Of a DNA stretch of 64,000 nt, positions 1-64,000 are shown piece after piece (positions within the stretch are counted from its first letter, which is position 1; every line of letters starts with the position of its first letter). The translations under genes and the position numbers were made by a program. Under the pieces are notes generated by a model. It saw only the letters and a program-made list of their open reading frames with translations. It was not told the DNA's origin and searched no databases. Source of the DNA: Dermatophagoides farinae (taxonomy: Eukaryota > Arthropoda > Arachnida > Sarcoptiformes > Pyroglyphidae); contig NC_134681.1 in assembly GCF_024713945.1 (NCBI RefSeq), forward strand, positions 2,480,001 through 2,544,000, read 5' to 3'.

Positions 1-217
1 AAAAAATTAAAATTACAAATTGAATTTATCAAATCTTCCTAATGTTGTACAAGTTAATATTCTTTGTGGGCGTGTGTATGTAATTGTTGTTGATATAATA
101 ATTGAAAACAAAAAAAAAACGAAAACAAATGAAAATTCTCTAAAGTTTCTTTGTGTTTTTTTTTCTTTTTTGAGCATTTCTATTTCTTTTTGCTTCTGTA
201 TTTTTGTTTTTTTAGGA
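1..217. other. 3' flank of the GPCR gene, no other gene seen
   Basis: A+T-rich sequence downstream of the minus-strand GPCR stop codon. It probably holds part of the 3' UTR. No AATAAA signal is visible on the minus strand here, so the transcript may end outside the window or use a variant signal. Confidence 0.5.
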
Positions 218-1848
218 TCATACTTTAGTATTGAGATCGATTGAATTAATCAAACGGAATCCAGGCGTTATACTTGTTTCTCGTGATCGTTGTTGACTTG
301 AATGACAACAGGCAAATATATAACGTTTAAAATGTGAACGAAATACACCACTTATACAGCATAATACGATCGGATTTAGGCAGGAATTCAGAAATGATAA
401 TACAAATCCAATTATACGCCAAACATGCCAGAATGTATTATAATTTTCATTGGAATTTGTATTAAAATGATACCAAAACATGAAAACCTAGATTTGGGAA
501 ATTACAAAAAAAAGAATATGAATTGATTATTGTTTCTTGATCAATTGAAAGAATAAGTAAAAATTAAACGTACATGATTGGGAAAAAAACAAATGGCAAA
601 TATAACAACCAAACCAAGTACAATGCGTGATATTTTTCGTCGATTTTTCAATAATTTATGGTGTGAATCATTATTACAGACAGGATTTTCTGTTGTACGT
701 ATTAAACTACGTGCCATTAATGAATAGAATATTGTGATGATAATCAATGGTATTGCATAATAGCAAAGAAATTTGATCATCACAACTGTTTTTGGATACC
801 AATCGCCTAATTGTGATGGAAATGGATAACAAACATTTATTGTATGTTCATCATTAACGGCCACTTTCATTATGAATGAATAATAAGCTCCAGGTATGGC
901 TAATAATGCTGAAAGTAGCCAAATGAAAGTATTGGCCTGTGTTAATGTTGTACGTCCTTTATGTGATAGATAACGTATTGGATGATGGGTTGCTGTATAC
1001 CGTTGTACACTTAAACTAGTCAATGTAAACACTGTAACACCAATAGAAAGATCACGTGCAAATTCACTTATTTTACAAACAGCCAAACCATATGGCCATG
1101 ATTCAAATGTATAAATGGTACTAACAAATGGTACCGTTATTAATATCATGGCTAAATCACCAATTGCTAATGATAATATATAAACATTAGCTACAGTACG
1201 CATTGATTTATGTTGATAAAATATATAAATTACTGTGCCATTACCAATGGTACCAACAACAAATATAAAGAAAAATATAATGGGCACTATATATGTTTCC
1301 GGTCGACTTTCATATGGTATATAATCACCGCCACCACTACCGCCACCAATGTTATAATCAATGCTATCATTATTATGAATTGATGATGTTAATGATAATA
1401 ATAATGTTTCATTAACGTTATTATTATTGTCATTGAATATTTCACTGCCACCATCAACATTTATGGTAAAGCCATTATTATTATCACTCAAATTTATTGT
1501 TGCTGTTGTTGTTGTTGTTGTTGATAAATCTTGCCATTCATTGAATAAATTTTGAAAACTATTCATCATACTATTTCCATTATTATTATCATTATTCATA
1601 TTGAAACCAATATCCGGATATGATCGTTGTTGTTCAAGATGATTATGATTAACAAGATGATGAGGATTATTATTATTATTATTATTATGATTATGATGAT
1701 GGTGTTGATGATTATGATGTAAATTGGAATAATGATGGTGATGATAAGATGATGATAATGATGGATATGATTGTAAAAATGTTGATTGATTCGTATTTAT
1801 ATAGGTTGTCATCATGTTCATGGCTGATGAATTGTTAATAAGCTCCAT
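218..1848 (-). CDS. CCHaR: CCHamide-receptor-like neuropeptide GPCR (rhodopsin family)
   Basis: Seven-transmembrane peptide receptor of the bombesin-receptor-like CCHamide group, expected at the plasma membrane of neurons or endocrine targets. It has two exons, 574-1848 and 218-487, joined in phase 0 across an 86-bp GT..AG intron that falls right after FFPNH in TM6. The product is 514 residues. The extracellular N-terminus is about 185 residues, rich in His/Asn/Thr, with several NxS/T glycosylation sites. TM1 starts near residue 186. Visible landmarks are GN in TM1, LAIGD (D231) in TM2, Cys258 paired with Cys340, WPYG before TM3, CFFP in TM6 and NSCLNP in TM7. The stretches IYTFESWPYG, SIGVTVFTLT and NTFWHVWRI resemble insect CCHamide receptors as I recall them. 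The TM3 motif is QRY (282-284) instead of DRY, and TM7 is NPIVL rather than NPxxY. Alternative: another bombesin/neuromedin-like receptor. The family is sure, the ligand less so. A further 3' exon cannot be excluded. Confidence 0.88.
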
Positions 1849-4800
1849 GTTGATTGATATTTGATGATGTGGGATGCTTCATTTTTTTTTATTTTTTTTT
1901 TTTTGCAATTAATTTCATACACATGCACACAAATTGAATTTTAATTGAATTCAACGCAGAATAACAACACACTTGTTCACTCATCAACCAGAAAAAAAAT
2001 AAATGAAAGCAAAAAAAAATTTCTGGTTGTTGTTGTTCAATTATTGGAAACCAATTGAGATCGATTGATAATCGGATAATTAATGAGAATTTCAGAATGA
2101 ATTGGCCACTCAATTCATGCTGAAAATGGATCTTATGTCGAAACAATAATGATGTTGTTGATGATAAAGATTCGATGAATTATTTTTTTTTTATTTTGGT
2201 CTGCCAATTCTGTCTTATTCTGCTGTATGAGAATGTATAAATTTGGCATGCCGATCGAATTGAGAAAAAGAGAGAGAGGGAGAGAGAAAATAATCGTTAG
2301 ATAAGACTCGATTAGTTTTTATTTGGGTCATATCTTCTTTTTTCGTTTGTGCCCATCCTTACACAATGTTCACTCTGGCAAAATTCTTATTCGGAAATAT
2401 GAAAAAAAAATTGATGAATAGATTCGATAAACAAAATTTTCAGTTTTTTTTTGGCCGATAAAAAATCAATTTGATTTTGGCACTAAAAATAAATTTGATA
2501 AAGTTAAATTTCATTTCGGGTAAAGTCAGTCAATCAATTGACGTTTTTTTTTCATTTTATTTTCTACATTTTTCGGGTAATAATAATAATCGATTTTTGT
2601 TTCTTTTTTTCTGTTCTCTCAAACCATACGCGAAAATAACCATTTCAAGTTTGTCTTTGTGTACAAATGGCAAGGACAAATGAAATGAATGAACTTGATT
2701 GTGTTTTCACACTCACACACATACACACAGTGGTAATAAAATCAACAAACTAGATAAAATTAAAAAAAAAATAGATAATTTCCCGAAAATGTCAACGATT
2801 CTTTTTCGTCAACGAAAAAAAAATAAAATAAATAAAATGCTTACGTAAATACTGAATGGGTGGATAACCAATTTTGGATTATCAATTTTATTATTATTAT
2901 TACGATTTCTATTCTCACTTTCTCACTCTATTTCTATTTTTATTTTTGTTTAATGCTGGATCATCATGGAATCGAAAACCAATGATTCATTTTCGCAATT
3001 TTTTTTTCCAGTGCTGTTTTTGTATTGTCAATGACAGTAAGTTAAGTGAGTGGAAAAAATAATTTTTTTTTATTCTTTTTATTCTCAGAAAAAAAACAAT
3101 TTATCATTTTCTATGTTTTCATCAATTCTTTGGAATTAAAGCGAGGGGGGGAAGGGAAAAAAGTTTCAATTTCAACCTTTCTGACAATGTATCATTTTTT
3201 TTGTTCTATTTTTCTTCATATTGAATTGCCATTAACGAGAAACTGAATTTGTTTCTTTTTTTTTTGCTTGACTGGCAAACAAACAAACCAAAATAGTAAA
3301 ATGGTGTTGTGATTGAGTGTAGCGCGTCAGACACAATTCATTTTTTTAAATTTTTTTGTTTTGTTTTGTTTATTTATGTTAATAAGTATAGTAGTTCCTA
3401 TATCAGAAATGATAAATGTATTTTTCTGCATAACGTTTTATATGAAGAGAAAATCGGGCACACTGGTATGTTTGATATATTCCGGAAATAAAATAATTAA
3501 AATAAAATTTCTTTTTCAAAAAAAAAACTCAAACTATTCATTTGTAAAAACAATCATTCAATTACCCGCAAGGTATTTTATATGAGAAATCTTTCTCACT
3601 CACTCATTTTATCATTTTTTTTACATTTTTTTTGTTATAAAAAGTTCTCCATGTGTGTTTATGTTTTTGATGTGTGAAATTTTTTTTTGCGACAACAACA
3701 ACAACAGAAAACAATAATTGAAAACATTAAAATGGAAAAGAATATTCTGGAATTGTGTTGAAATATTTATTTGTCATTTGATTTCCTGTTGAATATATAT
3801 AGTTTTATTTCTCTCTCTCTCTCTCTCTATGTCTAAAGTCAGAAAATATAAAATTCTGTAGAGAATTATAGTGTTTCTTCCTATTCACAAAACATATATC
3901 CACAAAGACAGACAGATTGATTCAAATCAATTATCAAGCCAATCACACAATCAACATCATCTGAAAGGAAAAATGTTTGGCTAAATTATTGAAAAGTTTT
4001 ATCATATTTAAATCACCATCATCGATGAATTCATAAAACTTGGTTTCTGCATAGAAACAGACAAATAATAATGATAACAATCAATCCATAAGGAATAAAA
4101 ATCTAAGTATCAACCAATCCTATCAGAATTTATTCACGATTCTATTCACGATTGATATTTCTTTGAGAAATGTGAGATTTAAAAAAAGAAAAACATTCTA
4201 AAAAGAAGAAAAAAAATTCAAATTTCAAAGCATTTTTTTCTCTTCTTCTTTTTTTTTATTTGTGTATTTAACTACAACAACTACAATTTAACCCCTTGAG
4301 GACATTATTTTTATTCAACAATTTATATCATCTTTATATTTCAAATCCTAAATTTTCTTGTCAATCGTTTTTTCTATTCTATATTTAAAATGGAAAAAAA
4401 TAATGAAGAAATTAAAATAAAAGAAAAAAAAACCTAAAAATAACAATCAACGACAATCAAACATTAACAATTTTCTTAAAATGACAAATGACAGAATTGT
4501 CAAATTGGCAAATAATAAATTAAACGTGATTGTTTTGTGTCGTAGGCGTATTCTAGCAGTTCATTGTTATGCCCGTTGGGAATAATACACCCAAAATAAT
4601 GTAACGAAGAAATAGGATATCAGGATGTGGAATTTAATTCCTCATTCTTTGAAATGTCGTTTTTTCTCTTTTTTTTCATTCATCGAGATGTTTCTTTCAC
4701 ATTTTTTTTTAGAATCAAACAATCCGTTCCTTATTATTTTTTTTTTCATTGTGCCCTACATTGATTTGTTGATCTCATTCACATTCTGATCGACAAATAA

Positions 4801-7800
4801 TGAATTTGACATTGTAACAAACAAGAAAGAAAAAAAACAATTTTTCAATCAATTCTAATGATTAATTTGCACTGAATGAATGAATGTGGTGTTGATTTAG
4901 CAGGATGGATGAGATCAAAAAAAAAAAAAATAGACTTATCACCAAAACAAATCTAGGAGATGAAAAATGTGTTTGAATCAAATGAAAAAAAAATATTTAC
5001 CATCGAATCAAGTACAAAATGGTATCAAAAAAAAATTGGATAGATTCAAACACACAAACATTCACGTAATCAAACACAAACAATGAAAACAACAAACAAC
5101 AAAGAATCAGATATCAGGCACACAAAATGAAATTGAATTGAAAAATATTTATTTTATTATTTTGTTTTCAATCTCGAAAATTTACTCAATCACAAAAAAA
5201 TCAAGAGAAAAAAACAAATCAACACACACACACACACACACAAACACACGCAATGAAATTAAATTGAAATTTCACACATTTGAAACTAAACTAAATCATC
5301 ATCATTCTGTGATAATCAGTACATAGAAACAAGAATTGTGTACAGTGGGGAAAAAAAATTTGAATCAGAATAATTCGTGTAATCGTCAATTGTTGTTGAC
5401 GATAAATAATTGCCATATATACTGGTGGTTTGATGAGGAGTTATTTTTTTTGCAGAAATGGCAAAAATGGCCATAATTAAGAAAAATAGACAAACAAACG
5501 CCCATTTATTGACATGATATAAATAATGGATGAATGAATATGTCATCATATGAAGTGGATATTTTTATTTTCATTTTTTTTATATGATGATAATGTTTTT
5601 GTCAACATTTTTTTTCAAGTATAAACTATTTTTGTCTGTTTTGGATCTATGTATATCGATCCCAATTTTCATATGATGATCATGATGATGAAATTGAACG
5701 ATCGATAATTTGATGAGAATACGAAAAAAAAAACAATTAAAAATATCATTAGATTTGTTAAATGAAGGTAATAATGTCATATTGAATGAAAGAGAAAAAC
5801 ACTTTCGCAATCATGTTGAATGGAGAGAAAAATTCAAATTCATTATCAAATTTGTTTGATTTCATAATTTTATATTCGATAAACTTAACATTTAACAGTA
5901 AAAAAAATCAGCTTGGATTTTCCCAGGAAAAAAAACACATGACAACATTTATGATGTGAATACACATTCATCCGGTTCGATTTTTCTCTATTATTTGTAA
6001 ATCCAGAATTTTTTTATAATTAAAAAAAAATTTTCATGAAAATGAATGAAGCTGATTATTTCAAATTTCTATTCAACGACAATAACAACAACAACAAATT
6101 ATTCATACATTTGACATTTTGATTTATGCAAAACGTCGTTTTCGTTGTTGTTGTTGTTGTTTTTGTTGTTTTACGTAAATCAATTAAATTTATAGAGAGA
6201 AAGAAAAATTTTTGATTATAATAAACATTACAAACATTTAATAACAATCATCATCATGACCTTCAAATTCAAATCTTAATCCTAATAATTAATTTTGAAT
6301 TGAATTTTTTTTTGTTTTTTGTTTTTTTTTTGCAACCGGCTATAAGGGGTCGTTAATGATGATGATGATGATGGAACAAAATAGGAAAAAAATGTAAAAA
6401 TGTTGCTTCAGGCCACAATTATCATCATTAACATCGTCATCTTATCCGTTGAAAATTTATTATCTATAAAGAATATATACATGAATGATTGAATTCCAAT
6501 GAAATTGGCTAAAACGAACGAAAATTCTATTTGGATATTTTTCAAATTTCATTTTTTTTTTCAATAAAAATGTACTTGAATGAATCAAAAAAAAAAAACA
6601 TTGATTAAATTGATGGGATGATGATGACGACAATTTTTTTTACAATATTTGCCTTTTTGATTCATTTTTTTTTTTTAAAAACGCACACACCTACACAAAA
6701 AAATGAACATTGAATTTGAATCCGAGCAATAATGGTTTGAAAAAAAATTCTGAGAATTTTTTTTTCTTTAAAATATTCCAGAGAATTTAAATATTTTTGT
6801 CATTGGTTATATTTTTTTTTTTAGTTGATATTTATAGAATTATTATTATTCTAATTCAATTTTTATAGAAAAATTTTTCGTTTTTTTTCAATCTAACTCA
6901 GAATCAATTACTCGTAGGAAAATTCTTAAGAAAAATATCATTTAAAAATGGTAAAAATTGATCATATTGAGTTTAGCAAAATTAATTCAATTCATTGATT
7001 CATCAATGATGATATTGAGAAACAAAATCAATCAATTGACTGATTGAATTTCAATACAAAACATTTTCATGTAAACTAAGATTGTTTCATTCATCAAATG
7101 ATGGTGGTGATGATCCGAAATTGAAATTCCGAAGGATTTGCCAATAACAAATCTCGATTTTTTTCTTTTTGTTTTTGATGATTGGTTTCACAAGACAGAT
7201 TCCGTTTTCAAACTCATTCATTGAAAATAACACCAAAAAAATGAACAACAAACAAGATGAATATAAAAAGAAAATTAATAATTAAACTATTGTATTACTT
7301 CAAGATTCCATCACATTTGTGCGTGTGTAATTGAATAAATCACTTTTCATTATCGGCATCATCATCATTATTGTTTTTCGTTTGTTTGTTTGTTAATATG
7401 ATAAAATTAATTGGCAATTTGTTCAATTTTTCTCTCTTCGATCTCTCTCTCTCTTTTTTACTTACATTTGTATGGAATATAAAGATGAAGAAAAATTATT
7501 CCATATAAACACAACACATTGAAACTTATTGTAACAAATCAACGTATCCACACAAATTACCACCAATCATTATGCTTTATGGATTGATTATGGGATCATC
7601 ACCATCATGATGATGATGATTGTGATGCATGTGTTGATGAAAGTCATCTTTTTAGATAGACGCATGAGCCATAATAATAAAAATGACCGAGAATAAAAAA
7701 AAACAACTTAACATCTTGACTACCACACGATTGGTTTCAATTGATATATAAATAAAAATAAACCTAGGTGTTGAAGTGTTAATCTATTAATATGATGATG

Positions 7801-10555
7801 ATGATGACCAGTTTTTTGTATTTTTATGATAAAATGAGAATACTACAAATGTAATCAAAATCAAAATTGTATTTTAAGAGAGAAAATCAGAATTTTTTCT
7901 TCCTTCTTTCTTGCTTGTGTTATTTTAATCATTATAATTATCATTTAATTTATTATGGAAAACATGGCCACCCAAACATACTAATAACAAGGTTATACTA
8001 TCGAATGGTAAACAAAATGCAGAATAAATTGCATTCAATCTTGTTTTATAATACACAAGAGATTTTTGCGGCATTTGCTCTGTTTTTATGCTGATTCTAA
8101 CGATAATCAAAATAATTGTGTGTAATTTATTCCAAAACACAAAACGGCTGCATTTCTGCACTACTGTATCATGATGTTGTTGATGATTGATCTTCATCAT
8201 TTGAACATTGGAACATTAAAATAGACAACGATCAATGGACATCTATTAATGTGTCAATTTCAATAAGACAAATGATCGAATCAGACACACAGGCAAACAG
8301 ACAAAAAAAAATAGTGGCCAAATTGAATGAACATAGTATTCATTTCTATTCATAGAATTCCAGAAAAAAAAACATTGTAAATATTTAATCGAATCATTAT
8401 ATTTACCGTAACTAATAGTATTGTCCTCGGTACATGTGTATGATGTGATGATGATATGATGTTGTTTATCTGAATATTTTTTAGTCTCAACATGTGAGTG
8501 CAAAAAAACAACAACAATGAAAATTCTATTGTGTCACCATCAGCCATTCTCATTGTCATGTTTTATTTACCAGCAAAAAAAAAACATAAAAATAACGATA
8601 CTTGATCAACTTTTGTATAATAACGGATTTTTAATTTGGTATTAAATATTCAACACAAACAAATACTAGAAAAAAAACTGAAAACAAAAATTTTTTCATA
8701 CGATTTGAATGATTATATGTAAAGTATTTATCTTTATATTCCATTCAAATTTTTTTCAAATATCAACAACAACAACAACAACATCTGATTTGTATCGATA
8801 AACATGCAATAATGATAATAACAATCATCAGACAATGTAAAGTAAAAGAAAAATTCTAATTAAAATGAATAACACGTACAAAATTTGCTTACTTTGAAAA
8901 TTATATTATCGGTCTTCGGTTTGTTCATTTGTTTGTATTTGTATAAAAATATACAATTCTTGATGAAAATATTCAATAAAATTCTAGTGAAAGTATTTTG
9001 ACAATGAATTCTAGAATCAAAAACGATTTAATTCAATTTGAAACGAGCGCATAGTTAGGGGCAAAAATCATGTAGAAATTCTTTTGATTCTAAATTCTAA
9101 TATTTTCGGTTTCTTCAGTGTTCACGGGTGGTCTTGTATGATGACGGTGATTGGAATTTCTATTTCATTCACTAGAACATTATCATATCAAAATTCTAAC
9201 TAGTTTTGTCTTTTCTCACTTTTTTTCATCTATTTACAAATTTTTGTCTAGGAATTTCAATTGTTTCTTTTTTCTCAGAAGAAGAAATCTGATGAATAGA
9301 ATTTTAATGAATACAGTCGAATTGTAGATGAATAAATTGATTTAAAAAAAGGAAAAAATTTCACATTCAAAAAAAATTTGTTGATTTAATCTTTGACACA
9401 CACACACACACACACATTGCACACGCACGGATGGAGAAAACAGAAAAATCGATCGATATCGATAGTCAATAATGATGTTATTGGTATTGTTCACAGAAAA
9501 TAAGACACTATTAAATTATCGAGATGAATTGATAAAATCATCAAAATAAAAAAACTTCACTGTTTTCATCATCATTGATGATTTGTGATTGCCAATCAAC
9601 AATAACAACAACAACAACTGCAAATCAATCATATGATTCATAGTATGTGACCAAATGAAGCTGTATAAGAATTGAAATGGAAAATCGATAGCGACATGAT
9701 TTTTTTTATAATTAAAAAAAATCCACAGGTAATACACATATAAAAAACATTTGGATTGCAACTCTTCGTTTTGAATTGAAATTCGATAATCGAATTGAAA
9801 CGAATCAAATCAAAAACAAAGTGTGCGTGTGTGTGTGTGTGTAAACGAGGTAAACGAAAAATTTATGAAGCAGAAAAAAAGAATTTTCGGTTTCTCAAAC
9901 ACCACCATCACTTATTGATGGTGATGAACAACAAGGTGAACAGGTTGCCTCCTCTTTTTTATGTGTGTGTGTGTGTGTTTGTTGGTTTTTGCATCCTTTT
10001 TTTTACATCGGCCAAATCATTTTTTTTTTAATTCTAACTGATAATAAATATGCTTGCTTACGGGCATTTGTATTTTATTTCCATTTTACTCTTTATTATT
10101 TTGAAATTTAAGATGAAGAACGAGACGAAGAAGAAGAAAAAATTCCATGTACAAGTAATAAAATTTTCGATTATTTAGCACTCGGTGTTCGTGTGTCTGT
10201 GTGTGTGAGTGTGGAATGGATAAAAAGTGCTTATGAAGAAGAAAAAAAAATTTATAATCAAATAGAATAAACATTGGTAAATTGATTGATTATCATAATC
10301 ATCATTATCATTATTATTAATCGATAATTAATCGATGGATCGATGATGATGGTCGATAACTGATATACATAATAAAAACACATGCCCACCTGAACACACA
10401 TTATATTTCAAGCAAAAGAATCCTGAAATATGAAAATGAATATTTTTTTTCACTATTATTTGATTGAAAAAAACATTCAAAGTTTTGTCTGTGTGTGTGT
10501 GTTTGTATTTATGTGAAAGAATTAAATTCATCTACAAATACACACACGAAAACAA

Positions 10556-10590
10556 GCCAAGCCAAGCCAAGCCAAGCTAAGCCAAGCCAA
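10556..10590. repeat. GCCAA pentanucleotide tandem repeat
   Basis: Seven head-to-tail 5-bp units, six GCCAA and one variant GCTAA (sixth by position from the unit at 10556, fifth). It stands out as a richer, non-triplet microsatellite in A+T-rich DNA. No gene context. Confidence 0.9.
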
Positions 10591-12759
10591 GAGTTGGATG
10601 AAAATTGAACAAGTAAATTTATAATTATATTCATTCACTGTGTGTGTGTGTGTTTGTGTTTATCATCAATTTTTTTTCATTTGATTAATGATTATAAATT
10701 TTTGTCAATGATTTTTTTTTGACTCCATTCCAATGAGAAGAAGAAAAAAAATCACATGAAAACATGGCCAAAAAAAAACCGGTGCTAAAATTATTAATGA
10801 ATTTTATTCTTATGGAAAGATGGTTATTTTGTTTTTCATTAGTATCATTTTGCAATGCTTGAATGAATTTTCCTATGCACAATTCACGGACAACGACAAA
10901 AATTAGAAAAAAAACCCGTTGATCGATGATAATAATGATGATGATGATGGGGTGGGTTATTTTTGTCTATTTCACTTTTGTCACTGTTACAGCAATATAT
11001 ATATAAATATTTTTTTCCTGTTCGTTTCACATGAATTGATTCATTTAGATTTTTTTTCTTCGCAAAACTATTAATCAATTAATCAATAAAAACCAAATTG
11101 ATTGATTTAATGATCAATCTAATAATAAATTGAAATGAAACGAAAAAATAATGATATAGAAGACGGTGTATTTTCTATTTCTATTTCATGATTCTTGAAA
11201 TGTTTTTTTTTTCATTCAACACAAAACAAAAACAAAAAACAAACAAGAATCCGGGATCAGAAAATACATTGAAAAGAAACACAAACAATTTTTCAATCAA
11301 AAGAATAGAAAAATTTTAATATTACATTGAATGAATTTGTAGACTATAACTCACAGATATAATCAATTACAATCGATCGATTGATCGAATGATGGTAAAA
11401 AAAAAGATCGCAAATATGTATCACATAAATCTTTCGGCAGACAGAAACCATGTGATGATGTTTAGAAAATCAATAAAAAAAAAATTTTTTTTTTGTTTCA
11501 CAAATTTTCAACAACAAGTTTTGTAGTAACAGTGGTAGAAGCAAATTAAAAACAACAAGTTTTTAAGAATCGGTGAAAATTCCTGTTTTTGAATTTTCAA
11601 GTTGTCGTCATAGTTGCTTGCTTACTGTCAAGTTTTTGCTGCCATAAATCGTAATCATCATCATCATCATTTTTTTTTGCTTCAATAAGAATCGATTTTG
11701 TTCTTGTTTTTCTAACGTCGATAATAACAACAACTACGATGATGATTAAACATTACACATTTATTCATTGAATTTAAACACAAAACAAGACAAAAAAATG
11801 AATTAATGTTTCAAAAAAAACACTACTTTTAAATTTTTTTTTATATATTTCAATACGTATTATACAATGGATTCACAATGTGACAAATAATGGAAATGAC
11901 GGATCCACAATCATCATCATCGACAATGACGACAATTTTTTTTTATCATTTCTCTTCCAATGAATCATTCGTTCATTCAATAATGATGATAATATAATAA
12001 ATATATGAAACAAAATATTGATAATTCTCACTGGTTACTACGCATGCTCGATACAATGAAAATTAAATACTTTTCCCATGAATGTTTTTCGTTGCTGTTG
12101 TTGTTGTTGTTTATTTTGAAAAAATGAAAACATAACAAAAAAAAATTGTAAAATAATTGCCTGTTTGTTTTTTTTCCTGTTCAAATTTCAAATTATCATT
12201 ATTATCAAGAACATTGGATTTTGAAAAAATTCATTTCTTGAACTTGAATTGTGTGTGTGTGTGTGTGTTGTTTTCTCATTCGTTTTTTTTAATATTTTAT
12301 TTTCTGACGAAAGTTAGTGCAACAATTTAGCCAGAATAATTGGAAAACATATGAAACAAATGTGAAGAAAATAAAAAAAAATAAAAATTTCACAATTTCC
12401 ATTGAAATAATAAAAAGAATTATTAGAGGAATCTAAGTGAAAATTTTTCATCATTACTTACCGATTTCGATTGCAAACAAACACGCACACACAAAATTGA
12501 AAATTATCAGGAATTTTTTTTTGTCGAATCTGTTTGATGATGATAAAAATGATATTAATAATGTTTTTGGTGGTCACAATCCCATCATCATCATCATCAT
12601 CAATCCATGATCATGGCCATCAAAACATTAGATTTATTCATGGATATATAGGAATTATTTATGAAATGTAACTCATTAGATTTAGTCATAAATTTTGATG
12701 ATGCGAATGATAAAAGTGAAGAAAAAATCAATCTCTAAAAATTCATCAACATAATTCCA

Positions 12760-12798
12760 TCGTCGTCGACGTCGTAGTAGTCGTGTGGTCGACGACGA
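12760..12798. repeat. GC-rich inverted repeat, possible hairpin
   Basis: An 11-bp perfect inverted repeat (TCGTCGTCGAC at 12760-12770 and its complement at 12788-12798) with a 17-nt spacer that is itself GTCGTAGTAG-like. It may simply come from a GTC/GAC triplet repeat that has turned around. Confidence 0.7.
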
Positions 12799-15700
12799 CA
12801 AAAACAGTGAGAAAAAAAATTTTTTTTTTCTGTTCATTCCATGTTGTTTTAAATTAAATATAAATGAAACTGGATTCAGAGAAAGTGGGAAAAAAAATCT
12901 AATGATACTAATGATAATGTTACTGGGACAATTACAATTACAATTGGAAAAAATTAATTTTGCAAAAAAAAAATTGTTTCAGCAACAACAACGAATGTGA
13001 ATGATTAAAACTGTGGAATTTTTTTTGTTCATTCTGTTCAAAAAAAAAAAAAAAAATTTATGTTAAATACGTGTATGCATGGTGATGAAAATTCACAATT
13101 GATATAAAAATTATCATGATGTTGATGATCATCACTTTATAGTTGATTCACGTTGAATGAATAAAAATGATTGAAAGTAACTTGGTTTTTTTTTCTCAGT
13201 CTCCTATAAACTCTCTCCATGTGCACATGTGTTTGATTGTGTGTGTGTTTTATTTGATGACTTGTATTGTCGTTGTTGTCGGTTATGGTGGTGTTTGACT
13301 TTGTCTACCATCATCATCATCATCATCATCTTGTTTTCTTTCTATGTTTCTCTCTTGGTGTTGAAGATTCGATTCTGTGATTCGTTTTTCTTCATTTTTC
13401 TTTTTTTCATTCTAGTTTTAGTCGATTAGATTCTGTCAAATAGAAATTCTATATTCTGATGTTCGTCTGTCGGTGTGTGTGTGTGTGTGTGTGTATTGTA
13501 TTTGCTGCTTTTTTCTACTGTTTTATTTTTTTTTTTATTTATTCATTCATTTTTCTGGCTTGTGTATTATATAGATATACACGATTATTTTTTTCTCTTT
13601 CTCTCATATTAATCTGCATAAAGATTAAAAAATGATAAAATTCTTTGAAATTTTTTTTATTAATAAAAAAAAACATGAAAAATTTAGCTGCAGGATTTAT
13701 TTTCTTGAAATCATCAAGTTCACACTGAGGAAAAAAAAAAATTCATCCTTTCCTTTCCATTATCTCTTCTCATAATGGTGTTAATCAATAGGATTTTTAT
13801 GTTAATGAAATATATTTCTCATGTTATTGGTAATGTTTATTTTGATTTCTGCCATTTTTGTTTTCGTTCATTCGTTATTGTTCATAATTTATTGATTACG
13901 TTTTTTTCCAAACATCCGGAGCATCTGTACGATAAAAATGAATTCATTCTGTTTATAATCCGGAAGTTGAAATCATCATCATTAATATTGTTTTTTTTTC
14001 GTTCAATTTTTTAATCATATTTCATTTTCATTCTTTTCATTGGAAATGAACAAATAGATAGATGATTGGAAATGCCTCTTAGATGAATTTCATGGCCAAA
14101 AAAAAAAAAATTACTGATTATCAATTGATGGCCAAAAATAATCAGCAAAAAAGAAACAAAAACAAACAAACAAACAAAATAAATTTTTTTTTGTCAAATC
14201 TACACACTATGTTGCAATTGCAATTTGTTTGTGCAATTTTTTTCGGTTTTTGTTGCTCATCATCAACACCAAATTAATTTTTTTTCAAATTAAATTTCAT
14301 TGTTTATTTTTATTCGTTTCCTCTAGTTGAATTAGCAAAAAAAAAAAAAAAAACAACAAACAAAAAATTCATAAATATCAAACGATGGTTCTTGTTGTTG
14401 TTTTTTTTGGATAACTTTGAATTTCATCAAAAGTTTAAATTTTGCTTTTCTTTTCTTTGGTTTTTTTTCTATCAAATTTCACCATGTTCATCAATTTGTT
14501 CATATGATGGTCATCGATAATTATGATGGTGATATTCAATAATCCCGGTAGACTAATTAGGAAATTTTGTTTTTTTTTCAATTTGTTTATTTTTTCTCTT
14601 TCAATATTTGTTTTTTTCTGCCGTTGCTGCTGCTGCTGACGATGCTGACAAATTATCATCGTATCGTTTTATTCCGGGTTTTTTTCAACATTGTTTGCTA
14701 TTTTGTTTACAGAATAAAAAAAAACTTTTTTTCCAACTTTCAACGGATTGATACAACATCTAATTTGTGATTTATATACGTGTTTAACATTAGTCATCGT
14801 TGATACTTGCTCTACAGTCAGATGACCGATGAATCAACACTTTTTTACTCATTTGTATATGTATAGAGAGAGAGAAAATATTTCTACCAATAATGAAAGT
14901 CAATTTAATGTTTTGCCTTATATCGTATATGTACTCAACCTTCATCGATCGATCTTTGTTTTTTTTTATTCTGATCGACTTTATTGAGAAAATATTTTTC
15001 TTTTTCTTCTTTCGTAATAAATCTATAAGATTTTTTTTGAGTGAAAATAACAAGATTTATCATCATCAAGAATCACGAATGCAAACAAAGACATTAAGAG
15101 AAAAGATAATCAAATCGAACGCATACACACACACACTTAACAAATCAACTAAAAGATTCCTATATTTGTAACAACAATAATTGTAATTCTGTTATTCTGA
15201 ACAAAAAAAAACGGGAAACAAACACAAAAGTATCAATAAATAAATGGAAATGTAAGAATGTGACCAATTCTTGTTGATGATGATGTGCACACAGAATTAG
15301 TTTTATTATTGAACATGAATATTTTCGTTTTTCCAAGTTACAACACAACAACAATATTTATTATATTTAGAAGAAAATAAAAATAGCTGAATGATTCTAT
15401 TCAAAAGAATTTAGGATTCAATTTTCTATTTCATTCATTTATGATTATTAGATAAATGCTAAATAGTGAGAAACGATGATCAATAAAAGACAAATCAGAT
15501 ACAAAAACCACAAAAATTGAATGTTGATTTTCAATTTTCATTCAAGTATCATAAATGTATATATATATATATATTGTTCGAATGTTGAAGAATCTGAAAC
15601 TAGTTTTTACAATTTATATAATTAATGTATTCGTGTTTTCCAAAAACAAATACAAAACAAAACAAAACCCAAAAAAATTGTTTGACACTGTTGATTTGGC

Positions 15701-16841
15701 CTCTTTTTTTTTACAATTTTACATATAAAATTCATCACATGCACACTATAAGTAATAACCGGAGGACAAGAATAATAACAACAACAACCACGAATCCATA
15801 GGATTCAATGACCTAGATTAATTTGAAGAATGAAGGAAAAACACTAAACCTAAATAGAAAAAAAAATCTGGCTATTAAGTGTTTGTTTGTGTGTGTGTGT
15901 GTGTGTTTACAATTTGAAATGAACCACATAAGCATCAATAAACGACAGAGAAAAAGAAAAAAAAAGACTAAATTGACTAATAAATTGAATGATTACGTTA
16001 AAAAGTTTGTTACAACATAACAATATCAATATCTAAAATAATGAAATGATGTCAAAATCATTTGATGACCAAGCATATATGAATGTAGACCACAACAACA
16101 ACAACAAATTCTGTTGTATACCATATTTGATTTAATAATAGAATTATTCCAATTGATTGGTTTTATTTTCTGATTTCTTTCTATTTTGATGGTTATTTTT
16201 TTTTGTTTTTGTTTTCTTCGATTCCATACACATAATAAAACACATATATAGACTATGATGATGATGAAATGTGAATATTATGAACCAAAATAGAAATGAA
16301 ACAAAACTTTTTGCTTCTTGTTGCAAAAAGTAATAATACAGGATGTATGCATTATATGCCATGAACACATACGATACACACACACACACACAATAAATAA
16401 ATTTAGATGGGTTTTTTTTCTTTCTCTCTCTCTCTCTTCATTTAGAATATGAATACTTTGCATACAGATTGAAATCAAAAATAGATTGAAAAAAAACGCA
16501 ATTCCTGATGATTGAACCAAACCGAAAAAAGAAATAGAAAACATATAATTTGCGATCGATGGAGCTTATGAAATAAAAAGTGAACAAACTTTTCCAGTTA
16601 TTTCCGGTGAATTCACAGAAATCCCGGCCACGGAAACGCTAACAATAACCAAACATTAATGTTTCATCATTTTCAAACGTCATGGAACAACAAAAGAATA
16701 TCTCGATCCATCGATTATCCAACTCATTTGACAAATCAAATAAACATATAAGAGAAAGTTTGATTAATTAAGTTTTTTTTAAATTTATAATTCTGGTTTC
16801 AAATATCCGAAATCGGTAACAAAATATGGACATTTTTTCAC

Positions 16842-16868
16842 TGTGTGTGTGTGTGTGTGTGTGTGTGT
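16842..16868. repeat. TG dinucleotide microsatellite
   Basis: A pure TG run of about 13 units, just downstream (on the minus strand) of the stop codon of the ankyrin/coiled-coil gene, so it probably lies in its 3' UTR or flank. Confidence 0.9.
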
Positions 16869-16925
16869 ATAAAAAAAATAATGCAAAATATTGGACGGAC
16901 AATAATCAATCAATCAACGAATAAA

Positions 16926-19900
16926 TTAATTGATAACCAATTGTTTTCGTAATTCTAGAATTTTTTGTTGAAAATATTTTGATTTGTGTGAAAATGAATC
17001 ATAATAATGAAGATTTGCATCGGTGGTTGGTGATAATTCAACAATATAGCCATTACCGGTCGATTTTCGCCGTCTTGGTCTTGGTGATGTACAATACTGC
17101 GATGATTCAATAGATTTGAGCCATTCAACACTACCATATTGTTGCTGTTGTTGATCATTTTCCATTTTATTATTATAACTACCGACACCGCCATTATTAT
17201 AATCATCTGAATCATTATCGATAACAAGATTACCCAGTGAAAAACTTTTTTTTCGTCGTAATTTACATTTGATTTCTATCGATTCGGTTGATATAGAATC
17301 CATTTTTTTGGATTGTTTTTGCTGTTCATGCAATTCTTTTGATTCACAATGTTGTTGTTGTTGCTGTTGCTGTTGTTGTTGTTCCACATGAATTTGATGA
17401 TTCATCTGTTTCAAAAGTGATTGTGATTTTAATTCACCATCATCGATATTGGCATCAACAATTGGATACACAAATTGAGCTGTGATTGGCGGTGATGATG
17501 ATGAATATTTCAATGTTGCAATCTCATCCATAAGAAATTGAATTTGATTTTGATGTTGTCGGATTTCTTCATCAACTTGTAACATACGTTTTTTACTAAT
17601 CATATTGAATGATAACAAATTTTGATCAAATTTTTTAATCAATTCAGCTAATCGATTTGTAATTGGTGATGATGATGTTGATGATGAATCCATTGTCGTC
17701 GCTGTTGCTGTTGCCGTTGCCGTCATCATCATCATTATTAATTTATTTGTATCGATTCCGGATTTATTATTTAAATTCCTCATCAATTTTGCATTATCAT
17801 CATCATCATCATCATTATTATTATTATTATGACGTTCTTGTATAGTTTCTTCAAGCTTATATTCAAGATTATCAAAATATTTACATACATTTTGAATCTG
17901 ATTATGTAGCTGTAATGAATCACGACGTAATAATATGATTTCCTTATTTTTGTCATTCAATTCAATACGATTACGTCGATTTTCATTCAATATACGATTT
18001 ATACATAGAATCAATGCTGATTCTTCATTATCACTACTACTACTATTATCGCAATTATTAGCATGATCTTTGAATGATGAACAATTCCATTCATCAGCTA
18101 ATATTGTTTTTAATGATTTCATTAAACGATTATAACGTAATTCATGATGATGACGATTATTATTCCAATTGATGATTTCCTTATTATCATTTTCATCATC
18201 AATATCATTCATAGATGATGATAGAATGAGATCATTTATTTGAATATCCGCATCTGTATTGGTCATCATCATTGTCATTGTTTGATTGATTATTTCAGGC
18301 TGCATTTGTCGTCGTTGTTGTCGTAGTTGTCTTTCAGTATTTGTATGTTTGGTTTTTACGTAATTATCATGATTTTTTGTATGATCATTCGCAGTAGTAG
18401 TAGCATTTGTAGTTACATTCGGTGATCGACGAAAAAATTTTCTTGCACGATATATCATTGAATGACGATTATTTATACTTGATTGTTTACGACGTAAATT
18501 GACTGTTCTTTTATTGCTATTGTTCGGTAACATTGTAAATTGTTTACTATTATTATTATCATTCGGGTTCATCAAACTTGTACTACGTTTTTGATGCTGA
18601 GAATTTCGTCGTTGTCGTTTATCTATTGATGATTCTTGATATAAATAATGTTCAGCATTGGTTGCATTCTCATTGTTATTATTATTATTTGTACTGCTGC
18701 TATTGACAGATGATACTTGATTGATCAGAATTTTATCTATAAAAAAATTCCACAAAAAAAAGTAAAGAATAAAAAAAAAATCAATTGAAAAACAAAATTC
18801 TAATGATCAGTGAAAATTGAATACCTAATTTTAGTTTCTGTTTTTGTTCATTCGATTTTTTTACAGATTTTTTCAATCGCTGTCGTTGTTTTTGTTGCCG
18901 GCGATGGATGGAATCAGATTCAGCACTCGATTCTGATGAAGATGACGATGATGATGAAGAAGATGACGATGAAGATGCTAATAATAAAATAGGATCCGTT
19001 GTATCAGTGAAATTTGATATTTTTGTATTAGATTTCATCATTTCATCATCAATAATAGTGGAATTCCGGTCCACTGTGTTCGTTAATTTTGGAATATTCT
19101 GTTCATGACCATTATTACGATCATCACAAATGACAACATTATTGTTTATCCGTGTGGGCGATGATGATGAATTGGACAGATTATAATCAACACCATGATC
19201 ATTAGAATGATTGCCATCAACATTATCATTATTATTATTATGACAAATTTTTTCAATATTTGATATGGCTTCATTCAATGATGATTCTATGTAATCATCA
19301 TGATTTATACATTCATAAATACGATTTCCATCATCATGTTCATGTTGTTGTTCTTGTTGTTGTTTTCCATTGTCATCATTAGCATCATCTTGATCACCAT
19401 CACTGGTGACAAAAACTGCATTTGTATCGAATTTTTGTGACAATTGTCGTTGTTCATGATTCACCGTTAATACTATATCATGGTTAATGATGAGATTTTC
19501 TTCATCACCACCAAGAATTTCATCAAAATCAGATATATTACATTCTACATTAGCAGCATTATTCTTGTTGTTGTTGTTGTTATTATTTGAAATTTGATTT
19601 TCCGGTAAAATTGTATTAATAATGACACTATCATTACTACTTTTATTACTACTACTATGACGACCATTTGTTAATGATGATCGTCTTGGTGGTGGCGGTG
19701 GTGGTGGCGGAACATTACCATAAATATGTTCATCACCATCATCGTCATCTAATGATTTTATCATCATTAAACTTGTGAATGATTGTCGTTGTTGAATTTT
19801 TTTTGCTGCCAATGACGCCGTCGCAGATGATGATGATGATGAGGTTGATAATTTTGCATCATAATAGCTTGATCGTGACATTTTATTCATCACATTATGT

Positions 19901-21144
19901 AATGGGGTCGATGATGATGATGAATTAATTAATATTGATGATGATTTCTCTTGTTGTTGTTGATCACTATCAATAGATTGTAATTGTAGCTGTTGATTTA
20001 ATTTCCAATCTTTATTCTCAAAATAACCAGAATAACGATGATAACGTAATAATCGACGATCAATTGTTGTTTCCGTTCCAATTGTTTTATCACCATCATC
20101 ATCATCATCCGGTCTTTTAGATTTTTCACTATTTGGTCTAATTGGTGATGATCGATGTATTGATTGTTGGCTACAAGATGGCGTCATTGATTGTAATGAA
20201 AATCTATCCGATATATTTGATGATAATGATCGTTGTTGTAAACGTTGTCGTTGTTGTTGTTGTTCCGTTTCCATACCGGGATCACAATTGAGATCTTCAT
20301 CAAAGGTACAATTATCATCACAAGGTCTATTTTTCGCTTTTATATAGGCAGTGATTAATGCATATGAATCACGATTATCATGTATTTGTGCTATTTGTGC
20401 TGCATTACGTTCAAATTCATCAATAGCTTCAATATTGATACCATTACCAATTAATGGTTCAATTACACGATAAAGACTTTTAACTTTGGCAGCTAAATGT
20501 AGATAGGTTTCTTTTCTCTAGAAAATTGAAAACAAAACATTTAAAAGAATGCACGAGGATAAAAGAACCAAATTGGTACTTACTCGATTACATTTATTAT
20601 AATCAATATTCATAGCATTACTAATGATATAAAGGGCTGCATCAAGATTATCATTAAGTAATGAATAATGTAATGCCGTATTACCATGTTCATTATCGGC
20701 AAGATCAACTTTAGCACCGGCATTGACCAATAATCGTACGATATCATTATGGCCACATTCAACAGCCTTGATCAATGGAGTACGGCCATCACAATCTTGT
20801 ATATCGAGATTAGCACCGGTTGACATTAATTGTTTAATTATAGTCAAATTTCCATTACATGCTGCATAATGCATCGGTGTACGATTAAAATTGTCCACTG
20901 AATTCACATTTATCGTGCGTAAATGTTTACGTACACGATCCACATTATTCAGATAAACAGCTTTATGTAATTTGGTGAATGATGAATCCACTTTTTGTAG
21001 ATCAATGTTATAGCCACCACGTATAACACGAATCGATGGCATTGATTGTATTGATGCCATCGATAATCGCCGTTGATTAAATGTTGATGGCGGTGATGAT
21101 GACGATAACCTACGGATACTATCGAAAAATTTTTTCACTCTCAT
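16926..21144 (-). CDS. ANKRD26/POTE-like ankyrin-repeat and coiled-coil protein
   Basis: Three exons: 20584-21144, 18825-20517 and 16926-18736. The introns are 66 and 88 bp, in phases 0 and 1. All joins keep the frame, giving about 1,354 residues. The N-terminus MRVKKFF, then GYNIDLQKVD, then ankyrin repeats of about 33 residues from residue 56 (about five full and one partial) match the order seen in vertebrate ANKRD26/POTE proteins, including RTPLIKAVECGH and HGNTALHYSLLN. The middle is disordered: Ser/Asn/Asp runs, an octaproline at 457-464 and RRSS/RxxS basic patches. Two likely coiled coils lie near 992-1053 and 1113-1163. ANKRD26 in vertebrates sits at centriolar distal appendages, so a centrosome or membrane scaffold role is inference. 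An upstream in-frame ATG at 21297 would add 51 residues with a hydrophobic stretch. I prefer 21144, which has A at -3 and starts the conserved part. The assignment could be a generic ankyrin/coiled-coil protein. Confidence 0.8.
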
Positions 21145-24100
21145 TTTGCCAACAAATTTTTTTTTTGTTTTGGTTTTGTGGTTAAAAATTATTGATTTGT
21201 ACTCATGAAAAAAAACTGGTGAATGAATCAAAAGAAAAATAAATATTTCACAATCAAATATGACATGGATTTCATTTCCGTTTTTTTTCCTCTTCATTTG
21301 TTATTATTCGTTTCTGGATCAGGAATTTTCACCGGAAATGACGATTAAATGTTCAATATGAATGAATGAATGAATGAAGCAAATGATGTGAAAAATGAAC
21401 TAAAATTGTGGCTGAGAAAAAAAAATTGTGAATGAACAAAATGACTTTTTAGGAAATTTTTTTTTTTTTTGCTGACAGCATCAATATTGATGATGATGAT
21501 GATGATATGGCGATTGACAGTCATTCAAAAATTTGGGTGGTTTCTTATTGCATCATTTATTGATGCGGATGATGGAGAGAGAGAAAAAAAAAAACATAAG
21601 ATTTGTTCTAATCATCATCATCATCAATATTATATTTGATGAGTTGTAAATGATTGATTGATAAAAAAAGAATCAATTCGATTTCATTTAAATGTCAAAT
21701 GTTGTTTGAGTTGTCACCGTGTGTGTGTGATATTTCAATAATTTATTCATCATTGATTTGATAATGATTTATTTTGTAATGAATGTCGGTGATTTATTGC
21801 TACAAATCATCGTTAAACATTTTGTGATGATGATATGAGGTTGACAGTTTATTTTTTCGTGGATTTTGATTTTGAACAAAAAAATTGTTTAAATAAATAT
21901 CACATTTAATTTGATTTGATGATAAACAAATTCGGATTCTAGAGAATTTTTTTTTGTTCGTGAAAATTTCACAAATTTAAATTGCTCACAGTTATGGAGG
22001 AATGATGAAATGATGATAAACAAAAATCATTTCAAATACACAAGAATGACGCATTGGACAATCGAAAATTGAACAAACATGGTGAGTTTTATTTTTTTTT
22101 CGCATGAATTTATTTTGCTTCGTTTCTTAAATTCTTACTGATTATTACTCACTTGTTCAATATATTGAATGAATGAATTTTTTCTTTCTTTCTTTTTTAT
22201 TTTTGTCGGTAGGTCTGTTGGTCGATTTGATGGGTCGTTCAGCTATTTTTCTTCTTTCTTCTACCACACACACACACACACAGACACAAAACTTTCGAAA
22301 TACTGGAGAAGCAGACAACAACAACAACAACAGACTATACTTCTTTAAGTGATCAGTTTGTTGTACACAGAAAAGAAAACACGTTTTTCATCATTTTCTT
22401 CATCATCATCATCAAAAAATTTTGTTGTTCTATCTTGTCAAACCATGAAAAAAATACATTTCCAAAAGTGGTGGTGGTGGTTGGTTGGTTTCTATGATGA
22501 TGATTATGTCCGACCGACAATCAAATCATTTGTGTGTGTGTGTGTGTGTGTGGTGTGTGTATACGAGTGTAGAATGAGTCAGTCAGTTAGTCAGTCATTC
22601 AAATCAAGTCAATGTGGCTAAATAATAATGATTTCAAGGCTTTCAAAAGCAAATTTAGAAAAAAAACCTGAGAATGTTGTGTTGAGTTTAAGAGTTCTAC
22701 ACCACTCTCTTGTTCCACTCATCCAATGATTCAATAGTCGTCGTCGTCGTCGTAGTTGATTTTTAGCATCAAAAAAAAAAAAAAAAAGAAATTTGTAAAT
22801 CATTCAATTTTTCTTTGGGTGGTTACTTGGACAAAAAAAAACAAAATTTTTTTTTCTCTTAAACCAGAAATCCAAATTCAACAACGACCAAAAAAAAACT
22901 AGATCATCACCAACGATAATAATCAACAAAAGGTATTATTGTTGTTATGGATGATGATGATTTCGATAATTTTAACGGTCACCAGTATCGTTATTTTATT
23001 TGTTTCTGATTTTTTTGATTGTTAAAAAAAAATCCACAAAAAAAACACACAAATACACTGTACACATGAAAACGAGTGACATACACACACACACACACAC
23101 AAAAAATGTAAACAAATTTTCTCAAATTTTTTTTTTAGGTAGTAGTTAGACGAAAAACTAGAACCAGAAATGTTGTTGTTGAAAATCATATCTTGATATC
23201 CATGTGTGTGTGTGTATGTGTGTGTTCTAAATGATCATGAATTCCTGTCTGAATGATTTGTTGTCACATTTTTTTTTATGTTGGTTGGTTAGTTATTTTT
23301 TTCACTGTTGATCATATTTCTGTTTTCGTTCTGTTTGTTGTTGTTGTTGTTGGCTATGGCCATATTATTATTACAGATTTGAATGATCAGTTCTTTACTT
23401 TGGTGTGTTTTGATGATCGTTTCTATATCGGTATCCTGGTAACGGCCACACACACACACACACACACATGAAATAGAGACGAATAATAAAATCAAAAAGA
23501 AAAAAAACCCAACAAAAAAAAGTACAAAAAACGAAAATTAATTGTTTTCGCGTTATTTGCTTTATAAATTTAAAAATTTATGGTCGATTTCGATGTTTGG
23601 ATGTTGTTGTGGTTGTTTTTGTTGTTGTTATACAGATTCATCATACAGAAACACATACACAAACACACACACACACACACAGAACAAAATCTAATAATTT
23701 TTTTCTGTGTTTTATTTAATGAAACAAAGAAAAAAATTGCGGAAATTGAAAAAGAACAGAGAAAAAATGAATGAATGATCCGGAACCGATCAGTAAACAT
23801 TGGAAATTTCTTCGTTTTTTCATAAAAATGATGTTTGTGGTGTGTGTGCGTGTGCAAGTTATATTGCTGAATACATTCCAGATTGAGTGTTAGTGAATAG
23901 ACCAAAACAAAATGACAAAATATTCAACCAGCTATTCAAGTGAGAGTTTTCTTGAGAATTTTGGCCGATTCCATTTGGATGATTTTGGCCATGCATGTCT
24001 CTCTCTGTGTGTGTGTGTGTGTGTGTGAATGTAAGTGATGTGTTCAAAGTAAACCAGAAAAATTTATACATCTGTCTCTCTGTGTGTATGTGTCTGGCTT

Positions 24101-25636
24101 ATATTATTGTAGCCTAATGGAATATAAACTGAACCAGATGCTTGTAAACACAAACAAACAAACACACACACACACACACACAGAGAGACATTGTAATTGT
24201 CCAGTTGTTGTTACTATCGTTTGCTCAATCAATCTGGTCAACAGGATATGTCGCGTGTCACATATGTTATTCTATCGGTGAATTATGGTCCCAATTATAG
24301 AATGGATGGACATTGCAATAAATGTGCAGATGTTCAAATTTTGATTGAATTTATTATGATTATATTAATTGATTCGAATAAACAGACAGAATGGAAAAAA
24401 CTCAATAAATCTCTTCTGGTTCATTTGATGAACAAAAAGCAAGCAAGTGTCCGGTTTCATTTTTTTTTTTTGTTCGTGGACGAGTCGATTATTATTTGGC
24501 CATCACAAACGGGAAATAATTACCAACAAATAATCTTTTTGTTTTTCAATCAAAGTTTCTCTTATCAATCATGTTGTTATTTTTTTTTAAGAATTTAAAA
24601 TTATCATCAATTTTTTTTACAATGTACAAAATGCAAACAAACAAACACACTCACAAACAAACAAAGCGTCAATTGGTGTCAAGGTAAAATATCCAGTACA
24701 TTTGTTCAATGCGAATGGAATTGCATATCTCGTTTTTTTTTTGCTGTTTGCACATTTGGACCTTGTCGCGATTGCATATTACATTCATTCATTGATTCAT
24801 TCATTTTTTTTTCTTTATTTGATTTCCTCTTTTTTTTCTCTATGCATTCACATTTCATCATTGCCACCTACACACACACACACACACACATGGCCATTTT
24901 ATATTTTATTTAATTTTTTTCTTTTTCTTTCAAAAGTTTATAAAGTTTCAATTACAATTTTATGGTGAAACAAAAAAAAATTATGCTTGTTTTGTTTTGT
25001 GTGTGTGTGTGTATTAGACAAATCCGGTTATTACCAATTTTTTTTTTGCTGCTGTATAGATACCCGGAAATTTTTTTTTATATTTATGTTTGGTTTTATT
25101 ATTATCAATTGGTCATATAATTAATCAATTGATTGATTAATCAATGAAATTATCCATCTATCTAGCCATATCATTATCATTGATTCATTCCTTTTTTTTA
25201 CAACACAACAACAACATAAAAAATAACAATAACAACAACAAACTGATGAATCCGGAAGAATGAACAAGAAAATGATATGTATTGCAGTGTTGGTGGTGGG
25301 TTCCATACGAACAAGCCTATATATCTCTGTATCGGGTTGTTTTTTAATGTAATAATCATAATAACCTACAGTTTTAGTTGTAAGGAACCCGTTTATTTCA
25401 TTATTTTTTGTTTGCTTGATTTGATTTGATTTCAGTATTTCAGTGTCTGAGTGTGTGTGTGTGTGTGTGTGTTTTAAATGATGTATGTGCAAAATAAACC
25501 AGAATAAAATAGCCAGTAAGCAGATCTTGATTATTATCCAGGAGAGATATAGAGAAAAATGAAACAAAATGATGATGATGATGTTAGAATAACAACAACA
25601 AAAACATAATTCATCGATTATGTTATGATGTGATTA
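21145..25636. other. 4.5-kb intergenic stretch, nothing coding recognised
   Basis: Upstream of the ankyrin gene and downstream of the SOD gene. It is full of CA/GT microsatellites (near 22265, 22530, 23085, 23450, 23662, 24007, 24165, 24870, 25445) and poly-T. Open frames are short and made of repeat-encoded residues. A minus-strand AATAAA (plus-strand tttatt at 25392-25397), about 240 nt past the SOD stop, is a candidate polyadenylation signal for SOD. Confidence 0.55.
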
Positions 25637-26578
25637 TTATTGAGCAGCCAATGCAATAACACCGCATGCAACCCGTCCACCAGCATTACCCGTTGTACGG
25701 CTATCCTGTTGACCACCTCTGCCTAAATCATCTTGATTGGCATGTACCTAATGTAATGGTAGAATATGATTAGATCAATTATTTGGAAACAAAAATTATG
25801 AGGAAGTAAAATAAAAATGAAAAACATCATCTACTTACAACTAAACCACGGCCAAGAATTGAATATTGTCCGGTTAATGAAATACGTTGATCAAACATGT
25901 TGAATTCAGCTACACCATCTTGATTGGCTTCGATATTACCCAGATCACCGGCATGCCGTTTTTGATCACTTGGTGCACCATGATTATTATTATCTGGATT
26001 ATAATGACCTGCCATACTAGTACAACCATTACGTGTATCACCGAATTGATGTACATGAAAACCATGTAAACCGGGTGTTAATCCTGTTATACGGCCAGAT
26101 ACTTGTAAATTCATTGAATTTGGCTCCATTCGATTATGAATAAAAAAAATTACTAGAAAAATATCGAAAAAATTTAAGAAAAAAAAATAATTACCATTTG
26201 TCGAAATTGTACAATTCCTTGAACATTTTGTCCTTCAAGTTTTGCCACAGCAATCAATGACTCAGAAGCGGAAGTAGTAGATGCTGCAACCTGTGATGTT
26301 GTCGATGATGATGGTGTTTGTCTTGTTTGAAAATAATTTTGTTGCTGCTGCTGTTGGGGTACAAATGAATAGAATTGTTGGAATGGTTGCTGTTGTTGTT
26401 GTGGTTGCTCAAAATAGCTACGATATCCTTGCCATGCATTACCACGATTATTTTGATAACCATTGCTACCACCAGCACCTACACCACCACCAAAATATGA
26501 TTGACAAATTCCAATCATAAATAATTGATAACAACCAAAGGTAAATAGAATAATTTTTGCAATCGTTCCAATAGCCAT
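25637..26578 (-). CDS. Sod3: Secreted Cu/Zn superoxide dismutase with Gln-rich N-terminal stalk
   Basis: Converts superoxide to oxygen and hydrogen peroxide. Exons are 26195-26578, 25839-26123 and 25637-25747, with introns of 71 and 91 bp, both phase 0. The product is 259 residues. Residues 1 to about 26 form a signal peptide or anchor ([20 protein letters not shown]), followed by a Gly- then Gln/Ser-rich stalk to about 105, then the SOD fold. All metal ligands are present with spacing identical to human SOD1: copper His151, His153, His168, His225; zinc His168, His176, His185, Asp188. The disulfide pair Cys162-Cys251 and the active-site Arg248 are also present. It is therefore expected to be an active extracellular enzyme. 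The first intron ends at an unusual acceptor (AATGGAG) with a weak pyrimidine tract, chosen because it alone restores the frame and a typical SOD strand. It stands alone, with no operon-like partner. Confidence 0.95.
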
Positions 26579-27652
26579 TATTTGATCAAATCAAATCGAT
26601 TGTTTTCTATTACTGATGCTGCTGCTGCTGCTAATTGATTATTATGTATTGCTAATCAAAAAGGAACGACCAAAAATAAAAAAAAACACGCATACAAAAT
26701 CGTTTAGTGAAAAAAACAAATGATCAGAAAAAATGAAGAAAAATCATTAATTTGTTTCAATTCTTTCAAACTCTTACCTTGTGTTGTTTGCTGTTTGACA
26801 AGTTTGACGATGATGATGATGATGATGACTCTGCTCGAATCGAAATGATACGTTCTGTATTTTTTTTTTTTGTTTTTGAAAAAAACTACAAACAACAACC
26901 AAACAGAAAAAAAACTGGAAATATTAAACGAAAATAACAACAACAACAACAACAGCTTGTTGATGTCAAAGACAAATTCGGCCACAACAACGACGAAAAC
27001 AAGGTATGGGATACATATATATATAAATAAATGATGATGATGATGATATTATGAAAAAAAAGAATGTTTGTGAGAGAAAGTCATCATTATTTTGTGTGGA
27101 AAAAAAATGAAGAGTAAACGTTAATGAAAAGCTGGATATAGTAAATATAAAGAGATAAATAAATAAATAGTCAACAGATGTGAAACCTGGACTATAGAAA
27201 CAAAAAGAGAAATTCAATTTTTTTCTGTTTTTTTTGGCTGAATCGACATCGATGTCATATCGATAATGGATAATGATAATAATCAGAACAAAAAAAAAAA
27301 TATTCAAATGTCAGCTGTTTTTTCTTCTATCTCTATCATTATATGACAATGAGATAATCGATCCATCAACAATGATGATTTCAATCAATCAATCAATTGA
27401 TGACTTATAGAAATTTTTTTTTCATAATTAATAACCAAGTTGATTTTATTAATTTTTTCCTCATTAATTGAAAACAAAAAAAAACTTGCATCATTTGTGA
27501 ATAAGTAGTCAAATATTTAGAATGAAATAGATCTGGATTATTATGTTGCTGTTGTTGGTTAATTTTCAATCAAATAATTCTCGTTCATTTTATCAATGAT
27601 AATCAGATGATAATGAAGATTGGCAGATAATTTTTTAAGATTTTTTTTCTCA
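26579..27652. other. Intergenic stretch between SOD and the glycine-rich peptide gene
   Basis: About 1.1 kb holding the SOD upstream region and the 3' flank of the glycine-rich gene. GCT, GAT and ACA triplet repeats and poly-A/T are visible. A minus-strand AATAAA (plus tttatt, 27445-27450), about 200 nt past the peptide stop, is a candidate polyadenylation signal. No coding frame is convincing. Confidence 0.5.
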
Positions 27653-27958
27653 TTAAAATCGGCCACGTCTACCGGTACGTCTACCACCACTACCACCATT
27701 AGCACCACCACCACGACGATTAAAAATACCACCAAAAAATGGTCCACGACCATTAGCGCCGCTATTAGAACGACCTCCATTACCGACACCACCAATAGCA
27801 CCACCACCATTACTGCCACTTTGACCCAATGATAATGGAGTTATATGATTATAATTACGTGGTCGTCGTCTTTGCGCATAGGTTTCATCAATTAGAAACA
27901 TTGAACCAAATGCAATGATGGCCATAACCATCATGATGGATGATGATAAGAAACGCAT
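27653..27958 (-). CDS. Short secreted Gly/Arg-rich peptide, function unknown
   Basis: Single-exon frame of 101 residues from the ATG at 27958 (A at -3). An in-frame start-like codon 23 residues upstream is less likely because it precedes the signal sequence. Residues 1 to about 29 are a clear signal peptide (hydrophobic MMVMAIIAFGSMFL, small residues, cleavage likely after TYAQ). The mature part begins RRRPRN, then becomes a low-complexity Gly/Asn/Arg/Ser region and ends GRRTGRRGRF. It has no cysteines in the mature part and a strong positive charge. Such peptides can be structural (cuticle, silk, gut lining) or antimicrobial. I recognise no family and assign no function. A TATA box at 28031-28040 supports a real transcription unit. 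It is not an RFamide precursor, because no Gly follows the terminal RF. Confidence 0.72.
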   Translation of the reverse strand: MRFLSSSIMMVMAIIAFGSMFLIDETYAQRRRPRNYNHITPLSLGQSGSNGGGAIGGVGNGGRSNSGANGRGPFFGGIFNRRGGGANGGSGGRRTGRRGRF

Positions 27959-28030
27959 TTTGAATGGAAGAATTAAGATGGCTAGTTTCAAAATAAAAGC
28001 AATTGAATGATGAAAAAAAATTTCCAATCG

Positions 28031-28040
28031 TTTTTATATA
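28031..28040 (-). promoter_or_regulatory. TATA box of the glycine-rich peptide gene
   Basis: The minus strand reads TATATAAAAA, 73-82 nt upstream of the ATG at 27958. Initiation about 30 nt downstream would give a short 5' leader of roughly 45 nt. It is the clearest core-promoter element in the window. Confidence 0.6.
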
Positions 28041-30040
28041 CACGAGCACCCATTCTTTCATCGAATATATGAATCATGAATTTCTTTATTCAATACACGA
28101 ACGCAATGTACCAATTTTTCCTGTTTTTCTTATTCATTTGATTACACAAGGTTGTAAAAGATATTTGTGTGTTATCACTTGAATCATTATTTACCTGCTA
28201 CTGATGTGTGATCATCATCATGCGGTTGACATTGAAAAATTGAATATTTAATTCTGGTTTCCACTACGCTGTCTTTATTTACAATTTGATCAATGAATCA
28301 ATCAATCAATTGATTTAGATTTTAGATTTCAAAGCAAAACGAATTTTTCTTTTTCCTCCTTTTTTCTACATTTATTTGTGTAATAATTGGGCGTGTTGAA
28401 TTATTCAGACAAAAAGAAGACACACTAAATGATTACATGATCCATTTGAAATCATGAAATCAAGTATCATCAAATATTGATTTATTTATGATTAATTTGT
28501 ATAAAACTTGGAAAATAAATCGATTCGAATCAAATAAAACTAGTCAAAATTTTCAACTATTTTTGGCCTTGAAATGAATTTAAATTTTATTCCGTCATTG
28601 TGATCAAGAATAAATAAATGAAAACCTCCGGCAAATTTTGTTTGTTTTGCATTGTTTGGTGTTTTTTTATACGTTTTATTTTATTGGCAATTTCCTTCTT
28701 TTTCATGATTTTCAATCACGAGGTTTTATTATTATTATTATTATTATTATTACTGATTATTGATTTTTTCTCACTTTACTACCTGACGAAAATATATCTG
28801 ATCAATAAATGCCAGTATGTCTTGTCATGTGATGATGTTGATGATGATATCAGTAATCAACAATGACAATCCAACTGGAATGATGATGAGAAAGTATTCT
28901 TTTTTCCCACACTTAAAAAAAATCTCAATAATCCATCGAATGATCAATTGATTATCATCTAATTTTGATGAATAAATATAGAAAAATTCTGAAAGTAAAT
29001 AATTATTACCATAGGAAAAAAATTTTTTTTTTCACAAAAAAAACTACACCTGACAAATTATTATTCCGTGATTAAACTGATTTCATAGGATTATCATCAT
29101 ATAACAGAAAAAAGTATTACGTACGTTTTAAAAATAGAAAAAATTGGATCATTCATCGTCATTAGATGGATTGTGTTAATCGCACCTTATCAGCTCGATC
29201 CCATTTTTTTTTCTTCAAAACCACTACCAATCATTATCATTATTCTTTTTCTCTCTCTCTCTCAATATATATGTAGAATTTCTTTATACTTTGATATATG
29301 ATGACAAAATAAATTTTTTTTTATTTATCAATAAAATATGCGCCCACAAACTATGGATTTAGAATGATATAAAATATGTTTCTCTTCTATGGTAATCTAT
29401 ACATATAGCCTTGTTCATTTTGTTTGACTGGTTAGTTGGTTGGTTACAATTGTTTTTTCTCTTGCTGATAATTCCTTCGATGATGATGATGATGATGATG
29501 ATGATGATAATATGAAATACAATTGATTTTGATATATGCGATAACACATGGTGACAATTAGTTATTGTTTTTTTTTATCTACCTAATTCCAAGTTAGAAT
29601 AGACCAGAGAAAAAAAAATCTAGTCAAGATCTTATTTCATTTTCATACGACCACACACACACACACACAGGGACACACAGCTGATAATTTATCGGGTTAC
29701 TATGATGGTATTTTTTTTTCATTTGTTGTTTCTCACTAAATCAATAATTTTTATTTTTTTTTTTTTTTGTTGGAATGAAATCCTTTTCTCTATTAATTAA
29801 TCAACTACCAGAAAAATGAGTTTGTGTTTGCATCTAAATTTTATTATTTATTTCACACACACACACACACGGATCCACGTACATGTGTCAATTGTTGCAT
29901 TTTGGATAATTTTTTTTCTTTGCCTTTGTTTTCTTGTTCTCATTTTTTTTATCATTTAGATAAGAGCCATGTTATTTTCATTGAATTGAATTTGAATTTA
30001 ATCTTTCATCGTGACGACAAAACAAAACAAAAAAGAAATA
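28041..30040. other. Divergent intergenic region between peptide and RING-PCMT genes
   Basis: About 2 kb between two genes transcribed away from each other. It contains ATT and GAT triplet repeats, CA repeats near 29652 and 29857, and poly-T. A pyrimidine-rich tract ending in TTTAG at 29959 could be the acceptor of a 5' UTR intron of the RING-PCMT gene. A six-codon upstream frame starts at ATG 29969 and stops before the main ATG. Confidence 0.45.
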
Positions 30041-31111
30041 ATGGGTTTCGATCAAACACGTTTTGAAACAAAAATCAGTGATGAATTCCTATGTCCAATT
30101 TGTCTGGATGTATTGGATAATCCTGTTTATTTACCAAATTGTGATCATGTTTTCTGTAATGAATGTATTAAAAATTGGATGATGATGAATAAAAGTCAAA
30201 CCTGTCCAATGGATCGTAAACCATCGGATCCAAATCAGTTTCAGCAGCCATTACGTTCGTTTTGTAATCTATTGAATCGTTTGAATATACGTTGTCAATA
30301 TAAAACTTGTAATAGATTCATAAAATTATCCGAATTACAACAACATGAACAGAATTGTTTCCAGAATCCTGATAATCTTAATAAAGAAATCATCTGTCCA
30401 GGTAAGTGTATGGTGGCAAAAACATAGACATGATAAAAATTGATAATTTTCAAATTCTAGATTGTGATTCACGGATAAAAATCACTGAAAATGGACACAA
30501 TTGTTTGGATCATCTGAAATCGATGATGGAAAAATTAACAACAAAAAATAATCAATTAGAAACAATAATAACAAAGAAAAATGAACAGATTCAACAACAA
30601 CTGAAAACGATTGAAACGACGAAAAAAACATTTCAAAAGGAAAAATTTGAAATGGAAAAAACAATACAACAATTACGTGAAGAAATTCAAGCTAAAAATG
30701 ATGTACTTGAATTGGCTAATATTAATATCAATGATAATGATAACCAAACAAACAGTTTACAATCATCACCATTATTATTACCATCACCATTATTACCATT
30801 ATCAATGATGAACAATAATAATGAAGCTTCATCATCAGCCGATATAATATCACCACGTAGACCACGTAGACATGCACCACCGGCACCGCCACCGCCATCA
30901 TCATTGAAACCACAACCGCCACCACGTCCATTATCAACAACTTTGCCAATCAATGAAATGAATAGTTTATTAATTAATGATGAAATGTCGAATGATCTTA
31001 AATCAGATTATAATTATAATAGACCAAAGTTAATGAATTTTAAATCAATTAATTATAAATTATATTATAATAATGGTAATGATAATAATCAAGAGGATTC
31101 ATTATCATCTG

Positions 31112-31142
<31 letters not shown>

Positions 31143-32043
31143 TTCGTTATCATTACAACCACAACCACAATCAACAACAACAACAACTCCAACAACAACA
31201 ACATCGACATCAACATCAGTATTTGATATGTCACGTGTTCGACAGTTTTTAAATCAAAAAATTACACTTATTGATCCGATAACACATTATAATCAGATGA
31301 ATAATAATTCAAAAAATTTAAATGTTCATCGTACATTTGCTGCGGTTGATCGACGTCATTTTTATGGTACAAATGCAAATATTGATAAAATCATTTCGAT
31401 AGCCGCTGGTAGGAAAAATTCTCATTCATTTCCATTAAAATATGAGATTCGTCTATTGGAATATATTGGTATGTGTTTCCTGTTATTTGTATTTTCTATT
31501 GTTCTTGTGTCCTGAATTTCTGAAATTTTTTTCCAATTCAATTTAGAACCATTTTTACGACGAAATTCACGTGTATTAGACATTGGTTCCGGTATGGGTC
31601 ATTTAACTTGTTGTCTAGCAAATCTATGTCAATTTGTAGTCGGTGTTGATAATGTCAAAGAATTGGTGACAAAATCACAGGAAATTGTGGCGAAAAATTA
31701 TCAAAATTTACAACTTTGTTTCTGCAAAACTGATGGCCGTAATGGTTGTGAAAATTATTCACCATATGATCTAATACTGATCGAACCAATCATTCGTAAT
31801 GGTACTGTACCAGAGAAATTATTTCGACAATTAAAACCAAATGGTTCAATTGTGGCCATTGTACGTCTTATGGAAGAACAACAACAGCAGCCACAATTAC
31901 AACTACCACAACAATTACAACTACAATCGAATCGATTTCAATTAGTACGATTCATTAAAATGAATAATGGACAAATAACGGTAGAAATTCTTTGCAATGA
32001 TCATGATTGGCTCGTACAGAATCATAAGGATAATTTTCATTGA
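30041..32043 (+). CDS. NRDP1-like RING E3 ligase fused to a protein-isoaspartyl methyltransferase (PCMT) domain
   Basis: Three exons: 30041-30401, 30461-31468 and 31547-32043. The introns are 59 and 78 bp, both phase 1. The product is 621 residues. Residues 1-58 (MGFDQTRF..) match the NRDP1/RNF41 start, with a RING of C18, C21, C34, H36, C39, C42, C55 and D58. A TRAF/NRDP1-type zinc-finger segment follows (about 85-135), then a coiled coil (about 139-200), a disordered Pro/Ser/Thr linker and, from about 395, a PCMT fold. That fold has AAVDRRHFYG (414-423), the SAM-binding motif VLDIGSGMG (466-474), the acidic Asp491, the DGR motif (519-521) and LKPNGSIVAIV. A Gln-rich insert sits near the end. 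NRDP1 normally ends in a USP8-binding domain, which is absent. The single 1,008-nt middle exon encodes coiled coil, linker and PCMT start, so the fusion does not rest on a gene-model join. The expected role is ubiquitination and/or methylation or recognition of isoaspartyl proteins (inference). An in-frame ATG at 31228 could start a free PCMT form. Confidence 0.9.
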
Positions 32044-32157
32044 TAATTATCAAGGATTTTTTTTCTATTTAATTTCCAATTTCTATTTGTTTTTGTTTTC
32101 CTATTTTTGTTTGTTTGTTTGTTTGTTTCTTTCACACATTATATAATCTAATGAATG

Positions 32158-32163
32158 AATAAA
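32158..32163 (+). terminator. Candidate polyadenylation signal of the RING-PCMT gene
   Basis: AATAAA, 115 nt downstream of the stop codon, after a T-rich (TTTG)n stretch. In such A+T-rich DNA the hexamer is common, so the evidence is mainly position. Confidence 0.4.
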
Positions 32164-34345
32164 TATGATCAAATTTCAAATTATGAAAAAAAAACAAAAA
32201 AAAAATTTCATTTTTATTTGTTTTTTATTTTTTTTATTTTTGGGGGGGGGAGAGAGAGGGCAAACATGCATCCAATACATTTAAAGAAATTCAGTAAAAT
32301 TGAACAAAAAACGGAAAATTTCTTCTACGGCCAATGTCTAATCATTATCATTATCATCATCATCGATGATTATCATTTGCTTCCAATTTTGATTTTTTTT
32401 CTTTTTTTTTGGTAAAATGATATCATTATTCGATTCGTTTATTCATTTGAAATAAATATTTATATATGTGTGATGCATTACTGTTTGTTTAAAAAAAAAT
32501 GGATTGAATGAAAGAAAAAATATATATGGCAATATATCTTGAAATTTGATATCTACCACCAATCTTATTCAATTGATTATTCAATTAGATTAATCATAAA
32601 TGAGAAAACGATTGATTGATTGATTGATGATTGTATGCGTGTGTGTGTGTGTGTGAATTTTCAAGAATTTTTCTTTCTTTTTCTTTCTGGTTTATTCATA
32701 GGATAAAATCCAAAAAAAAGACGATTGAGATGATTGTGTTGAAAAAGTGAGAGAGAGAGAGAAGATAGGAACAAAAAATCAGCACATTGATTCGAATCCA
32801 AGAAAAATTATGAAATCATATCATTATAAAATTTGATATGCATTGCATTTGCCGTTTGACGTTTTATATATACATCGAAACAATTATTGGCCGGTTTCCG
32901 TCCATCATTTAAAACATGTGATATGTTTTTTTTTAACAAAAAAAATTAAAAACTGACCAATGACAATGACCTCTTCCTTTTTCTCCACTTGTTGATTCAT
33001 TCATTCATTTATTCATCCATATTGTTGTTCATTTAAATGTGGTAGTTTGGACGAAAAAACACTCAATATTTTTAGATTTTAATGGCAATTATTGACTTGT
33101 TTATCATCAATAAATTCATTTTTTTCTCTTCATTTTTTTTCCATTCGTTCAGAGTTTTCGCATCATCAATGATATTAAATGTGGAATTCAAACTGATGAA
33201 TACAGAAAAAATGAACCAAAATAAAACTAAACTAAACTTTGTCGTTGAAGATTTCATTTCATTTCTGTTTTTGCATTGCTTTGTTTCCCCTTTGGAATGG
33301 TTGGTTAGTGGGTTTTATTTGAAAACTGATGTGATAATCATGATCATGATGATGGTGGTGGTGGGGATGGTATTTGGGGATGGAAAATGGGAGAGAGAGA
33401 GAAAATTTTTATCTTCAATTTTTTTTTCTTTTTGGATAAAGTTTATTGATAAATAGATGTGATCATCATCATCATAATCAAATAAATAACCACAGTGAGA
33501 GAGAGAGAGAGAAATATTTCAATTTATCTATCTCGTGATTCTATTTTTTTTTCAAAATTCGTCGTCATCAATGATTGTCACTAATAATAATAATAATAAT
33601 AATAATCGATTATCGAAAATCTTCCTATTTTTCTGATTATAAGGGCAAACAAAAAATTGACAGGGAAAAAAAGTTAAAGTCAAACATTTTTGAAGCAGTC
33701 CCAGGCAGTTTCACATCAACTGTCAACAACAACAAAACAATCAAAAAAAACAAATTTTTTTCTCTTGGTTCTGCCGGTCATTTGAATTCGGTATTCAATT
33801 TGATTGATCAAAGAAGAATCCATTCATCTTGCTTTTTCTCACGTCTAAATTGGTTTCGTTTCGCGGTCAAATCGTCACATCAATCAACAAATTCTTCAAT
33901 TTTTTTTTGGATACAACAAAAAAGCGTGTGTATAACGCGAACGTTTTTGTAATTAGTTCGATGGTGGGTGTGTGCGTTTTTACGATTCTTGATTGATTCA
34001 AACATTTTTGATTGAAATTTGAATTCCAAATAATTGGAATGAAGTCGATCGATTGTGTCGTGGAATTCGTTTATAAACAAATTATTCACTTTATTACATT
34101 CACCTCCACTTGGATGGTATTGTAATAATTCATAATATAAATTATTGAAATTGAAAAGAAAAATTATCGAATCGATAAATAAATTATCATCATCATCAAT
34201 ATCATTGTTATTGGCCCTATAAGCAAAAACGAACGAAAAGAAATTATCGCCTATATTGTATACGAAATTTTCCTACAATTCAATTTGATTCAATCAAAAA
34301 AAAATATACACTACAATATTCTATTAATCTGTGAAATAAAAAAAA
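32164..34345. other. Intergenic stretch upstream of the mitochondrial carrier
   Basis: About 2.2 kb of A+T-rich DNA with a G9 run at 32242-32250, GT repeats near 32640, GA runs near 32750 and 33497, and AATAAT repeats near 33583. Open frames are compositionally like the non-coding background, and I see no domain in them. Confidence 0.5.
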
Positions 34346-35404
34346 ATGGCTTCACCAATTGATTTCGTATCCGGATGTGTCGGTGGCGCTGCTGGCGTTA
34401 TTATTGGTCATCCATTCGATACCGTTAAAGTGATCATGCAGACAAGTCAACAACATATATCGGCCATGTCTGTCATACGTAATTGTTCGGTAGATATTTT
34501 TTTCTCCTCACTATTTTAATGAAAAATATTTCAAGGAGAAAATCATATCTTTTATACCGTTTTTTCTATTTCTTCTTCATAGATATCTTCACTTTATAAA
34601 GGAATTAGGGCACCATTAACCGGATTAGCAGCGATAAATGCTGTTGTATTTGGTGTATATGGATCAGTGATGCGTTTCTGTCCTGGACAATCTCGACAAC
34701 AAGATCTTACTTGGAGCGGTATAGCCGGCCTGTTTGCCGGTATGACACAATCTATAATAAGTTCACCAATGGAATTGGTTAAAACACGTGCACAATTAAA
34801 TTCAATAACCGAATGGGATTGTATGAAACGAATCCTGCGAAATGAAGGTGGTCTACGTGGATTATATCGTGGATTCGGTATAACACTTGCACGTGATTGT
34901 CCAGCATTTGCAACTTATTTTTTCACTTATGAATGGATGATTGGTAATCTTCAACAAAAATCCAAAAAAAATCAATCGGCATTAGCAACAGAACAGCCAT
35001 CTACATTTGACATGTTGGCTGCTGGTGGTACTGCAGGTGCATTATCATGGTTAGTTATCTATCCATTAGATGTGATCAAATCCCGTATACAGGCAGATAA
35101 TCGTTATAAATCTGTTTCACATTGTTTACGTGAAATAATCGATCGTGAAGGATTCAATGTATTGATGCGTGGATGTAGCCCTACATTAATACGCGCATTT
35201 CCCGCAAATGGTGCTACATTTGTTGTTGTAACGTGGACATTATTTGCATACGAAAAATATGTTAATCAATCAACAAATCATTTATTTAGATCTAGCAATA
35301 TTCGAAGTGTCACATCAACCACTGCTGCTGCTAATACAGCTGCAACAAAAACGTCGACAGCAACAACAAAAACCAATGATAAATCGTCATTAATACAAGA
35401 ATAG
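34346..35404 (+). CDS. SLC25A29: SLC25A29-like mitochondrial carrier (basic amino acids)
   Basis: Inner-mitochondrial-membrane carrier with two exons, 34346-34489 and 34583-35404, joined in phase 0 across a 93-bp intron. The product is 321 residues. The three-fold carrier repeat is complete by its signatures: PFDTVK at 23-28, PMELVK at 110-115 and PLDVIK at 209-214. GVIIGHPFD, INAVVFGVYG, SPMELVKTR, GGTAGALSW and RAFPANGATF favour the SLC25A29 group, which in mammals carries arginine, lysine and ornithine. SLC25A45/47/48 are the next best options. The loop between the first signature and LYKG is about 8 residues shorter than in the vertebrate protein and lacks its usual acidic-Gly motif. In-frame stops in and next to the intron rule out a longer exon. 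The C-terminal tail is a Thr/Ala-rich extension. The start has good context (AAAAAATGG). Confidence 0.9.
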
Positions 35405-35414
35405 TAATTACGAT

Positions 35415-35424
35415 AATAAATAAA
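35415..35424 (+). terminator. Overlapping polyadenylation hexamers after the carrier gene
   Basis: Two overlapping AATAAA hexamers begin 11 nt after the stop codon. If used, the 3' UTR would be very short, which is plausible in a compact genome. Confidence 0.35.
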
Positions 35425-36733
35425 AAACGAAAACAGAACATAATATTCGCCATTTCTATAAATGACCATAATTATATTAAATTTAACATAAATTCAATAA
35501 TTTTTTTTGTGCACTTGACATTTTCGATGTTATTGATTCTCATTTTTTCTTAACAAATGTTTATTTTTTTCCACACAGTATTTCGCATAGTAGTAGTAGT
35601 GGTAGTAGTAGCAGTAGTAGAATTTATAAAATGACAATTTGACATTTTTTTTGAAATCGATAATAAAAAAAACCAGAAATAAATCAAACACTCGAATATT
35701 GTAATACAGTAAAAACTGGTGAATGTTAAAAAACCGTTCACCTTTTGTTTCTTACAACTTTATCACACTTGTTGATTCGTGAGAGAAAAAAAAATTACGA
35801 TTCTGACAATTTGAATTTTTTTTTGGTAGTTAGTATTTCTGTCAATAGACGACAGCACTTGTTTCAAAAAAAAAAATTTGTCAATTTCATTTTTTTTCAT
35901 AGGTTATTTTTTTATCGATTAAATATCAATCATCATATATCAATTATTATTGTAATTATTTATTTCATTTTTAAATAAATTTGAATTATAATTAATTAAT
36001 TAATTAAAATTATATATTATTATAAAGAATTTACAATGTACAATTGTTCAATAATTCACATGAACATTATATGGCATTATATCATGATGATGATAAATTT
36101 ATAATAATGAATGATGATGATTGTATATACGTTGGTTGTGGCAAAAAAATGCATTCAATTTGTCTATGGTTTTTAGCATAACAGAATTATTTTTTCAATG
36201 GAAATAGGCCTGTTCAAATTCATTGGTATTCTGGTGTTAAGAAAATTGTATATCCTGGAGGTAATATTTACAGTTAACATTAAATATTTGGAATTGGAAA
36301 AATGAGAAAAAAATCTCAGAACAGTTGTGTATGTACGGGGGGGGGAAGAAATCAAAAAAAGAAAAAGAAAATCTGTATAAAAAAAAAATAATAATCACAG
36401 TCAAATATGTCGACACAATTACGGAAATTGAACGCGAAACGAATCAATAATCAATCAATTAAGGGAAATAGAAATATTATTAGTAGGTAGGTAATTAATA
36501 AGAGCATTTTAAAATATATTTGAACAGCCCTTTTTTTAATATACAAGAATCGGGGTGAGAAAAAAATCAATAATACATTGAAAAAAATCCTACCGGGAAA
36601 AGAGGGCAAACTTTGTACAGTAACAGTTATATTGTTTTGAAATATTGGTATAAAAAAGGCGTGGCTTACATAGACTTTTTTCCCCATTTTTTTCAATGTA
36701 CAAACGTGGCCAATTTGAATGATTGTTTGTTTT
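35425..36733. other. Convergent intergenic region between carrier and Fat-like genes
   Basis: About 1.3 kb holding both 3' ends. It is A+T-rich, with a TTAATTAATTAATTAA run near 35990, a G9 run at 36337-36345 and several TTTATT hexamers that could serve the minus-strand gene. No coding frame is supported. Confidence 0.5.
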
Positions 36734-39700
36734 TTATACAAATGTATATTGTATTGAGCTACTTCGTTGTTGTCGTTTATTATTTTTATCACCATTAATG
36801 GTTCCATTAGTAGTGGTATTAGTAGTAGTTATTGTGGTATTTGACTGATCATCAACATTTTCAGCCACCAAAGTTGTTTGGTCATTATTATTGTTACTGA
36901 TATTTTCATTGTTGATTTTTGACAATTTATTCATCATTTGATTACCATTTGTTTCGATATTATTATTCAATGTTGATCGTTGTTGTGAATGTTTAACTTG
37001 ATATGATGATGAAAAGCTAGTCATTTTATGGTTACCATTTCCATTTGTAGCAGCAACAGGTAATGATTGATGATTGTCCATTGTTTGGCCACCATTATTT
37101 GCAATATATTGATGATAATGATTGTTTTTAATGATTGTATTTGATGATTCTGAACCATTTATAAATGCTATGGATGATGAACCCATTGGCGATGTTTTGA
37201 GATCGTTATTTGATGATGATGACATTGATGATGAACATTGATCAATTGTATCACTTGTACTTGAACTATTAACTAATGCTGCAATTGGTGTTGTTGAACA
37301 TGACGATGATGGTGTTAGTAATGAAAAATTATCTGCACTTTCATTCAATGATGAACGATTAAATGTTAAAAGTGTTACTGGTTTTATTTGCTGACTAATT
37401 GATGAACTATGTATTGATCCTGACGAATCATTTCGATTGCGATTTCGATGCTGCTGCTTTTGTTGTTGTTGTTGTTGTTGTCCGTTATTTCCATTCATCA
37501 AATTATCATCCAATTTTTTGCTATTTAAATCACAATCAATCATATCTGTTGTTGTTGAATATTTTCGATATCCATTGGAATCATCATCATGTTTAGGTAG
37601 ATAACGTTCAATATAATTATTACGTGAAAATTCCAATTTTGTACCAAGTTTTATTTCTAATGGTGGACTTGGCAACATCATATTTACATCATTTTCATCA
37701 TCATGATTTTTTTCACTATTTTTATCTACATTATCAGTTGTAATCAATAATGGCAATGTTTCATTATTTTGGTTGTTGTTGATGGAATCATTTCGTATTT
37801 TCGATTTAACATATGTTGCATTCAATAATGGATGTGGTGGTGAATACAAATGATGATGATGAATCCGTTGATTACTATTGATTGAATGACCGTCATCGTC
37901 GTCGTTGTCATCATCATCTTCAACATCAACATTATCTGCACCATTAACTATATTTGAATTATTGAAATTATATTGTACAACATGTTGTTGTCGTTGTTGT
38001 TGTTGCTGCTGCTGCTGATCATTACTACCGGCTAGATATAAATCCGATGTATCCCAATGATAGCCTTCGGTTTGTGTTGAATTTGTCACTGTAAAATAAA
38101 TAAAAAAAAAATTTTAATCAATTCATTGATTATTGGACTTTTTGCAACTTACCATTTGAATCAGATGAATCATTAAGTGATGTACGTTTTCGATGATGAG
38201 GATGATAATGATGATTACCTGTTGATGCTAGATTTAATGAGAAATAATTTAAAATCTTTGCAAGTAATCAATAAACAAATAACTTACAGTGAATATTACC
38301 AGATATTTTGGAACGTTTTTTATTCTTTTTATTATCTTTATTCGAATTAATACTAATCATCGATGATGATGATTGATGTCTAATTGTTTCAATCATTTGT
38401 GGTGATACACTTGCAATGGGTGCATTTTTCTTGAAATTTTGTGCATAATCAATAATACCGATAACTGGTGTTTGTTGATCATAATCTTCAGAATTCAATA
38501 CACTATTACAATCGGTATTATTATTATTGTATAATTCTTGATAATTTTGTGCCGCGGATTTAATCTGATGATGATGATTGATTGTAGCTGCAGCTATATT
38601 ATTCGACATATTTGTCATTTCAAAATTATTATCCTTATTATTAATCATAGATTGATGATCACAATTTTCATGATATAACGTGGATGATGTACGATTCGCT
38701 GGTTTTGCCGACAACAATGATTCATCAGCTTCACTATTTTTTTCTGGTTTCGGTTTCTTTTTTCTTGGTCGATTACAACAAGTACAGCAAAGTACAATAA
38801 AGAATGCAACGAATACGAGAGCAATAAGTATAATGATGACAATCATCATTTCTTTATATGAAATATGAAAATATGATTCAATCAAATTGCTTGTCAATAG
38901 ACTGTGGCCATTACATTTGATGGTTGAATTTATTGGACAAACACAACGGAATGTTCCAGGTAGATTGATACAACTTGCTGATGCATGACAAGCCGGTGTA
39001 TTGAGATGACATTCATCAATATCTTGATCACAATATAAACCATGCCAACCAGCATGACAATGACACTTTGGCCCAATAGATGTTTCTTCACAAACACCAC
39101 CATTTTGACAATAATTAGCACTACAATGATGTGGTATTTGACAATTAATTCCAGCATATCCTGAACGACATTGACACCGATAACATTGTGGTGAATGATT
39201 TTGTTCACATGCATCAATATCCGATATGCAAATACCATCATTTTGACATGGTGATATACTACATGGTAATGTATCGATTTCACAATGAATGCCACGATAA
39301 CGATGTCCTGGACATTGACATACGTATGAGCCATTCGTAAGATTTTCACATTGACCCCCATTCATACATGGCTGGGAACGGCAAGCGCCAATATTTGTTT
39401 TGAATGAACAACTAAATTCAACATTGGCCAATGTTTTCAATATAACGATTGCTGATCTCGATGTTTTATGAAAAGGGATCTGTTGTCCATTGAATAAAAT
39501 ATTATCTAAACAGCCATTAAATCCATGCAGGATTTCTTCATCACCAACAATACTTTCCGAATTGGATTTAACATCGCCACCAAAATAAATATCTGATTTT
39601 AAACGATTACATGACATCGGTGCACCTGGTGCAAATCCACCACTACGATATTTTCGATCCAATATCAATGATGCTGTATTATCTTTACGTTCGACAATAA

Positions 39701-42700
39701 TTTCATGCCATTTTCCATCACTTACAAACAGATTATGTACACGTATCAAACCTTCGCCTTCACCACAATCAAACCGATATTGTATATAACCGGCAACAAT
39801 TTCTAATATAATAAACGATCGATCAGTCTGTTGGGTTAAAATACGCGCACGTAATTGTTGTGTACGAAATCTGAATGATAATTTATCGATTCTTTTCACA
39901 AATAAATATCGTACATATGATCGCCCATTAAATGACATTGGATTAAATTCCTGATAACAAACAAGTACATCACGTTCATTCGATTGACATGTTTCAGCAT
40001 TCTGATTACAATCGACACCAGATTTCCCAAATGGACATTGACAAATATAACCTAATGATGATGATACTGGTAAACATTCTTTATTCGCTGGACATGGATT
40101 ACGATAACATTCATTCACTGTTTCATTACAAAATTGACCACCAAATCCAGGCATACAAGCACAACCGAAACGAAATTCATGATACGGTGATACGAATGTA
40201 AATTTTTGACTAACAACATATGTGATTTGATTCTCACTCAAATATAATTCTTCACGACATTCACCATTTTCACATTGAATATCTTGACATTGTGATCGTT
40301 GTGATAATTCATCGAATGATAATCCAATTTGATTTTCGATAAAATATTTATTTTCCATCAGTTTGGCACGAATCGTTTCACGGCTTAAATGATGCGATGG
40401 ATGATTATCATCATTATCATTTGTTGTTATGGCAAACATTAAGCTCACTGAATCATATTGTTCATTATTATGTCGACGACGTTTTTGTGTCGCTACAGTC
40501 GTGGTCGATGATGAAATAACTTGTTGAACACTAAGTATAATCACATCATTTGTGCGAACTTTGAATAATGTTTTCATTGATCGAATAAAATTTTTCAAAT
40601 AATTATTAAAAAAATCTTGCACTCTTATCGAATAGATTTTGATGACCATTGCATTTTCAATCATCGATTCAGTAATGGCAATCACTTCAATTTCAATCAA
40701 ACCCCATGATTGAAATTTTTCATCCGATACAGTGACATTAATATGATATTTACCAATATCTAATCCAGGTAATGCACGTATAAAACCTTCATTCATGTCG
40801 ATGGCAAAAATATTCTGATTATCATCAGGATTTGCCAAACTATATGTAAGTTTATCGAATGGATCATCATCGGTGGCATTAATTTGACCAATCAATCCAC
40901 CTGGGAAATGATCCAATGAATTTATAGCAATCGATAATGGATGTACTTTTGGTGGTGTTTTTGATTCTTGTATAATCAAAATATTCAGCCATCCAATAGT
41001 CGATAATGGTGGATTACCGGAATCGGTTACTTTGATAACAAGATTATATTCCGATTGATCTTGATGGCGGAAAACAGTATTTGTATGCAACGTACAATCA
41101 ATGATAATGAATTTTTCATCTTGATTGCCTTCAACAAATTCAAATTTGAATGGTCCAGAATTCAATGAACTATCTGGATCATGAATGTTGAATTCAAAAA
41201 ATTTATATCCAATCGGTCGATTTTCTTTCAAATGAATAGTTTGATTAATTTTATCAAAAATAGGTGCATTATCATTATAATCGGATATTTCAACATTAAT
41301 CAATACGGATGCAGAAAATGGCACCGGTTTTCCATTGTCCGAACAAAATACTTCAAGTATATATGATGATAACATTTCACGGTCTAGTTGTTTGCCAACA
41401 GTCAATATACCAAGTAATGGTTCAATATTAAATTCTTTATAGGAAAGATTATCATTCACAAATGAATATGTTAGATTGGCATTTGAAGGTGAATCACCAT
41501 CACTGGCAACAATTTGATAGATTTTATCGCCAATCTGTGCATCTTCACGTATGACAATTTCATATGAACGTTGAGAAAATTGTGGACGCATATCATTAAT
41601 GTCATTAACATTTATTAATAGATTAACTTCATTCGATAATGGCGGTATGCCTTGATCTTTAGCTTCAATGATAAGAAAATATTCATTACTTTGTTCATAA
41701 TCAAGATCATTTGCCACTCGTATTGATCCGGTTTTACTATCAATAGCAAATGTATCGTTAATATTTCCATTGATAATTTTATATCGTATTTCAGCATTAA
41801 TGCCAGTATCTTTACTTGTTGCAAATATTCGTATCACTTCAGTACCGATAGCAACATTTTCATCGATATTGGCTTTATATGATTGCATTTCAAATTCCGG
41901 TGCATTATCATTAATATCGGTTACATTCACTGTAAATGATGTTGTTGAATTCAGCATTGGCATATTTGAATCATAAGCCATAATCGTTAGATTATAGAAT
42001 GAACAAGTTTCACGATCTAATGTTTTAGCCAAACGTATAATGCCACTATTTTCATGTATAAGAAATTCACCAATAGAATCAATCAGTTCATAGGTAATCT
42101 GACGATTTAGTCCAATATCCAGATCGATGGCACTAATTTTTCCAAGTATCATACCAACAGGTGAATCTTCCGGTACATGAACTGAATTCAATTGCATTAA
42201 AAATCTAGGTGGTTCATCATTAATATCACTGTATGAAAGAAAAAAAATGAGCTTATCAATCTGGAAAATTTATTAAAACTTACCTTAGAAGGATTTCAAC
42301 ATTGCTTGTACAATGCCAATCACGATTCTGATAATCATATACGATAACATTGAATAGATAGATTGAATGATGTTCGCGATCAAGTTTTGCATTCGTCTTT
42401 AAACGGCCACTAAATGCATCGACAACGAAATGATTTTTATGATCACCATCAAGCACAAAATAAAGTTTAGCATTTTCAGCATCATCTTGATCGACAGCTT
42501 CCACTGTAAGAATATGTGTTCCTATGGGAACCGATTCACTAACCATTTCAACATATTTTGATTTCACACAAATCGGACCATTATCATTTACATCCAAGAC
42601 ATCGATTAAAACTTCAGATTCCGTATGATATTTTCCATCCGTAACCAATATTTTTAATGAATATTGATCAATCATTTCACGATCGAGCGATTTATTTACA

Positions 42701-45700
42701 TAAACATCACCAGATGATGATATGGCAAAATGATGTAAATGGTCACCTTTTGATATATAATAACGAAGTTCAGCATTCATATCTGGATCATCAACTTTAA
42801 TGCGAAGAATAACGGTACCAAGAAAACTATTCTCATAGATTGCTGCAATTGAACGAGCTGGTTCAATTACAGGCGGATTATCATTAACATCATAAACAGC
42901 AATATAAAGTGATGTAGAATTTTCATGTAAACCATCCGTTATATCAATCTGTAGATTATAATGTTCCATTGTTTCTCGATCTAAATTTTTAGTCAATGAG
43001 ATCCAACCAGAATTTTCATCAATTCGAAATGTGCCATCATGATCATTGCGTATACTATATTTCAGGGCATTATTCAATAGATCAATATCATTATCAAGTG
43101 CTGTCATTTTGAAAATTGTCGAACCAATTTCTTGATTTTCAGCCAACGAAAGATAATAGGATGCTGAATCAAAATAAGGTGTACAATCATTTTCATCCAT
43201 AATATTGATAATAACATAGAAATAATCCGTCACATGATAGATTTTATCATAAACACGTAATGCTAAAATATGTTTAGATTTCATTTCACGATCCAATGGT
43301 TCATTCACATAGATCCGTCCATCACTATCGATGCGGAATTTATTTGAATCTGAACGTTGATCTAAGCCAACAATTTCGATATCAACATCTTTATGATAAT
43401 TAGCTAGATTCAGGCTTGCCACAATTGAATTACGTTCAATATTTTCTTTAACAAATACTTCATATAGGAATGCATCACGTTTATGATGAACGCATGAATC
43501 AACAATTTCGATGGTGATTGGTACAACATTTGAAATTAATCGTTTTTGAATATTTTTGTGACCACCAACGTTACGAATAGTGTTTGGAACATTGAAAGCT
43601 TTCACAAAGAATTGAATCTTTTTTCCAGCCAATTGTGTAAGATTCTTACGAATATAAATATAACCAGTATCGGAGGCAATTTCAAAATATTCATTCATAT
43701 GATTCATCATTGCTACTGTTTCAAGATCATTTACATCATCATAGATTGAATATTGAATAGCGATATTATCCACATCTTCATCATCATCGACAGCTAATAC
43801 GGATAAAATGGTTGAATCAACAGGTACATCTGTGCATACAGAACATTTATATTCATCAACAATAAATCTTGGTCCATTATCATTTTGATCGATTAATGCA
43901 ATACGTATTGCAGATACACCAATACGTTTACCACGATCTTGTGCACCCAATATTAGCCAATAAAATTTATCATCTTTCTCATAATCTAATTCCATTTTTA
44001 ATCGTATTTCACCTGTAGTTTGATCGACATTGAAATATTTTCTTCCATAATCATTCAGTATATGATATTCAATTTGGCCATAAATATTATCATCATAATC
44101 AGTGGCATTTACGGTTAATAATGATGTGCCGATTGGTTGATTTTCACCAATAGCAACATTATTCAATATACGATTAAAACGTGGTGAAAAATTATTTGTA
44201 GGTCGAATTATGATTGAATACGTTTCTGTTGATGAATATATGCCATCCGTAATGGAAATATTCAAAACATAATGATGTTTAGTAACACGATGATCTTGAC
44301 GATGATGATAAAGATAACGTGAATTTTTCAAATTCCTTACATACAATGAACCAGTCATTTCATCAATTTTGAATGCCATATCAGCACCGGATATTATTTT
44401 ATAACGTAATTTATCTTGATCACTTTCATCTGCATCATAGCCAATGATTTTTGTTACAAATCCATCATTATCAATATCTTCATCGATTGTTGTTGTAAAT
44501 GTTGCTGGTAAAATTGGTGCATTATCATTCACATCCAATATTTCGATCCAAACTTGTGCTGTTGATGTCAATTGTACGGAACCATAATCATTGACCATTA
44601 TTTCGAAATGATAAAATGATTCAGTCTCATAATCAAGACTATTTTTCAAATAAATGATTCCATCATCGGGCGATATATAGAAATGACTTTTATTCATACT
44701 CATTCCCATTATATGATATTGTAGCCTGGAATTTGCACCACTATCCGGATCATAAGCATCGACACGTAAAACAGATGAACCGACCATCAAATTTTCCGGT
44801 ATTGAAACATTGTAATAAAATTTTGTAAACATTGGCTGATTATCGTTAATATCATCGACTATTTAATAGAAAAAAAATTAAAGAGAGAATTTCGATCAAA
44901 TTAACCATTACATGATTGAAACATCATTTTCGAAATTTTTTCTACCTTTAATAAAAACATTAACTGTGGATGATGTATCCGAAATGGCATCTGTAGCCGA
45001 TATAAGTAAATTATATTGGCTGGTAGTTTCACGATCCAATTTTTCCACCACACTTATCGTACCTACATAGATTGAATCAAAATCAAATTTAGTGAAATGC
45101 GATAAAAAATGTTTTATATATGTAAAAAACAAGAGAAAAAAATTTTCATCGCCTCAACACTCACATAATGTATTACTCATCGTTGATAGATCTGTGATAA
45201 TTTTTTTTTTTTTTTTTTGGTTTTTGCCCACCCGATGAATTTTTTTTTTAAGTTTAGTGTAGGAAAATAGTAAGGGAGAAAATAGCAGTAGTAGTAGTAG
45301 TAGAAAATGGTAATTAGATGTATGTAGTGAAATATGTGACAAAAAAAAACCCAGATAACCCAGATAGTTAAAATAGTGAAAAAAAACGATGATTATTGAT
45401 GATGATGATGATTTTTATATGGACGATGAAAAGAATGACAAACAACAAAAAGAAAATGAGTAAATTTTAGATTAGTTGAGAGAAAGAGAGAGTAAATGTA
45501 AATTAGTTCAATTAGATGTGTGTGTGTGTGTGAATTGATTGACATGAAAACAAAAACAGAAAAAAACAAAAACAAAAAACAAAATAAAAACAAAAACAAA
45601 AACAAAAACAAACCTGTATTAAAATCAAGTAGAAATTCATCATTATCATTTCCAGCTTCAATCTGATAGAAAATTTGTCGACCGTGTGAACTTTCGGCTT

Positions 45701-48700
45701 TTATTGTTAAAAATGGTAACATTGGTGGATAATTTTCATTGATTGTAATATTATAATATGATTGTGTGAATAATGGTATGCCACCAGTGATCATACGTAA
45801 TGTAACGTTTATCATTGAATTCATGGATGGTTGACCTATTAGTAAAACGGAAATGAAAGCAAAAATTTGGCAAAAATTTGACAATCAAAAATTTTTTTTA
45901 CCTAAATCTTTAGCCATAACAAGTAATGTATAGTTAACAGGGTAATTGTTATCACCATCATCATTGAAATCATTGTTGTTGATTGTACGGGCAATGGTTA
46001 AATGACCGGTTATTGTATTCAATGCAAATAGATTATTTGGATCACCAGAAACAATTGAATAATGTATTTTCCCATTAATACCATCATCCATATCGACAGC
46101 TTGAATTTTGCCAATAAGATCACCAATATTAGAATCAGAATTGAAAACAAATTGATATGGTAAACCAACAAATTTCGGTTGATTATCATTAACATCATCA
46201 ACATTGATTTCAATTAATGTTTGTGCAATTCGATTACGAATAGAAATCGATTGAACTTCAATAGCTAATTCAAATCTTTTGTTTTGAAATAAAATAAAAA
46301 ATAAAATTGATTCAACAGTTGTAAAAATGAATAAAATAAAAAAACACATACTTTGGTGTTGTCTCACGATCAACCGGTATTCCACGATAAAGTATTGCAC
46401 CCGAAGTACGAGCAATTTTAAATAGTTGTGTTGGTGTCATAATTCGAAATATTAAATGTTCATGAAGTTTATTACCATCAATAGTTGGCATTAAAATTGT
46501 GCGTAGATTTGATGAATTTTCACGTATCGATGCTTGATAACGTTTTTGTCGGAAACGTAATGTACTTATGGGCATTTTCTTGACATTAATTATTACTTTT
46601 GCTTCGCCGGTAAATTTACCATCACTAACAGTGACTACAAGTTCATGAATACCAAGTTTAATATCCGGTTTCGTAGTCATAATCTGACCTGTTGTTGAAT
46701 TGATCCAGAATTTCTTTTCTTCATCATTCAATTTTTGCGTGGACTTCAATTGATAACTGAGATCTGGATTCCAATCACTTGAGCTATCGATATTTTTATC
46801 TGGATTAAAATCACAATCAATAGCGGCAACTTTGGTGATGATAACATTTGAAAATGTCGGCAGAAAAAGTGTTGCATGAAATTTATTCACAACAAATACA
46901 GGTGGACAATCATTTACTGGTAAACACCGAATACGAACTGTTGCATCATCGGACGCTTTCAATTTCGGTGTGCCATCATCAACTACAGAAACGGAAAATT
47001 CCATCTGTTGATGTTTATCATCACAATCCAACATACGTATCAATGAAATGGCACCAGTACGTGGTTCAATACGAAAATATTCACGAGCTTCATGTTCAAC
47101 AATTTGATAGACAAGATTATAGAATGAATCCTTATCATAAGCACGAATAACTAATGGTGAACCAGATTCAGTTTGAACAAATGTATTGATTGGTGTTGTT
47201 TCAAAAATTTGTCCCTCGAATATAGTCTGATTCCAATATGGTGCATTATCATTGATATCAATCACATTGACAAATACTTTGGTTGTCACATTTGCACCCA
47301 TTAAATTTGATGCTTCAATTGTCAGCTGATATGCCGGACAATGTTCATAATCTAATGATCGACGAACATATAGCTCACCATTATTAACATTTATAGCAAA
47401 CATTTTATCCGGATCACCACCGATAATGGTGAAAAAACTGGTCTGTTTATTAATCATCTTAACAGATATGATAACTGTGCCGACTTTTTCATCTTCACGA
47501 ACTTCAACCACATAATTTGTTTGTTCAAATTTTGGTGGTGAATTATCCGGTAATGTAATCAATATATGTACATTTGCAGTATTACTTAATGATGGTTGAC
47601 CTTGATCATTGGCTTTCACCAATAAATAATATTCAGATAATTGGCGAAAATTCAGCTGTTTCGCAACAAATATGTAGCCAAGATCCGTTTCAATGTCGAA
47701 TGTTTGATCAATATTACCAGAGATGATTGTATAATTAATTTTAGCATTATTTCCATAATCAGTATCGAATGCTTGTACCTGTAATATTGAGGTGCCGATC
47801 GATGATGATTCCACAACATTTGTCTCAAAATATGGGGTAATAAATTGCGGTGATTGATCATTCACATCAATTACATTGATTATAACTTTAGTGAATGCAC
47901 GTTGATTTAATGAACGGCTATGTTTACGACCGGATCTTGCTTCCACCACCATTACATGTTGTTTGCCTTGTTCATAGTCTAATCGATTTTTGATCCGAAT
48001 ACGACCAGACCAACTTTCCACTTCGAATTTCGTCAATGTTTCCGGTGATTGCGTTGAATATATTGAAAATGATGTCTGATCATTTAAATCAGTAATGACA
48101 TTCAATTTAAGTACATCACTACCAACTGTTATGTTTTCAAATACATTAACAACATATTTTTCTTGTCCAAATGACATAATGTCATCAAAATCATTCATAA
48201 TATTCACTAAAATATTAATAGTAGAATTATCTTGACCATCGGTTGCCAATAATGTCAGATTAAATTGACTGATAAATTGATTACGTAATGATTTTGCCAC
48301 TACTAATGCACCAGTATCAAGAAATGCAAATGAATCATCAACATTACCATCAATAATATGATAACATAATCGATCATTATCATCATCAGATGATTTGATC
48401 CACGCAGCCGTATAGCCAACAATTTCATTACGATTAATCATTATAATTGAATCAAATGGTTCAATTGATGGTTTATGATTATTCTCACGAATATTCACTG
48501 CCAATACACGTATTATAATATGTACAGTTGATGTAAATGGATTCGGTTGATTACAATCAGCAATTCTTACGACAAAATCATAACTTCCTTTTATTATCTT
48601 ATCTTTTGTTGGATAAATATGTCCACTATTCGTGTCAAGATGAAAGTATTTTTTTTCATTCCCTTCAATTATTTCATATGAAATCGTACAACGACCATCA

Positions 48701-51700
48701 TCATCATCTTGATCATAGGCAATAATCTGACAAACTGGTAATCTTTTATCAATTTGTTCACCATACATATAACAACGATATGTATTCATTACTGATTTTG
48801 GCTCAAATTCATTCACATCCAATATATTCACAATGATTGGTGTGCGTGATTTTAAAAATGTTGTCATCATCATTTCATTATGATTCGTATGATTATTGTC
48901 ATTAATGATTGGTTCCATTACATCTAAATCCAATACATATCTTGAAATGGTTTCACGATCTAATTTATCAGTCGTTCGTACGTAACCATTATTATCAATT
49001 TCAAATGGCACTTGTCGATCACTAATATTGAATAAAATTATATTCGATCCATCCATTGAATGATGATGATGATGATTGAAATCTTGGTCATATGCCTCAA
49101 TCTGTAATATAAGACTACCGATTGGAATATTTTCCAATACATTTACTGTATAGAATGATTCTTTTGTTATTGGTGGCATATCATTAACATTTTCAATTTC
49201 AATATATAATTCCAAGAAACTTGCTAATGGCACTGCAGCACGATCTTTGGCAACAATTGTAAGCCAAAAATGTGATGAAATTTCACAATCCAATATTACA
49301 GCCGTATAAATATTTCCATTCGAATCGATTGTAAATCTACCAAGACCATCACCACCAATAATTTGATAAATTAATGGCAGATTTGGATTATCCTGATCAT
49401 ATGCTGTTACTTTGGTGACAAACGAACCGATTGGCATATTCTCTTTAATGGTTGCATTATCATAGAAATTCGGAAATTTCGGTGAATAATAATTTTCATT
49501 TACATCTTCAATTTCAATAATAAAATATGTACTTGTTGATAATGGTGGTTTGCCTTCATCCGTGGCCGTAATAGTTAGATTATAAAGTTGAATTTTTTCA
49601 TAATCCAGTGATTTATGTAGACGAATATTACCAGTCAAATCATCAATAGAAAATGTATTATTTTCTGTATCAAATATCGTATAACGTATATCACCGGATT
49701 CATTTTCATCCTGATCAAATGCTGATATACGCATCAAACGTGTACCGATTGGTATATCTTCACGTACTTTTAGAAAATATGAACTTTGAAAAAATAATGG
49801 TGCATTATCATTGATATCTAATGGAAGAAAAAAAACGATGTCAAGGTTATTAGCCATATTTATTAGCAGTTTAAGAGCAAAAACAAATGCTTAAACTTTG
49901 ATAAACTTACCGAGAACTTGTATGGTTATCACAGCAGTTGTTGATAATGGTGGTTTTCCTGAATCCGAAACCGTTACATAAAGAATATATTTATCGATTG
50001 TTTCACGATCCAATTTTTGTTCTAATCGTAATGTACCATTATGAAGATCAATGGAAAATGTATCCGCATGTCCATCAATAAAATATTCAAGACGAGCATT
50101 TTCTTCTGAATCTTTATCTTGTGCATAAATCATACCAATTATTGTTTTTGGCTGTGTTGATTCCGATATTTTAAATACATAATCATCAACATCAACAATT
50201 GGTTTATTATCATTAACATCTTCAACGATGATTGTAATGGTTTTATTCGAACATTTTTGATTTTCCACACATTGATCACAGACAGTGATGAATAGTTTTA
50301 ACTGTTTGATTGTTTCATAATCTAATTGTTCAATTAGATATAGGTTACCATCATATTGACCAATTTCGAAATAGATTTTTTTATTATTATCCAAATAATC
50401 CAAATCATGTTCAATTTCTTGTATATTCAATGACCATACAAGTGTTGAATCAAATCCTGTATCACTATCATTTGGCAATTATTGTCGCTACTTTTGTTCG
50501 TATCGGTGTATCTTCACGTAATCGTATTTCATTTGATTTATCAATAAATATTGGCGAATGATTCTCATGATGATGATGATGATGATGCGGAGATTTTCGC
50601 AATAATTGAATGGCATCTTTCTCTTCCGGTTGTAATTGTATTGAATCCAATATAAATGAAATTCTATGCTGTTGTTTCGATTTATTCCGTATACCAGAAT
50701 CAATACATTGAACATTGATATTTCGTTGCTGTTTCAATGTCGATAAACGTTTAGATCGAATATCTTTTCGTCTTTTGTTGTTATTTTTTGTTGTTGTTGT
50801 TGTTGTTGCTGTTGAATGTGCATTATTATCATCATCAACTAGAACAATGTTTATTGGATTTGTATCGGAAAAATAATGTCCATCCGTCGCTGATGCTGTC
50901 AAGGTCCATAAAATTTTATTATTATTGGCATTGGCATTGGCATTCATACGATTGTTCAATGATTTTATCTCTTTTTTTAGATTACAAATCAATTCAAGTT
51001 CACCAGTTTTTTCATCCAAACGAAAACAACGTTCAGCTTCTGGTTGTAATTGTTGTGTGAATAAACGATAATAAATTGTATTATTATTTTCGTAATTCTT
51101 GTTTTTATTATGATCATTCAATCGATCTAGATCAATTGCCGATAATTTCAATAATTGTGTGAATGGTTTTGTTTCAACTGGTAGATATATCGTACAATTA
51201 ATACGTTCAAATTGTGGACGATGGTCATTTGAATCGACAATACTGATATTGATTGCCATTTGATTTTGTCGCCGGAATGGTTCACCCCAATCCGATGCAC
51301 GTATAAATAATAGATAATTATGACGCATCAATTCAAAATCAAGTGGTTGACTGATATAAATGTCACCTTTATATTGATCAATAGCGAATGGTAATTGATC
51401 AACATCCGGGCCATAATACAATAGTTCATATGTTACAAATCGATTATTCGTTTCTGAATCATAATCATCAGCTTCCACATGATATATCACACTTGCATTT
51501 GGTTTATTCTCTTCAATCGATAATTGTACAATACCATTTGGTGGTATATCGAAATTTCTAAATTGTGGATAATTATCATTAACATCCATAATATCTATAA
51601 AGACCATTGTGGTTGCAATTTGATTCATTTGATGTTGTGCACGAACCACTAGACGATATTCGGCTACATTTTCACGATCAAGTCGACTACGTGTATAGAT

Positions 51701-54427
51701 GATACCATTAACAGTGATACCAAATGTACCATTTTCATTACCATTTATGATTGAAAAATGTATTGAATTATCTGTAGTCGATGATCGAATATCACTTAAT
51801 TTTCGTGAGGTTTGTGTTTGCAATTCTGTATCTAATTGATGATATTTATCATGCATACCACCGCTATAAGAAATTTTGAGATCAACTTGCAAGACTTGTG
51901 TGCCAATCAATGAATTTTCATACAATTCTTTATAATATTTTTCTGATGTAAATTGAAAATTTAAACTGAAATGTTCATCTAATGATATCTGTATGGTTTT
52001 ATTCGCTACACGTTGACCACAATCACGTGCTTGTACAATAAGCTCAAACATTGATAATGATTTTGTTGATGACAATGATGATAATTGAAATAAATCAGCG
52101 ATAGATTTGATCAAATGTAAATTATAATCATTTGATGATTGATTTGTAATACGAAAAAATGATCGTTGATTACCATCAATTATATTGAATGAACAAATTT
52201 GACCATAAATACCTAGATCTTCATCACTAACATGTATTATGGCATAAATCGATGAACCAATCAATTCATTGGGTGTGGTGGATAATGTACTATGTTGTTT
52301 GATTGTAATCAATGGTGCATGTCTATTCACTGGCTTTATACGAATATTTACTTTTGTTTTAGATGATTCAATTGTCTGTGATGAAAGATGGTGGCCACGA
52401 TCGCGTGCCAATATTGTTAGATTGACAATAAATTCTGTTAATGCTGTCGTTGTAATAGTGTTTTCATTTGTCGATAATAATTGATGTAGATATAATGGGC
52501 GTGTATTATAAATAATGCCCAATGTTGGATGTATGGCAAAATAGATGCTCTCATCAGCCAGGCTATAGTAAATTTCACCATTCAAACCAATATCTGGATC
52601 AATGGCTGTCACTTGTATTAGATTCGTTTCTAATGGTACATCTTCATAAACATCGATATCATAGTTTTTTTCGAAAAATATTGGCGATATATCATTACAA
52701 TCCAATACGGTTACGGTGACATTACATTTTGATTTAAAACGTACAGCTTTATTGTGTTCCGAAGTGATTGTAGCTCGTACACGAAGTTCATATTTAGCTC
52801 GATTTTCTCTATTCAATACGGCATTTTTATCATGTCTAACACGAATAAGAAGAAAGAAAAAATTTCCAACATGATGATGATCGGCACGAAATATTTTATC
52901 CGGATCACCAGCAACAATTTTATATCGTACATTCAATGCTGGATCCGATATATAAATGCCCATTTTTTCCATTGATGTTGCATAAATTTTCGACAATGAA
53001 TTTTCCGGTATCGTAACATTATAATTGGTACGTGTAAATTCAAAATTAATACGATGATCAATTTCTTCATTATTCATATTTATTTTACTATCCAACGGAT
53101 CATTTACCATAATAGAGGTTGTGGCATTGTTTTGCATATTGGTTGACGAAATAGTAGAGAAATCATGATTATTAATGAATCGATTATTCGGTATTAAATT
53201 TTCAATGTCATTATCACTAATATGGTTAATGTTTTCATCATCATCATCAGCTTTAGCTGTCGTACTAGTCGTCGTTGTCGAAGTGGTCGTCGTTGTTGAT
53301 GATGATATCGCAATTATGTCATTTTCAGCAACAGGATCATTATTATTATTATCATCATCATCATCATCATCATTAATATTGATTGTCAAATCATGATTTT
53401 GTTGAATTTTTTCCAAATTATTCAATGATAATAATTTGTTTGTTGAGCTTTGTAAAACATTATTGATATCATGATCATCATCGTCATTAATATTCGATTC
53501 ATTATGATGATCTTGTTTTTGTTTTTGTTGTTGATGATGACTTAGATTATAATTGATTTTTGATGAATTTTCATCATCATGATGAATTTCTTGATGAGGA
53601 TGATTGTCATCGGTAAGAATTTTGTTTTGAAACAATTCTAAATTGATATTATCATCCCTATTATCAATGTAAGTGTCAGTGTCTGTATCGTTGTCGTCAA
53701 TATCATCATCATCATCGTCGTTGTCGTCAACATCATCTACATTCACATTATCATTATTATTGATGCGGTCATCGTCGTTTGGTAATAAAATTGACCGTTC
53801 ATCATTTTGTTGTTGACCATCATTAGCATCAATATCATCATCAGCATCGTTATTATTATTATTATTAATGTCGAAATTATTGAATGTCGATGATAATTTG
53901 ACTGTTGTAAAATTTTTATGACTACCGTATGATGACCGTATTTCATGATCATGATGATTGACATTCGTATCAGCAGTAGCAGTAGCAATCGTAGTATTTA
54001 TAATGGTCATGACAATAAATAATAAAAATAAAAATGTTTTCCACATATTTTTCATTTGATTAGAATGTGGATTATGATTATGAAATTTTGATGACTTGAA
54101 ATGTGACGGTTTTCCCTTGGTCAATAAACAACAACAACAACAACAACAGCTGCAGCAGGTACCAAAACAACAGGAACAATTTGTTTTTATAGTTGAATAT
54201 TTACATTGAAAATAACTTAAAGACTTAGTTGATTGTGGTGACGGTGGCGATAATGAGATCATTGTTGATTTATCATTTTGATTGTTGTTGTCGTCGTGGT
54301 CATGAATTGATTTAATTTTTTTAATTCTTGCTCGTTTACGATTTCTTAGATTGATTATACATTGATCATCATTTGAATGGCAATTTGTAATTTTAGTCAC
54401 AAATTTTTCTGAATGAACAGGATTCAT
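36734..54427 (-). CDS. kug: Fat-like giant cadherin (kugelei / FAT1-3 orthologue), interrupted by one frameshift
   Basis: Large adhesion receptor that in flies organises planar-polarised epithelial migration and tube integrity. Exons: 49911-54427, 46352-49817, 45902-46275, 45614-45835, 44946-45062, 42284-44858, 38288-42228, 38153-38227 and 36734-38088. They total 16,642 nt, one more than a multiple of three. The extra base is at 50470-50473. Without it, the chain gives about 5,546 residues. Order: 124-residue N-terminal extension, signal sequence (MKNMWKTFLFLLFIVMT, ATG 54055), about 300 acidic Asn/Asp-rich residues, 34 cadherin repeats (my count, equal to the family number), two EGF, one laminin G, four EGF (the last calcium-binding, DIDEC), a membrane helix near 38800-38870, and a cytoplasmic tail with EGYHWDTSD as in vertebrate FAT proteins, ending TFV, a class I PDZ ligand. 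A single laminin G domain separates it from Fat/FAT4. Introns are 55-93 bp except one of 551 bp. The start could be 54427 or 54055. Confidence 0.95.
38153..38227 (-). other. kug: 25-codon exon in the Fat-like cytoplasmic tail, possible cassette
   Basis: A 75-nt exon bounded by phase-1 introns of 60 and 64 bp. It encodes a His/Arg/Ser-rich segment ending in SDSSDS-like acidic serines. Skipping it would keep the frame, so it could be an alternatively used cassette. Confidence 0.75.
45063..45613 (-). other. kug: Long intron of the Fat-like gene
   Basis: At 551 bp it is several times longer than the other introns of this gene. It lies inside cadherin repeat 21, between phase-1 ends (..NTG and GTISVV). 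It contains A+C-rich (AAAAAC)n repeats next to the donor, a GT run, a TAG triplet run and a T18 tract. No coding exon is seen. Confidence 0.8.
50470..50473 (-). other. kug: Frameshift site in the Fat-like gene
   Basis: On the minus strand GCC AAA is followed by TGA TAG TGA, three stops in a row. Moving one base (+1) restores A-x-DSDTGF, the conserved calcium-binding AxDxD start of a cadherin repeat, and the next 195 residues continue cadherin repeats 7 and 8. No intron can replace the shift, because coding similarity is continuous across it. Confidence 0.85.
54128..54157 (-). repeat. Cysteine-run tract encoded by a TGT repeat in the Fat-like N-terminal extension
   Basis: A near-uninterrupted TGT/TGC run encodes CCSCCCCCCC upstream of the hydrophobic signal sequence. 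It is translated only if initiation is at 54427 rather than 54055. Confidence 0.7.
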
Positions 54428-57400
54428 ATTTGATTTGATTTGATTTTTCAATCTTTGTTGGAATTAAAAAAAACAATTTTCAAGTTAATTCGGAATAGCC
54501 AAGAAAAAAAACGTATATCAATTAAAATACAATAGCATTAAGCTCGTGTCGTATCCAGATAATAATAATGGTGATGATTGATTAATGAGGATGATGAAAT
54601 AGAACGGTGGCCGAAAAATTGGTTAAATCATAATTTTTCACGCCTCATTCACAATATACGTATGGACATCTGGAAATTTAGTAATAAATCATTTACAGTT
54701 TTTTTTCTAGCATTAGCCACTCAAAAGACATGATGATGATGATGATCAAAATTGATGATTCATTGTTGTTGTTGTTGTTGTCGTTGACATTTTCATTAAC
54801 ATCGTCATCATTTACATATATTCGTTGAAAACTTTTTTTTTCATCATTTGAATCAAGTATACTTGTTCAAAAATGGCTGTGTTTATTTTTTCACAAGAAA
54901 AAAATCGGTCGTTGATGATGATCCGAAAAACAGATACCAAAATAATAAAAAAAAACGATGGCGTGACACAATCACGATAATGATGACCACGAGATTATTA
55001 TTTTCATGGTAATCATAATCTATCAATCTATTGTTTGGAGAGAGAGAGAAATAGAAAGAAAAAAAGTTATTTTCAATAAGAATTTTTTTTTAATATTCTG
55101 TATTCTACATATTAATCAAGTGCTTGCTTGATTGCGTGTTCTGGATCACTGGAAAAAAAACACCATGATCCATCACACACCCATCGCGTTATCACATACC
55201 TCTATATATATGTCAAATGATTCCAAAAAACACAAGCCTTTTTTCCGTCAACAGTGATAATTCTTTAGCTATTTTTTTTCGTTCACTAAAATACAATTAT
55301 AGTCGGTCAGCTCCTTTTTTCATTTTGGTGACAAATTTCACATATCTAGATATAGAACGAACAGAACAGAAATATGAAAAAAAAACAACAATTTAATATC
55401 ATATTCATAGAATTATTCACGGAAAAAAAGAGAATAAAAAAAAATTAGAATTTCCATCATTATCATTATCAAGAATTTAGCCGTCTGATATAGAATGTGT
55501 TGTTCATTGTTAAATTCTTCATTCGTTCGTTTAGTGATTCGTTTTTTTTCTGCATTGTGATTCAAATACCATTTCAAACCAATCGATCGTTAGAGAGCAC
55601 AATAATATAAATTGATACTTTGTATGGATGTCCAGAGATGAATAAAAAAAAAAGATGACGGAATCAAAATAAAATAAATGAACAACAATTTCATTTTTCT
55701 TTCTGTTGTTGAAAACATGAATGAATAACCAAAAATAAAAACATTGTATTCCATCATCAATGGTGTATATATCGGGAATGAAAAGAATACAGGATGTCAT
55801 TTTTTGTAATATGTTGGTTTTTGTGTGTGTGTGTGTGGCCAGACTAGATAGATATTAATCATTCAATTCATTATATACTGGCACAGCCATAACAAATGTG
55901 AACAAAAAAGTTATCCAATCCAATGAAGATTGTTGTTGTCAACACACACACACACACAAACAACAGATAAATTACCAAGAATCTTCTTTTATATTTTTTT
56001 TCTAGACGAAAAAAAAATCAAAGAATATTCATCAAAACATAAAAACACGCATTGGGCAGATTGGATTATGATGTATGTTGCGAAAAAAAATTTCTTGTTT
56101 AAAAAAAATGTTTGTCCGTTGTTTTATGCACAGAAAAAAATGATTAATCGTCGTCCGTTTTTTTTTTTTTTTTGCTTAATTTGTTTTGCTCACTGTGTGT
56201 GTGTGTGTGAATCAATCAAAAAAAAAAGCGGAAATTTTTTTTTTTAAATAATTTAAACTAACCATAGATCCGTGATGGATGCACATGTTTATGCACTCAC
56301 AACCAATCTGTTTCTACGTTACTATAAATGAAAAAATTTGTTGTTTTGAGAGTTAGAGCAAAAACGAACGAACGAATGAATGAAAATTTTTTTCATTTTA
56401 TTCATTTTTTACTATTTTTGATTTGAATCCCGTGTTAGTTGTTATTACATTGTATTACTGAATTTGAACAACGATGATGATGATGATGATGATGATGTTT
56501 TTAGATTGAAATCTAGAGATCAGATCTGGATATGAATGTTTAGTATTACATCCTTTACAACAAGGGAAAAATGAAAATTCTGAATATTTAGATTTGGTAT
56601 TCATTTGGTACAAGATTATTCATTGAAAATTGTTTTGCATTGCTTTGCTTTGCTTTGCTTTCCATCTATTTGTCTCTCGGGAGCCCAAATCATATTTGTG
56701 CATGCATTGATGATGATGGATTACAAGAATCGATCACATCATGATCATCGATGACATTCATCATCATCATCATCATCATCATCATCGTGCTAGGAATCAA
56801 AAATGCAAATCATTTTCAATTGAAATGAAATACTAGAAAAAATAGGAAAAAGGAAAGAATTTTGATTTGATAAAAGAAATTCCTTTACGAATAAAGTGAA
56901 TTCTCTCACTCTTTTTCTCTTTTAATGGAAGGAATCCGACGAAGAAATTCAAATTCAAATTTGATCAAACAGAGAAAATATTTATAGCACATCATCCTTT
57001 AACTTTTGATTTGTAAACTTGACTTCTGATACCACATCAGAATCAAGTCGAAAAAAATGTAGAAAAAAAATTATGGAAAAAACTTTGAAAAGAATTTTGA
57101 ACAAATAAAATCATTTTGTACAGTACAACAAATATATCATGAATCCATAACCAATCTAAACAACAACTACAACGACAACAACAACAAAGAAAAAAGGAAA
57201 ATTTGGTTCAAACAAACAAACAAAAAATACATGTAGTTCCAATAGTCAATCGAATGAGAGAGAAAGCAAAAGAGATTGTCATCATCATCATCATACAAAC
57301 ACATTGATGATGGTGATGATGATGATGAATGGCATTTATAACAACTACCACTACTACTACTTAATCGATAATGTTTAGGCATATACAAGTAATGAATTTT

Positions 57401-57843
57401 TTTTTTTTTTTTTTTTGTAAATATTTACCTGAATTCAAGTGTATTGTGTGTGTGCGAATGAGTTTTTTTTTTGAGAATATGAAAAAATCATTACAAGAAA
57501 TCAAATCTTGTCAATAAAGAATAAAGTTTGTTGGTTATTCTCCAAATATATGATTTATCGATGAATTAATCATTACCGGCTTGTTTGATTTGTGTTTTTT
57601 TTTGTTCACCTGTTGATGCCTGCCGGCTTGCCTGCATGTCTGTCTGTCACTCTGGCGAAATAGGAAAAATTCAGAAAAATATCAACAAATACATTTTGAG
57701 TGAAAAAAAAATTTGGGACATAAACAGGATCCATAATAATAATAATAATAATGGCAGTCGTCGTTGTTGTTGTCGTTTTACATAACGAATCAAGGCAACA
57801 AGAAAGAAAGAAAAAAAAACAATTGTCAAGTTACCATGGTGTT

Positions 57844-57924
<81 letters not shown>

Positions 57925-58350
57925 TCATACAAATTAACACAATACAAAAACAAGCAAGTAAAGACAAAAAAAAATGAAATCTGGCTGCTAAATTTGTTTA
58001 CTTTCGATTTTGTTTTTCACCATCATCAACATTGCTTGATTCGGTTGCTGTTGTCGTGTTGTTGTTGTTTTTCTCAATATTTACGTTTGCCATTTTTTTT
58101 TTATTCTCGCACACCAAAATTCAGATTGTTGTTGTCATCGACAACACCAACAGCAACAACATTTTTATCATATAATCCATAACAATAACAATTATAGGTA
58201 ATAGGGTCAAACGCGAAGCAACCAAAAAAAAAAAAAAAAAATTCATACATCATCGAGAGACACACAGACAACACTTTTTTTTCATTTTCTACAAATATAA
58301 ACACATTGTATGTATATATATACAATACAATAATTCTGTATATATGCATA
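54428..58350. other. Upstream region of the Fat-like gene, no coding exon recognised
   Basis: About 3.9 kb of A+T-rich DNA with TTG, GAT and CAT triplet runs (54721, 56473, 56758), a TTTGC pentamer repeat near 56640-56660 and a T18-like tract near 57398. It may contain the promoter and 5' untranslated exons of the Fat-like gene, but no element is distinct enough to name. Confidence 0.45.
57845..57923. repeat. Long AC dinucleotide microsatellite
   Basis: A perfect AC run of about 39 units, the longest dinucleotide repeat in the window. The open frames across it (Thr-His or Cys-Val repeats) are artefacts of the repeat. Confidence 0.97.
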
Positions 58351-58354
58351 TTAA

Positions 58355-58370
58355 CCCTAGAAAGGTAACC
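58355..58370 (+). repeat. Left terminal inverted repeat of the piggyBac-type element
   Basis: CCCTAGAAAGGTAACC directly follows the left TTAA and is identical to the complement of 59189-59204. Confidence 0.93.
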
Positions 58371-58702
58371 TTATCGATATTGCGGGAAAGGTAACCTACG
58401 TAAATTTTACGTAGTTGATATGCCTAACTTATTTCCGCTATAAAAATTATTCATCTGATTATTTATGTTAAATTTTAACGTTTATTCATTGAATCACACC
58501 TCTATTTTATATTAAAGAAAAAAAAATCATTTTTCAAAAGTGGAAAATTCAAAAATATCAAATCAAAGATATGGTGTAAATTTTGAATTTTTTTTTATTG
58601 TCAATTTTGAAATTATCACAGCGTCAAGAAAAAATGAAAAATGATCCTGTAAATATGATTAATCAATCGATGATTGTGTTTCGAAACATGATTGACAAAT
58701 TT

Positions 58703-58777
58703 TTATCTGATATTCGCCACGGGGGCGGTGCCACAACGTTTACATCCGGTCGTTGTTAAACGCTTTTTGCAAGCATT
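58703..58777 (-). pseudogene. Possible remnant of a piggyBac transposase cysteine-rich tail
   Basis: A 24-codon minus-strand stretch reads C-KKRLTTTG-C-KR-C-G, like part of the C-terminal zinc-binding region of piggyBac transposases. It is bounded by stop codons and too short to be certain. The local G+C content (58715-58770) is clearly higher than its surroundings. Confidence 0.25.
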
Positions 58778-59188
58778 TTAATTTTGAATAAAATGAAAAA
58801 CATAAACAAATGAACAGAAAAGACGTTTATTTCAAAAAATATTGCGAGAAAAAACGTTTTTGACCAGTGAAAAGATAAAAAAAAGAAAAAGATTAAAATT
58901 ATTTTTATTCATAAATGACGTTTTTTGGGAAAAATTTCCGAAACTATCGCTCTCAGCAAAATTTTCTAAGATTTTTCTATGCTGATTCAGGCAACCATAC
59001 GTAAATTTTACGTACAAGCTTTTACGCCTGAGCTTGTAGATAACAGATAAAAGGCGAAAACTGGATCTTTTCTATTTCTAAAGGTGTAGAAATATATTCT
59101 TGAGGAATAGAAAGGGGTTCCAGCTGTCTTAGCATCGTGAGTGTTTTTTTGGAACATTTTGAAGTGCAAAAAGCATAAATTTTACGTA

Positions 59189-59204
59189 GGTTACCTTTCT
59201 AGGG
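59189..59204 (-). repeat. Right terminal inverted repeat of the piggyBac-type element
   Basis: Mirror copy of 58355-58370, directly followed by TTAA at 59205-59208. Confidence 0.93.
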
Positions 59205-59208
59205 TTAA

Positions 59209-60149
59209 CAAATTTTTTTTCAACGTGTCGTGCATTTTTTTCATCATCATCGTCATCATCCATGTAATTTCAATTTCCATAGTAGTAGTTACAAATAATG
59301 ATATCGATACGGATTTTTTTTCCGTCGTTGTTGTTGTTGATGTTTCTGTTTCTTTTGCTACTGCTGCTGAACAATGAATGAATGAATGACAATAGACAAC
59401 TACAAAAAAAAGACACACAAATAATGAAAACTTGAGAGAAATTTTTGAATTCAAACATTTTTTTTGTGCCAAATTCCAATTTTTGATTGGATATTTTTCT
59501 TTCTGGTTGATAATTCAATTTTGAAAATTGATTGACCCTAATAATAATAATAATGTTTGTGTATACATCCACAATAGGTAAAGCTTATTATTATCATTTT
59601 TGAATGATGATAATTTTCAAGTATCATTTATATGCATATGAAAATGGAAATAAAATTGGTCATCATTTTTCATCATCATCATCATCATGATGAAAAAAAC
59701 AAACACAGTATTCAATGAAAAAAAGGAAGCAAAAAAAAAAAAAAAAAAGATGGAGGAAAATATGCAGAGCACAACATGAAAAATATGAACGTTTTTTTTT
59801 GGGAATATGCAAGCAGATGAATTTCAAATCGACATTTTATTTCACTTTTTTTTCTTGTGAAAACAAAAAACAAAACAAAAAAAATGTTGTCCTATTTGGA
59901 GGACATCATCAAATAGGACGAAAAGTAAAACGAAAAAAAAAATCGAAACAAGACAATAGGTGCTGAAAAAGTCAATTATTTGTCACTACTATGCTACAAC
60001 TACTATTATTTTCATCATCATCACAATGTATCAAAAGAAAAGAAAAGAAGAAAAAATCACTAACTCAAGCTTGAAGCAACTCTAATTTCAATGTCTTCAT
60101 CATCATGATGATCATCATCGTCAGTGAACACAACAACGAAAATCTTGGA

Positions 60150-60187
<38 letters not shown>

Positions 60188-63100
60188 CACCATTATCAAC
60201 AAGAAAAAAAAAGTCGAAACACAAAACACATATCAGTATAGAGTTTAAATTTCTGGTGAATGGTGATAATAATAACATGTTTCAAATGTGAAATGAGTAT
60301 CAAAGAGAAAAAATTTAAAGTTTATATGAATTTTCAATCCACAAAAAAAATTCATTCATATTGCAACAACAACAAATGAATTAGAATGAATGAATGCAAA
60401 AAAAAAATAAATTGCAATCAATGCAACAACAATAGGAGAGAAAAGTTTTTAATAAAATTGTAAAATTTTCTTTTCATTTCTATAATACAATACAAACAAA
60501 TAATTTTCAAAATAACTTTAGAATATTTTTTTCTCTTTTTTTTTTCGTTAATTCCCATATGATCCATGTTCATTGTGTAGGTGAGTTTTTATTTCTACTG
60601 AAATTCCGAATGGAATCAAAAGATTTTTTCGATTTTAAAAAATTGATTCCACATTCATTCAAGCATGTGAATATGGCTCTCTAGACATAGTGATAAGATC
60701 AATGAAAAAAAAGTCAAATGTTTTTTTTTTATTCTTTTGATATATTGCCATTCATCAACATCATCAAACTCGGAGTAACAAAATAAAATTGCCAATTTGG
60801 AAATTGTCATCAATTTATTAATACGAAATAAATTGGAATTTGAAATAGAAAGAGAATCATTATCTCAAATTCAATAATAATGATGATGACGATGATGATG
60901 ATTATGAGGCTAATTTGAATTAATCAATCGAAAACATACTGAAATCACTACTACGATCATACCAACATTGGTGGTCTTTTTTCAAATCTCAAACAGGGTG
61001 AGCGGCCAAAAATCAACTAATCAATAATCAATGCCACAGATGTAATAGTTGCCATTATGATAATGACCTTTAATTGAGTCTATCGTTTTTTTTCCAGTCA
61101 TCATCATCATCATCATCATCGTTGAAATCAATTTCTATCCACAATCACCCATCCAAAATAGAAATTGAATAACAAAACAACAATCTTCTGCATTTCAAAC
61201 ACAAATCAAACATCATCATCATCATCACAAGCCGGAATTCAATCGATTCAAAACGGTATGAATAAAATGTCATCAGCGAGGAAGCAAAAAAAAAGTTCAA
61301 TTTATTGATTTTGATACGAAGAAAATGATTACACAATTCTATTGATGAAAAAAAAATGTGAAAAACCTAAACGGTGGAAAATAAATAAAATGGAAATAAA
61401 TTTCTCTATATTCGTTTCAATTGTGTTATTGCGACAATTCAACAACAACAACGACAGCCGAAAAATAAAACAGAACAGAATGGTATTATTTTAGGAATCA
61501 TCACTGAATGAAAAAAAAAATCGTAAAACAAAAAAACAGAAAAAAAGAATATAATCGATTGCAAAAGGCAGATGTTCCATATATAAACTGTGTGTGTGTT
61601 TGTATTTAAACGACAAACCCAACAATCAAAAAAAAAAATCTAGCCTTTATAAATGAACAATCATCATCGACAACAACAAACAATCTGATTGTTTCATATG
61701 CATATGATTGGATTTCATTCACATCCCGGCCAAAAAAGAAAAACAAAATTTGCAATCTGGTATCCAATCGGATATATTTGTGTGGCATGAAGAAAACCCC
61801 AAAAAAAGGAAAGAGAAAGGAAAAAAAATACAAGAATTTTTTTACGTTTCTTGCATCAATTTAATGCCTTAAGGATCAAAAATCAAAGTAAGAGAATGAT
61901 GACGATGACGATGATGATTTCTTTTTTGTTTTTTTCATTTTTGTTTTCAGAACATACAAAAAAACCCATTCAGGCCAAAAAAAAAAACTTTTTTTTGTTA
62001 CTACCACTACTGTTGTTGTTGTTTGATATTTTTTTTTAATACTTAAATCATGTTTATTATTTGTTTCGATCTTCTTTTCTATTTTTTCTTTCAATTTGTT
62101 TTTCAAGTATCAAAAAAACAAAACAAAACAATGAAAAAGAAATGATTTGATATGATTCTCGTTGAATGGAGAATCAAATTTAAAAGAGGATTCATGATTC
62201 ACACACACACACACACAGGCACATTGCAATCAACCAGAAAAAAACGAACGAACCAAAAAAAAAAAAAATTGAAACTTTCTATAGGAATCAAAATGAAAAT
62301 CTTTGCACCAAAAAAAAAACTGATTCTTCACCATCATGAAAACAAAAAAAATGACGAAAAATCTTTATCATTGAAAACTTTTTGCTTCACAATCAGATTA
62401 ACAAAAGATCTGATGAAAAACAAAACAATATAACAACAAACAACAGGAAAAAAATGATATGAAAATCGAATGAAATTTTTTTTTTATTCAGTAGTCTGAT
62501 AAGGAGAAGAAAAAAACAATTGTTTTTTCCGTGTGCGTGTGTGTGATGTTGATGATTTTCATATTGTGGTTTTTCTTTCATGTCCGATCATCATCATCAT
62601 CATCATCATTGGCATCAAGAAAATCACGTAAGTGGATGACGTACAATCTTTGTGATTGAAAAATTTGATCGATTTTTTTCCATTCAACACAGACATTTTG
62701 ATTTCTCTTCAACAACAATAGAGAAAAAAAGAGAAAAGAAAATCTTCAAAATCTTTTCATTATTTGTCATTGTAAAAATGTGATGAACGAACGAACGAAC
62801 GAAAAAAAAAAATACATATCCATTATTCAGACACACACACACAACAGGGATGCCGATAGAGACCAACTACTACATACAAACATCACAATTGAATTGAACA
62901 ACGAACAATTTTCATTTTGAAAAGATGTTGTTCATTTATAATTGTTTTTCTATGTGTGTTCGTATCCACATATAACGGATCGATCAATCTAATATTTTTT
63001 TTTCTCATTCATTCGTAAACTTCAGAATCATTTTTCATATTCACGCCCCATATAACATTCAATATATGAAGAGAGACAAATAAAGGAAACCAGATCCTAT

Positions 63101-64000
63101 GGTTATTCAATTTCATTTCTAGTCCATCATCATCATCGATGCAGTTCCAGGAGTATTGTATCATTTCAATTTCCAAATTTCTAGTCCATCATCATGATCA
63201 TCAACATTATTATCATTTGATCGATCCAGGATATGAAATTATACAGGAAAAAACAAACTACAAAGATTCCATACACACACACATTGATTGTATCAAAAAG
63301 CGAGAAAAAAATCAATTCAATTCAATCAATCAATTATATGAGTAAAAAATAGAATAAAAGAATCTATTATACTATTGTACACACACACACACACACACTC
63401 ACTTGATGATAATTTTTGATCTTGTTTAATCGGAAAAATATCATCAAAACTAATATTATCATCATCATCATTGAATTATTAATGCTAAAGTTTCAAATTT
63501 CCAAATAATTTTACAAATGAAATGAAAATTTCAATGGAAAAAAATCGTCGTTGTTATCAAAATGAATTGGCAATTCTTGGGAATCGAGTGATGAATTTTT
63601 TTTTGCATTTTCATTCATTTTTGTCTATCTTAATCATCAAATGGATTATGGAATCGATTGATGAACAAAATCATTTTCGAATTGAAAATGGAATGTTTAC
63701 ATTTAATTTTATTGCCATAAAATTAAAAAAAAAATCATCATCAACAACAACCACAAACCATTTTGTTTAGTCAAAATAGACAAACACACTGGGAGATGTA
63801 TTGTTCGGGTTTGTTATTGTTGGATTATAACCACTATTTTACAATTAAAAACTGAATATCATCATCACATAAATTGTTACCGGGATACTACCATTATGAT
63901 AATATTCAACATCACAATTTATTGTTTTTTGGCCAACAAAATATTTTGCTCATCATCATCATCAAACTTGCAAAGAGGACTGATGATGATGAATGTTGAT
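59209..64000. other. Right-hand stretch without recognisable genes
   Basis: About 4.8 kb of A+T-rich, repeat-rich sequence: GATGAT/CATCAT runs (for example 59678, 61099, 62588), a CGAA tetramer repeat near 62785, CA runs near 62200 and 63380, and many poly-A tracts. All open frames are short and repeat-like. A coding exon belonging to a gene beyond the window cannot be excluded, but none is supported. Confidence 0.5.
60152..60185. repeat. GT dinucleotide microsatellite
   Basis: A perfect GT run of 17 units in non-coding sequence. Confidence 0.95.

Follow-up and report, generated by a model that had tools for sequence, protein, structure and literature searches.

A Dermatophagoides farinae gene encoding an NRDP1-type RING head and a PCMT-family domain in a single chain

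Structure and integrity of the fusion gene

The window, that is, the whole 64,000-nucleotide stretch of the Dermatophagoides farinae genome that was analyzed (contig NC_134681.1; G000:C5:2480001-2544000), contains a gene of three exons on the plus strand that encodes a single protein of 621 amino acids. At its N terminus, an NRDP1-type RING precedes two zinc fingers; a coiled coil and a low-complexity linker then lead to a PCMT domain of almost full length. Exons of 361, 1,008, and 497 nt are joined into a coding sequence of 1,866 nt whose sole stop codon is the terminal one, and no ATG precedes the start codon at 30041 within its stop-to-stop frame. Both introns are of the GT...AG type and in phase 1. 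The original prediction had placed an NRDP1-like RING/zinc-finger N terminus, a coiled coil, and a PCMT domain in one frame at 30041-32043, with the coiled coil, the linker, and the start of PCMT on a 1,008-nt middle exon. The spliced three-exon model reproduces these limits exactly, the chain is open over all 621 residues, the domains are recovered by Pfam matches and zinc ligands, and the middle exon is open throughout. The features of the gene, numbered by position in the window, are the following.

30041..30401, plus strand: exon 1, with the start codon, the RING, zinc finger 1, and C119 of zinc finger 2 (open frame; GTAAGT donor at 30402; Pfam RING)
30092..30220, plus strand: RING finger, residues 18-60 (Pfam PF13923 and PF00097; ligands; alignment with mite NRDP1)
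30293..30358, plus strand: zinc finger 1, C85, C90, H102, and C106 (alignment with the heads of mite NRDP1, L012, and L013)
30402..30460, plus strand: intron 1, 59 nt, GT...AG, phase 1, within zinc finger 2 (30395-30504)
30461..31468, plus strand: exon 2, with C122, H133, and C135 of zinc finger 2, the coiled coil, the linker, and the N-terminal part of PCMT (single open frame 30406-31515)
30505..30729, plus strand: coiled coil, residues 136-210 (heptad test)
30730..31227, plus strand: low-complexity linker rich in Ser, Asn, Pro, and Thr, residues 211-376 (composition)
31309..31468, plus strand: N-terminal part of PCMT, with the altered loop SHSFPLKY at 31420-31443 (Pfam on the spliced protein; alignments)
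31469..31546, plus strand: intron 2, 78 nt, GT...AG, phase 1
31547..32043, plus strand: exon 3, with the Rossmann core of PCMT, the C terminus, and the stop; motif I GSGMG at 31585-31599 and DGR at 31732-31740 (Pfam PCMT)

Other genes are apparent in the same window. Downstream of the fusion gene and on the same strand, a mitochondrial carrier frame occupies 34583-35404, and a frame for a Rhodopsin-family GPCR with a long Asn/His-rich N terminus lies at 541-1878 on the minus strand. Several very long open frames fill 38268-54463 on the minus strand; they look like one FAT-like cadherin gene, and a Pfam search confined to 38271-42269 identified cadherin and laminin G domains.

The introns of the fusion gene interrupt its domains. 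Intron 1 separates the ligands of zinc finger 2, of which C119 is encoded by exon 1 and the other three (C122, H133, and C135) by exon 2, and intron 2 divides the PCMT domain; exon 2 between them is one open frame that leads from the zinc finger through the coiled coil and the linker into PCMT. Because both introns are intradomain and exon 2 is open, the RING and PCMT parts cannot be assigned to separate genes unless domains are broken. A frame of 1,008 nt stayed open in none of 5,000 first-order Markov sequences generated with the dinucleotides of exon 2. Exon 3 by itself scores 82.2 bits against the Pfam PCMT model, compared to 93.8 bits for the spliced protein, so that the end of exon 2 contributes 11.6 bits, as expected if exons 2 and 3 belong together. 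The DNA of the gene has one full-length place in the genome. An artefact, in the form of neighboring genes or an assembly join, is extremely improbable: a further in-frame ATG at 31228 would fit such an explanation, but among five donor patterns sought in exon 2, the single match was GTTTG at 30503, and the contig measures 5.4 Mb in an assembly that is tabulated at 265x with data from PacBio, Illumina, and Hi-C (available part of PMC11074847). Two adjacent genes and mis-assembly are rejected on account of the position of the join inside the open exon 2 and the intradomain location of both introns. The fusion is confirmed at the gene level and is known from the sequence of one D. farinae assembly; the attribution to "mites" in the original prediction was too wide, given that one species and one assembly were examined. 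In keeping with this species, a group 2 allergen frame of the genome differs from Der f 2 (chain 1ahk) at one of 120 aligned residues and agrees less well with Der p 2. Three other D. farinae assemblies exist, according to the part of PMC11074847 at hand.

Two features of the gene bear on its possible transcripts. Exon 2 contains an acceptor-like CAG at 30836-30838. If the intron 1 donor were spliced to it, 378 nt would be skipped without a frameshift; the resulting possible isoform would be short of the coiled coil and of most of zinc finger 2 but would still have the RING and PCMT in one chain. When the exon 2 frame is read through intron 2, a single TGA is encountered at 31513-31515, after which the frame is open to the end of exon 3. 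Intron 2 has a length divisible by three, and with this TGA, retained-intron transcripts would therefore stop just before the methyltransferase core.

The NRDP1-type head, the coiled coil, and the linker

In the spliced protein, the RING match (zf-C3HC4_2, residues 18-57, E 3e-10) is above the Pfam cut-off, and all eight RING zinc ligands are present with cross-brace spacing (C18, C21, C34, H36, C39, C42, C55, and D58). Both zinc fingers likewise possess 4/4 ligands (C85, C90, H102, and C106; C119, C122, H133, and C135). The succession of a RING and two zinc fingers is that of NRDP1/RNF41, as seen from the alignment with mite NRDP1 and with two other NRDP1-like heads of the same genome, L012 and L013. 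The fusion RING shares the aspartate end C-P-x-D-R with mite NRDP1 and L012; in L013, the corresponding end is C-P-x-C-R. Residues I20, W46, P56, and R59 of the fusion occupy what we take to be the E2-contact and linchpin positions. Identity of the head is 55/140 to mite NRDP1, 56/139 to L012, and 43/142 to L013, and L012 is also the nearest head in the genome at the DNA level (76% over 138 nt).

NRDP1 normally ends in a USP8-binding domain, as the original prediction had noted; USP8_interact (PF08941) does not appear among the 20 Pfam families that match the fusion at E ≤ 0.001. The ordinary mite NRDP1, at C7:3228014-3229079, carries this domain (PF08941, 182.3 bits), and because it is found elsewhere in the genome, the fusion is an additional gene rather than NRDP1 itself. 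L012 (G000:C4:5978727-5979155, minus strand) is an NRDP1-like RING/zinc-finger protein of about 200 residues in one open frame. It differs from the fusion in its hydrophobic, perhaps membrane-spanning end and gives no PCMT match; from the length of the hydrophobic end, it is perhaps a membrane-anchored ligase. In L013 (G000:C2:7296294-7296653, plus strand), a polyQ stretch comes after the RING head, the third of the NRDP1-like type, and USP8_interact gives no match. The number of such heads seems to have grown in D. farinae.

The hydrophobic fraction at the a and d positions of the coiled coil was reached by 36 of 20,000 shuffles. The low-complexity linker that follows is 166 amino acids long, and its DNA has many low-complexity matches across the genome. 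Its coding score is positive in its own frame, but because a reverse-strand frame outscores that frame in the first half (0.642 vs 0.375), the score is no proof of coding. A proline-rich, basic stretch at 30850-30933 (SPRRPRRHAPPAPPPP...PPPRPL) is presumably of the kind that SH3-like domains bind.

The PCMT-family domain and its relatives

PF01135 matches residues 404-596 of the fusion over positions 16-206 of its 210, with 93.8 bits (E 1.6e-26; cut-off, 20.3 bits), and exon 3 is also matched by generic methyltransferase models (Methyltransf_31, E 5.5e-10). Among solved chains, human PIMT comes closest (E 1e-13), with identity to the fusion at 61/216 residues and to the ordinary mite PIMT at 137/223; between the fusion and the mite PIMT, 54 of the 218 aligned residues are identical. 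The ordinary PIMT is located at C2:4696047-4696993 (PF01135, 259.2 bits) and could cover the repair task. A search of the whole genome with PF01135 yielded nine matches in six places: one is the fusion, four come from the one ordinary PIMT gene, and four are weaker. Three of the weaker ones (L006, L007, and L008) were judged by eye to be other methyltransferases, namely, TRMT2-like, DIM1-like, and TRM61-like; the fourth is on C9. A protein query with the fusion tail found only the fusion gene in the genome, and a scan of viral contigs for relatives of the fusion gave 22 pattern matches, with no relative among them.

The AdoMet motifs are retained. In human numbering, these include G85, G87, and G89 of motif I as well as D141 and G142; position 109 is D, the same as in human PIMT, and P165, L168, Q171, L172, and G176 of the later core are kept as well. 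Conservation was measured against 85 reference PIMTs, of which 6 are solved chains and the other 79 prokaryotic loci (from 284 confirmed loci, 80 were retained, and the intron-bearing L038 was then left out). L038 (JAODMH010000227.1), a contig from a Microbacteriaceae bin, carries an apparent intron-bearing PIMT of eukaryotic type; because this PIMT looks eukaryotic, the bin probably has eukaryotic contamination. Among 63 columns conserved in ≥90% of the references, the fusion retains 28 and the mite PIMT 50, the mostly archaeal references having cost the ordinary mite PIMT conserved columns too. From the 11 conserved columns within positions 56-67, only S59 remains in the fusion. The losses comprise T57, I58, those of the conserved columns that fall within 60-67, P181, G183, V213, P214, and L215. 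Residues 57-59 and 212-216 of human PIMT form the putative isoaspartyl site, according to the available part of PMC8275801. In these segments, T57, I58, V213, P214, and L215 are replaced, and S59 and the F at 212 are retained, with the placement of the loop uncertain. The altered loop SHSFPLKY lies roughly at the place of TISAPHMH; the phmmer alignment pairs SFP with SAP, which keeps the Ser and the Pro, in what is the least certain part of the alignment.

The fusion was also compared with each relative in turn. Of 26 columns invariant in seven non-fusion sequences, 15 are retained. When each of the seven was left out, 0/26 columns were lost by the mite PIMT, 3/29 each by human and fly, 15/41 by Plasmodium, 5/31 and 6/32 by two archaeal sequences, and 11/31 by E. 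coli, which was given without its N terminus; on the matching sets, in the same order, the fusion loses 11, 13, 13, 18, 14, 16, and 16. The count of lost columns is not decisive by itself, because divergence alone can break invariants (Plasmodium 15/41 vs fusion 18/41). The place of the losses is decisive, because Plasmodium and E. coli both retain TIS in the loop. The NCBI equivalog model for PIMT, TIGR00080, scores the fusion at 67.9, below the cut-off of 159.05, and the mite PIMT at 223.5, above it; the other PIMT equivalogs do not serve as tests, because the ordinary mite PIMT also falls short of NF001453 (159.3 vs 188). By these comparisons, the domain looks altered, with the AdoMet motifs kept and the putative isoaspartyl site largely replaced.

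In a tree of 19 sequences, the fusion, the eukaryotic PIMTs, and a fragment of PCMTD1 were set apart from the prokaryotic sequences with a support of 93. Within this tree, the fusion pairs with the Plasmodium PIMT (77) and not with animal PIMTs, and it stands apart from PCMTD1 with a support of 66. Its branch is very long (3.67), and the pairing with Plasmodium is taken as a long-branch placement and is not leaned on here. Because of this branch length, relaxed constraint is possible. A bacterial origin of the PCMT domain is unsupported, the closest solved relative being human PIMT and the tree placing the fusion on the eukaryotic side (93). An origin from a PCMTD gene is also unsupported: the domain is no closer to PCMTD than to PIMT, with human PIMT the best match and PCMTD1 (9oma) absent from the 49 chains listed at E ≤ 10. 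A 118-residue PCMTD1 fragment gave no match in the genome, either to a PCMTD gene or to ordinary PIMT; because the query missed the ordinary PIMT of this genome as well, this blank is weak with respect to a PCMTD gene. No SOCS family was identified in the fusion by Pfam at E ≤ 0.001, and the last 64 residues alone matched no Pfam family at E ≤ 10.

Possible roles of the fusion and comparison with known systems

The original prediction viewed the protein as a quality-control factor for age-damaged proteins, a view weakened by the replacement of most of the putative isoaspartyl site in a domain that keeps its AdoMet motifs. A chain in which RING and isoaspartyl methyltransferase are both active, so that age-damaged proteins are tagged or repaired, would be consistent with the nearly whole-length PF01135 match of 93.8 bits, with the retained AdoMet motifs, and with human PIMT as the closest solved relative (E 1e-13). 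However, positions 56-67 and 213-215, which overlap the putative isoaspartyl site, are largely replaced; TIGR00080 is matched at 67.9 against a cut-off of 159.05, compared to 223.5 for the ordinary mite PIMT; and PCMTD1 provides a precedent for a PCMT domain without detected activity (available parts of PMC11514484 and PMC10798966). Such a repair enzyme is distinctly unlikely. It is unlikely, though less so, that the domain is a working methyltransferase that has changed its substrate, for instance, to the ligase or to a partner protein: retained AdoMet motifs with changed substrate-side segments are the pattern of changed specificity, and generic methyltransferase models match exon 3 (Methyltransf_31, E 5.5e-10), but the sequence names no catalytic residue or substrate. 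That the gene is a fast-decaying or lineage-restricted fusion with little function is very unlikely. The very long branch, the low-complexity linker, and the fact that the fusion is known from one genome only point in that direction; against it, the three exon frames are open with GT-AG splice sites, and the zinc ligands and the glycines of the AdoMet motifs are retained.

The reading favored here, to which about an even chance is given, is that of a single-chain RING E3 in which the PIMT-derived domain binds substrates or senses AdoMet, making the protein a counterpart of PCMTD-CRL5 and not a repair enzyme. Because the AdoMet motifs are kept and most of the usual isoaspartyl site is lost, a substrate-binding or AdoMet/AdoHcy-sensing module is the most likely role of the domain. 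In this single-chain E3, E2~ubiquitin would dock on the NRDP1-type RING, dimerization would rest on the zinc fingers and the coiled coil, and the flexible linker would give the C-terminal PIMT-derived domain reach. That domain would bind a substrate or protein feature, or else sense AdoMet/AdoHcy, and so aim or gate the RING; its putative receptor role requires a ligand. The protein would then correspond, within one chain, to the vertebrate assembly of PCMTD1/2 with CUL5. A more specific version is possible and is offered tentatively, namely, a RING ligase with its own PIMT-derived, AdoMet-binding receptor, independent of the vertebrate PCMTD-CUL5 route and aimed or gated within the chain by a protein-damage mark or by the AdoMet state.

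PCMTD1 raises the question of why ubiquitin ligases should be coupled to a PCMT fold. If the proposed role is true, the fusion would couple the two a second time and independently, within one polypeptide of an arthropod with a small genome, which would point to selection for the coupling as such. The fusion is also a compact protein both halves of which can be assayed together. No RING-PCMT fusion is named in the titles and abstract starts of the matches listed in the literature searches; the earlier statement that none is described holds for these, and absence from print is shown only that far. The search returned no paper with both "protein-L-isoaspartate" and "Dermatophagoides," and "PCMT domain" was absent from the matches listed. 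The main text of PMC12105342 is without "isoaspart," "PCMT," and "NRDP1," and the available part of PMC11074847 is without "isoaspart," "ubiquitin," and "methyltransferase."

Three known systems invite comparison. With NRDP1/RNF41, the fusion shares the MG[FY]D..RF start, the C-P-x-D-R end of the RING, and two zinc fingers, but it has a PCMT domain where NRDP1 has USP8_interact (PF08941). With PIMT/PCMT1, it shares a near-full PF01135 model, GSGxG, the acidic residue after the second strand, DGR, and LKxxG, whereas the TISAPHMH loop, the HVGAAAP motif, IPVG, and YVPL are replaced. PCMTD1 is reported to bind AdoMet and CUL5/ELOB/ELOC, with isoaspartyl methyltransferase activity undetected, in the available parts of PMC11514484 and PMC10798966, the detection having failed in one study (PMC11514484, in part). 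The parallel with PCMTD drawn in the original prediction stands insofar as a PCMT-family domain is coupled to ubiquitin ligation in PCMTD1/PCMTD2 as in the fusion; it is weaker for isoaspartyl recognition, PCMTD1 being reported without detected activity, and the domain shows no special kinship to PCMTD. PCMTD carries a SOCS box and acts together with CUL5 (PMC10798966, in part), whereas the fusion has its RING in the chain, at the N terminus, and PCMTD1 retains the HLSAP loop that is absent from the fusion. By analogy, the mite protein may work like PCMTD-CRL5, although it is not itself a PCMTD.
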